Assembly (NCBI RefSeq): GCF_900217905.1
Contig: NZ_OBMO01000014.1
Coordinates: 62,001-126,000, forward strand
Direction: 5' to 3'
From: Alloalcanivorax xenomutans
Lineage (GTDB): Bacteria; Pseudomonadota; Gammaproteobacteria; Pseudomonadales; Alcanivoracaceae
DNA: 64,000 bases
Below are positions 1 through 64,000 of the stretch, one piece after another. Positions within the stretch are counted from its first letter, which is position 1. The number at the start of each line of letters is the position of its first letter. Position numbers and translations under genes: made by a program. A model generated the notes under the pieces. The model ran no database searches. It was not told where the DNA came from and was given only the letters and a program-made list of their open reading frames with translations.

Positions 1-768
1 GTCCAGGTATTCGACCATGGAATGCACCACGCTTTGCGGGTGAATCACCACGTCCACCCGTTCGGGCGGCATATCGAACAACCAGCAGGCCTCGATGAAT
101 TCCAGGCCCTTGTTCATCAACGTGGCCGAATCCACGGAAATTTTCGGTCCCATGTCCCAATTGGGATGACGCACCGCCTGTTCCGGCGTCACCGACGCCA
201 GTTGCTCGGCGGACCAGCCAAGAAACGGGCCGCCGGACGCGGTCAGCAGCACTCTTCGCACACCCTGGTCCACACCGCCCCGGGGCAGGCACTGGAAGAT
301 GGCGTTGTGCTCGGAATCCACCGGTAACAGCGTGGCGCCATGGCGCTTCACCGCCTCCATGAAGAGCGCGCCGGTCACCACCAGGGTTTCCTTGTTCGCC
401 AGCAGGATTTTCTTGCCGGCGCCGACCGCCGCCAGGGTCGGACGCACACCGGCGGCGCCGACGATGGCGGCGACCACCGTGTCCACATCGTCCAGCCCGG
501 CGAGAGCACACACACCCTGGTGCCCGGCCAGCACTTCGGTGTCAGACCCTGCCGCCTTGAGATGGTTCCGAAGCTCGCCGGCGGCCTGTTCGTCCGCCAG
601 AGCGGCGTAACGCGGGCGCCAGCGCAGACATTGTTCCGCCAGCTCACGCCAGCGATGGCCCGCCGTCAGCGCCACCACTTCATAGCGCTCCGGATGCAGG
701 GCCAGCACCTCCAGAGTCTGGCAGCCAATGCTGCCAGTGGCACCGAGGACGGTAATACGCTCCTTCAC
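1..768 (-). CDS. dxr: 1-deoxy-D-xylulose 5-phosphate reductoisomerase, N-terminal part (cut by window edge)
   Basis: Second enzyme of the MEP isoprenoid pathway: NADPH-dependent rearrangement and reduction of DXP to MEP in the cytosol. The 256 visible residues start at a GTG (766-768) that overlaps the cdsA stop and follows a strong AGGAGG seven bases upstream. The NADPH-binding GATGSIG is at residues 9-15, the metal-binding VDSEHNA lies in the middle, [14 protein letters not shown] follows, and the visible part ends in [14 protein letters not shown]; all are diagnostic of Dxr. The remaining C-terminal third lies beyond base 1. It is translationally coupled to cdsA, the usual gammaproteobacterial order. 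The GTG start is inferred from the ribosome binding site and family length. Confidence 0.96.
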
Positions 769-1589
769 AGCACGCCTCCTGGCAGGGAGAACCAGTTAAG
801 GCCGGCCAGCGCCACCGGCAGAGCGGCGGTGACACTGTCGATACGGTCCAGCATACCGCCGTGGCCCGGCAATACCGAGCCGCTGTCCTTGATACCGCGC
901 TCGCGCTTGACCATGCTTTCGAACAGGTCACCCAGCACCGAGGCCAGTACGGTCATCAACGCGACGATCAATAGCGCCGGCAAGGTCGCCCGCAGCCAGC
1001 CGGTGGCGTATACCAGAGCCACCACGGCCAGTGCCAGCAGAGCGCCGCCGACCAGCCCCTCCACCGTCTTGCCGGGACTGACCAGCGGTGCCAGCTTATG
1101 CCGGCCAAAGGCCCGGCCTGCGAAATAGGCGCCGGTATCGGCCGCCCACACCCACACCAGAATGAACAGCAGCGCCCAGGGGCCGGCCAGGCCCAGCGCG
1201 CCATGATCCTGCAGCTCCACCACCGCGGCCCAGGACGGTATCAGCAGCAACCAGCCCACCACCACCATGACCGGCGTCCGGAACCACAGCCGGGCGTTAC
1301 CCGGATAGCCGAGCACCATCACCAGCGCCAGCAACCACCACAGTGGCAGTGCGTTCAGCACCCAGGCCGGGCGGCAGATTTCGACCGCCACCATCAGCAG
1401 CGCCAGGGACAGGCACCATAGCAGGCGGGCGCCCTGCCCCGGGCCACGCATCATGCCGGACCACTCCCAGCCACCGACGACGAAGAACACACCGGCAATC
1501 ACCGCGAACGGCACCCGGCCGAGGCCAAAGACCGCGCCCAGCACGATCGGCAACAGAATCAGAGCGGTGATCACCCTCTGTTTCAGCAT
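765..1589 (-). CDS. cdsA: phosphatidate cytidylyltransferase (CDP-diglyceride synthase)
   Basis: Makes CDP-diacylglycerol from phosphatidic acid and CTP in the inner membrane, the branch point to all phospholipids. The protein has 274 residues and is almost entirely hydrophobic helices. Near the C-terminus it carries the family signature [19 protein letters not shown] followed by [13 protein letters not shown], holding the conserved Lys/Asp residues. The start overlaps the uppS 3' end by 7 bases and the stop overlaps the dxr GTG, so uppS-cdsA-dxr should be co-translated. Length and motifs match CdsA; no anomaly seen. Confidence 0.96.
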
Positions 1590-2374
1590 GAAGAGTCTCC
1601 ATCGAGGCGACTGACTTCCTCACCGGAGCGCCCGAAGCGGCGCTGCCGGGAGGCGTAATCCGCCAGCGCCCGATCCAGCGCCTGGCCGTCAAAATCCGGC
1701 CACAGGGTTGGGGTGAAATAGAATTCACTGTAGGCGGCCTGCCACAACAGGAAGTTGCTCAGGCGTTGCTCGCCACCGGTACGGATCAGCAGATCCGGCG
1801 GCGGCAGATCGGCCAGACTGACGTGACGGCCCAGCTCGGCATCGGTGATCTGCTCCACCGCCAGCTCACCGTCACGCACCTGTTGCGCCACACGGCGGGC
1901 GGCCTGAGTCAGATCCCATTGGCCACCATAATTAACGGCGATGGCCAGGGTCATGCCGTCATTATTGGCGGTCAGTTGCTCGGCCTCGGCCATACCCCGG
2001 CGCAAGCCGTCATTGAAAGCGGAGCGCTCGCCGATGAAGCGCAAGCGGATGCCGTTTTCGTGCAATTCGGCGACCCTGGCCCCGAGGGCGTGAACGAACA
2101 GCGCCAGCAGATGCTGCACCTCGTCCTCCGGCCGGCGCCAGTTTTCTGAACTGAACGCGAACAGCGTCACTACTTCGATGCCACGACGGGCGGCACGGCG
2201 AATCACTTCCCGTACCGTGGCTTCACCGGCCCGATGGCCTTCGACGCCGGGCAAATCGCGCTGGCGGGCCCAACGGTTGTTGCCGTCCATGATGATGGCG
2301 ACGTGGCGCGGCAAAGCCCCGGCGTGGGAATCCAGGTCCGGCGCCGAGGAAACCGGTCGGGTTTCTTCCATCAA
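1583..2374 (-). CDS. uppS: undecaprenyl diphosphate synthase (cis-prenyltransferase)
   Basis: Condenses isopentenyl diphosphate onto farnesyl diphosphate to form the C55 lipid carrier for peptidoglycan and O-antigen. It has 263 residues. IIMDGNNRWARQR near residue 30 contains the catalytic Asp, FAFSSENWRRP follows, and RTGGEQRLSNFLLWQAAYSE near residue 205 is the usual RxGGExRxSNF signature. Residues 1-20 are a poorly conserved lead. The second methionine (2371) is an equally possible start. It sits directly upstream of cdsA and dxr, all serving envelope lipid supply; uppP, which recycles its product, lies at 21.2 kb. Confidence 0.96.
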   Translation of the reverse strand: MMEETRPVSSAPDLDSHAGALPRHVAIIMDGNNRWARQRDLPGVEGHRAGEATVREVIRRAARRGIEVVTLFAFSSENWRRPEDEVQHLLALFVHALGARVAELHENGIRLRFIGERSAFNDGLRRGMAEAEQLTANNDGMTLAIAVNYGGQWDLTQAARRVAQQVRDGELAVEQITDAELGRHVSLADLPPPDLLIRTGGEQRLSNFLLWQAAYSEFYFTPTLWPDFDGQALDRALADYASRQRRFGRSGEEVSRLDGDSSC

Positions 2375-2467
2375 GAACCTCCGGGTTGTCGTCCTTGCTT
2401 CTCTTGTTCACCAGGCAACGAACGGGCCTGATCCGTTTCGCCGTCCCGTACCACCCGAAACAACGCA

Positions 2468-2489
2468 GGCGCCGGTAATTGCCGGCGCC
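2468..2489 (-). terminator. GC-rich hairpin between frr and uppS, possible weak terminator/attenuator
   Basis: An 8-bp perfect stem GGCGCCGG/CCGGCGCC with a 6-base loop lies in the 145-base frr-uppS spacer. On the minus strand it is followed only by a broken T-rich stretch (TGCGTTGTTT), so termination is likely partial. A 16-bp palindrome (AGGATCCCGGGATCCT, 2505-2520) touches the frr stop codon. I infer reduced read-through from frr into uppS; no experiment is implied. Confidence 0.35.
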
Positions 2490-2519
2490 CGCTCTGGCCG
2501 CTTCAGGATCCCGGGATCC

Positions 2520-3077
2520 TCAAACGGTCATCAACTCTTCTTCCTTGATCTTGAGCATCTTCTCCACCTCACCGACCATGCGGTCGGTAAGCTGCTGGAT
2601 TTGCTCTTCGCCGCGACGGGCTTCGTCCTCGGAGATTTCCTTCTCCTTAAGCAAATCCTTGAAATCACCATTGGCGTCACGGCGGATGTTGCGGATCGCC
2701 ACTTTGGCATGCTCGGCCTCGCCGCGCACCACCTTCACCAGATCGCGGCGGGTTTCCTCGGTCAGCGGAGGCAGCGGCAAACGAATCACGGTGCCGGCGG
2801 TGGAGGGATTCAGGCCCAGATCGGAAGCCAGGATGGCTTTTTCCACATCCGGCACCAGGCTCTTGTCGAACGGCGACACCAGCAAGGTACGCCCCTCCTC
2901 CACGCTGATGTTGGCCAACTGGCTCAACGGCGTGTCCGAGCCGTAGTAGGACACGTGGACAGTGTCCAGCAGACTGGGATGAGCGCGACCGGTGCGCACT
3001 TTCTTCAGAGCCACGTCCAGAGACTCCAGGCTCTTTTTCATGCGTGATTCCGCGTCTTTCTTGATGTCCTCGATCAC
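2520..3077 (-). CDS. frr: ribosome recycling factor
   Basis: Splits post-termination ribosomes together with EF-G. It has 185 residues, exactly the family length. The helical domain begins [20 protein letters not shown], and [13 protein letters not shown] carries the conserved Arg/Gly/Arg of the hinge region. The central beta domain ([17 protein letters not shown]) and the C-terminal helices ([18 protein letters not shown]) complete it. It lies 42 bases downstream of pyrH, the standard tsf-pyrH-frr-uppS order. Confidence 0.97.
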
Positions 3078-3119
3078 CTTTCGATTCCTCGCCTGTTCTT
3101 CACTGGGCTGCGCCGCCGA

Positions 3120-3881
3120 TCATGCGGTCTCGGAGCCCGCTTCCTGTACTTCGGACGCCACCAGGGTGCCTTCGCTGCCCCCCAGCATCAGATTCAGCAA
3201 CGCGCCCTGCTTGTTCATGTTGAATACACGCAACGGCATGTCGTGGTCACGACACAGGCAAATGGCGGTCAGGTCCATCACGCCGAGTTTGCTGTCCAGC
3301 ACCTGATCGAAGGTCAGGCGGTCATATTTGCGTGCTTCGGGGTTCTTCACCGGATCGTCGTCGTAGACCCCGTCCACCTTGGTGGCCTTGAGCACCACGT
3401 CGGCGCTGATTTCAATACCGCGCAGACAGGCGGCGGAATCCGTGGTGAAGAACGGGTTGCCAGTGCCGGCACAGAAGATCACCACTTCGCCGTTTTTCAG
3501 ATAGCGGATGGCGTGCCGGTGATCATAATGCTCCACGATGCCGCTCATGGGAATGGCCGACATCAGCCGGGTGCGGATGTTGGAGCGCTCCAGCGCATCG
3601 CGCATTGCCAGGCCGTTCATTACCGTGGCCAGCATCCCCATGTGATCGCCCGCCACCCGGTCCAGACCGGCTGTTTGCAGGGCGGCGCCGCGAAACAGGT
3701 TACCGCCACCGATAACGATGCCCACCTGTACACCAATTCCCACCAACTGACCAATCTCCAGGGATAAGGTGTCCAGTACCCGGGGATCGATACCGAATCC
3801 CTCGTCGCCCGCCAACGCCTCACCGCTCAGCTTGAGAAGGATGCGGTTATAGCGCGGTGAACGCTCCTTGCTCTTGGCCAT
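3120..3881 (-). CDS. pyrH: UMP kinase
   Basis: Phosphorylates UMP to UDP; hexameric, bacterial-type amino-acid-kinase fold, an essential pyrimidine step. The frame is open to 4091, but the start chosen at 3881 ([20 protein letters not shown]) has GGAG 11 bases upstream and gives 253 residues, close to the family norm. Visible motifs are [46 protein letters not shown] and [13 protein letters not shown]. It probably heads the pyrH-frr-uppS-cdsA-dxr unit, because a terminator separates it from tsf. Confidence 0.96.
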
Positions 3882-3988
3882 ATCATGCTCTCCGCCACTC
3901 ATGGAATACCCGCCATTTGCTAATCGTTCGGTCCGTGCGCCTGAAATGGCCCGGCCCGCGAGCGTACCGCGGCCACAGGACTCTCGAC

Positions 3989-4016
3989 ACACTACCCGCC
4001 GCACGCGAGGATGCAA
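3989..4016 (-). promoter_or_regulatory. possible promoter of pyrH-frr-uppS-cdsA-dxr
   Basis: On the minus strand TTGCAT (4011-4016) and TAGTGT (3989-3994) are 16 bases apart, about 110 bases upstream of the pyrH start. It is the best sigma70-like pair I found in the 396-base pyrH-tsf spacer, but both hexamers are imperfect. Apart from this and the tsf terminator I see nothing in the spacer. Confidence 0.3.
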
Positions 4017-4172
4017 CTGTTTAATCGCGCCGGCGGAGATTCGCTCACATGCTTTCCACGCCGTCTCCGCGATGCCCGCGAAAAACATCACCCGCCCTCT
4101 CGGACAGAGCAGTCATCGGCGTCAAAGCCATCGGGTGCGCCGGTTGGCACCCGGTTTCAATAATCGATTCTT

Positions 4173-4210
4173 AAAAAAACGCCTTGCTGGGGAGCCCAAC
4201 AAGGCGTTTT
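4173..4210 (-). terminator. intrinsic terminator of rpsB-tsf
   Basis: The stem AAAACGCCTTG/CAAGGCGTTTT, with a loop over 4187-4198, is followed on the minus strand by a run of T. It lies 70 bases past the tsf stop codon, so it ends the rpsB-tsf transcript before pyrH. The A/T flanks make it potentially bidirectional. Confidence 0.85.
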
Positions 4211-4277
4211 GGTGGCGCGGCGGCGTAAATATGCAGACTTTACGGCCGCCACCCCGGCACGCCATGCGGCGCGCAAT

Positions 4278-5159
4278 TTAGCGTTTCGCCTGAGCCATGA
4301 CTTCAGCAGCGAAATCCACCTCTTCCTTCTCGATGCCTTCGCCCACCACCAGGCGCTCGAAAGCCACCACCTCGGCACCGGCACCTTTCACCAGGTTGCC
4401 AACGGAGGTGTTGGGATCCTTCACGAAGGGCTGATCCAGCAGGCTCACTTCCTTGAGGAATTTGTTGATGCGGCCGCCAACCATTTTCTCGACGATTTCC
4501 GCGGGCTTGCCTTCCATATCCGGCTGAGCACGGATGATTTCACGCTCTTTGTCCAGAGTCTCGGCGGGCACCTGGTCGGACTTGACCACCATCGGCGCCA
4601 CCGCGGCCACGTGCATGGCCACGTCCTTACCCAGCTCGGTATCGCCACCGGACAGGGAAACCAGCACGCCGATTTTGCCGCCGTGCACATAGGAAGCGAC
4701 CACGCCGCCTTCCACGTTCAGAGCGACGGCACGACGCACCTGAATGTTCTCACCAATTTTCTGCACCAGTGCCTGACGCGCTTCTTCCACGGAGGCGCCA
4801 TCTTCCAGCTTCAGTTCGGCGATCTCGGCGGCGTCGGTGGCACCGGCCCGCAGAGCGGCCTGAGCCACTTTGTTGGCGAAGCCAAGGAAGTTCTCGTCGC
4901 GGGCAACGAAGTCGGTTTCGGAGTTGATCTCGACCATCAGCGCACGGGAATTATCGTCGCTGGTGGCCACGACCACGGCGCCTTCGGCGGCGGTACGACC
5001 GGCTTTCTTGGCGGCTTTCGCCTGGCCGGATTTGCGCAGGTCATCAATGGCTTTTTCGATGTCCGCATCCGCTTCCACCAGCGCCTTTTTGCATTCCATC
5101 ATGCCCAGGCCGGTGCGCTCACGAAGCTCTTTCACCATTGCAGCAGTTACAGCAGCCAT
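4278..5159 (-). CDS. tsf: translation elongation factor Ts
   Basis: Guanine nucleotide exchange factor for EF-Tu. It has 293 residues. The N-terminal UBA-like domain [20 protein letters not shown] is followed by [10 protein letters not shown] at about residues 82-91, the conserved EF-Tu contact. Dimerisation/core repeats and the short C-terminal [11 protein letters not shown] tail follow. It lies 74 bases downstream of rpsB, the usual two-gene operon, and ends before a strong terminator. Confidence 0.97.
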
Positions 5160-5233
5160 GCTTACCTCTTGAATCTTTTAACAGGGTGTTGAATCAGGTG
5201 GCACGGGCCGGGATATCCCCGGCCCGACGCGAA

Positions 5234-5995
5234 TCAACCCTCGGCCTGGTCGGCTTCCGAGTCTTCCACTACCTCGACGAATTCACTCTCGCCGCCGGCA
5301 CCACTGTTTTTCGCGTATTCCTTGCCTTCCAGGATCGCGTCGGCGGCGGCCTGGACATAAAGCTGAATAGCGCGAATGGCGTCATCGTTGCCCGGGATGA
5401 CGTAGTCGATGTCATCCGGGTCGGAGTTGGTGTCCACCACCGCCACCACCGGAATACCCAGTTTGCGGGCTTCCTGAACGGCGATATCTTCGTGATCCAC
5501 GTCGATCACGAACAGCGCGTCCGGCAAACCGCCCATCTCCTTGATACCACCGATGGAGCGTTCCAGCTTGTCCATCTCGCGGCGGCGCATCAGGGCTTCT
5601 TTCTTGGTCAGCTTGTCCAGGGTGCCGTCCTCGCTCTGCGCTTCCAGATCACGCAGGCGTTTGATGGACTGGCGGATGGTCTTCCAGTTGGTCAGCATGC
5701 CGCCGAGCCAACGGTGATCCACATAAGGCATGCCGCAACGAGTGGCTTCCTCGCGAATAGCCTTCTGGGCGGCGCGCTTGGTGCCAACGAACAGCACTTT
5801 GTTGTTGCTGGCGGCCAGTTTGTTCAGGAAGCCAATGGCTTCGTTGAACAGCGGCAGGGTGGATTCCAGGTTAACGATATGAATCTTGTTGCGGGCACCA
5901 AAGATGAACGGCTTCATCTTCGGGTTCCAGTAACGGGTTTGGTGGCCGAAGTGCACGCCGGCCTTCAGCATATCGCGCATGGTTACGCTAGACAT
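5234..5995 (-). CDS. rpsB: 30S ribosomal protein S2
   Basis: Small-subunit ribosomal protein. The open frame extends to 6217, but the start at 5995 ([20 protein letters not shown]) is preceded by TTGGAG eight bases upstream and gives 253 residues, matching S2. Signatures are the N-terminal [15 protein letters not shown] and [20 protein letters not shown]. The C-terminal tail is acidic ([16 protein letters not shown]), common in this group. It is first in the rpsB-tsf operon with a long leader. Confidence 0.97.
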
Positions 5996-6242
5996 AATGT
6001 AAACTCCAAGGGTTAGGCCTCCACGTCCCCTCATGACCCAACCTCCGGTCTCCCCTTCCCTAATAAATAGAGAGGAAGCGCCTGGAAGCACCCCGAGCCA
6101 TGTGTCGGAACGTGTGTGTCGTTGTTTACCCGGCCGGAGCCCCCATTTCCCGGTATTGGGAAGGGTTGCCCGGTCCAAGGCTCCACTCCTCAGCGCCGAA
6201 CGGTTACAATGCGGCACCGCCGACGAGTGAGAAAGCGGGCGC
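5996..6242 (-). other. rpsB 5' leader, about 240 nt
   Basis: From the putative start point near 6236 to the rpsB ATG there are about 240 untranslated bases with no supportable coding frame. Long leaders upstream of rpsB are known in gammaproteobacteria to hold S2 autoregulatory RNA structure. I infer a similar role here but did not derive a fold. Confidence 0.35.
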
Positions 6243-6272
6243 TTTATACCACGACCGCCCCCATCGAGGCAA
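6243..6272 (-). promoter_or_regulatory. sigma70-type promoter of rpsB-tsf
   Basis: Reading the minus strand, TTGCCT (6267-6272) and TATAAA (6243-6248) are separated by 18 bases. The bases after the -10 are GC-rich (GCGCCCGC), the discriminator typical of stringently controlled ribosomal promoters. The start point would be near 6236. Confidence 0.6.
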
Positions 6273-6446
6273 CGGAAAAGACCCGGCCGCTACCCGACCG
6301 GGTCCGTCCAAGTCTCTGAAAACACGGTATTTTTCCCTCGATCTCCAGGGTAGACACCGGGCTCGTTCTCGACCTTTACTGACTTCGGTCTTTATTTGCC
6401 GCGGCTCATTGACGACGACATCCTTTACCACGAACAGGTTCCTGGC

Positions 6447-7241
6447 ATGAATGTAGTGATCAAAACCCCCGAACAAATCGCCAAAATGCGCGAAGCCGGC
6501 CGTCTGGCCGCCGAAGTCCTGGAAATGATTGGCGAGCACGTTCGGCCGGGGGTGACCACCGAGGAACTGGATCGTATCTGCCATGACCACATCGTCAACA
6601 AGCAGAAGGCCATCCCCGCCTGCCTTGGCTACGGTGGCGCGCCGGGACGCATTCCTTTTCCGAAGTCCATCTGCACCTCGGTGAACCACGTGGTTTGCCA
6701 CGGTATTCCCAATGAGAAAAAGGTGCTCAAGAGCGGTGATATCGTCAATATCGATGTCACCGTGATCAAGGACGGCTGGCACGGCGACACCAGCAAAATG
6801 TATTACGTGGGTGAGCCGTCGGTGCTGTCCCGCCGTCTGGTGGAAACCACCCGTGAGTGCATGCTGGCCGGTATCAGAATGGTAAGGCCCGGCGTACGCC
6901 TGGGCGACATCGGCCACCGTATCCAGAAACTGGCCGAGAGTGAGCGTTTCTCCGTGGTGCGCGAATATTGCGGCCACGGCATCGGCGAGGGCTTTCACGA
7001 GGAGCCCCAGGTCCTGCACTACGGCAAAACCGGCACCGGTCTGGAGCTGGTCGAGGGCATGGTGTTCACCATCGAACCGATGATCAACGCCGGCAAGGCC
7101 TCCAATAAGGTATTGCCGGACGGCTGGACCGTGGTGACCAAGGACCGCAAGCTGTCCGCTCAGTGGGAGCATACCATCGCGGTCACCGCCGACGGCTACG
7201 AGGTGCTCACCGCGCGCGACGAGGAACAGGACCTGTATTGA
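6447..7241 (+). CDS. map: methionine aminopeptidase, type I
   Basis: Removes the initiator methionine from nascent proteins using two metal ions. The ATG at 6447 (MNVVIKTPEQIAKMREAGRL) gives 264 residues, the same length as the E. coli enzyme, with AGG ten bases upstream; a longer frame from 6396 lacks homology. Metal ligands are visible in VNIDVTVIKDGWHGDTSKM (two Asp), CGHGIGEGFHEEP (His, then Glu), FTIEPM and the C-terminal SAQWEHTIAVT (Glu). It is divergent from rpsB, the standard arrangement. Confidence 0.96.
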   Translation: MNVVIKTPEQIAKMREAGRLAAEVLEMIGEHVRPGVTTEELDRICHDHIVNKQKAIPACLGYGGAPGRIPFPKSICTSVNHVVCHGIPNEKKVLKSGDIVNIDVTVIKDGWHGDTSKMYYVGEPSVLSRRLVETTRECMLAGIRMVRPGVRLGDIGHRIQKLAESERFSVVREYCGHGIGEGFHEEPQVLHYGKTGTGLELVEGMVFTIEPMINAGKASNKVLPDGWTVVTKDRKLSAQWEHTIAVTADGYEVLTARDEEQDLY

Positions 7242-7245
7242 GCCG

Positions 7246-7273
7246 TTGGTGTCATCCCCGGTTTGTGTAGAAT
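7246..7273 (+). promoter_or_regulatory. possible glnD promoter
   Basis: TTGGTG (7246-7251) and TAGAAT (7268-7273), spacing 16, lie just past the map stop codon. A transcript starting near 7280 would contain the hairpin at 7315-7343 before the glnD start. Confidence 0.4.
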
Positions 7274-7314
7274 GAGCGGACGGCACCGCCATCCCGGTGG
7301 CTCGTCCAATCCGG

Positions 7315-7343
7315 AGGCCGGCCTTGCGCCGGCCCCTTCTTTT
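7315..7343 (+). terminator. intrinsic terminator after map / in the glnD leader
   Basis: The stem GGCCGGC/GCCGGCC with loop CTTGC is followed by CCTTCTTTT. It would end the map transcript. Because a promoter-like pair lies upstream of it (7246-7273), it could also attenuate glnD. Confidence 0.65.
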
Positions 7344-7360
7344 ATGTGGCAGGTTCCAGC

Positions 7361-10054
7361 ATGACGTTGACGCCCCCTCTGAGCCAGTCCGACCTTCTTG
7401 CACGCCTGCGCGATGCCGACCAGCCGGGACAGGCCGCCCGGGCTTACCTGGAGGAAGGGCAGGCGCGCCTGGACGCCGCTTTTGACCAGACCCCGATCGA
7501 GGATCTGGTGCACGGCCGCGCCACCCTGGTGGACCGGGTCCTCATCGCCGCCTGGTCCCTGTTCGGTCTGGACCATTTGAGCGACGCCGCTCTGGTGGCC
7601 GTGGGCGGCTACGGCCGCGGCGAACTGCACCCCTATTCCGATGTGGACCTGATGGTGCTGTTCCGCCAGCGCCCGGACGAACAGGCCTGCGGGTCCCTGG
7701 AAGGTTTCGTGGCCTTTCTTTGGGACATTGGCCTGGAAATCGGCCACAGCGTACGCTCCCTTGACGAGTGCGTGGCCCTGGCGGCCGAGGACATCACCGT
7801 CGCCACCAACATCATGGAGGCACGCACCCTGGCCGGCGACAACGCGGTCCTGACCGCCCTGGCCGAACACACCGCCCCGGACCGGATGTGGCCGGCGGAC
7901 CGCTTCTTCGCCGCCAAATGGGATGAGCAGACCGCCCGCCACGCCAAACACAACGACACCGAATACAACCTGGAACCGGACCTCAAGAACGCCCCCGGCG
8001 GCCTGCGTGATTTTCAAATGATCTCCTGGGTGGCACAGCGGCATTTTGGCGCCGACAGCATCGATACCATGGTCGAAGCCGGTTTTATCACCCGCAAGGA
8101 ACACGCGCTGCTGCAAAAGTGGCTGGCCGAGCTGTGGCGCATCCGCTGGGCGCTGCACTCGCTCACCGGCCGCAATGAAAACCGGCTGCTGTTCGATCAT
8201 CAACGGCAACTGGCGGACCGCCTCGGATATCGGGATTCCGACGCCAACCTGGCGGTTGAGCATTTCATGAAAGGGTTCTACCGGGTGGCGCTGGCCATGT
8301 CGGTGTTCAATGAAATGCTGCTGCAATTGTTCGACGAAGCGATTCTGCGCTCCGGCACGCCGGAACAAAAGCGTCCGCTCAACCGCCGCTTCCAGGCACG
8401 TAATGACTACCTGGAAATCAGCGCTCCGGACGTATTTCAGAAGCACCCATCGGCGATGCTGGAAATGTTCGTGCTGCTGGCGCAGAACCCGGACCTGAAA
8501 GGCATTCGCGCGGAGACTATTCGCGCGCTGATCGAAGCCCGGCCCACCATCGACGATGCGTTCCGTAACGATCCCGCCAACACCGCCCTGTTCATGCAGC
8601 TGCTGCGCAGCCCTCACTCGTTGTTCACCCAGTTGCGTCGGATGAAGCGCTACGGGCTGCTCGGCAAATACCTGCCCGAGTTCGGCCGCATCATCGGCAT
8701 GATGCAGTACGATCTGTTCCATATTTACACCGTCGATGCCCATACCCTGCTGGTGATCAAGAACATGCGCCGGCTGCGTTACGACGACATGCGCGAGACG
8801 TTCCCGCTGGCCAGCGAAGTGTTTTACCGACTGCCGAAACCGGAACTGCTGTATGTCGCCGGCCTCTACCATGACATCGCCAAGGGCCGCGGCGGTGATC
8901 ACTCCGAACTGGGAGCCGAGGACGCCATCGCCTTTTGCCAGCGCCACGGCCTCAGCAACTGGGACGGCAAACTGGTGGCCTGGCTGGTCCGCAACCATCT
9001 GACCATGAGCGTCACCGCCCAGCGCAAGGACATTTCCGACCCGGACGTGGTGCACGAGTTCGCCCGCGTGGTCGGCGATCTGGTGCACCTGGACTATCTT
9101 TACGTACTCACCGTGGCGGACATCAACGCCACCAATCCGAACCTGTGGAATTCCTGGCGCGCCTCGTTGTTGCGCCAACTGTACGTGGAAACCAAGCGCG
9201 CCCTGCGCCGCGGCCTGAACAACCCGCTGGATAAACAGGACTGGGTCGACGAAACCCACGAAGCGGCGCTTAAGATGCTGGTGGATCGCGACCAGGATCC
9301 GCAGGCGGTGGAGGCTTTGTGGGCCAACATCGGCGACGAGTATTTTCTTCGCGAAACCCCCTGGGATATCGCCTGGCACACCGAGGCGCTGCTCGGCCGC
9401 CCCAACCCGGAAGATCCACTGGTGCTGATCCGCGAAAACCAGATGGGCCAGGGGCAAACCGAAGGCGGTTCGCAGATCTTCATCTACACGCCTGATACCC
9501 AGAACCTGTTCGCCGCCACCGTTAACGCCCTGGACAGCCTTGGCCTGACCATCATGGACGCCCGCATCATCACCAGCGCCGACGGCTTCAGCCTGGATAC
9601 CTACATCGTCCTGGACGAGCATGGCACACCGATCGGCGATGATTGGCCGCGCATCGAACACATCCGCCAGACCCTGACCGAGACGCTCAAGCACCCGGAG
9701 AAGTTCGGCACCACGGTAAGCCGGCGCATGCCGCGCCGGCACAAGCATTTCGACGTGCCGACCCAGGTGGTGATCAGCAACGACATTGTCAATGACCGCA
9801 CCGTGGTGGACATCCACACTCTGGACCGCCCCGGCCTGCTGGCCCATATCGGTCGCATCTTCGTGCAGTTTGAGCTGCTGGTGCAGAATGCGCGCATCGC
9901 CACCCTGGGAGAGCGGGTCGAGGACGTGTTCTTCGTCACCGACCTCAACGGTGATCCGGTATCCGACCCGGAGCTATGCCAGCACCTGCAGGACACGCTC
10001 ATGCGGGAACTGGACAAGCGCAATCAGAACGACACTTATTCCACCACTTTTTGA
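7361..10054 (+). CDS. glnD: bifunctional uridylyltransferase/uridylyl-removing enzyme (PII modification)
   Basis: Primary nitrogen sensor: glutamine controls whether it uridylylates or deuridylylates PII (GlnB/GlnK). It has 897 residues from the ATG at 7361; an in-frame GTG at 7346 is less likely. Domain order: nucleotidyltransferase (GGYGRGELHPYSDVDLMVL, residues 82-100, with the metal-binding Asp pair), a helical linker, an HD domain (YHDIAKGRGGDHSELGA, near residue 505), and two ACT domains (near 705 FIYTPDTQNLFAATVNALDS and near 815 VVDIHTLDRPGLLAHIGR). All catalytic parts are present. It fits the NtrC-like sites seen upstream of amt at 28.5 kb. Confidence 0.97.
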   Translation: MTLTPPLSQSDLLARLRDADQPGQAARAYLEEGQARLDAAFDQTPIEDLVHGRATLVDRVLIAAWSLFGLDHLSDAALVAVGGYGRGELHPYSDVDLMVLFRQRPDEQACGSLEGFVAFLWDIGLEIGHSVRSLDECVALAAEDITVATNIMEARTLAGDNAVLTALAEHTAPDRMWPADRFFAAKWDEQTARHAKHNDTEYNLEPDLKNAPGGLRDFQMISWVAQRHFGADSIDTMVEAGFITRKEHALLQKWLAELWRIRWALHSLTGRNENRLLFDHQRQLADRLGYRDSDANLAVEHFMKGFYRVALAMSVFNEMLLQLFDEAILRSGTPEQKRPLNRRFQARNDYLEISAPDVFQKHPSAMLEMFVLLAQNPDLKGIRAETIRALIEARPTIDDAFRNDPANTALFMQLLRSPHSLFTQLRRMKRYGLLGKYLPEFGRIIGMMQYDLFHIYTVDAHTLLVIKNMRRLRYDDMRETFPLASEVFYRLPKPELLYVAGLYHDIAKGRGGDHSELGAEDAIAFCQRHGLSNWDGKLVAWLVRNHLTMSVTAQRKDISDPDVVHEFARVVGDLVHLDYLYVLTVADINATNPNLWNSWRASLLRQLYVETKRALRRGLNNPLDKQDWVDETHEAALKMLVDRDQDPQAVEALWANIGDEYFLRETPWDIAWHTEALLGRPNPEDPLVLIRENQMGQGQTEGGSQIFIYTPDTQNLFAATVNALDSLGLTIMDARIITSADGFSLDTYIVLDEHGTPIGDDWPRIEHIRQTLTETLKHPEKFGTTVSRRMPRRHKHFDVPTQVVISNDIVNDRTVVDIHTLDRPGLLAHIGRIFVQFELLVQNARIATLGERVEDVFFVTDLNGDPVSDPELCQHLQDTLMRELDKRNQNDTYSTTF

Positions 10055-10074
10055 TCAAGGAGCGCCGGCGCCTC

Positions 10075-11256
10075 ATGAATCCGGATTTGGAGCAGCTGCA
10101 TCCCTACCCTTTTGAAAAACTGGCGACGCTGTTCAACAAACTACCCGCCTCGGACAAAACTCCGGTGTCATTTTCCATCGGCGAGCCGCAACATCCGGCA
10201 CCGGAATTCGTGCAACAAGTGCTGCGCGAGAATACCGCTTTGCTGTCCCGCTATCCGGCCACCAACGGCCTGCCGGAACTGCGCCAGGCCATCGCGGACT
10301 GGCTGGTGCGCCGCTTCAAACTGACCACCGTGGACCAGGACCGGCAGGTGATTCCGGTAAATGGCACCCGCGAAGCGTTGTTCGCCTTCACTCAGGCCCT
10401 GCTGGACCGGCAGCGCCGGCCACTGGTACTGATGCCCAACCCCTTCTATCAAATCTACGAAGGCGCCACGCTGCTCGGCGGTGGCGAGCCGGTGTACCTG
10501 CCGTGCACCAGCGCCTCCGGCCTGCAACCGGATTTCGACGCGGTCGGTGAAGACGTTTGGATCCGCACTCAGTTGCTGTTCATCTGCACTCCGGGCAACC
10601 CCACCGGCGCCACCCTCTCCAAAGCACAGCTGAAAGCACTGATCCAACTGGCGGACAAATACGATTTTGTCATCGCCTCCGACGAGTGCTACTCGGAAAT
10701 TTATCAGGACCGGGCCCCGGCCGGCCTGCTGCAGGCCTGCGCGGAAATGGGCCGCCACGACTATCGCCGCTGCGTGGTGTTTCACTCCCTGTCCAAACGC
10801 TCCAACCTGCCGGGATTGCGCTCCGGCTTCGTCGCCGGCGATGGCGAAATCCTGCAACGGTTCCTGCGCTACCGCACCTATCACGGCTGCGCCATGCCGG
10901 TCCATCACCAACTGGCCAGCATCGCCGCCTGGAACGATGAAACCCACGTGGAAACCAATCGGGCCCTGTACGTGGAAAAATTCCGCGCGGTGCTGGACAT
11001 TCTCGGTGACGTACTTAAGGTATCCGCCCCGGACGCGGGCTTTTACCTGTGGCCGCGCACACCCATCGACGACGAAAGTTTCGCCCGTCAATTAAAGGCG
11101 GAAGAGAACGTCACCGTGCTGCCCGGCCGCTATCTGTCTCGCACCGTGAACGGCCGCAACCCCGGTAATAACCGGGTGCGCATGGCGCTGGTGGCGGAAC
11201 TGGACCAGTGCGTGGAAGGCGCCGAGCGCATGCGCGCGCTGATCAAGCGTCTGTAA
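10075..11256 (+). CDS. dapC: N-succinyldiaminopimelate aminotransferase
   Basis: PLP-dependent class I aminotransferase converting N-succinyl-2-amino-6-ketopimelate to N-succinyl-LL-diaminopimelate. The ATG at 10075 follows AAGGAG eleven bases upstream and gives 393 residues. Seen: FSIGEPQHPAPEFV, the nucleotide-fold NPTGATLSK, ASDECYSEIY (Asp/Tyr contacts to PLP), and FHSLSKRSNLPGLRSGFVAGD with the Schiff-base Lys. Sequence type and the dapD/dapE neighbours support DapC rather than a generic aspartate aminotransferase. It starts 20 bases after glnD. Confidence 0.9.
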   Translation: MNPDLEQLHPYPFEKLATLFNKLPASDKTPVSFSIGEPQHPAPEFVQQVLRENTALLSRYPATNGLPELRQAIADWLVRRFKLTTVDQDRQVIPVNGTREALFAFTQALLDRQRRPLVLMPNPFYQIYEGATLLGGGEPVYLPCTSASGLQPDFDAVGEDVWIRTQLLFICTPGNPTGATLSKAQLKALIQLADKYDFVIASDECYSEIYQDRAPAGLLQACAEMGRHDYRRCVVFHSLSKRSNLPGLRSGFVAGDGEILQRFLRYRTYHGCAMPVHHQLASIAAWNDETHVETNRALYVEKFRAVLDILGDVLKVSAPDAGFYLWPRTPIDDESFARQLKAEENVTVLPGRYLSRTVNGRNPGNNRVRMALVAELDQCVEGAERMRALIKRL

Positions 11257-11289
11257 CCGCCGGCATATGAACACAGTAAGGAGCTTACC

Positions 11290-11634
11290 GTGGCCACTAC
11301 CCTTTACGGCATCAAGAACTGCGACACCATGAAGAAGGCCCGGGTCTGGCTGGACGACCAGGGCGTGGAGTACGTGTTTCACGATTACAAAAAGGAAGGC
11401 GTGCCGGAAGCGGAACTGCGCCGCTGGATCGATACCCTGGGTTGGGAAACCGTCATCAACCGTCGCGGCACCACCTGGCGTAAACTGGATCAGGATGTGC
11501 GCGACAATATGGATGCCGAACAGGCCGTGCCCGTGGCGCTGGACAATCCATCCATTATCAAACGGCCGATCCTCCAGCACGGAGAGGCCCTGGTGGCCGG
11601 CTTCAACGCCGACCAATGGCAAGCCTTGTTCTAA
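11290..11634 (+). CDS. ArsC/Spx-family thioredoxin-fold protein (YffB-like)
   Basis: A small (114-residue) protein of the Spx/MgsR and ArsC-like superfamily. The GTG start at 11290 is supported by AAGGAG. It begins MATTLYGIKNCDTMKKARVWL with the single N-terminal Cys in KNCDT, then GVEYVFHDYKKEGV and the ArsC-like NPSIIKRPILQHG. Function is unknown: the family includes E. coli YffB, and glutathione-linked reductase activity has been suggested. Its position between dapC and dapD is common in pseudomonads, so it may be co-expressed with lysine biosynthesis. Confidence 0.85.
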   Translation: MATTLYGIKNCDTMKKARVWLDDQGVEYVFHDYKKEGVPEAELRRWIDTLGWETVINRRGTTWRKLDQDVRDNMDAEQAVPVALDNPSIIKRPILQHGEALVAGFNADQWQALF

Positions 11635-11698
11635 AAGAGTTTTGTTTTAATTAGCGTCGGGCGCCCCGGTCTGACGTTCGACGCCAAAGGAGATTGTT

Positions 11699-12733
11699 AT
11701 GAGCACGATTTTCGCCTTCGCCCTGGGTTGCGGCACCAAGAACCGTGATGACAACTGGCTGGAAGTGTTTTATCCGGATCCTTACCTGAATCCGGATCCC
11801 AAACTGATTGAGGTCGTGCGTGAGGAAGTGGGCTACCAAGGCGGCAATGCCGCCCTGGAACTGACCCACCGCCAGGTGCAACACCTGGCCCGGGAATGGC
11901 GTGAAGCCGGTTTCGAACATGAGGCCAGCTACGCTGTGGCGTTCCAGGAATCCGAGCGACCGGTGGTGCTTACCATCCTGGAAACCGATGCCGAGCCGGC
12001 CTCCACCCCGGAAGCCTATCTGAAGCTGCACCTGCTCTCCCATCGCCTGGTGAAACCCCACGGTGTGGTACTCAGCGGCATCTTCCCGCTGCTGCCGAAC
12101 GTGGCCTGGACCAACGAAGGCGCGGTGGATCTGGAAGAGCTGCCGGAGCGTCAACTGCTGGCCCGCCTCAACGGCAAGCTGCTGGAAGTGAACAGCGTCG
12201 ACAAGTTCCCGAAAATGACCGACTACGTGATCCCCACCGGCGTGCGCATAGCCGATACCGCCCGGGTCCGCCTCGGCGCCTATGTGGGCGAAGGCACCAC
12301 CATCATGCACGAGGGCTTCATCAACTTTAACGCCGGCACCGAAGGCCCGGGCATGATCGAAGGCCGCATCTCCGCCGGCGTGTTCGTCGGCAAGGGCTCC
12401 GACATCGGCGGTGGCGCTTCCACCATGGGCACGCTGTCCGGCGGCGGCAACATCGTCATTTCCCTGGGCGAAGGCTGTTTGCTCGGCGCCAACGCCGGCA
12501 CCGGCATCCCGCTGGGCGACCGCTGCACCATCGAAGCGGGCCTCTACATCACCTCCGGCACCAAGGTGGAGGTGCTGGACGAAAACGGCGACGTGGTCGA
12601 TACCGTCAAGGCACGGGATCTGGCCGGCAAATCCGATCTGCTGTTCCGCCGTAACTCGGAAAGCGGCGCGGTGCAGTGCCGGACCAACAAGAGCGCCATC
12701 GCCCTGAACGAAGAACTGCACAAGCACAACTGA
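11699..12733 (+). CDS. dapD: 2,3,4,5-tetrahydropyridine-2,6-dicarboxylate N-succinyltransferase
   Basis: Transfers succinyl from succinyl-CoA to tetrahydrodipicolinate, first step of the succinylase DAP branch. It has 344 residues, the long form typical of Pseudomonas rather than the 274-residue enteric form. The C-terminal half is a left-handed beta-helix of hexapeptide repeats ([20 protein letters not shown], and [18 protein letters not shown] with [20 protein letters not shown] nearby). The ATG at 11699 has AAGGAG nearby upstream. It lies between the ArsC-like gene and dapE in one direction. Confidence 0.95.
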
Positions 12734-12756
12734 CGCCCACACCGACACGGGAGCCC

Positions 12757-13887
12757 ATGGTGAGCAAAGCCCTCGACTACGCCCGGGAACTGATCCGCCG
12801 CCCTTCCGTTACGCCGGAAGACGAAGGGTGCCAGGACTGGATGATCGAAAAACTGGAAGCTCTGGGTTTCCAGTGCGAAACCCTGTGGTTCGAGGAGGTG
12901 CGCAATCTGTGGGCACGGCGCGGTAACCACGGCCCGCTGTTCGTGTTCGCCGGGCACACCGATGTGGTGCCCACCGGGGAACGCGAGGAATGGACCCATG
13001 ATCCGTTCGACCCCACTATCGACGGAGACTTGCTCTATGGTCGCGGCGCGGCGGACATGAAAGGCTCCATCGCGGCCATGCTGGCGGCGGTGGAGGATTT
13101 CGTCGCCGCCCACCCCGATCACGACGGCAGTATCGGTTTTCTGATCACCGCCGACGAAGAAGGGCCATCGGTGAACGGCACCGTCAAGGTGGTGGAGTAC
13201 TTGCAAGGACGCGACGAGACCATCGATTATTGTCTGGTGGGCGAGCCTTCCTCCACCGACACCGTGGGCGATGTGATCAAAAACGGCCGGCGCGGCTCCC
13301 TCGGCGCCGTGCTCACGGTCAAAGGCATCCAGGGCCACGTGGCCTACCCTCACCTGGCCCGCAACCCGGTGCACCAGGCCGCGCCCGCTCTGGCGGAATT
13401 GGCCGCCGAGGAATGGGATCGGGGCAACGATTTTTTCCCCGCCACCAGTTTCCAGATTTCCAACATTCAGGCCGGCACTGGCGCCACCAACGTGATTCCC
13501 GGCCATTGCCGGGTAGTGTTCAATTTTCGCTTCTCCACCGAACTCACCGAAGCCATATTGCGGCAGCGCACCGAAGCGATTCTGGACAAGCACGGCCTGG
13601 ACTATGACTTGCAATGGACCCTGTCCGGCCAGCCGTTCCTCACTGATCGCGGTGCCCTGGTGGACGCCACCGTGGCGGCGATTCGTCAGGAAACCGGCCG
13701 CGATACCGAATTGTCCACCGCCGGCGGCACCAGCGACGGCCGTTTCATCGCGCCCACCGGCGCTCAGGTAGTGGAACTGGGACCGGTGAACGCCACCATC
13801 CACAAGGTGGACGAACATACCAGTATCAGCGAACTGTATACCCTCACCGGAATCTACCGCCGGGTGCTGGAGAATTTGCTGGTCTGA
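12757..13887 (+). CDS. dapE: succinyl-diaminopimelate desuccinylase
   Basis: Di-zinc M20 peptidase-family amidase releasing LL-diaminopimelate. It has 376 residues. Zinc ligands: [11 protein letters not shown] (His/Asp), [10 protein letters not shown] (bridging Asp), [13 protein letters not shown] (catalytic Glu pair), and the C-terminal HKVDEHTS (His). GGGAG lies only 3 bases before the ATG at 12757 but 6 bases before the adjacent in-frame GTG at 12760, so the GTG may be the true start. It completes dapC-dapD-dapE; the ArsC-like gene sits inside this run. Confidence 0.95.
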
Positions 13888-13906
13888 CTTATCCGGCGTC
13901 CCCAAA

Positions 13907-13981
13907 CCCTGTAAGAGCCTGCCCGCAGGCGAATAAGCCTTGGCTCAAAAGATTCGCCTGCGAGGCAGGCTCCTACAGGGG
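13907..13981. repeat. REP-like inverted pair (copy 1 of 3)
   Basis: The left arm (13907-13934) and right arm (13952-13981) are near-perfect inverted copies ending in the outer CCTGTAGGAGCC and inner CGCAGGCGAAT, around a 17-base spacer. The outline CTGTRGGAG...GCGAAT recurs at 20373 and 50673 with different stems. It resembles Pseudomonas-type REP/BIME sequences, known to be mobilised by RAYT transposases; no RAYT gene is in this window. Confidence 0.8.
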
Positions 13982-14111
13982 CTTCATAGTTCCACGGCTC
14001 TCATCCCTGGCGCCCAATGCCGCCCTCCCCGGCGCCCCGGCCATGGCATGGCTTTCCCGATCGCTCCACCATTATCGCCAGTGATTCAATATTGCCGCCG
14101 GAGCCGTAACC

Positions 14112-15686
14112 ATGACCGTCGTGATCGACACCAATCCCGCCACAGGCAAAGCCGTAGCCGAACTCAATGAGACCGACCTCGCCACTTTACCGGGGCGTTT
14201 CGAGAAGGCGCGCCAGGCTCAGCGGATCTGGGCGGCCAAATCGTTCCGGGAACGGGCCGTGCACATCAAGCGCATGCGCAATTACATTCGCGACAACGCC
14301 GAGGAACTGGCCCGTGTAGTCAGTGAAAGCAACGGCAAGACGCTGGTCGATGCCCTGGCCACCGAAGTGTTGCCCTGTGCTCTCGCCTGCCAGTGGTATG
14401 GCCGTAACGCGGAGAAAGTCCTGGCGGCGAAACGCCGCCCCGGCGGCAGTCTGTTGTTCGCCAATAAGCGCACCGAGATCCGCCGCCTGCCCCTGGGCGT
14501 CGTGGGCATCATCAGCCCCTGGAACTATCCCCTGTCGATTCCGTTCGGTGAAATCATCATGGGCCTGATGGCCGGTAACGCCGTGCTGCTGAAGGTGGCC
14601 GCGGCCACTCCGGCGGTGGGCCGCGCCATCGAGGGCATCATCGAGGCCGGCCAATTACCGGACGGGCTGTTCCAGCATATCGTCGGTTCCGGCTCGGCGG
14701 TGGCCACCGCCTTCTTTGAAAACGGCGTGGACAAGCTGTTCTTCACCGGCAGTGTCAACGCCGGCAAGGTGCTGATGGCCCAGGCCGCGCAAACACTGAC
14801 GCCGTTGTCGCTGGAGCTGGGCGGTAACGACCCGATGATCGTGCTGGCCGACGCCGACCTGGAACGGGCCAGCAACGGCGCCGCCTGGGCCGGCTACCAG
14901 AACGCCGGGCAAAGCTGCGGCGGCGTCGAGCGCGTCTATGTGGAAGCTTCGGTGTACGATGACTTTGTCGAACTATTGGCGAAGAAGACCCGAGCCCTGC
15001 GCCATGGCCCCGGCAACGATAAAAGCATCCCGGTGGATATTGGCAGCCTCACCACCGCAGGCCAGAAACGCACGGTGGAACAACATCTGGAAGACGCCCT
15101 CGCCAAAGGCGCGCGCATTGAGGCTCAGTCACGACCTGTGGGCGACGTGGAAAACGGCTATTTCCTGCCCGCCACCCTGCTTACCCGGGTCAGCGACGAC
15201 ATGCTGGTGATGCGTGAAGAAACCTTCGGCCCGATCATTGCCGTCACCGCCGTGGCCAACGCCGAGGAAGCCCTGGAAAAAGCCAACGACTCCAAACTGG
15301 CCCTGACCTCCTCGATCTGGACCCGCGACAACAAAAAGGGCCGCGCCCTCGCCGCCCGGCTGGAATCCGGCGTCACCACCCTCAATGACCACCTCTATAG
15401 CCATGGCCTGTCGGAAACCCCTTGGGGCGGCTGGAAGGAATCCGGCATCGGTCGCACCCACGGCCCGGAGGGTCTGGAGGAAATGACCCACGTCAAAGCG
15501 ATCAACTGGGACCTGCTCCCGGCCAAACGTAACCTCTGGTGGTACCCGTTCGACCGCGCCACCTACAAGGGCCTGCTCAACGCTCTGTACTTTGCTTTCC
15601 CCAAAGGCCCACTGCAATGGCTCGGCGCCAGCTTGAAGCTGACTCCGTTCCTGGTCTGGAAAATGTTTGGGAAAAGCAGAGACTAG
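14112..15686 (+). CDS. aldehyde dehydrogenase with hydrophobic C-terminal tail
   Basis: NAD(P)-dependent oxidation of an aldehyde to the acid. It has 524 residues. Catalytic Cys in QNAGQSCGGVERV and catalytic Glu in LELGGNDPM are present; the cofactor-site SPWNYPLSIPFGE and FTGSVNAGK are also seen. Unusually, the usual KPSE-type motif reads LLKVAAATP, keeping Lys but losing Pro. The last 45 residues (from YPFDRATYKGLLNALYF) are hydrophobic/basic, as in membrane-associated fatty aldehyde dehydrogenases, so a medium/long-chain fatty aldehyde substrate is plausible (inference). The TAG stop overlaps the start of a heptad-armed element. A GGAG ten bases upstream supports the start. Confidence 0.88.
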   Translation: MTVVIDTNPATGKAVAELNETDLATLPGRFEKARQAQRIWAAKSFRERAVHIKRMRNYIRDNAEELARVVSESNGKTLVDALATEVLPCALACQWYGRNAEKVLAAKRRPGGSLLFANKRTEIRRLPLGVVGIISPWNYPLSIPFGEIIMGLMAGNAVLLKVAAATPAVGRAIEGIIEAGQLPDGLFQHIVGSGSAVATAFFENGVDKLFFTGSVNAGKVLMAQAAQTLTPLSLELGGNDPMIVLADADLERASNGAAWAGYQNAGQSCGGVERVYVEASVYDDFVELLAKKTRALRHGPGNDKSIPVDIGSLTTAGQKRTVEQHLEDALAKGARIEAQSRPVGDVENGYFLPATLLTRVSDDMLVMREETFGPIIAVTAVANAEEALEKANDSKLALTSSIWTRDNKKGRALAARLESGVTTLNDHLYSHGLSETPWGGWKESGIGRTHGPEGLEEMTHVKAINWDLLPAKRNLWWYPFDRATYKGLLNALYFAFPKGPLQWLGASLKLTPFLVWKMFGKSRD

Positions 15687-15820
15687 TTAATAAGTAACAA
15701 GTAACAGTGAATAGTGAAAAACACCGTTGCAGGAACGCATGAGGGGATTTGCAATGTACGCAAAACCTTTTCGGTGGCTCTTGTTTCGCTGTTGACTATT
15801 CACTGTTCATTCTTAACTGC
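15685..15820. repeat. heptad-armed inverted element A
   Basis: The left arm (15685-15716) and right arm (15791-15820) are inverted and made of seven-base units of the form CTRTTMM (for example CTATTCA, CTGTTCA, TTCTTAA read on the right arm), ending in TTAACTGC. The 74-base core is unique. It lies between the convergent aldehyde dehydrogenase and EamA genes. The left end begins within the dehydrogenase stop codon and the right end stops five bases before the EamA stop. Related elements: 35216, 50614, 61470. Confidence 0.8.
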
Positions 15821-15825
15821 CCTTA

Positions 15826-16743
15826 TCATTCCCATATAACAATCAATAGTCCGCTGACCACGATCAGGCCAATACCCGTCCAGGTCCAAGGATCGGGGAA
15901 GTCGCCGAAGATCAGCCAGCCGAGGGTCACGGCGGAGACCATTTCCATGTAGCTCACCGGGGACAGGACCGGGGCGCTGGCGTATTCGAAGGCGCGAATG
16001 ATGAGAAAGTGCGCCAGGGCCCCCACCGACCCCATCAACAGCATCAGCCCCCAACTGGCCGGGTCCGGCCAGCGCCAGACTAGCGGAACAATCAAACTGA
16101 GCACCGCCAGGCCGAATACCGAGGTGTAAAACAGCGTCACCGAGGGGCGGCCGCTGCCGGACAGGCGCCGGGTGGTGAGCTGGTAGAGCCCATAGGAGAC
16201 GCCCGCCCCCAATCCCAGCAAGGAGGCCCAGTGAAACTCGCCCCAGCCGGGACGGATCACCACCAGAGTGCCGAGAAACCCCACCGTCACCGCGATCCAG
16301 CGGCGCGGGCCAGCGCTTTCCCCCAGGATCAGAGGCGCCAGAGCGGTACTGACCAGCGGCCCGAGAAACGCCAGAGCCAGTGCATTGGCCAGCGGCAAAA
16401 AGGCAATGGCGCCGAAATAACAAAGGGTGGTACTGAGCAGGAAAGCACTACGGATGACCTGCAGGCCGGCATGGCGCGGGATCAGCGCGGACAGGGGCAA
16501 ACGCCAAAGCAGCAGGGCCCCAAGCAGCAGGAAATGGAACAGATAGCGGGCCCAGGTAACCTGAACCACGTGGTATTCATCACTGAGGTATTTGGCCAGG
16601 CTGTCCATCAACGGCAGGATGCCAACGCCGGCGGCCATCAGCAGGACACCGGTAAGGGGGCGCGGGGCCGGCGCCGGTGCGAGCGGCGGCGCCACGCCGA
16701 CCTGCCCGCCCGCTTGCAGCTGGTTCAGAGCGCGCTCAGCCAT
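15826..16743 (-). CDS. EamA/DMT-family transporter
   Basis: Inner-membrane drug/metabolite transporter with two EamA repeats, about ten helices. It has 305 residues from the start at 16743, which has AGGA just upstream and overlaps the Dyp peroxidase stop by 19 bases; a GTG at 16764 is an alternative. Visible: GVLLMAAGVGILPLMDSLAKYLS (helix 1), the conserved TWARYLFHF, FGAIAFLPLANALALAF, and a second repeat SYGLYQLTTRRL. A cytosolic Pro/Ala-rich stretch precedes helix 1. The substrate cannot be told from sequence. Co-directional and overlapping with the Dyp peroxidase, suggesting one transcript. Confidence 0.88.
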   Translation of the reverse strand: MAERALNQLQAGGQVGVAPPLAPAPAPRPLTGVLLMAAGVGILPLMDSLAKYLSDEYHVVQVTWARYLFHFLLLGALLLWRLPLSALIPRHAGLQVIRSAFLLSTTLCYFGAIAFLPLANALALAFLGPLVSTALAPLILGESAGPRRWIAVTVGFLGTLVVIRPGWGEFHWASLLGLGAGVSYGLYQLTTRRLSGSGRPSVTLFYTSVFGLAVLSLIVPLVWRWPDPASWGLMLLMGSVGALAHFLIIRAFEYASAPVLSPVSYMEMVSAVTLGWLIFGDFPDPWTWTGIGLIVVSGLLIVIWE

Positions 16744-17588
16744 TCCTGGCTGGGCGCGTACCACCAGGAGCCGGTGACCGGCCTGCTGTAATCCAGCAGG
16801 CGGTCGCGAACGCCGTCGACCATGCCGTACATACGCCGTAGCAGGAACTCGAAACGTTCCCGCTCGCAGGTGAAGGCAATGAAGTAGGAACCGTGCTCGG
16901 TGGTGGTGCCATAGGGTACCGAGCGCCGCCAGATTTTCTGCGGCACACCATCATGGTCCACATCGGTGCGGCCTACGTGGGAGTTCTCCGGCATGTTCTC
17001 CTCATCGAACTCCACCGCGTCGGCCTTGGTACGGCCGAACACCTTTTCCTGTTCTTCCACCGGCAGGGCGTTGAGGCTTTCGAGTTTATGCACCCATTTC
17101 TGCGTGATCATCCAGCTGCCACCCGCCCCGGGCTGCCCTTCCGGAATCACCGCGGCGGCCAGAGCCTTGTCACCGGTGGGGTTGCCAATGCCATCGACGA
17201 AGCCGGACAGATCGCGCATGTCGTGGTAAACGAAACCCTGAACCTCCAGTTGCAGAGCCAATACCTCACGCAACCGCCGCGACGCCGCCAGGGCGGTGTC
17301 GAACAGGTCACTGGGATTTTCCGCCTGTATCCAGATCAACAGATCCCCCTGCGTGGAGGGCGCCTTGCCTTCCAGGGAAAAAGGCGGAAAGCGGAATGAG
17401 CGGGACAGCTTCTGCCACAACCCGGGGCCGAACGCCATCAGCAGCGGGGTGCTGGCCGGTGCCCGCGCCAGCACATCGCGCAAGGCCTGGCGCACCCCGT
17501 CCATGTCGGCGCCAGCGCCGAGGGCGAATTCCAGGAAAAGATGATGGGTATAGTGACGGTCAAACAGGCCGGCCTGGTGTTCGGACAC
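16725..17588 (-). CDS. Dyp-type haem peroxidase
   Basis: Dye-decolourising peroxidase: H2O2-dependent oxidation through haem b. It has 287 residues. The family GxxDG motif is present as GFVDGIGNP (distal Asp), the proximal haem-ligand His lies in MPENSHVGRTDVDHDG, and the distal Arg is in KIWRRSVPYGT. No signal peptide is seen, so it is cytosolic or encapsulated. I see no encapsulin gene nearby. The GTG start at 17588 has AGGAG eight bases upstream. It is divergent from plsB and overlaps the EamA gene downstream. Confidence 0.92.
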   Translation of the reverse strand: MSEHQAGLFDRHYTHHLFLEFALGAGADMDGVRQALRDVLARAPASTPLLMAFGPGLWQKLSRSFRFPPFSLEGKAPSTQGDLLIWIQAENPSDLFDTALAASRRLREVLALQLEVQGFVYHDMRDLSGFVDGIGNPTGDKALAAAVIPEGQPGAGGSWMITQKWVHKLESLNALPVEEQEKVFGRTKADAVEFDEENMPENSHVGRTDVDHDGVPQKIWRRSVPYGTTTEHGSYFIAFTCERERFEFLLRRMYGMVDGVRDRLLDYSRPVTGSWWYAPSQEWLSAL

Positions 17589-17799
17589 GGGTTACTCCTT
17601 TAATACGGGGGTATCGCGAATCAGGATGATCGCGGATTGCGGGAAGAAATGCCATACGAGCGGAGCGGTTAATCGGTCCCGGTAAGGCTATGACCGTGGA
17701 TACCGTTCGATTCCGCGCCAGTGTGAATCACCATGGTGGGCGCCATCGGTCCGGGTCCGGTAGAATCGACCTCTACCCGGATACCCAAGAGCTCGCTTT

Positions 17800-20310
17800 A
17801 TGAGTCCATGGCTAGGCCTCGACCGACTGTTGTTTTTGCTGATCCGCGCCTTCATGCGGCTATGCACCCGCGCCACCGCGCTACCGGCGGATCCCGAAGA
17901 ATTGCAACTGGACCCGAACAAGCCGGTGGTTTATGTGATGCGCGATCGCTCCGTGGCGGATGCGGCGGTGGTGCATCAGGCCACCCGCAAGCAGAAGCTG
18001 AGCGCCGCCAATTCTTCCCTGAGCCTGGGCAAACAGCATCTGCGCCGCAGCTACTTCTACTTGTACAAACGCGGTGTGACCGGCACCCGGCAACGGGATG
18101 CCCTGGTGCCGCCTCGCCTGCGGAAACTGGTGCGTGCCCTGCACGACAACCCGGACCTGGATGTGCAATTAGTGCCGGTGTCGGTGTTCTGGGGACGCCA
18201 GCCGGAAAAGGAAAATTCGCTTTGGCGGATTCTGTTCTCCGACACCTGGGCACCACCGGGTTTTATCAAGAAGTTTCTTATCATTCTTACCCAGGGCCGC
18301 GATCTGTACCTGCAGTTCAGCCCGCCGGTGTCCCTGCGCGTGCTTGCCGATCAGTCCGATGACGTGGACCAGGTGGTGCGCAAGACCTCACGTGTTCTGC
18401 GGGTACACTTCCGCCGCCAGCAAGAGGCGGCCATTGGCCCCGACCTGTCTCACCGGCGCACCCTGACCAATGACATCATTCAGTCTCCGGCGGTGCGCCA
18501 GGCGATCCAGGAAGAAATCACCAGCAGCGAGGACAAGGAAGAAAAAGTCACCGCCCGGGCCCGTGGCTACGCGCTGGAAATCGCCGCCGACTATTCCCAC
18601 ACCGTGATCCGGGCGCTGGAGCTGTTTCTCAACTGGCTCTGGAACCGCCTTTACGACGGCATTCGCCTCTATAATCTGGACAATCTCACCCAGGTGGCGC
18701 GAGATCACGAAGTGATCTACGTGCCTTGCCACCGCAGCCACATCGACTATTTGCTGCTGTCCTTCGTGGTCTATCGCAATGGTCTGGTGCCGCCGCATAT
18801 CGCCGCCGGCATCAACCTGAATCTGCCTGTGGTGGGCACGATTCTGCGGCGCGGCGGCGCTTTCTTCATGCGCCGCAGTTTCCGCGACAATCCACTCTAC
18901 GCGGCGGTGTTCTATGAGTATTTGCACACCATCACTGCGCGTGGCTTTTCCATTGAGTACTTCATCGAAGGCGGCCGCAGCCGCAGCGGACGCATGCTGC
19001 AGCCCCGCACCGGTATGCTGGCGATGACACTGCGCAGCTTCCTGCGCGATGCGCGCAAACCCATCGCCTTCGTACCGGTCTATGTGGGTTATGAAAAGGT
19101 CATCGAAGGCGGTTCCTATATCGGCGAACTGCACGGCAAGAAAAAGAAAAAGGAATCCATCTTCGGACTGTTGAAATCCGCGAAAGTGCTGCGCAGCCAC
19201 TTCGGCCAGGTGCACGTGAATTTCGGTGAACCGATCAAACTGGTGGATTTCCTCGATGACCACCGGGAAGGCTGGCGCGGCGAGACACTGGACGCCCAGG
19301 AGTCCCCGGACTGGTTCAAACAGACGGTCAACGCCCTGGGCCAGGAAGTGGCCACGCGCATCAATGCCGCGGCCGTGGCCAACCCGGTCAATCTGATCAG
19401 CCTGGCGTTGCTGGCAACGCCCAAACACACCATGGATCTGCAACAGCTGCGGCAGCAACTGCAGCTGTATATCACGCTGCTGAACGAAGCGCCCTACAGT
19501 GACACCGCCTGCCTGGCGGACACCGACGCCGATGCTCTGATCGACTACGGGCTCAAACATGAATTTCTGCTGCGGGTGTCCCATCCTCTCGGCGATCTGG
19601 TCACCACCGATCCGGCCACCGCGCTGCAAATGGCCTATGTGCGCAACAACAGTCTGCATTTGTTCGTACTGCCGGGACTGATCTGTTCGTTGTTCTTCAA
19701 CGCCCGCAGCCTGACGCAGAGCACGCTGCAGCGCATGGTCGCCCTGCTCTATCCGTTCTTCCGCAACGAGTATTTTCTGCACTGGCAGGAAGGTGACGAG
19801 CTGACCAATGCGGTCAATCGCATCATCGGCATGCTGGAAGCACAGGGTCTGGTGGAGCGCGACGGCGATTGTCTGCACGGCGCGCCGATTCACACCGTGG
19901 CGTCGGACATGCTGGCCCATCTGGGGCAAACCGTGATGCCGTCCCTGGAGCGCTATTATCTGACCATCCGCCTACTGGTGCAGTATGGCGGCGGCCGGCT
20001 CGAAGCGGAGCAATTGGCGGAGCTGGCCAGCCGCACCACGCAACGACTGTCGCTGCTGTACGAATTCAATTCACCGGAGTTTTTCGACAAGGTAGTGCTG
20101 CGCACCTTCATCCAGCAATTGCTGGACACCGGGCTGGTGTGGAAGGACGAGGCCGGTATGCTGCAGTTCGGCGATCATCTGCGGGCACTCGATGACGAGG
20201 CCCGCCGTATTCTCAGCACGGACGTCAGCCAGGCGATCCAGCGGGTGACGCGGGTTCCGGAGCTGGAACGGGCGCTGGCGGAAGAGCCGCACAGCCAGAC
20301 GTCCGCTTAA
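17800..20310 (+). CDS. plsB: glycerol-3-phosphate 1-O-acyltransferase
   Basis: First committed step of phospholipid synthesis at the inner membrane: acyl-ACP or acyl-CoA plus glycerol-3-phosphate gives lysophosphatidate. It has 836 residues, the PlsB length. Acyltransferase blocks: PCHRSHIDYLLLSF (HX4D, near residue 312), GGAFFMRRSFRDN, and YFIEGGRSRSGRML. The N-terminus MSPWLGLDRLLFLLIRAF can associate with membrane. It stands alone, with a TAGAAT -10-like box near 17760. The supply of CDP-diacylglycerol through cdsA at 0.8 kb follows from it. Confidence 0.96.
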   Translation: MSPWLGLDRLLFLLIRAFMRLCTRATALPADPEELQLDPNKPVVYVMRDRSVADAAVVHQATRKQKLSAANSSLSLGKQHLRRSYFYLYKRGVTGTRQRDALVPPRLRKLVRALHDNPDLDVQLVPVSVFWGRQPEKENSLWRILFSDTWAPPGFIKKFLIILTQGRDLYLQFSPPVSLRVLADQSDDVDQVVRKTSRVLRVHFRRQQEAAIGPDLSHRRTLTNDIIQSPAVRQAIQEEITSSEDKEEKVTARARGYALEIAADYSHTVIRALELFLNWLWNRLYDGIRLYNLDNLTQVARDHEVIYVPCHRSHIDYLLLSFVVYRNGLVPPHIAAGINLNLPVVGTILRRGGAFFMRRSFRDNPLYAAVFYEYLHTITARGFSIEYFIEGGRSRSGRMLQPRTGMLAMTLRSFLRDARKPIAFVPVYVGYEKVIEGGSYIGELHGKKKKKESIFGLLKSAKVLRSHFGQVHVNFGEPIKLVDFLDDHREGWRGETLDAQESPDWFKQTVNALGQEVATRINAAAVANPVNLISLALLATPKHTMDLQQLRQQLQLYITLLNEAPYSDTACLADTDADALIDYGLKHEFLLRVSHPLGDLVTTDPATALQMAYVRNNSLHLFVLPGLICSLFFNARSLTQSTLQRMVALLYPFFRNEYFLHWQEGDELTNAVNRIIGMLEAQGLVERDGDCLHGAPIHTVASDMLAHLGQTVMPSLERYYLTIRLLVQYGGGRLEAEQLAELASRTTQRLSLLYEFNSPEFFDKVVLRTFIQQLLDTGLVWKDEAGMLQFGDHLRALDDEARRILSTDVSQAIQRVTRVPELERALAEEPHSQTSA

Positions 20311-20372
20311 AGAGGTCGCGGTCCGTAAACCAGTGACGTCCCACCGTTGCGGACCTGCTCTTTTGCGGGCAA

Positions 20373-20452
20373 CCCCATTCGCGAGCAAGCTCGCTTCCCA
20401 CAGAGGCTTCGGAACACCGCTGTGGGAAGCGAGCTTGCTCGCGAATGAGGGG
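20373..20452. repeat. REP-like inverted pair (copy 2 of 3)
   Basis: Two arms (20373-20403 and 20420-20452) form a perfect inverted repeat of at least 27 bases with outer CATTCGCGAGC and inner TTCCCACAG, spacer 16 bases. It lies between the convergent plsB and rsmJ ends. Same outline as 13907 and 50673 but a different stem sequence. Confidence 0.85.
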
Positions 20453-20478
20453 TGACCTCGATCTCTTTTCAGCGCTCA

Positions 20479-21207
20479 TCACGTGTAAACGTCGAAGCGA
20501 ACGGTCTTTCCCTCGAGACTGTGCGAAGCCGCCACCGCCGCCAGCGGCGGCGCCCGGCGCGGGCGCTTGACCACCACCTTGCGCGCGTCCAGGCTCCGCG
20601 CCATGGCCAGCAACGCCTGCTCCTCGACCTCATCCGGGTACGGACACAGCTGCTGCAACCAGCGCAGATCCTGCTTCACCGCCGCGCTTTTGTCCCTGGG
20701 CGGAAACATGGGGTCGAGAAACACCGCGTGGAACGGCCCTTCCAGAACAGCCGCCAGATCCCGTGCGTCGGCAAGCGGCAACAGGGTGAGATGGGACGCC
20801 AGCGGCGTGCCCACCGCGCGGGCCAGACCGTCCGCCAGCAAGGCGTGCAATATCGGCTGGCGCTCCACCATCAACACCTGAAAGCCGGCCTGGGCCATTA
20901 ACGCCGAATCACGGCCGAGGCCGGCGGTGAGATCGCAAACTCGCGCCGGCGCGTCGACGACTTTCCCCAGTGCCTTGATCAACCGCTCATGACGCACCCG
21001 GTCCGCCGCCAGACGATAGCCCTGGCGGCCACCGAGGAAATCCACGCACAGAGGCGCCGCCTTCCGTGCCGGCGCCCACAAGGACAGGCGGTCGTCGACG
21101 CGCCCAAGCACCAGTTCAACGCCTTGCTCCCGGGCACTGGCCACATCCTCCACATGAGGAACCCCTTGCAGGTCCGGGGCGCCGGGGAGACAGGCCACTG
21201 GTATCAA
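20479..21207 (-). CDS. rsmJ: 16S rRNA (guanine1516-N2)-methyltransferase
   Basis: SAM-dependent methyltransferase of the YhiQ/RsmJ family acting on the small-subunit rRNA. It has 242 residues. Motif I is [19 protein letters not shown]; the catalytic motif region is [20 protein letters not shown], highly characteristic of RsmJ. The start overlaps the uppP 3' end by 4 bases, so it is the last gene of a tsaB-thioesterase-uppP-rsmJ unit. Confidence 0.93.
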
Positions 21208-22028
21208 GACAGCGTTGTTCCTGAATAAATAACGTAGAAAAGCACACCGCCCAGCAGCAGCCGGTAAATCATGAACGGCAGCATGCCGATGCGGTCCAGC
21301 AAACGCAGGAAGAACACAATGGTCAGGTAAGCCACCACGCCGCTGACCGCCACGCCGAGGATCAGGTGCAGCCAGTCCACCGGCACCGTGCTTTCCGCCA
21401 GATCCTTGGCCTTGAGCAGGCCGGCGCCAAGAATCACCGGTATCGACATCAGAAAAGAAAAGCGGGCCGCGTCTTCACGGCGAAAGCCCAGCGCCAACGC
21501 CGCGGTGATGGTAATGCCACTGCGCGAGGTGCCAGGGATCAGGGCCAGCGCCTGCGCCACACCAATCAACAAGGCACTGCCCACGCCCATGGTTTCGGTG
21601 CCGCGCCGACGCGCGCCGAGCACGTCCGCCAGCCACAACAGCACACCAAAAAGTACCGTGGTGACGGCGATCACCGTGGCCGAGCGTAACTCGTTTTCAA
21701 TCAGGTCCTTGGCCAGAAAACCGGCGGCCACCGCCGGAATCGTCGCCAGCCCCACCAGCAGAGTCAGACGCAACTCGCTGTTCATGGTGCTGGTGCGGAT
21801 CCCCTTCAGGCTGCCACCGGTCATCGCCAGCAGATCCCGGCGGTAATACACCACCACCGCCAGCAGGGTTCCCAGGTGCACCGCCACGTCGAAAGCCAGG
21901 CCCTGGTCGGGCCAGCCGAACAGGGCCGAGGGCAGAATCAAATGAGCGGAGCTGGAGATGGGCAGGAATTCGGTAAGGCCCTGGATCAGGGCCAGGATAA
22001 CGGCTTGAAAGGCATCCATTCGGCTCAA
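21204..22028 (-). CDS. uppP: undecaprenyl-diphosphatase
   Basis: Inner-membrane phosphatase (BacA) recycling C55-PP to the C55-P carrier. It has 274 residues, multi-helix. The two active-site blocks are [16 protein letters not shown] near residue 20 and [16 protein letters not shown] near residue 165. It overlaps rsmJ (4 bases) and the thioesterase stop/start (ATGA). Functionally it pairs with uppS at 1.6 kb. Confidence 0.96.
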
Positions 22029-22462
22029 TCTTCCCGGGCGGTAAGTTGGTAACCGGACAAAAATTCCGGCGGCATACGGCGGGGTTTGCCCGAATCCAGA
22101 GCCACGCAGACCCAGCGGGTACGGCCACGCAGTAGCGTCAGCCCATCGGATTCACGGATGATTTGATAACGGCGGGTGATACTGATGCGTTCGTCGTTCT
22201 CCACGATCCAGGTGCCGACCAGCAGTGACTCCCCTTCGAACGCCGGCGCCAGATAATCCACTTCGGTACGACGCGCCACCATGCCACGGTTGAGCTGCTG
22301 GTATTTGTCCCAGCCCAGCCCCAGCGCCTGGGTGTGGTGCCAGGCGATCTGCTCCATGAAACGCAGATACTCGGTGTTGTTGACGTGGCCCATGACATCA
22401 ATGGCCTGCTTCGGCACCACCACTTGCAGATGGTGCACATTCGGCAAATCCCACTCGATCAT
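22025..22462 (-). CDS. acyl-CoA thioesterase, 4-hydroxybenzoyl-CoA thioesterase/YbgC type
   Basis: Single hotdog-fold thioesterase of 145 residues from the ATG at 22462, which shares one base with the tsaB TAA stop. It has [24 protein letters not shown], with the conserved Asp/His-Val-Asn motif of 4HBT enzymes. The substrate is not determinable; small acyl-CoA thioesters are the usual guess. Tightly coupled to tsaB and uppP. Confidence 0.87.
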
Positions 22463-23139
22463 TACTTGCTCCCTATCTGAACCACACGATCGCGCAAATA
22501 AACCGGCTGCGCCTGCTCGGCCGGCACGGTGCGACCTTCCCGTACCGCCGCCACCGCCAGACGGGCCACGGTGGCCGCGCGAGGCATCGCCTCGGCGTCC
22601 ACCCCGGCCCAAGTCAGGCGGTCGCGCAGCGCGTCCTGATAAACCGTTCCGGAACCAGCCAGCAGCCAGTCGCCGCCATCCAGCACGGGAATCCGTTCCG
22701 GCGCGAACACCCCTTCATCACACAGTGCTTCCACCTTGTCACCGCCACAACGATAGGCGCCGAAATACACTTCCCCCATGCGGGCGTCGAACACCGCGAC
22801 GACCTGTTGAAAGCGGGGCTGGAGATCATGGGCAGCCAGGGCACAGGATGCCAGGGTGGAGACCCCGACCACCGGCAAGTCCAGTGAAAAGGCCAGCCCC
22901 TGCACCACCGAGGTGGCGACGCGTACCCCGGTGAAGGAGCCCGGGCCCTGGCCAAACGCCAGCGCATCCACCGAGGAGAGTTCGATACCCGCTTCCGCCA
23001 GGAGTTCCTCCACCATCGGCAATACCCGTTCGGTTTGCCGGCGCGCCCCGGGCTCGAACTTTTCCAATACGGCACCGTCCTGCCATAGCGCCACGGAGCA
23101 GGCGTCAGTGGCGGTTTCGATGGCGACAATACGGGTCAT
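22462..23139 (-). CDS. tsaB: tRNA threonylcarbamoyladenosine biosynthesis protein TsaB
   Basis: Non-catalytic ASKHA-fold partner of TsaD/TsaE in making t6A37 on ANN-decoding tRNAs. It has 225 residues. The N-terminus MTRIVAIETATDACSVALWQ and ALAFGQGPGSFTGVRVATS are diagnostic. The C-terminal half is divergent as in other TsaB proteins. First gene of the overlapping tsaB-thioesterase-uppP-rsmJ run. Confidence 0.95.
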   Translation of the reverse strand: MTRIVAIETATDACSVALWQDGAVLEKFEPGARRQTERVLPMVEELLAEAGIELSSVDALAFGQGPGSFTGVRVATSVVQGLAFSLDLPVVGVSTLASCALAAHDLQPRFQQVVAVFDARMGEVYFGAYRCGGDKVEALCDEGVFAPERIPVLDGGDWLLAGSGTVYQDALRDRLTWAGVDAEAMPRAATVARLAVAAVREGRTVPAEQAQPVYLRDRVVQIGSK

Positions 23140-23188
23140 TGGCTGGCTACTCCCGAGAAGGCGGCTGAGCCGATGCGGCGGAACACGG

Positions 23189-25108
23189 TCAGCGATTCCT
23201 GATGTAATCGAAAAAACGTTTCACCACCTCCAGCTTGCGGGTGCGGGTCATGCCCGGCAAGCTGTCGATGAACATGCGCCCGTAGCCCTTACTGAGCAGG
23301 CGCGGATCCGCCACCACCAGCAGGCCGGTGTCCTGCGGATCGCGGATCAGACGGCCGGCGCCCTGACGCAGGGCCAGCACCGCCTGGGGCAGTTGGTAAT
23401 CACGAAAGGCGTTACCGCCGTTGCGATTGATGTACTCGATGCGGGCCGCCGCCACCGGATCACCCGGCGACGCGAACGGCAGCTTGTCGATTATGACACA
23501 GCTCAGCGCATCGCCTCGCACATCAATGCCTTCCCAGAAACTGCTGGTGCCAAGCAACACCGCATTGCCCAGACGCCGGAACTCATCCAGCAGTTCCCGG
23601 CGACCGGCCTCGCCCTGCACCAGCAACGGATAGCTCAGGCGCTGGCGCAGAATACCGGCGGCTTCGCGCAACGCCCGATGGCTGGTGAACAGAAAGAACG
23701 TCCGCCCCTCGGCCGCTTCAATCACCGGCACCATGGCTTCGGAAAGCGCGGCGGTATACCCCGGCGACGACGGCGCCGGCAAGCCATCCGGTGCGTAGAA
23801 CACCGCCTGGCGTTTGAAATCGAACGGACTTTCCAGACGCAGCGTCTCGGCCTCATCCAGCCCCAGGCGCTTCTGTAAATGCTCGAAACGGCCAGCCACG
23901 GACAGGGTGGCGGAGGTCAGCACCCAGGCACAGGGGTGCTGCTCCCGTTGAGCCCGCAGCTGCGCCGCCACCGACAACGGGGTGCCGTGCAGCACGGCGG
24001 TGCGACGAAACGTCTCGAACCAATAGACCCGGTTCGGCGCCTGCGCCTCCAACAGATTCTCCAGAGTACGCAGGTGCTCCCAGGCGCGCCGGGCACAGGC
24101 TTCCAATCCCCGGCTGGCCTTGGCGTGGGGCTTGAGGAAGGCTTCCAGCTCCGAGGTGGCCTCGCGCAGCGCCTGCCCCGCTTCCCGCACCGCCTCCAGT
24201 TCCGCCACCTCGGACCAGGGCGCGCGGCGTTCCTGCTCACCAAGGCCGAGGCGAAAATCCTGACAGGCCTTGTCCAGCGCGCTGATACGGCGGTTCAGCT
24301 CGCCCACATCGATGGCATTGCTGGACGCCTCCGACAGGCTGTCCCGTCCCAGTTCCTGAAGCTGCCGGGTACTCAGTGAATCGCCAAAGAAATTCGCCGC
24401 CACCTCGGGCAACTGGTGCGCCTCGTCGAAAATCACCGTGTTGACACTGGGCAGCAGCTCGCTCACCCCTTCCCCGCGTAACGCCGCATTGGCGAAGAAC
24501 AAGTGATGGTTGACCACCACCAGGTCCGCCTCCTGGGCCTCCCGCCGGGCGTTCATCAAGGGGCATTCGGAATGACGCGGGCACTCCGCGCCCAGGCAGT
24601 TGTCCGCGGTGCTGGTCACCCAGGGCCACACTGGCGCGTCTTCCGGCAACTGCTTCAACTCGGCGATATCGCCGGAACGGGTACGGCCGGCCCAGTGGGC
24701 GACGATCTGCAATTGCTCGGCGGTTTCCCGGGTCAGAAAACGGGCTTCTTCCTGGTGCAGTTCCAGGCGATAGGGGCACAGATAGTTGGCGCGCCCCTTC
24801 AGCAGGGCCACTTTGCGCGGTACCGGCAGTGCCTTGAGCACCACCGGCAGATCCTTGAAGAACAACTGATCCTGGAGACTCTTGGTGCCGGTGGAAACCA
24901 GCGTGGGGCCGTCGCCGAGCAGCGCCGGCAGCAAATAAGCCAGGGTCTTGCCGGTGCCGGTTTCCGCCTCCACCAGCAAAGTACCGTGGGAACGGATCGC
25001 CGCGTCCACCGCGTCGGCCATGCGCAACTGGGGCTCGCGGGGGCGATAGCCGTCCAGCAGGCGGCCCATATGGTCGGCGTCATTAAGCAATTCGCTGGCG
25101 CGAGTCAC
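23189..25108 (-). CDS. ATP-dependent DNA helicase, YoaA/DinG (XPD-like) family
   Basis: Superfamily 2 iron-sulfur helicase, 5'-3', linked to repair and replication-block tolerance in relatives. It has 639 residues, the YoaA length rather than long DinG. Walker A ETGTGKT at residues 49-55; FeS cysteines in NYLCPYRLE and in CLGAECPRHSECPL; DEAH box VIFDEAHQLPE near residue 225; motif VI QGAGRLIRDPQD. No LexA-like box upstream. The upstream 100 bases run into the GACGCCG tandem array. Confidence 0.92.
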   Translation of the reverse strand: MTRASELLNDADHMGRLLDGYRPREPQLRMADAVDAAIRSHGTLLVEAETGTGKTLAYLLPALLGDGPTLVSTGTKSLQDQLFFKDLPVVLKALPVPRKVALLKGRANYLCPYRLELHQEEARFLTRETAEQLQIVAHWAGRTRSGDIAELKQLPEDAPVWPWVTSTADNCLGAECPRHSECPLMNARREAQEADLVVVNHHLFFANAALRGEGVSELLPSVNTVIFDEAHQLPEVAANFFGDSLSTRQLQELGRDSLSEASSNAIDVGELNRRISALDKACQDFRLGLGEQERRAPWSEVAELEAVREAGQALREATSELEAFLKPHAKASRGLEACARRAWEHLRTLENLLEAQAPNRVYWFETFRRTAVLHGTPLSVAAQLRAQREQHPCAWVLTSATLSVAGRFEHLQKRLGLDEAETLRLESPFDFKRQAVFYAPDGLPAPSSPGYTAALSEAMVPVIEAAEGRTFFLFTSHRALREAAGILRQRLSYPLLVQGEAGRRELLDEFRRLGNAVLLGTSSFWEGIDVRGDALSCVIIDKLPFASPGDPVAAARIEYINRNGGNAFRDYQLPQAVLALRQGAGRLIRDPQDTGLLVVADPRLLSKGYGRMFIDSLPGMTRTRKLEVVKRFFDYIRNR

Positions 25109-25208
25109 GGCGTGTCCTTGAACCGGTCAGGAACGGGTCGCCGGGGGCACCGGCAACATCGGGTCGGGTGGCAGAGGATAGCGGATATCGCGGGAGAGGC
25201 CAAAGGGA

Positions 25209-25277
25209 GACGCCGGACGCCGGACGCCGGACGCCGGACGCCGGACGCCGGACGCCGGACGCCGGACGCCGGACGCC
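25209..25277. repeat. tandem heptamer array (GACGCCG, about ten copies)
   Basis: Sixty-nine bases consist of a seven-base unit GACGCCG repeated 9.9 times without a mismatch. Inverted partial copies of the same unit occur 87 bases further on (25364-25376 and 25384-25396). It lies in the spacer upstream of the helicase gene. Perfect short tandem arrays are prone to length change by slippage. Confidence 0.95.
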
Positions 25278-25363
25278 AAAAGATGAAAACCAGCCCCGAC
25301 GCCCCTGCAAGCACTAAAAGCGCCTATTTACTTCCGCAACGTTTCAAGACTTGGTGTTCTAAC

Positions 25364-25396
25364 GCGTCCGGCGTCCAGCATCTGACGTCCGGCGTC
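25364..25396. repeat. inverted partner of the GACGCCG array
   Basis: GCGTCCGGCGTCC (25364-25376) and GACGTCCGGCGTC (25384-25396) are reverse complements of the tandem unit at 25209-25277, split by eight bases. Together with the array they enclose an 86-base core, the same arm-core-arm outline as the CTRTTMM elements. The rest of the 344-base spacer holds only the SCP2 terminator. Confidence 0.75.
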
Positions 25397-25399
25397 AAT

Positions 25400-25436
25400 A
25401 AAAAAACGCCCGGGCCACGAAGGCACCGGGCGTTTT
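25400..25436 (-). terminator. intrinsic terminator of the SCP2 gene
   Basis: The stem AAAACGCCCGG/CCGGGCGTTTT, with a loop over 25414-25425, continues into a T run on the minus strand. It lies 17 bases past the SCP2 stop codon. Confidence 0.85.
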
Positions 25437-25452
25437 GCTGAGAAGATGGTGA

Positions 25453-25839
25453 TCAGGCCGTGATGTCCTGAATCTGCTTCATCAGTTGCTTCTGATCGTC
25501 GGTGGGCTGGGCGGACTGCAGCGCCATCAGCTTGCTCATGTCACCTTCGATACGGATCTGGCCGCTCATGAAACCCTGCATGCCCGCGGACTGGTCACCT
25601 TCGATGAAAATGCGCTTGGCCAGATCGGCCGGCAGGATCAGGGTGGTGGGCGCTTCATCACGGTGCCCTTCCTCGATCATCCCGCCAACCAGGGACAGCG
25701 CTTTCTCGCCGCCGTCGCCGTTGACGGTGATATTGATCACCAGATCGGCCAGAGCCGCCGGAGCGGACACATCGCCGGCCGCATCCCGAATTTCCTTCAC
25801 TTTCGCGAACCATTCGTCTGACAGGAATTCAACGCTCAT
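25453..25839 (-). CDS. SCP2 sterol-transfer-family protein
   Basis: Single SCP2-domain protein of 128 residues binding hydrophobic ligands such as fatty acyl-CoA or sterols in relatives. Start at 25839 (MSVEFLSDEWFAKVKEIRDA) is set by GAGGAG eight bases upstream; the open frame to 26022 is unsupported. NITVNGDGGEKALSLVGGMI, TTLILPADLAKRIFIEGDQ and GFMSGQIRIEGDMSKLMALQ are typical of the bacterial alkyl-lipid SCP2 group. The actual ligand is unknown. Single-gene unit with its own terminator. Confidence 0.88.
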   Translation of the reverse strand: MSVEFLSDEWFAKVKEIRDAAGDVSAPAALADLVINITVNGDGGEKALSLVGGMIEEGHRDEAPTTLILPADLAKRIFIEGDQSAGMQGFMSGQIRIEGDMSKLMALQSAQPTDDQKQLMKQIQDITA

Positions 25840-25976
25840 TATGTTCTCCTCGCTCAAGGGATAGGGCTTCGAGACGCGCCTTTCCTTTTCAAACGGCCGT
25901 TCGAAACTTTCCCGTACCTTATAGAAAGGCTCGGGGGGTGGCAATAGCCGTACTCGGGTCCAAGAAGGCCAAAAGG

Positions 25977-26792
25977 TCAATCCTCCGGCCCGGCCAGCAA
26001 AGTCCGATACCGGTCGATGCACTCGATGTTCTCACGCGGGTAATCCGGCGCCAGATACGCCAGTGTCTCCGCCAATAAATGCGCCACCCGGGCACGGGCG
26101 TCGTCCTTGTCATCATTGGCAATCAGATGCCAGGGAGCATGTCCGGTGTGAGTGGCGATGAGGGTTTCATTGACCCGTTCCAGATACAGGTCGCGGGACA
26201 ACCAGTTGTCGATGTCCGCCGGCTCGAACTTCCAGCGTTTGCGTGGTTTGTTGAGGCGCTTGAGCAGCCGCTTGCGTTGCTCCTCCGCCGAGGTGTTCAG
26301 CCACACCTTGATGATGCGGGTGCCCTCGCGGTGCAGATGATGCTCGAAATCGTTGATGGCCTGATAGCGGCCGGGCCAGTCCGGCTCTTCCGGGACCTCG
26401 ACCACCGGCCAGAGCCGCTCGGCCAGGACCGCTTCATAATGACTGCGATTGAACGCCACCACCTGCCCCCGCGCCGGCAAACGCGGCCATACCCGCCAGA
26501 GAAAGTCATGGTTGAGTTCATCCCCCAGCGGCCGGCCGAAGGAATAGGCGCGGAACGCCGCGGGGTCCATGGCCCGCGCCAGAGTACGGATCAGGCTGTC
26601 CTTGCCAGCCGCGTCCAGTCCCTGCACCACCAGCAACACCCCATAACGCTGGCAGGCATACAGCCGCCGCTGGTGCTCATGCAATCGTTCCCGGCTCTCT
26701 TCCAGTGGTGGTGGCGGTTCGCTGGCGAGGGTGGGCAGCTTGCGCACGTCCAGGGTGCCGGCGGCGGGCCAGCCGTAAGGGTCGATTTCCAT
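25977..26792 (-). CDS. ppk2: polyphosphate kinase 2 family protein
   Basis: Uses polyphosphate to phosphorylate nucleotides. It has 271 residues from the start at 26792 (MEIDPYGWPAAGTLDVRKLP), chosen because GGGAG lies eight bases upstream; 26807 is possible. Walker A is VVQGLDAAGKDSLIRTL near residues 56-71. The Walker B region reads VVAFNRSHYEAVLAERL, Asn where many PPK2 have Asp. A lid region with KRLNKPRKRWKFEPADID follows. Sequence is closest in style to the class I/III AMP/ADP-phosphorylating PPK2s; substrate preference is inference. It lies between amt and SCP2. Confidence 0.88.
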   Translation of the reverse strand: MEIDPYGWPAAGTLDVRKLPTLASEPPPPLEESRERLHEHQRRLYACQRYGVLLVVQGLDAAGKDSLIRTLARAMDPAAFRAYSFGRPLGDELNHDFLWRVWPRLPARGQVVAFNRSHYEAVLAERLWPVVEVPEEPDWPGRYQAINDFEHHLHREGTRIIKVWLNTSAEEQRKRLLKRLNKPRKRWKFEPADIDNWLSRDLYLERVNETLIATHTGHAPWHLIANDDKDDARARVAHLLAETLAYLAPDYPRENIECIDRYRTLLAGPED

Positions 26793-27000
26793 GCCGGGGT
26801 CTCCCATTGCGATACCCCGAGCATAACGGTCCCGGCATGGCATTGTCGTTACGCCAGACGCCGGTAATGAAAAACCGGGCACACCATCCTGGCAGGCATA
26901 TTTACGGCTCATCGCGGTTTAGAGCTCCTCCTGGACAGCGGAGCCCATTCTCGTTGTTCCGCGATGGTTTACCACCTGCCGTTCCAAAGCGTCCGACGCC

Positions 27001-28314
27001 TTACAGGTCGTAGCCACGCTCCTCGTGCAACGCCAGATCCAGCCCCTGGGTCTCTTCGTCCGGCGTCACCCGCAGCGGCGAGAACAGCCCCACCAGCTTC
27101 AGAACGCCCCAGGTCACCACGGCGGTGTAGACGAAGGTCACCACCACGCCCAATGCCTGCACCCCCACCTGCTGCAACATACCGTAGTCCGGCTTGGCGA
27201 AACCGAAGCCGGAGAACACGCCCAGCTCCGTGGATGCGAACACCCCGGCCAGCAGCGTGCCGAGTATGCCGCCAACGCCGTGCACCGGGAACACATCCAG
27301 GGAATCGTCGATCCGCCATTTCTGCTTCACCACCAGCACCATGTAGAAACACAGCACGCCGGCGCACAGACCGATCACCAGCGCCGCACCCGGCCCGACG
27401 AAGCCGGAAGCCGGCGTGATGGTGCCGAGACCGGCCACCATGCCGGTGGCGATACCCAGCGCCGAGGGCTTGCCGAACTTCAGATACTCCATGGTCACCC
27501 AGGCCAGGGAACCGGCGGCGGCGGAAATGTGGGTCACCAGCATGGCCATGGCGGCATTGCCGTCGGCGGCCAGGGCGGAACCGCCATTGAAACCGAACCA
27601 GCCCACCCACAGCATGCCGGCGCCGGTCACCGTCATGGTCATGTTGTGCGGCATCATCGCCTGCCCCGGCCAGCCTTTACGCCGCCCCAGTTCCAGGGCC
27701 GCCACCAGCGCCGCCACCCCGGCGGTGATGTGCACCACGGTGCCGCCGGCGAAGTCGTACAGTCCCAGTTCAGCCAGCCAGCCGCCGCCCCACACCCAGT
27801 GGCACACCGGCACGTACACCAGCAGCACCCACAGACCACTGAACGCCAGCATGGCACCGAAGCGCATACGTTCGGCGAAGGCGCCGACGATCAGCGCCGG
27901 AGTGATGATGGCAAAGGTCATCTGAAACAACGCGTGCAGGCTCAAAGGCAGCGATCCGGACAAGCTCTCACGGGTCATGCCGGCAAAGAAGGCCAGATCC
28001 AGGCCACCAATCCAGGCGTTGGCGGCGCCGCCATCAGTGAACGCCAGGGAATAGCCGGCCACCAGCCAGATCAGCGACACCAGACAGGCGATGGCGAAAC
28101 ACTGCATCAGCACCGACAGCACATTCCGGCCCCGCACCAGGCCGCCATAGAACAGACTCAGCCCCGGCAAGGTCATGAACAACACCAAAGCAGTGGCGGT
28201 CAGAATCCAGGCGGTGTCGGCCTGATTCAGGGTATCGGCGGAAGCCACGCCTGGCAGCAGCAACACCGCCAGCCATCCCAACCATCGCCGCGAAGAAATC
28301 AGAGATATGCCCAT
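27001..28314 (-). CDS. amt: ammonium transporter
   Basis: Amt/Rh-family ammonium channel. It has 437 residues from the ATG at 28314, with AGGA upstream. A signal peptide MGISLISSRRWLGWLAVLLL ends near AVASA-like GVASA (residue 26), as in AmtB. Then about eleven helices: GLSLFYGGLVRGRNVLS, DFAGGTVVHITAGVAALVAA (pore His region), GWFGFNGGSALAADGNAAMA, and FPVHGVGGILGTLLAGVFAS (second pore His). The 40-residue cytosolic tail could contact PII. No glnK is adjacent. Two NtrC-like sites and a sigma54-like element lie upstream. Confidence 0.95.
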   Translation of the reverse strand: MGISLISSRRWLGWLAVLLLPGVASADTLNQADTAWILTATALVLFMTLPGLSLFYGGLVRGRNVLSVLMQCFAIACLVSLIWLVAGYSLAFTDGGAANAWIGGLDLAFFAGMTRESLSGSLPLSLHALFQMTFAIITPALIVGAFAERMRFGAMLAFSGLWVLLVYVPVCHWVWGGGWLAELGLYDFAGGTVVHITAGVAALVAALELGRRKGWPGQAMMPHNMTMTVTGAGMLWVGWFGFNGGSALAADGNAAMAMLVTHISAAAGSLAWVTMEYLKFGKPSALGIATGMVAGLGTITPASGFVGPGAALVIGLCAGVLCFYMVLVVKQKWRIDDSLDVFPVHGVGGILGTLLAGVFASTELGVFSGFGFAKPDYGMLQQVGVQALGVVVTFVYTAVVTWGVLKLVGLFSPLRVTPDEETQGLDLALHEERGYDL

Positions 28315-28400
28315 AGATCGAATTCCTGGTCCTCGAAGGCCGCCCGGGCGGCCGGTTGCACCAGCGGGAAGCAGCCCGCCCCAATTGCACCGGACAAGGG

Positions 28401-28418
28401 CATTCAAGAATCGGGCCA
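28401..28418 (-). promoter_or_regulatory. possible sigma54 promoter of amt
   Basis: On the minus strand TGGCCCG-N4-TTGAA matches the -24/-12 spacing (GG-N10-GA), but the -12 dinucleotide is GA rather than GC. It is placed about 90 bases upstream of the amt ATG and about 60-110 bases downstream of two NtrC-like sites. The imperfect -12 makes this tentative. Confidence 0.35.
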
Positions 28419-28470
28419 GGGAGGCATTGCCCGGAATTCGGGCATATCAGGGCATAAGCACCGTTATTGC

Positions 28471-28485
28471 GCACAATATCGGTGC
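28471..28485. promoter_or_regulatory. NtrC-like site 1 upstream of amt
   Basis: GCAC-AATATCG-GTGC fits the NtrC consensus half-site arrangement GCAC-N7-GTGC exactly. Its centre is 31 bases (about three helical turns) from a second site at 28502-28516, a spacing that favours cooperative binding. Confidence 0.55.
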
Positions 28486-28501
28486 CAGGGCAGAGCATTT
28501 G

Positions 28502-28516
28502 GCACTGTTTTTGTGC
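28502..28516. promoter_or_regulatory. NtrC-like site 2 upstream of amt
   Basis: GCAC-TGTTTTT-GTGC, a second exact GCAC-N7-GTGC dyad. Together with site 1 it fills the middle of the 308-base amt upstream region; nothing else is evident in that spacer. Confidence 0.55.
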
Positions 28517-28622
28517 ACTTCCGATGTTATCAATCAGTGCGGAAAGATGGACGGGATGGACATCTCCTCCCCTGCCTGCCCGGCACCGGTGCGGCGGGCG
28601 GGCAGGACCGGCGGGTGCCGCG

Positions 28623-29492
28623 TCAGTACAGGTAGGTAAACATCTTGCGGCGGTATTCACTGGCCAGCGGATCGCCCTTGGGCAGGCAGTCGAACACCTG
28701 CAGCAGAGCTGCCCGGGCAACCCCTTCCTCATAGTCACGATGATCCCGCAACAAGGTCAGCAGCGCCTCCAGCCCTTCACGGAACTGGCCGGCGGCGGCG
28801 GCCCGCAGCCCATAGGCATGCAGATCCTCCGGCTTGCCGTCGGCTTGGATGCGTTCCGCCAGCGTCTTCAGGCTCTCGTTGCCGGCCGGCAGCTTGTCCA
28901 GCAGGGCAAAGCGGGCACGGAACGGACGCAACTCCTCCACGTCCTCGGCGATTTCCGCCAACACCGACTGCGCCTCGTCCTGACGGCCTTCGCCGAGCAG
29001 GAATTCCACCAACAACGCACGGAAAGCGTGTTTGTCCGGCTGTTGCTGCAGCGTCTGCCGCAGGGCCTGCTCCGCCTGATCGCCGTGGCCGGCCTCGATG
29101 GCCATGCGGACCTGCTCGAGAAACCCTTCTTCCTGTTCTTTCTCGGCGGCTTCCGGATCCAGCACCGGCGCCAGCCATTGGCGGAGAGCCCCTTCGCTCT
29201 GGGCCCCCTCCAACTCCGCCACCAACTGGCCCTGATAGACCAGCTTCAGGGACGGCAGGCTGCGTACGCCGAACTGCGCGGCGATGTTCTGCTGCTCATC
29301 GGCATTGACCTTGGCCAGGATCAGCTTGCCCTGATACTCAGCGGCCAGTTTTTCCAGGGTCGGTGCCATTTGCAGGCAGGGCTGGCACCAGGGCGCCCAG
29401 AAATCCACCAGTACCGGCGTCTGCCGACTGGCTTCCAGCACCTGCTGAATATTTTGTTCGTTAACGTCAATGATCGAGGCGTTGTCTTGCAC
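28623..29492 (-). CDS. CnoX/YbbN-like thioredoxin with TPR-like C-terminus
   Basis: Periplasm-free (no signal peptide) thioredoxin-fold chaperone-type protein of 289 residues. The thioredoxin domain (residues 1-110) has VLVDFWAPWCQPCLQMAP, so both redox cysteines are kept with Gln in place of Gly; in E. coli YbbN the first Cys is lost. SLPSLKLVYQGQ contains the cis-Pro. Residues 120-289 are helical repeats (EQALRQTLQQQPDKHAFRAL). CnoX proteins protect proteins from HOCl and hand them to GroEL; that role here is by family. Confidence 0.9.
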   Translation of the reverse strand: MQDNASIIDVNEQNIQQVLEASRQTPVLVDFWAPWCQPCLQMAPTLEKLAAEYQGKLILAKVNADEQQNIAAQFGVRSLPSLKLVYQGQLVAELEGAQSEGALRQWLAPVLDPEAAEKEQEEGFLEQVRMAIEAGHGDQAEQALRQTLQQQPDKHAFRALLVEFLLGEGRQDEAQSVLAEIAEDVEELRPFRARFALLDKLPAGNESLKTLAERIQADGKPEDLHAYGLRAAAAGQFREGLEALLTLLRDHRDYEEGVARAALLQVFDCLPKGDPLASEYRRKMFTYLY

Positions 29493-29620
29493 CGCAATGC
29501 TCCTGTCGGGGGTGTCGGGACCAGGGAGAGCGGCAATTGTACGTAATTCCGCGCGTCAACGACATCCGCACCCACCGCGCGGGATTCATCCGATAGTCAC
29601 CGCGGCGACGTCAAATACGG

Positions 29621-29649
29621 TTAAAAGACCCCACGAACACAGGTATAAA
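29621..29649 (+). promoter_or_regulatory. possible fadE promoter
   Basis: TTAAAA (29621-29626) and TATAAA (29644-29649), spacing 17, lie about 100 bases upstream of the fadE start. The -10 is good and the -35 weak. I did not find a convincing FadR-type operator. Confidence 0.35.
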
Positions 29650-29751
29650 GGTAGACTAAAGTCGTCCCCAAGTGTCGTCGCAGGGGAGCGCACACGGACG
29701 GGACAACACCGGATGCCACCGGTGCCATTCACGCTGGCAAAGGAGATGACC

Positions 29752-32211
29752 ATGTTGAGTCTGCTGGCCTTGCTGATTCTGGCCGCCACTCTGATCACTG
29801 TTTTCTATTTACAACTGTCGCTGACCGTCGGCTCCATCACTTTCGTGGTGGCGTACCTGTTGTGCGGTGTGCTGTTCGCCGGCTGGTTGTTGAATCCTCT
29901 GCTGCTGATTCTGGTGGCGGCGGCCCTGGTGGTGCTCAACCACCCGGGACTGCGTCGCAAGCTGATCGTCCAGCCGGTGTTCAACAGCCTCGGCAAGGTA
30001 ATGCCGCCGATCGGCGATACCGAGCGCGAAGCCATCGAAGCGGGCGCCACCTGGTTCGAGGCCGAGCTGTTCAGCGGCAAGCCGGACTGGGATGATTTTT
30101 CCAAGACCCGCTTCACCACCCTCAGCGAGGAGGAGCAGTCCTTCATCGACAACGAGGTGGAACAGCTCTGCGGCATGCTCAATGAATGGCAGATTTACCA
30201 TGAGCTGCGCGACCTGCCCGAGGAGGTCTGGCAATTCCTCAAGGACAAGGGTTTCTTCGGCCTGATCATCCCCAAGGAGTACGGCGGCAAGGATTTCAGC
30301 CCCTACGCCCAGAGCCGGGTGATGAGCAAGATCGCCACCCGTTCACTGACCGCCGCCGTCACCGCCATGGTGCCCAACTCCCTCGGCCCGGGTGAACTGC
30401 TGGCCAAATACGGCACCGACGAACAGAAACAACGCTGGCTGCCGGATCTGGCCGCCGGCAAGGAAATCCCCTGCTTCGGTCTGACCGGGCCCGAGGTGGG
30501 GTCCGACGCCAGCAACCTGCCCGACCGCGGCGTGATCTGCACCCAGGAGGTGGATGGCGAGGAAGTGCTGGGCATGCGTCTGAGCTTCGCCAAGCGCTGG
30601 ATCACCCTGGCGCCCATCGCCACCGTGGTGGGGCTCGCCTTCAAACTGTATGACCCGGATCATCTGCTCGGCGACGAGGAAGAGCTGGGCATCACCTGCG
30701 CCCTGCTCCCCGCCGACACCCCCGGCGTGGAAATCGGCCGGCGTCATAACCCCGGCGGCTCGCCGTTCATGAACGGGCCGATCAACGGCTCCGACGTGTT
30801 CGTGCCCCTGGACGCCATCATCGGCGGCCCGGACATGGCCGGCAAAGGCTGGCGCATGCTGATCGAATGCCTGGGCGCCGGGCGCGGCGTCTCCCTGCCG
30901 GCCCTGGCCACCGCCAGCGCCGAGATGGGCTACCAGACGGCCGGCGCCTTCGGCCGCATCCGCCGCCAGTTCAACACCGCCGTTGGGCAGTTCGAGGGGG
31001 TACAGGAAGCCTCCGCTGAAGTGGCCGGCCTCGCCTACACCCTGGAGGCCTACCGCCATCTGGTTACCCGGGGGCTGGAAGAAGGCACTATTTCGGTGGT
31101 CACCGCCATGGCCAAGTACCATTCCACCGAAATGATGCGCCGCCTGATCAACCGCGGCATGGACATCGCCAGCGGCCGCGCGGTGCAGGCCGGGCCACGC
31201 AACTTCATGGCACTGCCCTACCAGGCCATCCCCATCGCCATCACGGTGGAAGGCGCCAATATCCTGACCCGCTCGCTGATGATCTTCGGCCAGGGCGCGC
31301 TGCGCTGCCATCCTTTCCTCTACGACGAACTCAACGCCCTGCAGGACGAGGACAAGGAGCGCGGCCTGGAGGCCTTCGAGGCACTGTTCCTCAAGCACGC
31401 CGGTCACACCATCGGCAATATGTGCCGGGGCCTGGCCCATGCCCTGACCGGCGGCCGCCTGGCGGACATCCCCGCCAACGCGGACAGCTTCAGCACCCCC
31501 TGGTACCGTCTGATCAGCCGCTACAGCGCGGTGCTGGCCAGCACCTCCGACGCCGCTTTCGCATTGCTGGGCGGCGACCTCAAACGTCGCGAACTGCTCA
31601 GCGCGCGGCTCGGCGATGCCCACAGCCAATTGCTGATCGCCTGCGCCGTGCTCAAGTTCCATGGCACCCTGCCCCGGGACGAAGCTAACGACGCCCATGC
31701 CACCTATGCCCTGCATCACGCCCTGAGCCAGGCCCACGAAGCCTTGGAGGCGTTCTACCGCAACCTAGGCGTGTTCGGCATCGGCTGCCTGTTGAAAGGC
31801 TGGTTCTTCCCGCTCGGCCGCCCGGCCGGCGCCCACCGTCCTGGAGACGATCTGATCCGCACCGTTGGCGACCAGATCATGGAGCCCACCAGCGTGCGGG
31901 AATCCCTGGCCAGCTTCACCTACCGCTGTGATGACCCGGAAGACGCCATCGGCCGGGTGGAAAACACCTACCGCAAACTGCTGGAGGTGGAACCCGCCTA
32001 CCTGGCCTTCCTCAAGGCCGACGGCAAAGGCGAGTTGGATGGGGAAACCCTGGAAGAACGCCTGCACGTGGCGGTGGCCAAGGGCGTGATTGCCGGCGAC
32101 AAGGTGAACGAGCTGCTCGAGTACGACGCCCTGCGCTACGACTGTCTGCTCACCGACGCTTTCGACTTCGAACTCAAAGAGGTGAAAATGCACACCGAAC
32201 GGCCGGTGTGA
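29752..32211 (+). CDS. fadE: acyl-CoA dehydrogenase, long FadE type
   Basis: First step of beta-oxidation: FAD-dependent acyl-CoA to 2-enoyl-CoA. It has 819 residues from the ATG at 29752, set by AAAGGAG six bases upstream; this matches E. coli FadE (814), roughly twice ordinary acyl-CoA dehydrogenases. Residues 1-70 are three hydrophobic segments (MLSLLALLILAATLITVFYL, VVAYLLCGVLFAGWLL), implying membrane association. The dehydrogenase core has KEIPCFGLTGPEVGSDASNL and FGRIRRQFNTAVGQFEGVQE; the C-terminal DUF1974-type domain follows. It is a single gene in this genome region; fatty acid/alkane-derived acyl-CoA is the expected substrate. Confidence 0.95.
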   Translation: MLSLLALLILAATLITVFYLQLSLTVGSITFVVAYLLCGVLFAGWLLNPLLLILVAAALVVLNHPGLRRKLIVQPVFNSLGKVMPPIGDTEREAIEAGATWFEAELFSGKPDWDDFSKTRFTTLSEEEQSFIDNEVEQLCGMLNEWQIYHELRDLPEEVWQFLKDKGFFGLIIPKEYGGKDFSPYAQSRVMSKIATRSLTAAVTAMVPNSLGPGELLAKYGTDEQKQRWLPDLAAGKEIPCFGLTGPEVGSDASNLPDRGVICTQEVDGEEVLGMRLSFAKRWITLAPIATVVGLAFKLYDPDHLLGDEEELGITCALLPADTPGVEIGRRHNPGGSPFMNGPINGSDVFVPLDAIIGGPDMAGKGWRMLIECLGAGRGVSLPALATASAEMGYQTAGAFGRIRRQFNTAVGQFEGVQEASAEVAGLAYTLEAYRHLVTRGLEEGTISVVTAMAKYHSTEMMRRLINRGMDIASGRAVQAGPRNFMALPYQAIPIAITVEGANILTRSLMIFGQGALRCHPFLYDELNALQDEDKERGLEAFEALFLKHAGHTIGNMCRGLAHALTGGRLADIPANADSFSTPWYRLISRYSAVLASTSDAAFALLGGDLKRRELLSARLGDAHSQLLIACAVLKFHGTLPRDEANDAHATYALHHALSQAHEALEAFYRNLGVFGIGCLLKGWFFPLGRPAGAHRPGDDLIRTVGDQIMEPTSVRESLASFTYRCDDPEDAIGRVENTYRKLLEVEPAYLAFLKADGKGELDGETLEERLHVAVAKGVIAGDKVNELLEYDALRYDCLLTDAFDFELKEVKMHTERPV

Positions 32212-32307
32212 GTCGCGGGCCGGGCGCCGGGGGGCCGGCGTCCGGCAGCATTTCGCTAATCAGACACAAAAACAATAAATCCTGTATGGCCAGACTGCCG
32301 GCAACGA

Positions 32308-32652
32308 CTACCTGGAAGCCCCATTCACCTTCGTGACCTCCAGATTGAATGGATCAATACCCTGTAAACACCCGGCGTTTATACCGTACTTGCCGGGCAA
32401 AGCGCGGGGCTTATGATGCGTGTAGATACCACAGGTCCTGCAGAAATAATGCTCGGCCACTTTAGTGTTGAACTGATAGCAACCCAGGCCGTGCTCTCCC
32501 TTTAACAGCTTAAAATCGGCTTGCTCTGCGTAGACCATTCTCGCCCCTTTCCTTGTGCAGATGGAGCAGTCACACATATAGGCCATGTCGAGGCTGCACC
32601 TGACCTCGAATACCACTGACTGGCAATGACAGCTTCCTTGATACGTATTCAT
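32308..32652 (-). CDS. GFA-family (glutathione-dependent formaldehyde-activating-like) zinc protein
   Basis: 114 residues from the ATG at 32652 (MNTYQGSCHCQSVVFEVRCS). Zinc-binding cysteines are seen as SCHCQS, MCDCSICTRKG and YFCRTCGIYTHHKP, the GFA/CENP-V pattern. Actual substrate is unknown in most GFA proteins. Its base composition is clearly lower in GC than the flanking fadE and minC, and it is followed upstream by a 545-base spacer full of inverted repeats, both hints of later acquisition. The frame extends upstream to 32730 without a better start. Confidence 0.85.
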   Translation of the reverse strand: MNTYQGSCHCQSVVFEVRCSLDMAYMCDCSICTRKGARMVYAEQADFKLLKGEHGLGCYQFNTKVAEHYFCRTCGIYTHHKPRALPGKYGINAGCLQGIDPFNLEVTKVNGASR

Positions 32653-32787
32653 GACTCGAAGACAACCCTGGCAGTGGTATTTACGATATGTGCTGCTGAA
32701 TTCCAGTCTTGAGCCTATCGTCCTCCCCAAACACGGGCAATCGAAGCCTGGATAGATTCGGAGCGAGAGTCCGCGGAGTTCGTGGAA

Positions 32788-32849
32788 AGCCGGCGGTCAG
32801 CGTTCCAGGACCGTGCTTCTCCCGCGTCCTGGAACGCTGATCGCCGGCT
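32788..32849. repeat. large inverted repeat upstream of the GFA gene
   Basis: The 24-base arms (32788-32811 and 32826-32849) are inverted copies with one mismatch, ending AGCCGGCG...; the loop is 14 bases. It would form a strong hairpin on either strand. It lies in the 545-base GFA-minC spacer. Confidence 0.85.
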
Positions 32850-32891
32850 CTCCTCCCCTGGCCAGAGGCACCCGCTCTCGGACCATCGCTG

Positions 32892-32998
32892 GCGCGACGT
32901 CAAAAATCGCTCCCGGCGATTTATTGCGGCTTGCCGTCCATGGCCGCCGCCCTCCGGGCCGTCGCGAGCGCGACGTCAAAAATCGCTCCCGGCGATTT
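32892..32998. repeat. two direct copies of a 31-base hairpin sequence
   Basis: The same 31 bases occur at 32892-32922 and 32968-32998 (period 76). Each contains the perfect stem AAATCGC/GCGATTT; in the second copy this extends to AAAAATCGC/GCGATTTTTT, which looks like an intrinsic terminator. The remaining spacer up to minC (33002-33197) holds no convincing gene. Confidence 0.85.
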
Positions 32999-33197
32999 TT
33001 TGATCGGCGGGTCCCAACATTGGCAAATTTAACAATGACCGTGGGTCGCGCGTCTTTCGCCGCTTGTCGGTTTCGTCTACGCTTTGCCGGATATGTCGAG
33101 TGCCCCCAATGGCCGGCTCATTCGCCGGTCAACCGGGGCCTTTGCCGCTTCCCGGCGGCCGCCTTCGACCCAATAAGCAGGTAAAAAGACCCAGTCA

Positions 33198-33926
33198 ATG
33201 ACAGTTTCCATCGAGGAAAAGGCAAGTTTCGAGTTCAAGGGCCGCATGCTGATGGCGACGGTCCTCTATCTCAAGGACCTGGACTCCCGTAGTCTGCATC
33301 AGCAAATCTCCCAACGGCTGGAAGACGCCGCCCAGTGGCTGCTGGACGCACCGGTGGTGGTGGATGTGGCCCATCCGGAAGAAGCCTCCCAGGTGGAGCT
33401 GCTGACCGCCGTGGACACCCTGCGCGGGCTGGGCGTCAATCTGGTCGCCCTGGCCCGCCACCCGGAACTGGACGACCAGGTGGCCGCCATGCTCGGCCTG
33501 GGCAGCATCAATCTGGCCAATGGCCGCGATGTGGCCCGCAGTGAGCCGCCGGCGCGCACCGGCAACAGCAAGTCCGCCCCGGCCGCCGCCGAGGACACCC
33601 TGGTGGTGGAGCAGCCGGTGCGTTCCGGACAACAGGTCTATGCCCGTGGCGATCTGATCGTGCTGGCTCCGGTGAGCACCGGCGCCGAATTGCTGGCCGA
33701 AGGCAATATTCATATATACAACACGTTGCGCGGACGGGCGCTGGCCGGCGTGCGGGGCAATGAGGCGGCGCGGATCTTCTGTCAGGATCTGGACGCGGAA
33801 CTGGTGTCCATCGCCGGCCATTACCGGGTCGCCGAGGATCTGCCTGACGCCTATCGACGCAAACCCGTGCAAATGAGCCTGGACGGCGACGCTATGTGCT
33901 TCGCCGATCTGATGGGCAAAAGTTGA
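33198..33926 (+). CDS. minC: septum site-determining protein MinC
   Basis: Inhibits FtsZ polymerisation away from midcell. It has 242 residues. The N-terminal domain (1-105) is followed by an Ala/Pro/Ser linker (ARTGNSKSAPAAAED), then the right-handed beta-helix C-terminal domain VRSGQQVYARGDLIVLAPVS with GAELLAEGNIHIYNTLRGRA, which binds MinD and FtsZ. It is first of minCDE. The ribosome binding site is weak (GTAAAAAG). Confidence 0.96.
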   Translation: MTVSIEEKASFEFKGRMLMATVLYLKDLDSRSLHQQISQRLEDAAQWLLDAPVVVDVAHPEEASQVELLTAVDTLRGLGVNLVALARHPELDDQVAAMLGLGSINLANGRDVARSEPPARTGNSKSAPAAAEDTLVVEQPVRSGQQVYARGDLIVLAPVSTGAELLAEGNIHIYNTLRGRALAGVRGNEAARIFCQDLDAELVSIAGHYRVAEDLPDAYRRKPVQMSLDGDAMCFADLMGKS

Positions 33927-33996
33927 GAACCTGTCGTTGCCGGTGTCCGGTAGCGGCTCGCACCTACGTCTGCAAGGACTTCGAGGAGAAGAGATC

Positions 33997-34809
33997 GTGA
34001 CAAAAATCGTGGTCGTGACATCCGGCAAGGGAGGAGTGGGCAAGACCACCACCAGCGCCGCCCTGGCAACCGGTCTCGCCATGCGTGGCCATAAAACCAC
34101 GGTAATCGATTTTGATGTGGGGCTGCGGAATCTGGACCTGATCATGGGTTGCGAGCGCCGCGTGGTTTACGACCTGGTCAACGTGATCAACGGTGACGCC
34201 AATCTCAAGCAGGGTCTGATCAAGGACAAGCGGGTGGAAAACCTGTTCATCCTGCCCGCCTCCCAGACCCGCGACAAGGATGCTCTGACCCAGGAAGGCG
34301 TGGAGAAGGTCCTCAACGGCCTGCGCGACATGGAGATGGAGTACGTAATCTGCGACAGCCCCGCGGGGATCGAGAAAGGTGCGCTGATGGCCGCCTACTT
34401 CGCCGACGAAGCGATCGTGGTGACCAACCCCGAAGTGTCCAGTGTGCGTGACTCCGACCGCATCCTGGGGATTCTTTCCAGCAAGACCCGCAAGGCCGAA
34501 CAGGGCGAAGGCGACATTCCCGCCCGGCTGCTGCTGACCCGCTACTCTCCGGAACGGGTGGACCGCGGCGAGATGCTGTCGGTGGGCGATGTGCAGGAAA
34601 TCCTGGCCGTGGACCTGCTCGGCGTGATTCCCGAATCCCAGGCCGTGCTCAATGCCAGTAACTCCGGCGCGCCGGTGATCCTGGATCTGGAATCCGATGC
34701 TGGCCTGGCGTACGCCGATGCCGTGGCGCGGTTCATTGGCGAGGAACGCCCCCACCGCTTCCTCACCGCCGCCAAGAAAGGATTGTTTGGACGACTGTTC
34801 GGAGGCTAA
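33997..34809 (+). CDS. minD: septum site-determining ATPase MinD
   Basis: Membrane-cycling ParA-type ATPase that recruits MinC. GTG start at 33997 with GAGGAG upstream gives 270 residues, identical in length to E. coli MinD. The deviant Walker A is VVTSGKGGVGKTTTSAALAT (residues 6-25) with the signature Lys; DFDVGLRNLDLIMG and CDSPAGIEKGALMA follow. The C-terminal amphipathic membrane helix ends KKGLFGRLFGG. It is 70 bases after minC and 3 bases before minE. Confidence 0.97.
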   Translation: MTKIVVVTSGKGGVGKTTTSAALATGLAMRGHKTTVIDFDVGLRNLDLIMGCERRVVYDLVNVINGDANLKQGLIKDKRVENLFILPASQTRDKDALTQEGVEKVLNGLRDMEMEYVICDSPAGIEKGALMAAYFADEAIVVTNPEVSSVRDSDRILGILSSKTRKAEQGEGDIPARLLLTRYSPERVDRGEMLSVGDVQEILAVDLLGVIPESQAVLNASNSGAPVILDLESDAGLAYADAVARFIGEERPHRFLTAAKKGLFGRLFGG

Positions 34810-34812
34810 ATC

Positions 34813-35073
34813 ATGGGCATCTTCAGTTACTTGCTGCCTAAGAAGCAGAACACCGCCTCCACCGCCAAGGAGCGGCTGCAAATCATCGTCGCCCGCGAAC
34901 GCAGCGGACGCGGCGGTCCCGACTACCTGCCACAACTGCAGGAAGAACTGCTGGCCGTGGTGCGCAAATACGTCCCGGTGGACCCGGAGGCAGTGAATGT
35001 GCAAGTGGACCGGGAGTCCGGCTGCGAGGTTCTGGAACTGAACATCACCCTGCCGGAAGGCGAGGACGATTGA
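34813..35073 (+). CDS. minE: cell division topological specificity factor MinE
   Basis: Releases MinD from the membrane and drives pole-to-pole oscillation. It has 86 residues. MGIFSYLLPKKQNTASTAKE is the N-terminal membrane/MinD-binding region, RLQIIVARERSG the contact helix, and the C-terminal dimerisation domain ends in an acidic LPEGEDD. Last gene of minCDE; no intrinsic terminator lies immediately downstream, the first hairpin being at 35291. Confidence 0.96.
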   Translation: MGIFSYLLPKKQNTASTAKERLQIIVARERSGRGGPDYLPQLQEELLAVVRKYVPVDPEAVNVQVDRESGCEVLELNITLPEGEDD

Positions 35074-35089
35074 TCATTATCGCCGAACC

Positions 35090-35119
35090 TTGACACACTG
35101 TTCTTTTGTACAGTATCTT
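35090..35119 (+). promoter_or_regulatory. strong promoter with LexA-like box, no gene downstream
   Basis: TTGACA (35090-35095) and TATCTT (35114-35119) are 18 bases apart. The spacer is filled by CTGTTCTTTTGTACAG (35098-35113), which has the invariant LexA half-sites CTGT-N8-ACAG. A transcript from about 35126 would run through 165 bases without a convincing open frame to the hairpin at 35291-35332. See findings. Confidence 0.55.
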
Positions 35120-35125
35120 TGCGGT

Positions 35126-35332
35126 TCGGCGAGCCCCCTTCAGATTCCCTTCTGTGACCCCTTGAAGGCCTGATCGATCTCCAGGTTCCACGGATGGAAC
35201 CGGGCTCCCGTCAAAGCAGTGAATAGTTAATAGTGGACAGTGAATAGCTCGCGGGAAAAGCGTGAGCCTTATTTCCAGGAATATGAAAGTAAAGAGGCCG
35301 CATCCATCATCTGGGCGCGGCCTCTTTGTTTT
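35126..35332 (+). ncRNA. candidate small RNA downstream of the LexA-like promoter
   Basis: The interval from the predicted start to the terminator-like hairpin is about 205 bases. It contains a local hairpin GGTTCC-ACGGAT-GGAACC (35184-35201) and the left arm of heptad element B. The only ATG frames are 10 and 31 codons with poor ribosome binding sites. Existence of the RNA is inference from promoter and terminator only. Confidence 0.3.
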
Positions 35333-35392
35333 CAGCTTCCAACCGGCGCATCCCGCGCAACTATTCCCTATTCACTGTTAACTATTAACTGC
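35216..35392. repeat. heptad-armed inverted element B
   Basis: The left arm 35216-35247 and right arm 35359-35392 are inverted heptads (right arm units CTATTCC, CTATTCA, CTGTTAA, CTATTAA, then CTGC). The core holds a terminator-type hairpin (35291-35332). The right end stops 5 bases before the bdh stop codon. Related to elements A, C and D. Confidence 0.85.
35291..35332 (+). terminator. intrinsic terminator inside element B core
   Basis: The stem AAAGAGGCCGC (35291-35301)/GCGGCCTCTTT (35317-35327) is followed by GTTTT. The A-rich left flank means it could also act on the opposite strand, at the 3' end of the bdh/liv transcript. Confidence 0.75.
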
Positions 35393-35397
35393 TTCTC

Positions 35398-36192
35398 TCA
35401 TCCCATATGCCACCCATGGCTGACCACCACGGACTGGCCGGTGAGCGCCGCCGAGGGGAAGGCCGCCAGGTGCAGGGCCAGTTCCGCCACATCCTCCACG
35501 GTGGTGAATTCGCCGTCCACGGTGTTCTTGAGCATGACGTTGCGGATCACCTCATCCTCGGAGATGCCGAGTTCTTTCGCCTGTTCCGGGATCTGTTTGT
35601 CCACCAGCGGGGTGCGCACGAAACCGGGGCAGATGATGTTACTGCGCACACCGTGGGCAGCGCCCTCCTTCGCCACCGAGCGGCAGAGGCCGAGCAAGGC
35701 GTGCTTGGCGGCAACATAAGGTGCTTTCAGCGGTGAGGCCTCCAGGGAGTGCACCGACCCCATATACAGCATGGTGCCGCCACCGCTGGCGTACATGGCC
35801 CGCAGCGCTTCCCGGGTGAGCAGAAAGGCGCCGTCCAGATGCACCGCCATGACCTTGCGCCAATTGGCGAAGGACAGCTGATCCAGCGGGTCGATATGCT
35901 GAATACCCGCGTTGGCGAACGCCACATCCAGACCGCCCCAGGCCGTCACCACGGCGCTGACGCCATCACCGACCGCCGTTTCGTCGGTGACGTCCATGGT
36001 CACCGCCATGGCCTCGCCACCGGCGGCCCGAATCGCCGCTGCTGTTTCCCCGGCACTGTGGCCATCCAGATCGGCCACCGCCACCCGCGCGCCTTCCCGG
36101 GCATAGCGCTCGGCAATACCCCGGCCAATGCCGCGGGCGGCGCCAGTGATCAACGCCACCTTGCCGTGCAGACGTCCCGCTTGCTCTCCCAT
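35398..36192 (-). CDS. SDR-family 3-hydroxybutyrate dehydrogenase-like protein
   Basis: 264 residues from the ATG at 36192 with AGGAG upstream. NAD-binding [14 protein letters not shown] near residue 15, NAG in [15 protein letters not shown], and the catalytic Ser-Tyr-Lys ([23 protein letters not shown]). The ending (SHGWHMG) and internal [15 protein letters not shown] resemble D-3-hydroxybutyrate dehydrogenases. Assignment to hydroxybutyrate is by resemblance; with an acyl-CoA pathway next door it could act on another 3-hydroxy acid. It starts 32 bases after livM stop, so it is probably the last gene of the liv-type operon. Confidence 0.8.
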
Positions 36193-36224
36193 TCCACTAC
36201 TCTCCTGTCCTACTGCTTCCCGGT

Positions 36225-37463
36225 TCATGACACCACCGGGCCGTCCTTGCCCTTGTTGCCGCTTTCCTGCTCGCCGGCCGCCATGGCGTCATCGCCGTTG
36301 CCCTGTTTCCGCGATGACGACCGCCCTGCCCACAACCGTAACTGACCGACGATGCCGGCGGGGAAAAAGTACACGCTGAGCACGAACAGCAGGCCGAACC
36401 ACAGTAACCAGCGCTCCGGCCCCACCAGCTCCGCCAGCAGCGAGCCCGGCTCCAGACCGCCGCCCAGCCACTTGAGCACATCCTGCAGATAATTCTGCGC
36501 CAACAGGAACAAGACCGCGCCTACCACCGAGCCATAAAGTGTACCCATGCCACCGATCACGCACATCAGCAGAATGAACACCATCAGCTCGAAATTAAGT
36601 GTGTTCTCCGGATTCACATAGCGGTTGATCAGCGCGAACAACACACCAGCCAGCGTCGCCAGCAAAGCGGAGATGATCACCACCGCGGTGCGGTAAAACA
36701 CGGTCCGGTAGCCGAGCGCCTGGGCACGGAATTCATTCTCCCGAATCGCCTGCAACACGCGCCCGAACGGAGAGTTCACCAAGCGCAGCAGGAACAGGAA
36801 CACGCCAACAGTGACAAAGAAAGTGATGTAATACATCAGATCGCGGCCAGTGATACGCGCCTTGAACACCGATTCCCGCCATACCTCACCGAGATTTCCC
36901 GGATCGGTGAACAACCCGGTCAGGAAAGTAGTGATACTGAAACCACGCAGCTCACCATCAAAAGGTTTGAAGGCCGGCCCCAGTTCACGCGGCACCCGCA
37001 CGCGCAGCCCATCCTCACCGCCGGTGATGTGATAAAGCTGCGTCACCAGACTGAGGAACGCGAACGCCACCGCCAGCGTCACCAGCGCGAAGAAAATCGC
37101 CTTCACCCGCAACGACAACAATCCCAATAACAATGCCAACAGCAGGCTCACCAGCAGGGAGGCGCCCAGCCCGATAAAGATCGGAGTAAAGCCTTTACCC
37201 ATGGCGTCCATGGTCATCGCCACGCCATAGGCGCCAATGCCGAAAAACATGGTATGGGCAAAGGACACAATGTGGGTGTATCCCAACATCAAATCGTAGG
37301 ACGCCACCACGATCACGAACACGCAGATCATGCCCAGGGTGGAAAATGCCCGGGTACCGGGGAACAGGAACGGCCCCAGCGCCAAGCACAGGAACATCAA
37401 CAGCAGCACCACGGTGAGCGGACGACTGCGCGGATAATCTCCGGAAAGCAAGGTCTTCAGCAT
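36225..37463 (-). CDS. branched-chain amino acid-type ABC transporter permease (LivM family)
   Basis: Inner-membrane permease of 412 residues, about nine helices. [23 protein letters not shown] corresponds to the LivM loop/helix signature (GxxGxxSxxH), and [19 protein letters not shown] is the EAA-like contact with the ATPases. A charged hydrophilic tail of about 35 residues ([20 protein letters not shown]) is unusual in length. Part of livK-G-F-H-M order on the minus strand. Confidence 0.9.
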
Positions 37464-37473
37464 GTCTCTCTCC

Positions 37474-38535
37474 TCACACCTTGATGACCGGAATCAGGCC
37501 CTGGGGCCGCCACATCAGTACCGCCACCATCAGACCAACAGTGGCCACCGCCGCCAGCCGCGGCTCCAGATAACCGACATAGAGATTGATCAGGCCCACC
37601 AGCACGGCGCCGTAAAAACAGCCCCGCACCGAACCCAGACCACCGAGAATGATCACCACGATCACCGAGATCATCAGTTCCTCGCCCATGTGCGCGGTGA
37701 TGATTTCCCGGTACATGGCCCACATGGCACCACCGATGCCAGCCAGGGCGGAGCCGGCCACGAACACCGCCAGGAACAGCAGACGGATACGGTAACCGTG
37801 CACTTCCACCATCTCCCGGTTTTCAACTCCGGCGCGGATCAGAATGCCCAGGCGGGTACGGTCGATTACCCACAACATCAGCGCGTACACTCCCAGCCCC
37901 AGGATCACCGCCAGCAGGCGATATTTTTCCAGGGCGATGCCGCCAATAATGGGAATGGCATCGCTGATCAACAGCGCGCCGCGCAGCGCTTCCGGTCGCG
38001 GCACCGGGATTTCGTTGGAACCCCAGATCACCTGCAGCAGTTCCATGACGATGATGGAGCCGCCCACGGTCACCAGGATCTGCTTGAGGTGATCGCCATA
38101 AACCGGCCGGATCACCAGCCGCTCGAACAACACGCCGAGCAACCCCGCCACCACCAGCGCGAACAGCAGCGCCGGAACCACGGCCACCAGATTGACCCAC
38201 AGCGAGCCGCTGGTGTAGTCGTTCAGCCACATGGTCAGCACAGTGGCGCCGGCGAAGGCGCCGAGGGAAATAAAGGAACCGTGGGCCAGATTCAACACGT
38301 TCATCAGGCCGAAGGTCAGGGTCATGCCGGAAGCCATCAGAAACAGCATGGCGCCCATGGCCAGGCCGCTCAAAGTGAGTACCGCCCAGGTGGAGGAAGG
38401 CATCAGAAACAGCGGAATCACCACCATGATCAGCAACAGGAACAGGTGCGGTTTGTCCTGACGGAAGGCACGCAGCTTCTCCCACCACGACCTGTTGCCG
38501 GTGTCGGCGTCAAAAACATCTTGAGGAGCGGACAT
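37474..38535 (-). CDS. branched-chain amino acid-type ABC transporter permease (LivH family)
   Basis: 353 residues. About 60 N-terminal residues are mixed before the first conserved helices; LMNVLNLAHGSFISLGAFAG is the LivH signature, RTRLGILIRAGVENREMVEVHGY the coupling loop. It is followed by livM 10 bases on. Together with LivM it forms the pore of the importer. Confidence 0.9.
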   Translation of the reverse strand: MSAPQDVFDADTGNRSWWEKLRAFRQDKPHLFLLLIMVVIPLFLMPSSTWAVLTLSGLAMGAMLFLMASGMTLTFGLMNVLNLAHGSFISLGAFAGATVLTMWLNDYTSGSLWVNLVAVVPALLFALVVAGLLGVLFERLVIRPVYGDHLKQILVTVGGSIIVMELLQVIWGSNEIPVPRPEALRGALLISDAIPIIGGIALEKYRLLAVILGLGVYALMLWVIDRTRLGILIRAGVENREMVEVHGYRIRLLFLAVFVAGSALAGIGGAMWAMYREIITAHMGEELMISVIVVIILGGLGSVRGCFYGAVLVGLINLYVGYLEPRLAAVATVGLMVAVLMWRPQGLIPVIKV

Positions 38536-38547
38536 GCTCTGTTCTCC

Positions 38548-39273
38548 TTATTGGTGCGCGCCCAGGCCAAGGCCCAGCAGTTCATGCTGCAAGTCCTCGT
38601 CCTCGGCGAGTTCCGCCATGGTGCCCCGGTGCACGATATGTCCGTCACTCATCACCGCCACGGACTGGCCAAGGCGCCGGGAAAAATTGAAGTTCTGTTC
38701 CACCAGCAGGATCGATACCCGCTGTTGTTTGAGTTGCTCGAAAGCATCGGCCAGGTCATTGATGATGGCCGGCGCCAACCCCTTGGTGGGCTCATCCACC
38801 AACAGCAACTCGCGCGGTTCGATCACCGCCCGGGCAATGGCCAGCATCTGTTTCTGCCCACCGGAAAGATTGCCGGCGGCGCGATTCCAGAATTTTTTCA
38901 GCGGCGGAAACACTTCAAAAATCCAGTTCAGGCGTTGCTCGTCCATGGCACCGCTGACCGCCGCCAGGACCATGTTTTCCCGCACCGTGAGCTGACCGAA
39001 AATGCCCATGTTTTCCGGTACGAAAGCAATACCACCGCGGGCGATGGCCGGCGTTGCCGTGCCACCAATGTCACGCCCCTGAAAACGCACCTGCCCTTTG
39101 GTCAGGGTGGTCAACCCCATGATGGTGCGTAACGTGGTGCTCTTGCCGGCACCGTTACGTCCCAGCAGCACGGTCAGTTCTCCCGCCGGCACATCCAGAT
39201 CGACACCGTGCAGAATGTGATATTGATCGATGTCCGCGTAGACCTCCCGCAGAGACAGAATCGGCTCGCTCAT
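38548..39273 (-). CDS. ABC transporter ATP-binding protein (LivF family)
   Basis: 241 residues. Walker A LLGRNGAGKSTTLRTIMG, ABC signature NLSGGQKQMLAIARAV, Walker B LLLVDEPTKGLAPAI, His switch in ILLVEQNFNFSRRL. It overlaps livG by four bases and precedes livH, so it is translationally coupled with LivG. Confidence 0.93.
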   Translation of the reverse strand: MSEPILSLREVYADIDQYHILHGVDLDVPAGELTVLLGRNGAGKSTTLRTIMGLTTLTKGQVRFQGRDIGGTATPAIARGGIAFVPENMGIFGQLTVRENMVLAAVSGAMDEQRLNWIFEVFPPLKKFWNRAAGNLSGGQKQMLAIARAVIEPRELLLVDEPTKGLAPAIINDLADAFEQLKQQRVSILLVEQNFNFSRRLGQSVAVMSDGHIVHRGTMAELAEDEDLQHELLGLGLGAHQ

Positions 39274-40049
39274 GCGCCCTCCTCCGCTTCCGCCGCCACA
39301 CCCAGGTAGGCTTCCTGCACGATTGGCGAGGCGATCACCTCGGTGGGCTCACCATCGGCCACCAGTTCGCCGTTATGCAATACCACGATGCGATCCGCCA
39401 GGGAGCGCACCACATCCATTTTGTGTTCCACCAGCAACACCACTTTGTCTTCACGCTGTTTGATCTGGGCGATCAGATCCAGGATCACCGGCACTTCGTC
39501 CACGCTCATGCCGGCGGTGGGCTCATCGAACATGAAAACAGTGGGCTCCAGCGCCAGCATCAGCGCCACTTCCAGCTTGCGCTGATCACCGTGGGAAAGA
39601 TTGGCCACCGCGTCATCGGCGCGGTGCAGCATGTTGACCTGCCGCAGATACTCGGCGGCGCGGTCGGTGATATCACGGCGCTTCGACGCCATTTGCCAGA
39701 ATACATGGCCGATCCGGTGACGCGACGCCACCGCCAGGCGCACATTTTCCAGAGCGCTGAGATCGGGAAACAGATTGGTGAGCTGAAACGCGCGCCCCAG
39801 CCCTTTGTCCGCCCGGGCGGCGACGCCCAGATCGGTGATGTCTTCGCCAAACAGATGGACACTGCCGGCGCTGGCCCGCAGTTGTCCTGAAATCAGATTG
39901 AACCAGGTGGTTTTACCCGCCCCGTTGGGACCGACGATGGCGGTCAGGGTGCCCGCCTGGAAGGCACAGGACACCCGATTCACCGCCACGTGACCACCAA
40001 ACTGGATGGTCAGGTCGCGGGTTTCGAGAACGGCGGTTGGTGACGCCAT
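39270..40049 (-). CDS. ABC transporter ATP-binding protein (LivG family)
   Basis: 259 residues from 40049 (MASPTAVLETRDLTIQFGGH), with GGGGAAG upstream; the longer frame to 40124 is not supported. Walker A IVGPNGAGKTTWFNLISG, signature NLSHGDQRKLEVALMLAL, Walker B VFMFDEPTAGMS, and the LivG-type FQLTNLFPDLSALENVRLA. Couples with LivF. Confidence 0.93.
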   Translation of the reverse strand: MASPTAVLETRDLTIQFGGHVAVNRVSCAFQAGTLTAIVGPNGAGKTTWFNLISGQLRASAGSVHLFGEDITDLGVAARADKGLGRAFQLTNLFPDLSALENVRLAVASRHRIGHVFWQMASKRRDITDRAAEYLRQVNMLHRADDAVANLSHGDQRKLEVALMLALEPTVFMFDEPTAGMSVDEVPVILDLIAQIKQREDKVVLLVEHKMDVVRSLADRIVVLHNGELVADGEPTEVIASPIVQEAYLGVAAEAEEGA

Positions 40050-40139
40050 GGCAACTTCCCCGTAGGCAAACTCAAACCGTGGAGACGAGGCTCCGCGAGC
40101 TGCGCGGACGGCGCGCCGGAACACGCCGTCCGCAACCGA

Positions 40140-41366
40140 TCAGCGCTGATTGCGCAGAGGAATCTTCATCTCGTCCATGGAGATTTCCCGTACCAGCACC
40201 GGCACGCCGGCGGTGACGGTGCGATCCGCGAACCAATCGTCACGCTCTTGCGATTCGATACGGAAGTGGTACATGGCCTGCATCGCCTGATGGTCTTCCG
40301 CGCGGAAGGTCATCTTGCCCTTGGGCGTGTCGAAGCTGAGCCCTTCCATCGCCTCGATCAGGTCCTCGCTGTCGGTGGACCCTTCGGTCTTGCGCAGCGC
40401 CGCGGTGATCGCCATGGCCTGGGCGAAGCCCTGGGCGGTGAAGAAATCCGGTGCCGCCTTGAAACGCTTGAAGTGCTCCTTCACGAACCAGTCGTTGATC
40501 TCGTTTTTTGGGGACTCGAAGTAATAGAAACCGGCGCCTTCCATGCCTGGGAAGGCGGAATAGCCGGCCAAAGCGGCCAGAATGTTACCGCCGGTGGCCA
40601 GCTTGATACCGTAACGCTCCGGATGCAGATCCTGAATACGGCCGAGCGGATTGGCGCTGCCCGCCCAGATGGCGAAGATGTACTTGCCTTTGTCGCAGCC
40701 GTCCGGATCCTTCAACGCGGTGAACAAACGCTGGGCGGCGGCGGTGAAATCGGTGGTGTCCAGGGGCAGGTATTCCTCATGCACCACTTTGCCGCCGGCG
40801 GAGGTCATCGCTTCCTTGTAGGCGGCGACGCCATCACGGCCAAAGGCATAATCCTGGGCGATGGTGGCCACGCAGACACCGGGTTGCCCCAGCGCCACCG
40901 CGTTGGAGACCGCATCCTGTGAGGAATTGCGCCCCACCCGGAAGACATAGCGGTTCCAGTCCGCGCCGGTAATGGCGTCGGCCACCCCTTCCGGCATGAT
41001 GATGCGCTCGTATTCCTCGGCGATCGGCAAGGTGGCCAGGGCCACGCCGGAGGCCACCGGCCCCACCACGATGCTGACATCGTCCTCGGCGTAGGCCTCC
41101 TCCACCAGGGAGCGGGCCCGGGCGGGGTCGTTCTGGGTGTCTTTATCAATGATCTCGATCTTGCGGCCGGCCACTTCCATGGTGCCGTCGGTGGCGTATT
41201 CAAAGCCCATGCGCATGCCGTCACCCAATTGCTTGGCGTAGGCGGAAAGCGGACCGGAGAATCCGGTGACGTGGGCGATGCGGACACTGTCACTGGCTTG
41301 CGCGACAGCGGAAAACGACAGGGTACCCAGGGTGAACGCCGTTACGGCGAGCAGACGCTGCTTCAT
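40140..41366 (-). CDS. periplasmic ligand-binding protein of the liv-type ABC importer
   Basis: 408 residues. A Sec signal peptide MKQRLLAVTAFTLGTLSFSA ends AVAQA at residue 24. The type I periplasmic-binding fold follows (IAHVTGFSGPLSAYAKQLGD, IIDKDTQNDPARARSLVEEA). The ligand is not readable from sequence: Leu/Ile/Val, aromatic acids and short amides are all known for this group. First gene of the minus-strand importer operon, and divergent from a TetR regulator with acyl-CoA enzymes, which suggests an organic acid rather than an amino acid (inference). Confidence 0.9.
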   Translation of the reverse strand: MKQRLLAVTAFTLGTLSFSAVAQASDSVRIAHVTGFSGPLSAYAKQLGDGMRMGFEYATDGTMEVAGRKIEIIDKDTQNDPARARSLVEEAYAEDDVSIVVGPVASGVALATLPIAEEYERIIMPEGVADAITGADWNRYVFRVGRNSSQDAVSNAVALGQPGVCVATIAQDYAFGRDGVAAYKEAMTSAGGKVVHEEYLPLDTTDFTAAAQRLFTALKDPDGCDKGKYIFAIWAGSANPLGRIQDLHPERYGIKLATGGNILAALAGYSAFPGMEGAGFYYFESPKNEINDWFVKEHFKRFKAAPDFFTAQGFAQAMAITAALRKTEGSTDSEDLIEAMEGLSFDTPKGKMTFRAEDHQAMQAMYHFRIESQERDDWFADRTVTAGVPVLVREISMDEMKIPLRNQR

Positions 41367-41519
41367 GTTATCTCTCCCTTTCTATCTTCATCGTCTGCAC
41401 GGCAGCGCGATGAGTGGGCTTGTTGTTCGGTTGTTGTCATTGGGTCGAGAACCGTCCCGGCACGGCCGGACGGCGCGGCACCTCGCCTTGTCCAAACAGG
41501 GCGAACTGCATTGGCTCAC

Positions 41520-41548
41520 AATATGACAACTGAATCAGGTTTCTTCAA
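41520..41548 (-). promoter_or_regulatory. promoter of the liv-type importer operon with palindrome in its spacer
   Basis: Reading minus, TTGAAG (41543-41548) and CATATT (41520-41525) are 17 bases apart. The spacer holds AACTGAATCAGG (41528-41539), containing CTGAATCAG, which recurs at the tetR promoter (41711-41728). Confidence 0.5.
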
Positions 41549-41679
41549 GCATCAAAATGGATACAAATTTCATTATTTCGTCTACCACGCAATTCAAAGC
41601 CATCCAAAGTTCTCAATAAGACCCTATAAAACAGGCACTAACAGCGACCAAAAAGAAATCCCTTCAAACACGGTTCAAC

Positions 41680-41708
41680 TTGACACTGCATGGCTTCAGT
41701 CGTAATTT
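41680..41708 (+). promoter_or_regulatory. promoter of tetR
   Basis: TTGACA (41680-41685) and TAATTT (41703-41708) are separated by 17 bases, about 47 bases upstream of the tetR ATG. The imperfect dyad CTGACTACCGATTCAG (41711-41726) covers the predicted start point. The region between both promoters (41549-41679) is AT-rich and otherwise featureless. Confidence 0.55.
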
Positions 41709-41710
41709 TT

Positions 41711-41728
41711 CTGACTACCGATTCAGTT
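41711..41728. promoter_or_regulatory. possible TetR operator
   Basis: The dyad CTGA-N8-TCAG is followed by TT. On the minus strand it reads AACTGAATCGG, matching AACTGAATCAG at 41528-41538 at ten of eleven bases. A shared sequence at both divergent promoters is the expected pattern for the local TetR regulator. Confidence 0.4.
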
Positions 41729-41754
41729 TTCAAATAACAAAACAGGATTTGCCC

Positions 41755-42381
41755 ATGAGTTCCGCCGCCAAGGACATCGCCCCCAGCGCCCCGAAAACCG
41801 CCCGTGGTGCGCGCACCCGTGCCCGGATTCTGAAAGCCGCCGAGGACACCTTTGGCACTCTTGGCTATCACCGCGCGGGCATCAGCGACATCACCCGCGC
41901 CGCCGGCGTGGCGCAAGGCACGCTGTACTGCTACTTCTCCGGCAAGGAAGAAATCCTGCGTGAACTGGTGCGCGACATGGGCCATAAAGTGCGCGCCCAT
42001 CTGGCCGCCAGCGTGATCGGCGCCCGCGACCGGCTGCAGGCGGAGGAATTGGGTCTGCGCGCCTTCCTCGAGTACGTCAGCGCCAACCCCTCGTTGTATC
42101 GGGTGCTGCAGGAAGCGCAATTCGTCGACGAAGCGATCTTCCGCGAGTACTACGAAGCGTTCGGCCGGGGCTACATGCGCATGCTCGCCGATGCCACCCG
42201 CAAAGGCGAAGTGCGGCCCGGCAACGACGAGATCCGGGTCTGGGCCCTGATGGGCCTGTCCAACTTCCTCGGCCTGCGCTTCGCCCTGTGGGACCGGGAC
42301 CGTTCCTTCGACGAGGTGGTCGCCACCATATCCGATCTGTTCCGTAACGGGCTGGCCCTGGACGGCAAGGAGAAGGCATGA
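41755..42381 (+). CDS. TetR-family transcriptional regulator
   Basis: 208 residues from the ATG at 41755 (AGGA upstream). The N-terminal HTH lies at residues 20-66: GARTRARILKAAEDTFGTLG, YHRAGISDITRAAGVAQGTL, YCYFSGKEEIL. The C-terminal ligand domain is of the acyl-CoA/fatty-acid-responsive type in general appearance (inference). It overlaps the enoyl-CoA hydratase by 4 bases and is divergent from the importer, so it probably controls both. Confidence 0.92.
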   Translation: MSSAAKDIAPSAPKTARGARTRARILKAAEDTFGTLGYHRAGISDITRAAGVAQGTLYCYFSGKEEILRELVRDMGHKVRAHLAASVIGARDRLQAEELGLRAFLEYVSANPSLYRVLQEAQFVDEAIFREYYEAFGRGYMRMLADATRKGEVRPGNDEIRVWALMGLSNFLGLRFALWDRDRSFDEVVATISDLFRNGLALDGKEKA

Positions 42382-43136
42382 GCGAGTTGGTGCTTTATCG
42401 GAACCAGGACGGCCTGGCACGGCTCACCCTTAACCGCCCGGAGCGGCACAACGCCCTGGTGCCGGAATTACTGGATGCCCTTGCCGATGCCCTGGCCCGC
42501 GCCCATGGCGAAGCCCCCAGGGCGCTGCTGCTGGATGCCAATGGCCGCTCCTTTTCCACCGGCGGTGACGTGGCCGGCTTTTATCACACGCCGCGAGAGC
42601 AGCGCCGCGACTATGCCCACCACGTGGTGGGCCGCCTCAACGACGTCATCCTGGCCCTGCTGACCCTGCCCTGCCCCACCGTGGTGGCGGTGCACGGCAC
42701 GGTGACCGGCGGCTCCCTCGGTCTGGTACTGGGCTGCGACATCGCCGTGGCCGGACCGCGCGCCAGCTTCGCACCCTGGTACACGGTGGTGGGCTACAGC
42801 CCGGACGGCGGCTGGACCGCTCTGATGCCGGAGCGTATCGGCCGCGCCCGCGCCCTCGACATCCAGTTGCTCAACCGGCGAGTGAGTGCCGAGGAAGCGC
42901 ACCGCATCGGTCTGGTGCAGCACCTGGTGAACGAGGGCGAGGAACAGGATCAGGCGCTCGCGCTGGCACGGCGGTTGTGCCGGGCGCAGCCGTCCAGCGT
43001 CCGTCACACCCTGGCATTGACGCGGCCGGATCCACACCGGGTTCGCGCCGCCCTGGATGACGAGCGTCAGCATTTTCTGGAACAGATCGACAGCGACGAA
43101 GCGGACAGCGGCATGGCCGACTTCCTTGCCCGCTGA
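42378..43136 (+). CDS. enoyl-CoA hydratase/isomerase family protein
   Basis: Crotonase-fold protein of 252 residues. Oxyanion-hole blocks are FSTGGDVAGFYHTPREQ and GTVTGGSLGLVLGCDIAVAG. At the usual catalytic Glu positions the sequence reads VTGGSLGLVLG and YSPDGGWTALMPERIG, so one canonical Glu is replaced; the product could be an isomerase, hydrolase or hydratase. The substrate is an acyl-CoA made by the synthetase downstream. Start shared with the tetR stop (ATGA). Confidence 0.87.
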   Translation: MSELVLYRNQDGLARLTLNRPERHNALVPELLDALADALARAHGEAPRALLLDANGRSFSTGGDVAGFYHTPREQRRDYAHHVVGRLNDVILALLTLPCPTVVAVHGTVTGGSLGLVLGCDIAVAGPRASFAPWYTVVGYSPDGGWTALMPERIGRARALDIQLLNRRVSAEEAHRIGLVQHLVNEGEEQDQALALARRLCRAQPSSVRHTLALTRPDPHRVRAALDDERQHFLEQIDSDEADSGMADFLAR

Positions 43137-43282
43137 TACGAAAACACCCCAAAGCCGCGAATCAAACGGGAGAGCAAACCGCCGGGAAACCTTCCTTTCC
43201 CGGCTCAACGGCCCAAGCAGTATGAGCGAGCCTGTTCCACAGTCTCTATCAGGGCATAACAACAACAATCGGGAGAACCACA

Positions 43283-45754
43283 ATGAGCAGAAACACCCTG
43301 CTATACCGGCTCGGCCAGGCCGCGCTGATCAGCGCTCTGCCCCTGTCGGCCAGCGCCTTCCAGACCTTCGCCGATGAAGATCGTTCGGCGGAGTTGAGCA
43401 GCGAGCCGGCACATCAACGCTACCAATTCAACACCCCCACCACCGTTACTTACGACCGCGACACCGTCGCCCTGGGCGCCGCCCAGACCCGCGTTTACGT
43501 GGCGGACATGGGCGACTACAAGATCCGCGTGCTCAATCTCAACGGCGCCGCCATCGGCACCCTCGACGACGCCGACCAGACCCTGGCGGCGGACAGCCCA
43601 GCCAGCACCGTTCCGGATATCCGCGCGCCGCTGGGCATCGCCTTTCTGTCGAAAAGCGAGGCGGATGACGATCGTCTGGCCGGTCTTTACGTCAACGATG
43701 TGGGCCGTCAGCAGGTGCATTTTTTCCGCACCGTCGCCGGCAGCGCCGATAATTTCGAATACGTCACTTCCATCGGCCAGCCCGGTCACGGCGGCGGCGA
43801 GGATCTGTATCTGCCACGCAACATGACGATCACGCCGCAAGGGTTCATCTACGTCTCCGATGAATTCAACCATCGCATCAAGGCGTTCAGCATCGACCCG
43901 GACAACAACTATCAGGTCAGCCTGATCCAGACCGTCGGCTGGCAGGACGGCAGCGGCCAGTATGTCGGCGCCGGGCCGATCCTGCGCGGCGTGGATAAAA
44001 ACTACGGCACCGATTCCACCCACTACGACGACTACGCCGGCGAACCGGAAAAACGCGACGGCTTCCGCATTCCCCAGGGCATGACCTACTACCAGTCACC
44101 GGACAATGGCGCCACCTATCTTTACGTGGCCGACAACGGCAACAATCGCATCAAGATTTTCCGGGTCAATACCGCCACCGGCCAATTAACCCTGGACGAC
44201 ATGCTCGGGCGCATCCGCGATGACGACGGCAACGTCGATCACCTGAAACGCCCCCGCGGCGTGCGCACCGACCTGCAGGGCAACCTGTACGTGGCGGACA
44301 CCTACAACGGCCGCATCCTGCGCTTCCCCAACCTGGCCGCCACCACCGACACCAACCCGGTGAAGTACCGAAGCAGCGGCAGCGCCGACGCCCAGGCCAC
44401 CTGGGTCTATGGTCATCTGGGTATCCATCAGGTGGAGATGCGCGCCCCCACCACCGCCGCCAATGAAGATGCCGCCTTTCAGTTACCCAACGATCTGGTG
44501 CCGGTAATCGATGCCAACGGCAATTTCCACCGCGAGGATATCTGGTCGTGGGGTTACTTCTTCAGTGACGCCCGCGTACATCTGGTCAGCGACAGCGGCA
44601 ATAATCGCATCAAGAAATGCTGGACCAATTCCGCCGGCACCACCCTGCTGCGCTGTTCCGTTTCCGCCGGCGTCGGCGGTGAGAGTAACCATGAATTCTG
44701 GGGGCACCCGCGTACGCTTGCCGGGCAGTTGCACTCCGCCAGCGGCATGGCATGGCTGGGCAGCAAGAACCGCCTGCTGGTCAGTGATACGCCCAACACC
44801 CGCATCAACATGTACGATGGCAGCGGCAATTATCTTGGCCGTTTCCCCGGTACCGATATCAGCTATGGGGTCACCGGCATCGCCACTTTCAACGATAGCA
44901 ACCACGGTGAAATGGTGGCGGTTCTGGTGGGTGCCGACGCCACCCTGCCCTGGCCCTACACCGGCGACGCCAGCGTTCGTATTTACGATGCCGACGGCAA
45001 CCTGGAAGAGCTGTTCAACCTGAGCTACCGCACCGGCGGCCTGTCGGCGCCGCGCATCGCGCTGACCTCCAGCAACATCAATTATCCGGTATCGATCTCG
45101 GTACGCGGCGGCGGCGACCAACACGAACTGTACATCACCAGCTTCGCCAATTACGCCTGGCGATTCGACTATGACAGCGGCAGCGGCACGCTGAACCGGA
45201 TCTGGTACGCCGGCGGCGTCGACAGCAACAAAGGCAGTGACCTGGGCGACAACTGGAGTCTCGGCCCGGCGTTCTTCGATCAGGGCGCCCCCGGCACCTT
45301 CGATCAGATTGGCAGTGTGCTGGCTCTGTCCGACCGCATCTACGTCACCGACCGGCGCAACCAGCGCATCCAGGCTCTGTCCCCGGCCAACGGCGGCCTG
45401 CTTGGGCAAGTGGGCGTCGGTGGCGGCACCTACGACCATCCGGAAGACCTGGAAGCGGACCGGCTGTTCCTGCCCGCCGGCCTGGCTTACGACGCGCAGC
45501 AGGACAGCCTGCTGGTGGCCGATGGCTTCAACATGGTGGCGCGGGCCTGGGCCAACCCGGACGACAGCGCCCCGGACGGTAACGGCGTGATCCGCCCGAA
45601 CTATCTGGGTCACTGGCTGGACCGCTCGCTCGGCAGCCGCCCGGGCGGCTTGTTCGACGCCGAACAGGTGGCCGTGGGTGACGGCTCGGTATTTGTGTTC
45701 TCACTGATCAGCAACCGCGTCACCCGCTTCAACTGGTCGGAACTGAACCCGTAA
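43283..45754 (+). CDS. secreted NHL-repeat beta-propeller protein
   Basis: 823 residues with a Sec signal peptide (MSRNTLLYRLGQAALISALP, cleavage near ASA at residue 25). At least eight NHL-type strands are visible: VYVADMGDYKIRVL, IYVSDEFNHRIKAF, LYVADNGNNRIKIF, LYVADTYNGRILRF, HLVSDSGNNRIKKC, LLVSDTPNTRINMY, IYVTDRRNQRIQAL, LLVADGFNMVARA. No catalytic motif is recognised. The propeller may bind or process an extracellular substrate. It is embedded in an acyl-CoA operon, which is unusual. Translation start has GGGAG upstream. Confidence 0.85.
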   Translation: MSRNTLLYRLGQAALISALPLSASAFQTFADEDRSAELSSEPAHQRYQFNTPTTVTYDRDTVALGAAQTRVYVADMGDYKIRVLNLNGAAIGTLDDADQTLAADSPASTVPDIRAPLGIAFLSKSEADDDRLAGLYVNDVGRQQVHFFRTVAGSADNFEYVTSIGQPGHGGGEDLYLPRNMTITPQGFIYVSDEFNHRIKAFSIDPDNNYQVSLIQTVGWQDGSGQYVGAGPILRGVDKNYGTDSTHYDDYAGEPEKRDGFRIPQGMTYYQSPDNGATYLYVADNGNNRIKIFRVNTATGQLTLDDMLGRIRDDDGNVDHLKRPRGVRTDLQGNLYVADTYNGRILRFPNLAATTDTNPVKYRSSGSADAQATWVYGHLGIHQVEMRAPTTAANEDAAFQLPNDLVPVIDANGNFHREDIWSWGYFFSDARVHLVSDSGNNRIKKCWTNSAGTTLLRCSVSAGVGGESNHEFWGHPRTLAGQLHSASGMAWLGSKNRLLVSDTPNTRINMYDGSGNYLGRFPGTDISYGVTGIATFNDSNHGEMVAVLVGADATLPWPYTGDASVRIYDADGNLEELFNLSYRTGGLSAPRIALTSSNINYPVSISVRGGGDQHELYITSFANYAWRFDYDSGSGTLNRIWYAGGVDSNKGSDLGDNWSLGPAFFDQGAPGTFDQIGSVLALSDRIYVTDRRNQRIQALSPANGGLLGQVGVGGGTYDHPEDLEADRLFLPAGLAYDAQQDSLLVADGFNMVARAWANPDDSAPDGNGVIRPNYLGHWLDRSLGSRPGGLFDAEQVAVGDGSVFVFSLISNRVTRFNWSELNP

Positions 45755-45824
45755 GAAAATGTGGGCGCGGGGCTCTGGCCATTGGCGAACCCCGCGCCGA
45801 CGGAACAAGAAACCGGAGGCATCA

Positions 45825-47342
45825 ATGGAAATGTTCGACCTTCTGGCCCAACGTGCCCGGGTAACCCCGGACCGGCTGGCACTGGAAGATCTGCACAGCG
45901 GCGAACGCTACAACTACGCGCAGCTCAACGAAAGGGCGGCCCGGCTGGCGGCGGCGGCCCGTGAGCATTGGGGGTTGCGGGAAGGCGACCGGCTCGCCTG
46001 GCTCGGCCACAGCCGCGCGGAATTCTTCGCCATGCTGTTCGGCTGCGCCAAGGCCGGCCTGATTCTGGTGCCACTGAACTGGCGACTGGCGGTGCCGGAG
46101 CTGGAAGTCCTGATGGCCGACTGCCAGCCCGGGGCCTTGATCTTCGGTGACGAACTGGCCGACGCGGCCCGCGCCCTCGGGGGCACCTTCACCGACCTGA
46201 CGCTGGTGGCGCTGGATCAGCCGGTCGGCTCGGAACGCCACTATCACCAGGATCTTCAACAGGTGGCCCCGGATCTCAGCGCGCACCCGGAAAAGAGTCC
46301 GGACACGCCCTGGTACCTGCTCTACACCTCCGGCACCACCGGCCGGCCCAAGGGCGTGATCCAGACCTTTCGCATGATGCTGGCCAATTACCTGAACATC
46401 GGCCTGGCGGTGAATCTCACCGGCGAGGACGTACTGCTCAACGTGCTGCCATTGTTCCACACCGCTGGCATCAATCTTTACTCCAGCGCGGTGTTTTTTG
46501 TTGGCGGTACCGTGCTGGTGGCACGCAATTTCGAGCCTCAACAAGCCCTCGACATATTGGAACGGCGGGCGACCATTTTCTTCGGCGTGCCGGCGGTGTA
46601 CCAGGCGCTGCTGGAGCAACCGGGATTCAGCGGCGAGCGGCTGCGCCGGGTACGTTCCTGGGGCTGCGGCGGCGCCCCGCTATCCCTGCCGGTGGCGCAG
46701 AGTTATGTGGAGCACGGCATTCATGTGCGTACCGGCATGGGTATGACCGAAACCGGCCCCACCGTGTTTTTGCTCGATGAAGACAAAGTAATTGAAAAAA
46801 TCGGCTCCGTGGGCCGCCCGCAATTGCTCACCGAAGTCCGCATCGTCGACCGGGACGGCCGCGACGTGCCCGACGGCGAAGCCGGCGAGCTGCTGATCCG
46901 CGGCCCCAACATTACGCCGGGTTACTGGAATCGTCCGGACGCCACCGCCGAGGCCATCGAAGCCGACGGCTGGCTGCACAGCGGCGACGTCGCCCGGCGC
47001 GACGACGACGGCTTTTATTACATCGTCGATCGCTGGAAGGACATGTACATCTCCGGCGGCGAAAACGTCTACCCCGCTGAAGTGGAAAAAGTGCTTGAAC
47101 AACATCCGGCCATCGCCGAAGTGGCGGTGGTGGGCATCGCCGACCAGCGCTGGGGCGAAGTGGGCAAGGCCTGCTACGTGCCGCGCCCGGACAGCCAGGT
47201 CGACGAGGACGCTTTGCGCGCCCACTGCCGTGAACGGCTGGCCGGCTACAAGGTTCCCAAGGTTTTCCAGTGCCTGCCGGCACTGCCCCGTAACGCCCTG
47301 GGCAAAGTCACCAAACAGGAGCTGCGCAATGGCGCCGAATAA
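45825..47342 (+). CDS. AMP-forming acyl-CoA synthetase
   Basis: 505 residues; start at 45825 set by CCGGAGG six bases upstream. ANL-superfamily motifs: LLYTSGTTGRPKGVIQTFR (P-loop, A3), RTGMGMTETGPTVFLL (A5), LHSGDVARRDDDGFYYIVDR (A7) and WKDMYISGGENVYPAEVEKV (A8), and the C-terminal Lys in PRNALGKVTKQEL (A10). It activates a carboxylic acid to its CoA ester; chain length cannot be told. Overlaps the MaoC gene by 14 bases. Confidence 0.92.
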   Translation: MEMFDLLAQRARVTPDRLALEDLHSGERYNYAQLNERAARLAAAAREHWGLREGDRLAWLGHSRAEFFAMLFGCAKAGLILVPLNWRLAVPELEVLMADCQPGALIFGDELADAARALGGTFTDLTLVALDQPVGSERHYHQDLQQVAPDLSAHPEKSPDTPWYLLYTSGTTGRPKGVIQTFRMMLANYLNIGLAVNLTGEDVLLNVLPLFHTAGINLYSSAVFFVGGTVLVARNFEPQQALDILERRATIFFGVPAVYQALLEQPGFSGERLRRVRSWGCGGAPLSLPVAQSYVEHGIHVRTGMGMTETGPTVFLLDEDKVIEKIGSVGRPQLLTEVRIVDRDGRDVPDGEAGELLIRGPNITPGYWNRPDATAEAIEADGWLHSGDVARRDDDGFYYIVDRWKDMYISGGENVYPAEVEKVLEQHPAIAEVAVVGIADQRWGEVGKACYVPRPDSQVDEDALRAHCRERLAGYKVPKVFQCLPALPRNALGKVTKQELRNGAE

Positions 47343-47715
47343 ACCACGGCTGGAGCAAGCCGTGACCCTGTCCCAACAGGACTTTGATCGTTTCGCCGAG
47401 ATCAGCGGCGATCACAACCCCATCCATGTGGATCCCCAGTACGCCTCGGCAACCCGCTTCGGCGCCACCGTTTCCCATGGCATGCTGTTGTTTTCCCATC
47501 TGCGCGCGCTGATCGCCCGGTCCTGGCCCGGCGCCACCCTGTCCATGCAGGAACTGATGTTCCCCGCCCCCGCCTACGCCGACGAGGCATTGACGGTGAT
47601 CGTCGAAGCGCGGCAACAGGACGATCTATTCACCACCCGTGTGGTCAAGGCCGACGGCGGCGTCTGCCTGGAAGGCCGCGCCCGTATTCACATCGCCGAG
47701 GAGAACACCCCGTGA
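47329..47715 (+). CDS. MaoC-family (R)-enoyl-CoA hydratase
   Basis: 128 residues from the ATG at 47329, which has AGGAG upstream and starts inside the synthetase gene. The hydratase-2 motif FAEISGDHNPIHVDPQYA contains the catalytic Asp and His, and the following RFGATVSHGMLLFSHL matches. A likely partner in hydrating the enoyl-CoA of the pathway. It overlaps the next hotdog gene by four bases. Confidence 0.9.
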   Translation: MAPNKPRLEQAVTLSQQDFDRFAEISGDHNPIHVDPQYASATRFGATVSHGMLLFSHLRALIARSWPGATLSMQELMFPAPAYADEALTVIVEARQQDDLFTTRVVKADGGVCLEGRARIHIAEENTP

Positions 47716-48095
47716 GCGAGACCCTGCCCCGTTTTCACGCCCTGAAGGTCGGCGACCAGGCCACCGTCTCCCGCCATTTCAGCGCCGGGGAGCTGAGCCA
47801 GTGGTGCGCGCTGGTCAACTTCCCCGAGGCCCGGTGCGCCACCGTGCCGGAACCGCTCATCGCCGGCTTGTTTTCCTATCTGCTTGGCGAGAAGTTGCCC
47901 GGCCACGGCACCAACTATCTCAAGCAAAGTCTGCACTTCGAACAGAACGCCGATGTGGGCGAAGCGCTCACCGCCAAGGTCACGGTGACCCGCCTGCGCG
48001 CCGACAAGGCACTGGTGAATCTGGCCACCGAATGCACCGGCGCCAATGGCCGGATGATCTGTTCCGGCGAAGCCCTGGTGCTGTTTCAATGTTGA
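47712..48095 (+). CDS. degenerate MaoC-like hotdog protein
   Basis: 127 residues from a GTG at 47712. The fold is MaoC-like (PEPLIAGLFSYLLGEKLPGH, LKQSLHFEQNADVGEALTAK), but the D-x4-H motif is missing: the corresponding stretch reads WCALVNFPEARCATVPEP. It is coupled to the intact MaoC, so a heterodimer of one active and one inactive subunit is a plausible model, as known for some steroid hydratases. Function alone is unknown. Confidence 0.82.
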   Translation: MSETLPRFHALKVGDQATVSRHFSAGELSQWCALVNFPEARCATVPEPLIAGLFSYLLGEKLPGHGTNYLKQSLHFEQNADVGEALTAKVTVTRLRADKALVNLATECTGANGRMICSGEALVLFQC

Positions 48096-49078
48096 CAGGA
48101 ATGCTGAGCAAGGCGCTGCACCCCGGTCTGTTGCCCTGGCTGACCCGGCTCAACCATCTGATCGAGGAACAACGCCGCAAAGGTATCGAAGCCACCCCCG
48201 CCATGGTCCGCGACAGCCTGGCGGGGATGACCGACACCCTGGTCACGGATAGCCCCGACATCGCCGACGTGCGCGACCTGCTGGTGGATGCGGACGGACA
48301 TACCATCACCGCGCGCGCCTACGATCCGGCACCGGGCCAGCGCAAGCCGGTGTGTTTATTTTTTCACGGCGGCGGCCACATGGCCGGCAGTGTCCAGGTG
48401 TACGACCCGATCTGCCGCAAACTGGCCAGGGCCAGCGGTCACCTGTTGCTGTCGGTGGAGTACCGGCTGACACCGGAGCACCCCTACCCGGCGGGCCTGG
48501 AAGATTGTCTGGCGGTGACACGAGGGCTCTACCCGCTGCTGTCCCGGGAAGGCTATCCAGTGCAACGGTCACTGACGCTGGCCGGGGACTCCGGCGGTGG
48601 CGCCTTGGCCGCCACGCTTTCCGCCCTGCTGCAGGACGATGAGGCACATCGCCCGCAACGCCAGGTACTGATCTATCCGAGTCTGGATTACACCCTGGAA
48701 CAGCCCTCATTGCAGGAAAACAGCCACGGCTATTTGTTGGAAACAGCGCGTATCGAATGGTATGTGGATCATTACTTCCAGCACGGCGAGGACCGGCGCG
48801 CTCATTCTCCGCTGTACATGCCCATGGGCACGGGCATGCCGGAGACCCTGATGATCACCGCCGGCCTGTGCCCGCTGCGCGACGAAGGCTTGCGCTACCT
48901 TGACCGGCTGAGTGAAGCCGGCATCCCTCATCAGCACGTGCATTTCCCGGACATGATTCACGCTTATCTGAATTTGGAGGATCTGGTGCCGGAGGCCTGC
49001 GCGGAAACTTACCGGTGTATCGGTGAATTCCTGGGGCGGGCCAGGCGCCTGAATAACACCCCGTCATCCCGGGCTTGA
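48089..49078 (+). CDS. alpha/beta-hydrolase, hormone-sensitive-lipase-type esterase
   Basis: 329 residues. HSL-family oxyanion motif FFHGGGHMAG (HGGG 93-96), nucleophile GDSGGGA (Ser168), probable Asp265 in CPLRDE and His291 in MIHAYLN. No signal peptide is evident. It overlaps the hotdog gene by seven bases; a second ATG at 48101 is possible. The last residues (PSSRA) and stop codon are contributed by a CGTCAT-type palindromic repeat. Substrate unknown; an ester-linked precursor of the acid activated by the synthetase is an inference. Confidence 0.88.
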   Translation: MLTGMLSKALHPGLLPWLTRLNHLIEEQRRKGIEATPAMVRDSLAGMTDTLVTDSPDIADVRDLLVDADGHTITARAYDPAPGQRKPVCLFFHGGGHMAGSVQVYDPICRKLARASGHLLLSVEYRLTPEHPYPAGLEDCLAVTRGLYPLLSREGYPVQRSLTLAGDSGGGALAATLSALLQDDEAHRPQRQVLIYPSLDYTLEQPSLQENSHGYLLETARIEWYVDHYFQHGEDRRAHSPLYMPMGTGMPETLMITAGLCPLRDEGLRYLDRLSEAGIPHQHVHFPDMIHAYLNLEDLVPEACAETYRCIGEFLGRARRLNNTPSSRA

Positions 49079-49145
49079 CCCGGGATCTCCTTCTGGAGGC
49101 ACACCACCTTGTAGAGGGAGATGCCGGATCGAGTCCGGCATGACG
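49061..49145. repeat. CGTCAT-type palindromic repeat pair
   Basis: CGTCAT-CCCGGGCTTGACCCGGGATCTCC-like (49061-49090) and its relative GGAGATGCCGGATCGAGTCCG... (49117-49145) are inverted with respect to each other, each containing its own small palindrome (CCCGGG..CCCGGG and GCCGG..CCGGC). It is a common intergenic repeat type. The left arm lies within the esterase 3' end. Confidence 0.75.
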
Positions 49146-49341
49146 TTGGCTTGGTAGCCCGGCATGACTTTTTTCGGAGGCTCCCCAGCAGCGAGTGGCC
49201 TGCCAGCGTGTTGCGTGCCTGCGTTATTTCATTGGTAAAACTTGTGAAAACCTGGCCGTTCCGGCCGGTATGCATATTGACCGTTTGCCCTGCGGATTTA
49301 TGGTAGAGAAAACGGTTTGAAGAATGTCCAGGGACCATGAC

Positions 49342-50610
49342 ATGTCTTCTGCAGTACCCGCTCCACCCAGCCCTTTTGTTCACGGCCATCTGACGCTGGA
49401 AAGACAGGAACGCCGCGCCCGTAATCTGCTGCGCGGCGCCCGCCGCCATCACGGTCCGGCGGTATTGCGGCTGGCCGCGCGCCGACGTTCGCAGCGCCAG
49501 CCGTTCACCCTGGCCGATGCCCGGCGCGCCATTGCCCGGGAACAGGGTTTCCCGGATTGGGCCTCGCAGAGCCATCACATTCGCGAGCTGGAACACAGCC
49601 AGCCGCTGTACGGACTCAGCCCGGATGGCGACGAAGCCACCCTGCATCTGTGCGGCGCCATGGACCTGACCCCGCGTCTGCGCGAAGCCGGCTTCGTCGG
49701 GGAAATACTGAGCCTGGCGGACCCGTACAGTCTCGGCCCCCTGCGTAACGAACCGATACCGCTGTTCCGGCAGCGGCGCAGTCGTTTTCTGGCCAATCTG
49801 CGGCAACAGGACTGGCAACGGGTGGCGCGGGAACAGCAGGACATTCAAGACCGGCTGGCGGAAGCCGCGCGGGGACGGCGGGTGGTGTTGTGGTTCCAGC
49901 ACGACAGCCAGGATCAGCTGATTCTGGCCCGGCTGCTGCACCAGTTCAGCCATGATGCCAACGGCGGCCGGTTGCAATTGATCGCGGTGGAGTCGGTGCC
50001 GGGCGTCAAACGCTTCCGCTGCCTCACCCAACTGGCGCCCTTCGTGCTTAACTGGTTGTGGCGGCGCCGGCGCGCGGTCAGCGCCGCGCAGCTGTCGCTC
50101 GGCGAAGCGGCCTGGCGCGCGGTGACCGCCAACCATCCCGAAGCGCTTTACCGCCTGTCCCGGCACACCACCTCGGCGTTGCCCATGCTTGGCCGGGCCC
50201 TGCGCCGTCATCTGCTGGAACTGCCGGATCCGGCCACCGGCCTGGGACTGAGCGAGCAATTGGCGGCGCAGCTGGTGGCGGAGCGCGGGCCGATTTCCAT
50301 ACGCGGGCTGTATAACGCCCTGCAAGAGGAACGCGAACCGCTCCCCTATTTGTCACCCCAAATGTTTCGCTGGGTATTGAAACCCCTGCTGGAAGGCGAG
50401 CGGGCGCTGCTGGAATATCACCGCACCCCCGGGCGCCCCTGGGATGAAGGCTTGCTGGATGTCACCCATGCCGGCCATGGCGTCCTCAGCGGCTACCGCA
50501 ACTGGCTGGACAGCCGCCCGCCCATACGCTGGGTGGGCGGCATCCCCATCGACGGCACCCACGCCTGCTGGTGCATTGACAAGAGCAGTGGACAACCGAG
50601 ACAGCGCTGA
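49342..50610 (+). CDS. DUF1835 domain-containing protein with N-terminal helical extension
   Basis: 422 residues from 49342 (MSSAVPAPPSPFVHGHLTLE), chosen since CAGGGA lies 7 bases upstream; 49324 is possible. Residues 20-90 are Arg-rich and end in AREQGFPDWASQSHHIREL, a segment also seen next to ankyrin or DUF1835 domains elsewhere. DUF1835 starts near residue 95 with LHLCGAMDLTPRLREAGFVG and ILSLADPYSLGPL. Function unknown. It is flanked by repeats on both sides (49061 and 50614). Confidence 0.75.
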   Translation: MSSAVPAPPSPFVHGHLTLERQERRARNLLRGARRHHGPAVLRLAARRRSQRQPFTLADARRAIAREQGFPDWASQSHHIRELEHSQPLYGLSPDGDEATLHLCGAMDLTPRLREAGFVGEILSLADPYSLGPLRNEPIPLFRQRRSRFLANLRQQDWQRVAREQQDIQDRLAEAARGRRVVLWFQHDSQDQLILARLLHQFSHDANGGRLQLIAVESVPGVKRFRCLTQLAPFVLNWLWRRRRAVSAAQLSLGEAAWRAVTANHPEALYRLSRHTTSALPMLGRALRRHLLELPDPATGLGLSEQLAAQLVAERGPISIRGLYNALQEEREPLPYLSPQMFRWVLKPLLEGERALLEYHRTPGRPWDEGLLDVTHAGHGVLSGYRNWLDSRPPIRWVGGIPIDGTHACWCIDKSSGQPRQR

Positions 50611-50613
50611 AAG

Positions 50614-50820
50614 GCAGTTAAGAGTGGATAGTGAATAGTTAACCGAGAAAAAAACCAAAACAGGCTTAGCCGCTGTGGGAGCTTGCCTGCAAGCGAATGG
50701 GGTTTGCTCGGGCGCTTGCCAATATTCGCTTGCAGGCAAGCTCCCACAGAAAGCGCATGGACCACATTTTTTTCGCTATTAACTATTAACTATTCACTGT
50801 TCCCTATTCACTCTTAACTG
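50614..50820. repeat. heptad-armed inverted element C (with nested REP pair)
   Basis: The left arm 50614-50643 and right arm 50776-50820 are inverted; the right arm reads in six consecutive heptads CTATTAA, CTATTAA, CTATTCA, CTGTTCC, CTATTCA, CTCTTAA, then CTG. The core holds a REP pair (50673-50749). The left end starts 3 bases after the DUF1835 stop; the right arm supplies the stop codon of the hydrolase gene on the other strand. Confidence 0.88.
50673..50749. repeat. REP-like inverted pair (copy 3 of 3)
   Basis: Arms 50673-50698 and 50724-50749 are perfect 26-base inverted copies with outer CTGTGGGAGC and inner AAGCGAAT, spacer 25 bases. Same outline as the copies at 13907 and 20373, here nested in heptad element C. 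Confidence 0.88.
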
Positions 50821-51694
50821 TCTTTTTTTCTTCTTTTCGAATGTGCTCCACCAAAAGCTCCGCCACCGCATCCGGTTGTTGCAGGTGCAGGAAGTGGCCG
50901 GCGTCGGCCAGAGTTTTGACGTAGAGGCCTTCCGGGAAGTCACCGGGGTAGATGGTGTGGTCCAGCAGGCGCGGGCTCATGCAGCCGTCGCTTTCGCCGA
51001 GCAACACCTGGGTCGGAACCCGGGTTTCTCCCAACAGTGTCTTGCTGGCCTGACGCAGGTCCCGGCGCCATAGCCGGGGCAAGTGCCGGTACCAGCCCAG
51101 GGCGGCGGACAAGACGCCGGGTTGGGCCAGGGTGTGCTTGGCCTGCTCCAGATAACGGCCGGCTTCCCAGCCCGGCGACCAGCGCCGCCACAGTGTCGCG
51201 ACACCGTCCAGGTCGTTGCGGTTGAGCCAGGTCTCCGCCGCCAGTGGCAGTTGGAAAAACGGAATATAGGCACTCAGCCCCAATTGCTCCGGTACCCGCA
51301 GCAGCGCCTGGGGTAAGCGCTTCAAAGGCGGTATCGCCAGCGCGGAAAAAGTGCTGAAGGTTTCCGGATAGCGCGCGCAGGCCAGGTAGCCCAACACCGC
51401 GCCCCAATCGTGGCCGACCAGGTGCAAACGCCCGCCCAACTGATCGGTGAAGGCCATCAGATCCTCCAGCGCGGCGGTCAACGCATAGTCGCCACTGCCC
51501 GGCTGACAGGAGGGTGCGTATCCACGCAATGCCGGCGCCACCGCGGTATAACCGGCGCGCGCCAGCCGCTGCATGATATCGGCCCAATTCTCATGGGTAT
51601 CCGGAAAGCCATGCAGCAACAATACCGGCTCGCCGTCACCGGTCAGCAGCGCCGGAAAGCGCAGATCGCCATTCACCAGTTCAACCTGTTTCAC
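50804..51694 (-). CDS. alpha/beta hydrolase (epoxide-hydrolase/haloalkane-dehalogenase-like)
   Basis: 296 residues. Oxyanion HGFPDTHENW (residues 28-37), Asp nucleophile in HLVGHDWGAV (Asp96), and histidine in DAGHFLHLQQP near residue 270. The Asp nucleophile fits epoxide hydrolases or dehalogenases rather than Ser esterases; the reaction is not determined. The last codons (TVKSE) and TAG stop lie inside repeat element C. Overlaps the acylphosphatase by four bases. Confidence 0.85.
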   Translation of the reverse strand: MKQVELVNGDLRFPALLTGDGEPVLLLHGFPDTHENWADIMQRLARAGYTAVAPALRGYAPSCQPGSGDYALTAALEDLMAFTDQLGGRLHLVGHDWGAVLGYLACARYPETFSTFSALAIPPLKRLPQALLRVPEQLGLSAYIPFFQLPLAAETWLNRNDLDGVATLWRRWSPGWEAGRYLEQAKHTLAQPGVLSAALGWYRHLPRLWRRDLRQASKTLLGETRVPTQVLLGESDGCMSPRLLDHTIYPGDFPEGLYVKTLADAGHFLHLQQPDAVAELLVEHIRKEEKKTVKSE

Positions 51695-51966
51695 CGGGAT
51701 ACCTCGAAGTCCTCGTAACCCCTTGGGGTGCGTTCGGTTTGCGTCACATCGGTGACCCGCGCGCGGGTCGGGCCACGGCGCATCCAGGCCAGTAAGGCGC
51801 TGACCGCCTCCTCGCTGCCCTCCAGCCAGGCTTCCACGCCACCGTCCTCGAGATTGCGAACCCAGCCCACCACGCCATGGCGGCGGGCTTCATCACAGGT
51901 GCTGGCACGAAAATACACGCCCTGAACGCGGCCGCGCACCACCACTTGACGGGCAATCATGATCAT
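51691..51966 (-). CDS. acylphosphatase
   Basis: Small cytosolic hydrolase of acyl phosphates, 91 residues. VVVRGRVQGVYFRAST holds the catalytic Arg (20) and GVVGWVRNLEDGGVE the catalytic Asn (38). A second methionine at 51960 may be the start. Overlaps both the alpha/beta hydrolase and yihY ends by four bases, indicating a yihY-acyP-hydrolase unit on the minus strand. Confidence 0.93.
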   Translation of the reverse strand: MIMIARQVVVRGRVQGVYFRASTCDEARRHGVVGWVRNLEDGGVEAWLEGSEEAVSALLAWMRRGPTRARVTDVTQTERTPRGYEDFEVSR

Positions 51967-53294
51967 TCGTCCTCTTTTCGATGACCGGCCCCCTCATCAC
52001 TGAGGTCGGGATCGGGGCCGGTTTCCGGCAACTGATTCTCAAACAGCGTTTCCAGAGGAAACGACAAGGGTTCACGCATGCCTTCGCGCGCCTGATCGCA
52101 GCGTGCCTTGAGCACCGTTTCCCAGGGCTCCAGCCCCTGGGCATTGACGCTCAGTTGCTGCTCGCTGGTCCAGGGTAACATGGCGAGCAGCTCCGCCAGG
52201 GTCAACGAACGTAAATCTCCGCTCAGCATGTAACCGCCTTCATCGGTGCGGCGCATCAATCCACGATCCTCCAGCAGATTGCGGAATTCATCCCAATGGG
52301 TGACGCCGGCTTCCCGCAGTACGCGCTGCACCTCATTATGACGTAGCACTTCCCCGTTACGTTGCCGTGTCCACAGCACGCACAGCAATCGCAGCAGCGA
52401 CTGGGTGCGCGGCACCCGGCGCCGAAACTCCTCGAACACCACCAGGCCGCGCACCAGCTCGGCGCCGGCGAGAACGATGATCCAGGAAATATAAATCCAC
52501 AACAGAAACACCGGCACCATGGCGAAGGCACCATAGATGACCTGATAGCTGGGCACCTGCCGGATGAAGAACGCGAACCCGCCCTTGGCCAGTTCAAACG
52601 CCAAGGCCGCCAGCAAGGCACCGAGCATGCCCTGACGAATCGGTACCGAGGTGTTCGGCACCACGATATACAGCAGCGAGAGTAAACCGGTGGTCATCAC
52701 CACCGGCAAGGCGCGCAGCCAGAAACGATCGCCGCCCAGATACGCCACGGTATCGGTAACCAGGGAAACGGAAGTGAGATAGGAACTGATACCCAGGCCG
52801 GCGCCCAGCAGGATCGGGCCCAGCGACAACACCGCCCAGTACATCATCAGGCTGGTCAGCCCCTTGCGCGGCTTGCCGATACGCCAGATCCGGTTCAAGG
52901 ACTGCTCTATGGTGCGCAACATCAACACCGAGGTCACCACCAGGAACAAGGCGCCCACAACGGTGAGGTTGGTGGCCTGCCGGGAGAAGCCTTCCAGGTG
53001 GCGAAGAATCTGGTCACCGGCGGACGGCACGAAATACTGAAACGCCCACTGACGAATCGCCAATCCCCGTTCATTGAGCGCCGGAATCGCCGATATCACG
53101 GTGAACATCACCGTCATCACCGGAACGATGGCGAACAAGGTGGTATAGGTGAGCGCCGCCGCCGATGACAGGCAGCCGTCCTCGACGAACTGGCGCCGCA
53201 GTAAGCGCAGAAACGCCACCAGCGACTGCATGCGCACACGAAAGGGAATCAGCGGTGTCTCGTCCTTGTCCGTCATCGGTTTCTTTTTTCCCAT
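51963..53294 (-). CDS. YihY/virulence factor BrkB-family membrane protein
   Basis: 443 residues, about six helices in the first 290, followed by a cytosolic domain of about 140 residues with a winged-helix look (VQRVLREAGVTHWDEFRNLL, LRSLTLAELLAMLPWT). The YihY hallmark is SSAAALTYTTLFAIVPVMTVMF near residue 45. Role unknown in this family; often called UPF0761. 53276 (MTDKDE) is another possible start. First gene of the yihY-acyP-hydrolase run, divergent from arsC. Confidence 0.9.
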   Translation of the reverse strand: MGKKKPMTDKDETPLIPFRVRMQSLVAFLRLLRRQFVEDGCLSSAAALTYTTLFAIVPVMTVMFTVISAIPALNERGLAIRQWAFQYFVPSAGDQILRHLEGFSRQATNLTVVGALFLVVTSVLMLRTIEQSLNRIWRIGKPRKGLTSLMMYWAVLSLGPILLGAGLGISSYLTSVSLVTDTVAYLGGDRFWLRALPVVMTTGLLSLLYIVVPNTSVPIRQGMLGALLAALAFELAKGGFAFFIRQVPSYQVIYGAFAMVPVFLLWIYISWIIVLAGAELVRGLVVFEEFRRRVPRTQSLLRLLCVLWTRQRNGEVLRHNEVQRVLREAGVTHWDEFRNLLEDRGLMRRTDEGGYMLSGDLRSLTLAELLAMLPWTSEQQLSVNAQGLEPWETVLKARCDQAREGMREPLSFPLETLFENQLPETGPDPDLSDEGAGHRKEDE

Positions 53295-53463
53295 CGTTCA
53301 CCGGGTCACCACGAAAAAGCAGAGGCAAGAGTCCCCTACCATCTTCCCGCGGCACATGGAATCTCCCACAAACGCCGCCCACTACCGTACAATCGAGGGC
53401 TTTCGCGTGCGCCGCCGATTACGGGGACGGCACCGCCCACTATTTCGCAAGGGGAGCGAGGCC

Positions 53464-54731
<1,268 letters not shown>

Positions 54732-54751
<20 letters not shown>

Positions 54752-55415
54752 ACGTCTGCATATTGATACGCCGGAAGGCGCGCGGCTGACCTTGTCCCTG
54801 GCCGGGCCGCTGCCGCGCGGCATGGCCTACGGCATCGATTTGATGATCCGTGCTCTGATTCTGATGGTGGTGGCCACGCCCCTGATGTTGCTGGGCCGTG
54901 GCGGTTCCGGTCTTTATCTATTGCTGCTGTTCCTGCTGGAATGGTTTTACCCGGTGCTGTTCGAGGTGTTCCGGCAGGGGCGCACGCCGGGCAAGGCGGC
55001 CATGGGCCTGGCGGTGGTGCACGGCAACGGCGCTCCGGTGGGCTTGAGCGGCTCGCTGGTGCGTAATCTGCTGCGCACCGCTGATCTGTTCCCGTTCGCC
55101 TACCTGACCGGCTTCGTGGTGATGCTGGTTTCCTCTCGCCAACAACGGCTGGGCGATCTTGCCGCCGACACCCTGGTGATTCACGTGCCCGCGCCGCAAA
55201 CCCGCCCCGCTCCCGGTGACAGCGGCGGAGAGCCACCGGATTGGCCGCTGGACCGTGGCGATCAGTTGGTGCTGCTGGCCTTTCATGACCGGGGCTTGCG
55301 GCTGTCCGAGGACCGTCAACGGGAACTGGCCAGACTGGCTTACCCGGAACTCACCGATGATGCCGCCCTGGCCCGGTTACGCCGGGTGGTCAATCACGTA
55401 CTGGGGGCGACATGA
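54732..55415 (+). CDS. RDD-family membrane protein
   Basis: 227 residues from a GTG at 54732. The RDD signature is split: RGMAYGIDLMIRALILMVVA, FEVFRQGRTPGKAAMGLAVV and RQQRLGDLAADTLVIHVP. About three to four helices, then a 75-residue cytosolic tail. RDD proteins of this operon type have no settled function. Coupled to SpoIIM by a 4-base overlap. Confidence 0.88.
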
Positions 55416-56377
55416 GACAAAGCCAGTTCGAGCAGCGCTATCAACCCCAGTGGCATCGCCTTGAGCAGGGCCTGACGGCGCTGGAGAAAAAGCAGCGGCC
55501 CAAGAACGTGGACCTGTCGCGCTTCACTGGCGACTACCAGGACCTGTGCCATCAGTTGGCGCTGTCGCGGGAACGGGGCTACAGCCTGGTGCTGCAGGAC
55601 TACCTGAACGACCTGATGCTGCGTGCCCATCGCCAACTCTACCGTCACCGGGCACCGTTGATGCCGAGGTTGGCGGCGTTCCTGCGCGGTGACTTCCCGC
55701 GCGCGGTGCGCGCCATGTGGCGCTGGCATCTGATCAGTGCCCTCGCCTTCCTGCTCTCCGCCGGACTGGTCGCGGCGATGATCCTGCACGACCCGGAGCT
55801 GGTGCATACCGTGGTGGACGGCAATGGTGTCAGCGATCTGGAAAACATGTACCACCCGGATCTGCGCGACAGCAGCGACCGCAATCGGGCCGACGATCTG
55901 ATGATGTTCGGCTACTACATCTACAACAATGTCGGCATCGCTTTCCGCACCTTCGCTGGAGGGGTGTTGTTCGGCATCGGCTCCCTGGTGGTGATGCTGT
56001 TCAACGGCAGTTTCCTCGGCGCCGCCGCCGCCCACCTGACCCTGGTGGGCGCCGGGCAGCCGTTCTACACCTTCGTCATTGCCCATGGGGCGCCGGAACT
56101 GACCGCCATCGTGCTGGCCGGCGGCGCCGGGCTGCGCCTGGGCTGGTCGTTGGTGGCGCCGGGCTCCTGGCGACGGGTGGATGCCTTGCGCCGGGCGGCG
56201 CGGGAAACCCTGCCGGTCATGTACGGCGTGTTCCTGTTGCTGGTGCTGGCGGCGATGATCGAGGCGTTCTGGTCCTCCCGGGAATTGGACGCCCAGATCA
56301 AATACACCGTCGGCGGTATCAGTTGGGCCCTGCTTTACGTCTATTTGCTGTTCGCGGGGCGTCATGGATCTGAATAA
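55412..56377 (+). CDS. stage II sporulation protein M (SpoIIM)-family membrane protein
   Basis: 321 residues. An N-terminal helical region (residues 1-100) precedes five or so helices including WHLISALAFLLSAGLVAAMI, YYIYNNVGIAFRTFAGGVLF, and ITAI-like TAIVLAGGAGLRLGWSLVAP. The RTFAGGVLFGIG block is typical of SpoIIM domains. This organism would not sporulate; the family is widespread in MoxR operons. Overlaps DUF4129 by 14 bases. Confidence 0.87.
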   Translation: MRQSQFEQRYQPQWHRLEQGLTALEKKQRPKNVDLSRFTGDYQDLCHQLALSRERGYSLVLQDYLNDLMLRAHRQLYRHRAPLMPRLAAFLRGDFPRAVRAMWRWHLISALAFLLSAGLVAAMILHDPELVHTVVDGNGVSDLENMYHPDLRDSSDRNRADDLMMFGYYIYNNVGIAFRTFAGGVLFGIGSLVVMLFNGSFLGAAAAHLTLVGAGQPFYTFVIAHGAPELTAIVLAGGAGLRLGWSLVAPGSWRRVDALRRAARETLPVMYGVFLLLVLAAMIEAFWSSRELDAQIKYTVGGISWALLYVYLLFAGRHGSE

Positions 56378-57857
56378 CCTGCGCGCCCGCCTGGCGCCCC
56401 GTTCCCCCTGGCAGGCCATGGATCTGGGCACCCGTTTCTATCGCCGCTGGTGGCGTCAGGTCACCCTGGTATGGCTGCTGTTCACGGCGCTGCCCTATAC
56501 CCTGCTCAGCGCCCTGTCCATTGGCCTGGACAGCCTGTGGCCGATAGTGCTGTTCTGGTGGTTGAAGCCACTGTGGGAAAGACCGCTGCTGGCCTTCTTC
56601 AGCCATGCCCTGTTCGGTGACTACCCCGGCGCCTGGACCCTGCTCAAGCGCTTCCCCGCCTATGGCCTGAACGGCTTGGCCGGACAGTTGACCTGGCGCC
56701 GGCTGAGCCCGTTCCGGGGTCTGTTGACCGGCATCTGGCAATTGGAAGGCTGCCGCGGCGCCCAGGCCTCGTCCCGCATCCAGGTGCTGCTGAGTCCGCC
56801 CGGGCAGCGGGCCGGCACGCTCATGGCGTTGATGGTGGCCCTCGAACAAGTGCTGCTGACCGGTCTGATGGTGCTGGTGCTGACGCTGGTGCCCTGGGAC
56901 TTCAACATGGAATTCAGCGTCTGGTTCAGCGAACAGAGTTATTTGCATCTGAGTCTGGCGGCACTGGCCTGGTATCTGACGCTGACCATCACCGAGCCGC
57001 TTTACGTAGCGGCGGCTTTTTCCCTTTATCTTAATCAGCGCACCTGGCTGGAAGGCTGGGATCTGCAATTGGGGCTGGACCGCATCGGCCGGCGCCGCCG
57101 GGTGCTCGGCGTCACCACCCTGGCACTGCTGCTGATGCTTACCGTGATGCCGCATCCGGCACCGGCGGCACAAACCGAACCGGAAGACCCCAAACAAGCG
57201 GCCATTGAACTACTGGCCGGCGAGCGGTTCATGCCGGTGGAAATCCGCGAGGAGCGCCAACTGCGCCCTTCCTTGCGCAGCGATGACAAGGACAGTTGGT
57301 GGAACCGCCTGCTTGATCAGTTGTTCAACAGTGACCATGCGGATCGCGACCGCGCTGGCGGTGACTGGCAACTGCCGGATCGGCTGGTCACGGTCCTCGC
57401 CAGTCTGGTGCTGGTGGCCCTGATCGTGTTCCTGCTGCTGGCCCTGTTCCGCAACCGCGGCGCTCTGAAAGGCGGACGTTCCAAGCCCATGGAGATGCCG
57501 GTGAGCGTGGCGGGGCTGGATACCCGCGCCGAGTCCTTGCCGGACGACCTGGGTAGCGGTGTGGAGCAGGCGCTGGCCGGTGACGATGTGCGCGCCGCGC
57601 TGGCGCTGTTGCTGCGCCATGCCCTGGTAGCCCTGTTTCAGAGCCACCCCACCCGGCTCACTCCCGGCGCCACCGAGCGGGATTGTCTGAATGCCTACCG
57701 GCGTCTGCTCGGTGACGATGCCAGAGTGACGTATCTCGGCGACCTGATACGGCAATGGACCCGCATCGCCTGGGCCCATCAGCCGGTGACGCCGGAACAG
57801 GCGCGCCAACTGCTGCGGCGCTGGCAACAATTGAGCAGCGCGGAGGCGGCATCATGA
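56364..57857 (+). CDS. DUF4129 domain-containing membrane protein
   Basis: 497 residues. Multi-helix N-terminal part (WLLFTALPYTLLSALSIGLD, MVALEQVLLTGLMVLVLTLV, TLALLLMLTVMPHPAPAAQ), then a periplasmic stretch (residues 270-340), another helix, and a C-terminal DUF4129 helical domain with EQALAGDDVRAALALLLRHA and TPGATERDCLNAYRRLL. Overlaps DUF4350 by four bases. Part of the RDD-SpoIIM-DUF4129-DUF4350-MoxR-DUF58 set. Confidence 0.86.
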   Translation: MDLNNLRARLAPRSPWQAMDLGTRFYRRWWRQVTLVWLLFTALPYTLLSALSIGLDSLWPIVLFWWLKPLWERPLLAFFSHALFGDYPGAWTLLKRFPAYGLNGLAGQLTWRRLSPFRGLLTGIWQLEGCRGAQASSRIQVLLSPPGQRAGTLMALMVALEQVLLTGLMVLVLTLVPWDFNMEFSVWFSEQSYLHLSLAALAWYLTLTITEPLYVAAAFSLYLNQRTWLEGWDLQLGLDRIGRRRRVLGVTTLALLLMLTVMPHPAPAAQTEPEDPKQAAIELLAGERFMPVEIREERQLRPSLRSDDKDSWWNRLLDQLFNSDHADRDRAGGDWQLPDRLVTVLASLVLVALIVFLLLALFRNRGALKGGRSKPMEMPVSVAGLDTRAESLPDDLGSGVEQALAGDDVRAALALLLRHALVALFQSHPTRLTPGATERDCLNAYRRLLGDDARVTYLGDLIRQWTRIAWAHQPVTPEQARQLLRRWQQLSSAEAAS

Positions 57858-59179
57858 AGCGCTGGTGGCCCTATCTTGTGCTGGTGCTGCTGGTGGCCCT
57901 GGTGGCGGGCTACTTCTGGGCCACGGTACCGGTGCAATACGCCGCGCCGGCCTCACCGGACGCCAGCGTGCGTAATAATCCGTACCTCGCCGCGCAACAG
58001 CTGTTGGACCACTGGGGACAGCCCAGCCGCCGTATCTTCAGCACCCGCGCCCTGTTTCCGTTGCCGGACACCGATACCACTTTGATCCTCGATGGCGATC
58101 GCGGCTCACTGGGCTACGAGCGGCAATTGGATCTGCTCAACTGGGTCCACGATGGCGGCAATCTGATCATTGCCGCGCGCTACCTGCCGCCCTCAAGCGG
58201 CTGGTTCGCCGAGGAGGAAACGGAACAGGACGAGAACGAGACGCGGCGCCGCGGTCCGGACTCGCTGCTGTCCCTGTTCGAGGTGGAGGTAGAGGCCCTG
58301 CCCCGCGAGGATAATGAGGAAGACCCGCTGGCCCTGCTGTTCGACCGTTTCCGGCCGATGGAAGACTGGTTTCTGGAGTATTGCCTTAGTGGTGATGCCT
58401 CCGAGGAGCGGCTGCATCAATGCGAGGTCCTCACCTGTCAGGCACCGCAACACTGGCAGCCGCCGGCGGCGACCCACAATCTGGGCGACCAGCCCCGGCT
58501 GCTGCAGAGCGAGACGCCGATACGGCTGCTTTACACCCCCCTGCCGATAGACGATTCCACCGGCGAGCCGGCGCAGGTACTGGAAGCCTCCGCCAGCAAC
58601 GAGGCCGGCGAAACCCTGCTGCGTTTCCGGGTGGGCGGCGGCACCGTCACCGTGCTTACCGAGCTTGGACTGTGGGACAACCAGCACCTGCACCATTTTG
58701 ACCACGCCCGGCTGCTGGCCGACCTGACTGCCCGGGGACCGGTATGGTTCGTACGTGGAATCGATATCCCGCCGCTGCCAATATGGCTGTGGGAGCGATT
58801 CTGGCCCCTCATTCTGGCGCTGGTGCTGGCGCTGGCATTCTGGTTGTGGCGGCGGCTGCCACGCCGCGGGCCCTTGTGGCGCGATCCGGCCCGCCAGCAC
58901 ACCGATTATCTCGGTCATTTGCGGGCCATTGGCCATTTCCATTGGCGCACCGGCCAGAGCGACCGACTGCTGGCGTCCCTGCGCCATCAGGTCCAGCGCC
59001 GCATCGCCCTGCAACACGCGGACCCGGTCAAGGCCCTGGCGTTGACCGCCAAGCGTCTGGACATCCCCGAACACACGCTTTCCCAAGCCCTGGAGCAAAC
59101 CCCCGCCGACCGCGCTCAATGCGTGGCCATGGTGGCGCTGTTGCAACAGGTCAGGCAGAGGATCAGGAGTCAACCATGA
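57854..59179 (+). CDS. DUF4350 domain-containing protein
   Basis: 441 residues; start at 57854 supported by GGAGG. An N-terminal helix (WWPYLVLVLLVALVAGYFW) anchors a periplasmic domain with NPYLAAQQLLDHWGQPSRRI and LLNWVHDGGNLIIAARYL, the DUF4350 pattern, interrupted by an acidic insert (EEETEQDENETRRR). A second helix near residue 310 (LILALVLALAFWLWRRL) precedes a basic cytosolic tail. Coupled to MoxR. Confidence 0.86.
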   Translation: MKRWWPYLVLVLLVALVAGYFWATVPVQYAAPASPDASVRNNPYLAAQQLLDHWGQPSRRIFSTRALFPLPDTDTTLILDGDRGSLGYERQLDLLNWVHDGGNLIIAARYLPPSSGWFAEEETEQDENETRRRGPDSLLSLFEVEVEALPREDNEEDPLALLFDRFRPMEDWFLEYCLSGDASEERLHQCEVLTCQAPQHWQPPAATHNLGDQPRLLQSETPIRLLYTPLPIDDSTGEPAQVLEASASNEAGETLLRFRVGGGTVTVLTELGLWDNQHLHHFDHARLLADLTARGPVWFVRGIDIPPLPIWLWERFWPLILALVLALAFWLWRRLPRRGPLWRDPARQHTDYLGHLRAIGHFHWRTGQSDRLLASLRHQVQRRIALQHADPVKALALTAKRLDIPEHTLSQALEQTPADRAQCVAMVALLQQVRQRIRSQP

Positions 59180-60147
59180 AAACCGCTGAAACCCTGGAAC
59201 AGGCCACCGCCCTGGCCGCCGACATCGAGGCGCAGCTGAATCGGGTGCTGATCGGGCAGCCCGAAGTCACCCGTCAGGTGCTGATCGCCCTGATCACCGG
59301 TGGCCACGTGCTGATCGAAGGCGTGCCGGGGCTGGGAAAAACGCTGCTGGCGCGGAGCCTGGCACGGGTGCTGAAACTCGATTTTCAGCGCATCCAGTTC
59401 ACCCCGGACCTGATGCCCACCGATGTCACCGGCCACGCCATCTATGACGCCGGCAACGCCACCTTCCATATCCGCAAGGGGCCGGCCTTCACCAATCTGC
59501 TGCTGGCGGACGAGATCAATCGGGCCCCGGCCAAGACTCAGGCGGCCTTGCTGGAAGTGATGCAGGAACGGCAGATCACCATCGAGGGCGAAAGCTTCAG
59601 TCTGGCGCCGCCGTTCGTGGTCCTGGCCACCCAGAACCCGTTGGACCAGGAAGGGACCTACCCGTTGCCGGAGGCGGAGCTGGACCGTTTTCTGTTCAAG
59701 ATCCTGATCGGCTACCCGGAACAGGAAGACGAGGCGCGGATGCTGCGCATGGTGCTGGACGGCACCCTGGCGGACAGCCTCGACGACGCCGGGCTCAGTG
59801 CCGTCACCGACAGTGCCGGCGTGCTCTCCTTAAGCCGCTGGGCGGAACAGGTGCTGCTGGACGACGCCATCCTCGATTACCTGCTGCGCCTGGCCCGCGC
59901 CACCCGCGATCACCCGGCCCTGGTTCAGGGCGCCAGTCCGCGTGCCAGTATTGCCCTGGCCCGGGCGGCGAAAAGCTACGCCCTGCTCGATGGCCGTGAC
60001 TTCGTCATTCCCGATGACATCAAGGCGGTGGCGCCGCCGGTGCTGCGCCATCGCCTGCGCCTGGGCGTGGACGCGGAACTGGAAGGCCAGACCGTGGAGA
60101 CGGTGCTGACCCACCTGCTCGAACAGGTGGAGGCCCCGCGTCAATGA
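59176..60147 (+). CDS. MoxR-family AAA+ ATPase
   Basis: 323 residues. Walker A EGVPGLGKTLLARSLA (48-63), Walker B LLLADEINRAPAKTQAALLE (109-128), sensor 1 FVVLATQNPLDQEGTYPLPE, arginine finger region EAELDRFLFK and C-terminal sensor 2 ASPRASIALARAAK. MoxR ATPases act as chaperones that load cofactors or mature complexes with vWA partners. The cognate partner is probably the adjoining DUF58 protein. Four-base overlaps on both sides. Confidence 0.95.
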   Translation: MKTAETLEQATALAADIEAQLNRVLIGQPEVTRQVLIALITGGHVLIEGVPGLGKTLLARSLARVLKLDFQRIQFTPDLMPTDVTGHAIYDAGNATFHIRKGPAFTNLLLADEINRAPAKTQAALLEVMQERQITIEGESFSLAPPFVVLATQNPLDQEGTYPLPEAELDRFLFKILIGYPEQEDEARMLRMVLDGTLADSLDDAGLSAVTDSAGVLSLSRWAEQVLLDDAILDYLLRLARATRDHPALVQGASPRASIALARAAKSYALLDGRDFVIPDDIKAVAPPVLRHRLRLGVDAELEGQTVETVLTHLLEQVEAPRQ

Positions 60148-61466
60148 GACCCGGGTCACGCCTGCTGTTGCTTCTGCTCTGCTGGGCGGCGCTGAGCCTG
60201 CTGCCGGTGCTGGCGGCGGCCTTCGCCTCCGGATGGCGCGACAGCGCCCTGCTGATCTGGGTGCTGGCCGGCCTGGCACTGGCGTTATGGGCGGTGCTGG
60301 ATGCCCGGCGCCTGAGCGCCCGTCCGGCGCCGGCCGCCGAGCGCTCACTGCCCGCCGCTCTGTCAGTGGGGGTGCCGCAGACCATTACATTGCGTCTGAG
60401 CGGCGGGCGGCCCGGTGAGATCTGGAACCTGGCCGATCATCACCCCGATGACGACAGCCACACCGGCCTGCCCCGGGAAGTGACCCTGGCGGCGGACATC
60501 ACCGAGGTCCGCTACCGCTACCGCCCCTCCCGGCGCGGCCCGGTGGCGTTCGGCGACATCGAAGTGTGGCTGCCGTCCCCGGCGCGCCTGTGGCAAGGCC
60601 GCCGCCGGGTAGCCGCCGCCCGCACCGTACCGGTGTATCCGGACTTCTCCCCCATCGCCCGGGCGGCCCTGGCGGTGGATAAAAGCCAGTTGCGCTTTGG
60701 CAACCGCCAGCAACCGCGCCGCGGCCAGGGCCTGGAATTTCACGAACTGCGGGAATATCAGCCCGGTGACAGCCCGCGCCGCATCGACTGGAAAGCCAGC
60801 GCCCGCCGCCGTCATCTGATCACCCGTCACTACCAGGATGAACAGAACCAGAGCCTGTGGGTACTGCTCGATGCCGGGCGGCGAATGAAGCTGCCGGTGG
60901 GCGATCTGACCCTGTTCGACCATGGGCTCAACGCCACCTTGCTGCTGGCCTGGTCGGCACTGCGCCAGGGCGACCGGGTGGGCAGTCTGCTGTTCTCCCG
61001 GGACACCCCGCGCTGGCTGTCGCCGGTACATGGGCCTAGCGGCATTCAAACCCTGCTGAAAGGCTTCTACGACGTTCATCCCCAGGAGCACGCCAGCGAC
61101 TTCAGCCAGGCCGCCCGCTATTTCCACGGCCGCTGGCAACGCCGCTCGCTGGTGGTGCTGGTCAGCCGGCTGCACCCGGAGGACAGCGACGATCTGCTCG
61201 CCGCCGTGACGCTACTGAGCCGGCGCCATCTGGTGATGGTGGCGGACATCCGCCTGCCCGAACAGGAAGCCCTGCACCAGGCCCCGGTCCAGGACCTGGA
61301 CGATGCCCTGCGGCTGGCGGCGGATGCCCAGGAACAAGAGCACCGGAGAGCCCTGCACGTGCGCCTGCGCCGCGCCGGCGCCAACGTGGTCGCCGCCACC
61401 CCGGAACGTCTCGCCGAACGCCTTGGGCAGACCTATCTGGCTTTGAAACGGGCGGGGAGACTGTGA
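60144..61466 (+). CDS. DUF58 domain-containing protein (MoxR partner)
   Basis: 440 residues. Two N-terminal helices (LLLLLLCWAALSLLPVLAAA), then a beta domain and the DUF58 signature YQPGDSPRRIDWKASARRRH near residue 208. A vWA-like fold follows (QSLWVLLDAGRRMKLPVGDL, with a degenerate metal site). It ends at TGA four bases before heptad element D. Last gene of the nine-gene operon. Confidence 0.91.
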   Translation: MRPGSRLLLLLLCWAALSLLPVLAAAFASGWRDSALLIWVLAGLALALWAVLDARRLSARPAPAAERSLPAALSVGVPQTITLRLSGGRPGEIWNLADHHPDDDSHTGLPREVTLAADITEVRYRYRPSRRGPVAFGDIEVWLPSPARLWQGRRRVAAARTVPVYPDFSPIARAALAVDKSQLRFGNRQQPRRGQGLEFHELREYQPGDSPRRIDWKASARRRHLITRHYQDEQNQSLWVLLDAGRRMKLPVGDLTLFDHGLNATLLLAWSALRQGDRVGSLLFSRDTPRWLSPVHGPSGIQTLLKGFYDVHPQEHASDFSQAARYFHGRWQRRSLVVLVSRLHPEDSDDLLAAVTLLSRRHLVMVADIRLPEQEALHQAPVQDLDDALRLAADAQEQEHRRALHVRLRRAGANVVAATPERLAERLGQTYLALKRAGRL

Positions 61467-61469
61467 AAA

Positions 61470-61690
61470 GCAGTTAATAAGGAACAATGAATAGTGAATA
61501 GTTTCGCGTGGCAGATCCTTCCACGCAGATAGTACAGAGGCCGCGTCCAAAGCCCTGCGCGACATTATCGTCATCAAGAAAACAAGCCGCTTCACGGCTG
61601 CGGCCAGACGTTATCGATACTCAATCGTCCCCCGGCTACGCAATGTTTTTGATTTTCGCTGTTAACTATTCACTGTTCCCTATTAACTGC
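61470..61690. repeat. heptad-armed inverted element D
   Basis: The left arm 61470-61502 and right arm 61661-61690 are inverted; the right arm reads CTGTTAA, CTATTCA, CTGTTCC, CTATTAA, then CTGC. The 158-base core shares AGAGGCCGC(G/A)TCC with element B. It fills most of the 339-base DUF58-betT spacer; the remaining 115 bases before betT have no clear promoter. Confidence 0.85.
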
Positions 61691-61805
61691 CTTCATTCGA
61701 CGCTTCCCCCGCAAATTGTTACCCTGGTTTTCTGGGTACGGATCATTTTTCTGACAAGCCGTTGAAAAAGCCGTGGCTGTTATTCTTCAGGATAAGGAAT
61801 CTTGC

Positions 61806-63839
61806 ATGGAACCTAATTCCCTCGAGGAACCTTCCGCAAAGGTCAAAATAAACCCCCCGGTTTTTTTCACATCCGTGATCATCATTGTTGGCCTGGTGCT
61901 GTTCTCGATCTTGTTTAAAACCGAGGCGGCCGAGTTCTTTTCAACAATGAAAACCGGTGTGCAACAATACGCCAGCTGGTTTTACATTCTCACCGTGGCG
62001 ATTCTTTTATCGCTGGTGGTGTTCGTGATCGTCAGCCGTTACGGGGATATCAAGCTGGGGCCGGATCACTCGGAACCGGACTACAGCTATGGCTCCTGGT
62101 TCGCCATGTTGTTTTCCGCCGGCATGGGCATCGGCTTGATGTTCTATGGCGTGGCGGAGCCGGTATTGCATTACATGTCGCCGCCCATGGCCGAGCCCGG
62201 CTCCATCGACGCCGCCAAGGAAGCCATGCGCGTTACCTTCTTCCATTGGGGGCTGCACGCCTGGGCCATTTACGCCGTGGTGGCGATGATTCTGGCGTAC
62301 TTCAGTTTCCGCCATGGTTTGCCGCTGACATTACGCTCCGCTCTCTACCCCCTGATCGGCAAAAAAATCTACGGACCGATCGGCCACATGGTGGACGTTT
62401 TCGCGGTGGTCGGCACCGTGTTCGGCGTGGCCACGTCCCTTGGCCTGGGCGTGGAGCAGGTCAACGCCGGCCTCAATCATCTGTTCGGGCTGCCCAAGAC
62501 CGAATGGGTGCAAGTGGGGCTGATCATCTCGATCACCGCCCTGGCCACCATCTCGGTGGTGACCGGCCTGGACGCCGGTATTCGGCGCCTCTCCGAGTTG
62601 AACCTGGCCCTGGCGTTCCTGCTATTGATGTTCGTGCTGTTCCTGGGACCGACCCTGTTCCTGCTGAAGGCCTATGTGCAGAACCTCGGCGCTTATCTCT
62701 CCAATCTGGTGGACATGACGTTCAATCTGTACACCTATCAGCCGGTGGAGAACGACGGCAGTGGACCACAGGGCTGGCTCGGCGACTGGACCCTGTTCTA
62801 CTGGGGCTGGTGGATTTCCTGGTCACCGTTCGTGGGCATGTTCATCGCCCGCATTTCCCGCGGCCGGTCGATCCGTGAGTTCGCCCTCGGCGTAATGCTG
62901 GTGCCGGCCGGCTTCACCCTGCTGTGGATGACGGTGTTCGGCGACTCCGGTATCCAGATGATCGCGGACAATATCTTCCCCGCCCTGGGCACCGAAGTGC
63001 AGAAGGACGCGGCGGTGGCGTTGTTCCATTTCCTCGAACAGTTCCCCTGGTCCGGTGTGATCTCGTCCATCGCGGTATTGATGGTGGTGGTGTTCTTCGT
63101 CACCTCCTCGGACTCTGGCTCCATGGTGGTGGACATGCTCGCCTCCGGCGGCCATGACGACACCCCCGTATGGCAACGGGTGTTCTGGGCCAGCTCCGAA
63201 GGGATCGTGGCGATTGCCCTGATGTTGGCCGGCGGTTTGAAGGCGCTGCAATCCGCCACCATCGCTTTGGCACTGCCATTCTCCCTGGTGCTGCTGGTGG
63301 CCTGTGTCGGCCTGTTGCGCTCACTCAAGGTGGAGGGCATCCGCAAGCTCAGCTTCCAGGCGTCGCTGGCACCACCGCCCACCGTGCACATGGGCCACAG
63401 CACTCCCGCCGGCGGCTGGAAAGCCCGACTGCGCGGCATGGTCCATTTCCCCGGCAAGGCACGGGTTCTGCAATACGTGGCAGAGGTGGCCGCTCCGGCA
63501 CTGCAATCAGTGGCCGAGGAACTGCGTGGCCATGGCCTCAAGGTGGAGGTCAACGAGAGCGACGAAGGGGATCGGGTTTATCTGACCGTGGATCTGGGCC
63601 AGGAAATGGACTTCGTCTACGGCGTGCGGGTACGCGGCTACACCCGGCCGTCCATCAGCATGCGTCAGTTGGAACACTCCAAGCGCAAGGCGGAAAGCGA
63701 CCGCTACTATCGCGCCGATGTGTTCCTCAGCGAAGGCGGTCAGGACTACGATCTGATGGGCTTCACCCGCGAGCAGGTCATCGGTGATGTGCTCGACCAG
63801 TACGAGAAGCACATGCACTTCCTGCACATGATGCGGTGA
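61806..63839 (+). CDS. betT: BCCT-family choline/betaine transporter, BetT type
   Basis: Proton-motive-force-driven choline uptake for glycine betaine synthesis in osmoadaptation. It has 677 residues from the ATG at 61806 (AAGGA seven bases upstream), equal to E. coli BetT; a GTG at 61773 is also in frame. Twelve helices, with the BCCT signatures GMGIGLMFYGVAEPVLHYMS (residues 107-126) and YWGWWISWSPFVGMFIARIS near residue 330. The C-terminal 175 residues are cytosolic (LRGHGLKVEVNESDEGDRVY), the osmosensory extension typical of BetT. No betIBA genes are visible. Confidence 0.92.
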   Translation: MEPNSLEEPSAKVKINPPVFFTSVIIIVGLVLFSILFKTEAAEFFSTMKTGVQQYASWFYILTVAILLSLVVFVIVSRYGDIKLGPDHSEPDYSYGSWFAMLFSAGMGIGLMFYGVAEPVLHYMSPPMAEPGSIDAAKEAMRVTFFHWGLHAWAIYAVVAMILAYFSFRHGLPLTLRSALYPLIGKKIYGPIGHMVDVFAVVGTVFGVATSLGLGVEQVNAGLNHLFGLPKTEWVQVGLIISITALATISVVTGLDAGIRRLSELNLALAFLLLMFVLFLGPTLFLLKAYVQNLGAYLSNLVDMTFNLYTYQPVENDGSGPQGWLGDWTLFYWGWWISWSPFVGMFIARISRGRSIREFALGVMLVPAGFTLLWMTVFGDSGIQMIADNIFPALGTEVQKDAAVALFHFLEQFPWSGVISSIAVLMVVVFFVTSSDSGSMVVDMLASGGHDDTPVWQRVFWASSEGIVAIALMLAGGLKALQSATIALALPFSLVLLVACVGLLRSLKVEGIRKLSFQASLAPPPTVHMGHSTPAGGWKARLRGMVHFPGKARVLQYVAEVAAPALQSVAEELRGHGLKVEVNESDEGDRVYLTVDLGQEMDFVYGVRVRGYTRPSISMRQLEHSKRKAESDRYYRADVFLSEGGQDYDLMGFTREQVIGDVLDQYEKHMHFLHMMR

Positions 63840-63842
63840 GAC

Positions 63843-63866
63843 GGCGGGCCTTCGGGCCCGCTTTTC
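63843..63866 (+). terminator. intrinsic terminator of betT
   Basis: The stem GCGGGC/GCCCGC around CTTCGG is followed by TTTT. It lies immediately after the betT stop codon. Confidence 0.85.
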
Positions 63867-63872
63867 CAAAGC

Positions 63873-63924
63873 AAAAAAATCGCGGTCCTTTCCTGTATGA
63901 AGAAAGAGGACCGCGATTTTTTTT
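63873..63924. terminator. bidirectional terminator between betT and the minus-strand gene
   Basis: The arms AAAAAAATCGCGGTCCT and AGGACCGCGATTTTTTT form a perfect stem of about 17 bp with A and T flanks on both sides. It can stop transcription from betT and from the minus-strand gene entering from the right. Confidence 0.9.
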
Positions 63925-63937
63925 GTCTCGGGAAACC

Positions 63938-64000
63938 TTAATCCAGCGGCCTGAGCAAACCGTCGTGCAGCTCATGGCGGGTATGACAACGGCTGGCGAA
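63938..64000 (-). CDS. 3' end of an unrecognised gene (cut by window edge)
   Basis: An open frame enters from the right edge and ends in TAA (63938-63940) with the 20 residues FASRCHTRHELHDGLLRPLD. I cannot name it from so little sequence. It is 13 bases from the bidirectional terminator, which supports it being a true gene end. Confidence 0.55.
   Translation of the reverse strand, partial: FASRCHTRHELHDGLLRPLD

What the first reader, a model, noticed from the sequence alone, without database searches (positions are those of the whole stretch)
15685..15820. Family of intergenic elements with inverted arms built from a degenerate heptamer
Elements A (15685), B (35216), C (50614) and D (61470) share inverted arms of about 30-45 bases that read in register as seven-base units CTRTTMM and end in TTAACTGC, while the cores (74-158 bases) differ completely. 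Three sit between convergent genes, and all lie within a few bases of a stop codon. Shared ends with dissimilar contents suggest the arms can capture or be rebuilt around different DNA, unlike a normal MITE. B and D cores share AGAGGCCGC(G/A)TCC. I cannot name a described family that matches.
Basis: seen in the sequence. Interest (0 to 1): 0.72.

Follow-up and report, generated by a model that had tools for sequence, protein, structure and literature searches.

The report
Heptad-armed elements tied to S23 protein
Dozens of small hairpin-shaped DNA elements in this bacterium have arms built from a seven-base unit, and arms of the same kind flank the genes of a poorly understood small protein (S23) in very different bacteria, which ties together two unexplained features of bacterial genomes and makes the tie testable.

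Summary
Elements A-D are real: 22 window matches to a 21-base heptad pattern against 0 in 100 shuffles; 197 overlapping matches genome-wide against 0 for the reversed pattern. Cores are modular, not unrelated.

In sister species the same sites are nearly always occupied (23 of 24, 23 of 25, 26 of 27 placed), but arm type switches en bloc: TT heptads in G000/G007, TC heptads in G006, mostly TC in G008; cores are swapped, inverted or kept.

One element per genome encodes an S23/IVP four-helix-bundle protein. This subtype occurs in 14 of 57 genomes; 13 of them have at least 10 heptad matches, against 0 of 43 others.

In a scan across bacteria, S23 genes are flanked by 7-base-periodic arrays (left 51 of 77, right 49 of 78; control windows 6 of 135; other periods 0-2 except harmonic 14), inverted in 46 of 49 loci.

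Best reading: A-D are ORF-less members of an S23-linked element class. That S23 recognises the arms, and how arms are rewritten, is inferred; two of nine genomes do not fit, and no insertion event was seen.

The parts
15687..15721 (-). Element A, left heptad arm
15789..15820 (+). Element A, right heptad arm ending CTGC
15722..15788 (.). Element A core, box type (TTGCA..., ...ACGCAA)
   Evidence: reading by eye
35213..35247 (-). Element B, left heptad arm
35291..35327 (.). Element B central GC-rich hairpin module (AAAGAGGCCGC...GCGGCCTCTTT), shared with many family members
   Evidence: not flagged by the terminator scan
35361..35395 (+). Element B, right heptad arm
50618..50645 (-). Element C, left heptad arm
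50674..50749 (.). REPIN-like palindrome forming the core of C
   Evidence: many further copies in G006-G008; name recalled
50776..50822 (+). Element C, right heptad arm; the stop of the converging frame (50804) lies inside it
61474..61501 (-). Element D, left heptad arm
61536..61548 (.). Half of the GC-rich module (AGAGGCCGCGTCC) in the core of D
61659..61690 (+). Element D, right heptad arm

Best explanation
A-D are ORF-less members of a class of small chromosomal elements built as heptad arm - core - inverted heptad arm. The ORF-bearing member, one per genome in this family, encodes an S23/IVP four-helix-bundle protein (hS23). SHOWN: inverted heptad arrays flank many S23 genes across bacterial phyla; in this family hS23 co-occurs with abundant dispersed heptad arms; sites persist near gene ends while arm type changes en bloc and cores are swapped, inverted or kept. 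INFERRED: the S23 protein recognises the heptad array (as hairpin, cruciform or RNA), and when an S23 allele of another specificity arrives, elements with matching arms displace or convert the residents in place by element-to-element exchange that uses host replication or repair. The elements are tolerated next to stop codons because T heptads carry stop codons and form stable RNA hairpins.
For: Abundance and inverted pairing. hS23 gene inside arms in 12 genomes read; hS23 and heptads co-occur, 13 of 14 against 0 of 43. S23 loci across phyla: period 7 in 51 of 77 left and 49 of 78 right flanks, other periods 0-2 except 14, control windows 6 of 135; inverted in 46 of 49; 12 of 12 plasmid loci looked at, of 25 hits; 26 of 30 loci of relatives have an array on at least one side. 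Site persistence with arm switching; core kept while both arms switch (G019 L084 and G044 L390). hS23 clade and the arms around the gene agree in 8 of 8 genomes of the genus; the dispersed majority agrees in 7 of 9.
Against: G010 has a C-clade hS23 but T elements (128 against 6), and G019 has hS23 arms of a third type but T elements (201 against 10). AAGCTNC arrays in G003 and G046 do not match the arms of the S23 genes that I fetched there. No binding, mobility or target duplication shown; nested footprints not enriched (7 of 269 flanks, controls 6 and 4). Arm-to-arm covariation not significant. 4 of 30 loci of relatives show no array by score, and one third of flanks in the wide scan fall below the threshold. 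The 57 relatives are not independent, T arms were not counted in 19 of them, and the cut-off of 10 was set after seeing the counts (G001 without hS23 has 9).
Confidence: 0.55

Rival explanations
1. Passive repeats: heptad arrays grow by polymerase slippage at hairpins, S23 genes are cargo of one such hairpin element, and species differences come from ordinary recombination that brings in other species' intergenic alleles.
For: Long homogeneous runs of one unit occur (L045, L047, L095, L266, L279); hS23 itself was exchanged between lineages; G008 has elements with one T and one C arm.
Against: Nearly all sites of G006 are C and of G000 T although flanks are 80-100% identical with no run of identity at the sites; C arms have the same unit order in two genera; co-occurrence with hS23.
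Confidence: 0.25
2. Ordinary MITE or REP-like repeats moved by an unidentified transposase in trans; the S23 gene is a passenger.
For: Many copies, terminal inverted arms, presence in some species only.
Against: No heptad-flanked transposase seen in the stretches read; 0 of 30 Y1-transposase loci have paired arms, one (L177) has a single weak match; the S23 link spans phyla; no target duplication seen. Other transposase families were not searched.
Confidence: 0.12
3. Host-selected bidirectional terminators or mRNA 3'-end hairpins: the elements stay because they end transcripts of converging genes.
For: Position beside stop codons, strong folding of B (z -11.4), weaker for A (z -3.6), GC-rich hairpin module; sites persist.
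Against: The terminator scan did not flag B's central hairpin; this alone does not explain period 7 or S23. It may be true in addition.
Confidence: 0.1
4. An Avd-like retro-mechanism: S23 works with a reverse transcriptase, as Avd does in diversity-generating retroelements.
For: Predicted fold of an hS23 resembles Avd (4dwl, TM about 0.76, Foldseek E 0.04).
Against: No RVT_1 match in 8 of 14 hS23 genomes, including single-contig, element-rich G006.
Confidence: 0.04

Closest known systems
23S rRNA intervening sequence (IVS) with S23p frame, Coxiella burnetii (PMC4990558; abstract and passages seen)
   Same: S23 frame between inverted ends (28-bp stem) and tandem heptamers GACAGAT beside the frame.
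   Different: Sits in 23S rRNA and is cut out by RNase III; ours are intergenic, dispersed and mostly without a frame. The passages seen do not generalise the heptamers.
GGGAATC / GGGGATT heptamer repeats of Xanthomonas and Nostoc (PMC4692102; passages seen)
   Same: Heptamers, many (70 and 75 cases) as inverted pairs, positions kept between related species.
   Different: Other unit; the terms S23 and four helix do not occur in the text; authors found no general link to mobile elements. I did not test S23 flanks there.
TAACTGA repeats of Beggiatoaceae, Cyanobacteria, Bacteroidetes (PMC4679880; abstract and passages seen)
   Same: Seven-base intergenic units with stop codons, sporadic distribution.
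   Different: Mostly direct repeats upstream of start codons; one inverted case; an RNA-binding regulator was proposed.
MITEs and REP/REPIN elements
   Same: Many small inverted-repeat copies between genes; REPINs occur inside some cores here.
   Different: No transposase or RAYT link found; arms are arrays of a unit that change en bloc.
Avd of diversity-generating retroelements
   Same: Four-helix fold similar to predicted hS23.
   Different: Needs a reverse transcriptase; absent by RVT_1 from 8 of 14 hS23 genomes.

Membership tests
S23/IVP protein family (TIGR02436, PF05635), for the gene inside arms | Profile match over the curated cut-off | tested here: met
   TIGR02436 92 and 99.8 bits (cut-off 24), PF05635 78.5 and 90.5 (cut-off 33.8) for G000 and G006 proteins
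23S rRNA IVS element | Located in a 23S rRNA helix | tested here: not met
   A-D and the hS23 element lie between protein-coding frames
23S rRNA IVS element | RNA hairpin excised by RNase III | not testable with these tools
   B folds strongly, cleavage unknown
MITE | Ends shared with an autonomous transposase-bearing element | tested here: inconclusive
   The coding member found carries S23, not a transposase; only the Y1 family was searched
MITE | Target-site duplication | tested here: inconclusive
   No clean empty site found among mapped sites
REP/REPIN | Linked RAYT (Y1) gene flanked by the same repeats | tested here: not met
   0 of 30 loci with paired arms
Heptamer tandem repeats of bacteria | Tandem 7-base units, intergenic | tested here: met
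Diversity-generating retroelement | Reverse transcriptase | tested here: not met
   absent by RVT_1 in 8 of 14 hS23 genomes

The most novel reading that the evidence does not exclude
S23/IVP proteins define an unrecognised, phylum-wide class of genome-colonising element. Each S23 allele recognises its own seven-base unit, element arms are arrays of that unit, and when the allele changes the arms of resident elements are rewritten or displaced in place across the chromosome, without transposase or reverse transcriptase. Much of the unexplained excess of heptanucleotide repeats in bacteria would be arms of such elements.
Probability: 0.4. Interest if true: 0.93.

Novelty: new variant of a known kind. 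Interest (0 to 1): 0.8.

Why it matters
Heptanucleotide repeats are reported as the most abundant class of longer simple repeats in most genomes surveyed (survey cited in PMC4679880, passage seen), without an agreed cause, and S23/IVP proteins are a widespread family with solved structures and no function that I know of. Inverted heptad arrays around S23 genes in many phyla join the two and give simple tests (binding, deletion, evolution). An en bloc, site-preserving switch of arm type between sister species fits no standard transposition model that I know.

Tried and rejected
REP-transposase link: 30 Y1 loci from 16 genomes, none with paired heptad arms, one (L177) with a single weak match. 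Reverse-transcriptase dependence: rejected as a general need. Mirrored unit order of the two arms of one element: convincing by eye in a few elements, not significant (p 0.25 and 0.10, 30 elements). Nested insertion of new elements into old arms: a few likely cases (L194, L198, L205, L225), no enrichment (7 of 269 flanks, controls 6 and 4). Strict match of hS23-arm type with dispersed type: fails in G010 and G019. S23 arms as a full account of AAGCTNC arrays: 12 of 13 genomes with such arrays have an S23 gene, but G003 and G046 do not match the arms fetched there. Rfam: nothing at the elements. Terminator scan of B: central hairpin not flagged. Literature: ten searches of the held library listed no paper linking S23 genes in general to heptad arms; most subscription journals are not covered.

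Full report
1. Observation. The 21-base pattern CTRTTMA x3 has 22 window matches at up to 3 mismatches and none in 100 shuffles. The genome (G000, 4.35 Mb, 47 contigs) has 197 overlapping matches at up to 2 mismatches, 0 for the reversed pattern. In the window plus 40 stretches chosen around hits (734 kb) there are 83 arrays: 30 inverted pairs, one of which is the S23-coding element, and 23 single arms; the 40 stretches read backwards give 1. I did not count arms in the rest of the genome.

2. Anatomy. A typical element is GCAG plus about four units, a junction GCGCG or CGAAAA, a core, the other junction, and about four inverted units ending CTGC, often followed by T's. By eye, cores are assembled from a GC-rich hairpin RAGGCCGCGCCCA...TGGGCGCGGCCTY, boxes TTGCGNNNNCGCAA, or a REPIN-like palindrome. 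B and D share the first because it is a family module. RNA folding is far better than shuffled for B (z -11.4) and moderately for A (z -3.6). A T-type arm (left arm of B) has stop codons in all three frames of one strand, a C-type arm in two. Eight contig ends of G000 run into the ends of one of two IS elements located inside heptad elements ('IS3-like' is recalled from the end sequence).

3. Distribution. Exact T arms occur in 10 of 37 relatives, in two genera; of 12 same-genus relatives 4 have none and 2 have 1 and 3. A second arm type, here 'C', has TC where T has TT: CTGTCAA CTGTCCA CTATCAA CTGTCAA, in the same order in both genera. Its reversed control is not independent, because the unit nearly reads the same backwards, and it gives many matches. 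A contig of G044 equals one of Alcanivorax jadensis T9 in length and position, so the family is probably Alcanivoracaceae (inference).

4. Orthologous sites. For 28 paired G000 elements both flanks could be placed in at least one of three sister species. G007: 24 placed, 22 T, 1 C, 1 without heptads. G006: 25 placed, 23 C, 2 without. G008: 27 placed, 19 C, 3 T, 4 mixed, 1 without. Flank identity 80-100%. Sites were chosen because G000 is occupied, so gains elsewhere are undercounted. In about 190 kb around the window's region two further sites have a single arm in one species only (G006 against G008; G008 against G006 and G007). Of arms typed: G000 51 T and 5 mixed of 56; G007 42 T and 2 C of 44; G006 46 C and 2 none of 48; G008 41 C, 9 T, 1 mixed, 1 none of 52. 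Cores at one site can be replaced (D, L074), inverted (A and B, G006 against G008, by eye), or kept with both arms switched (G019 L084 and G044 L390, whose right flanks also align). In G008 three elements have one T and one C arm (L051, L067:9077, L076).

5. The gene. One element (L043:9743-10188) holds a 118-aa frame matching TIGR02436 and PF05635, between frames that I recognise as nrdR and glyA (recalled names; read as frames in G000 and G011, and glyA in G006; flank sequence alike elsewhere). The protein and its arms were read in 12 genomes; for G024 and G046 my extraction failed, though one search lists a match. Among 57 genomes this subtype (hS23, my grouping of the matches) is in 14; 13 of these have at least 10 heptad matches, T exact and C at up to 1 mismatch added, against 0 of 43 others. 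T was not counted in 19 of the 57. The exception G042 has 4. G001, without hS23, has 9, just under a cut-off set after seeing the counts. Fisher gives 5.7e-12, but relatives are not independent.

6. Alleles. In the window's genus hS23 falls into a T clade (G000, G007, G011, G005; 83-99% identity, T arms around the gene) and a C clade (G006, G008, G009, G010; 86-99%, C arms), 67-74% between clades, although G000 and G006 DNA is 92-94% identical over the main matches of the window's stretch. So the hS23 locus itself was exchanged. Arms around the gene fit the clade in 8 of 8. The dispersed majority fits in 7 of 9 genomes where both types were counted (T/C: G000 166/16, G005 119/22, G006 6/187, G007 148/39, G008 48/131, G009 15/109, G011 64/19; not in G010 128/6 and, with exact T counting, G019 201/10, whose hS23 arms are of a third type). 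The T and C patterns had different settings.

7. Generality. Of 41 S23 matches in relatives, 30 loci were fetched: 26 have a 7-periodic array by score on at least one side, 16 on both, 4 on neither; units differ between loci (AAGCTGC, GTCGGAC, AGGATNC, GAGTTGC and others). Of 25 plasmid hits I looked at 12; all 12 have arrays on both sides, from Spirochaetota, Bacteroidota, Bacillota, Cyanobacteriota and Chloroflexota; two (L283, L285) are not clearly inverted. With one threshold, period 7 is in 51 of 77 left and 49 of 78 right flanks and on both sides in 37 of 75; periods 4-6, 8-13 and 15 in 0-2; period 14 (harmonic) in 34 and 34; windows 1.2 kb away 6 of 135 (gene end approximated for 59 loci). 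By record titles ten phyla are among the 80, and loci above threshold on at least one side come from nine; the one Acidobacteria locus is below it. Where both sides score at least 9, the units are inverted in 46 of 49 loci, direct in 1, tied in 2; 44 of 49 agree in 6 or 7 bases against 17% of random pairs. The query motif was LSKQ[LI]LRSG, so other subfamilies are covered only by the loci of relatives. Of 9 viral-contig loci 8 were scored; 5 have a score of 20 or more on at least one side.

8. Mechanism. Shown: linkage, co-occurrence, site persistence, en bloc arm change, modular core exchange. Inferred: S23 recognises heptads; allele replacement drives arm replacement; exchange goes element to element at hairpins. 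The predicted structure of the A. jadensis hS23 is a confident four-helix bundle (pLDDT 94) close to solved S23 proteins and, more weakly, to Avd. A reverse transcriptase of family PF00078 is not needed. No target duplication or clean empty site was found, so insertion itself is not shown.

9. Known or new. The nearest described object is the 23S rRNA IVS with S23p (PMC4990558, abstract and passages). Heptamer repeats are described in Beggiatoaceae (PMC4679880, abstract and passages), Thiomargarita (PMC4853749, passages) and Xanthomonas/Nostoc (PMC4692102, passages). Ten library searches listed no general link between S23 genes and heptad arms. I call it a new variant of a known kind, with a real chance that it deserves its own class.

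Noticed in passing
L047:70, L049:9517, L058:70, L062:4287, L064:70, L071:70, L075:9301, L077:9785: Eight G000 contigs end in the ends of one of two IS elements that lie inside heptad elements, so these IS may favour the element cores, as some IS do with REP palindromes (recalled).
   Followed up: partly
window 50674-50749; sites A, C, D and L048 in G006/G008: REPIN-like palindromes lie inside heptad cores; at site C the middle of the REPIN is inverted between G006 and G008 (by eye).
   Followed up: partly
L283, L284: On plasmids of Chlorohelix (Chloroflexota) and Gloeocapsa (Cyanobacteriota) the S23 gene sits at the same place between a DUF1156 gene and a Swt1-like HEPN gene.
   Followed up: no
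L285: On a Pseudanabaena plasmid the S23 gene lies between a csx2 gene and cas1; in Monoglobus (L278) a broken S23 frame lies between hsdS-like and hsdR genes.
   Followed up: no
L279: In a Nostoc plasmid the S23 element with a very long heptad array is followed by xisH and xisI genes; the Beggiatoaceae paper notes xisH/xisI in genomes with TAACTGA repeats.
   Followed up: no
L278, L310, L326: S23 frames with an in-frame stop, still beside heptad arrays or S23-like flanks: coding members decay to non-coding ones.
   Followed up: no
window 6012-6136 (- strand): t44 RNA family match, the only Rfam match in the window.
   Followed up: no
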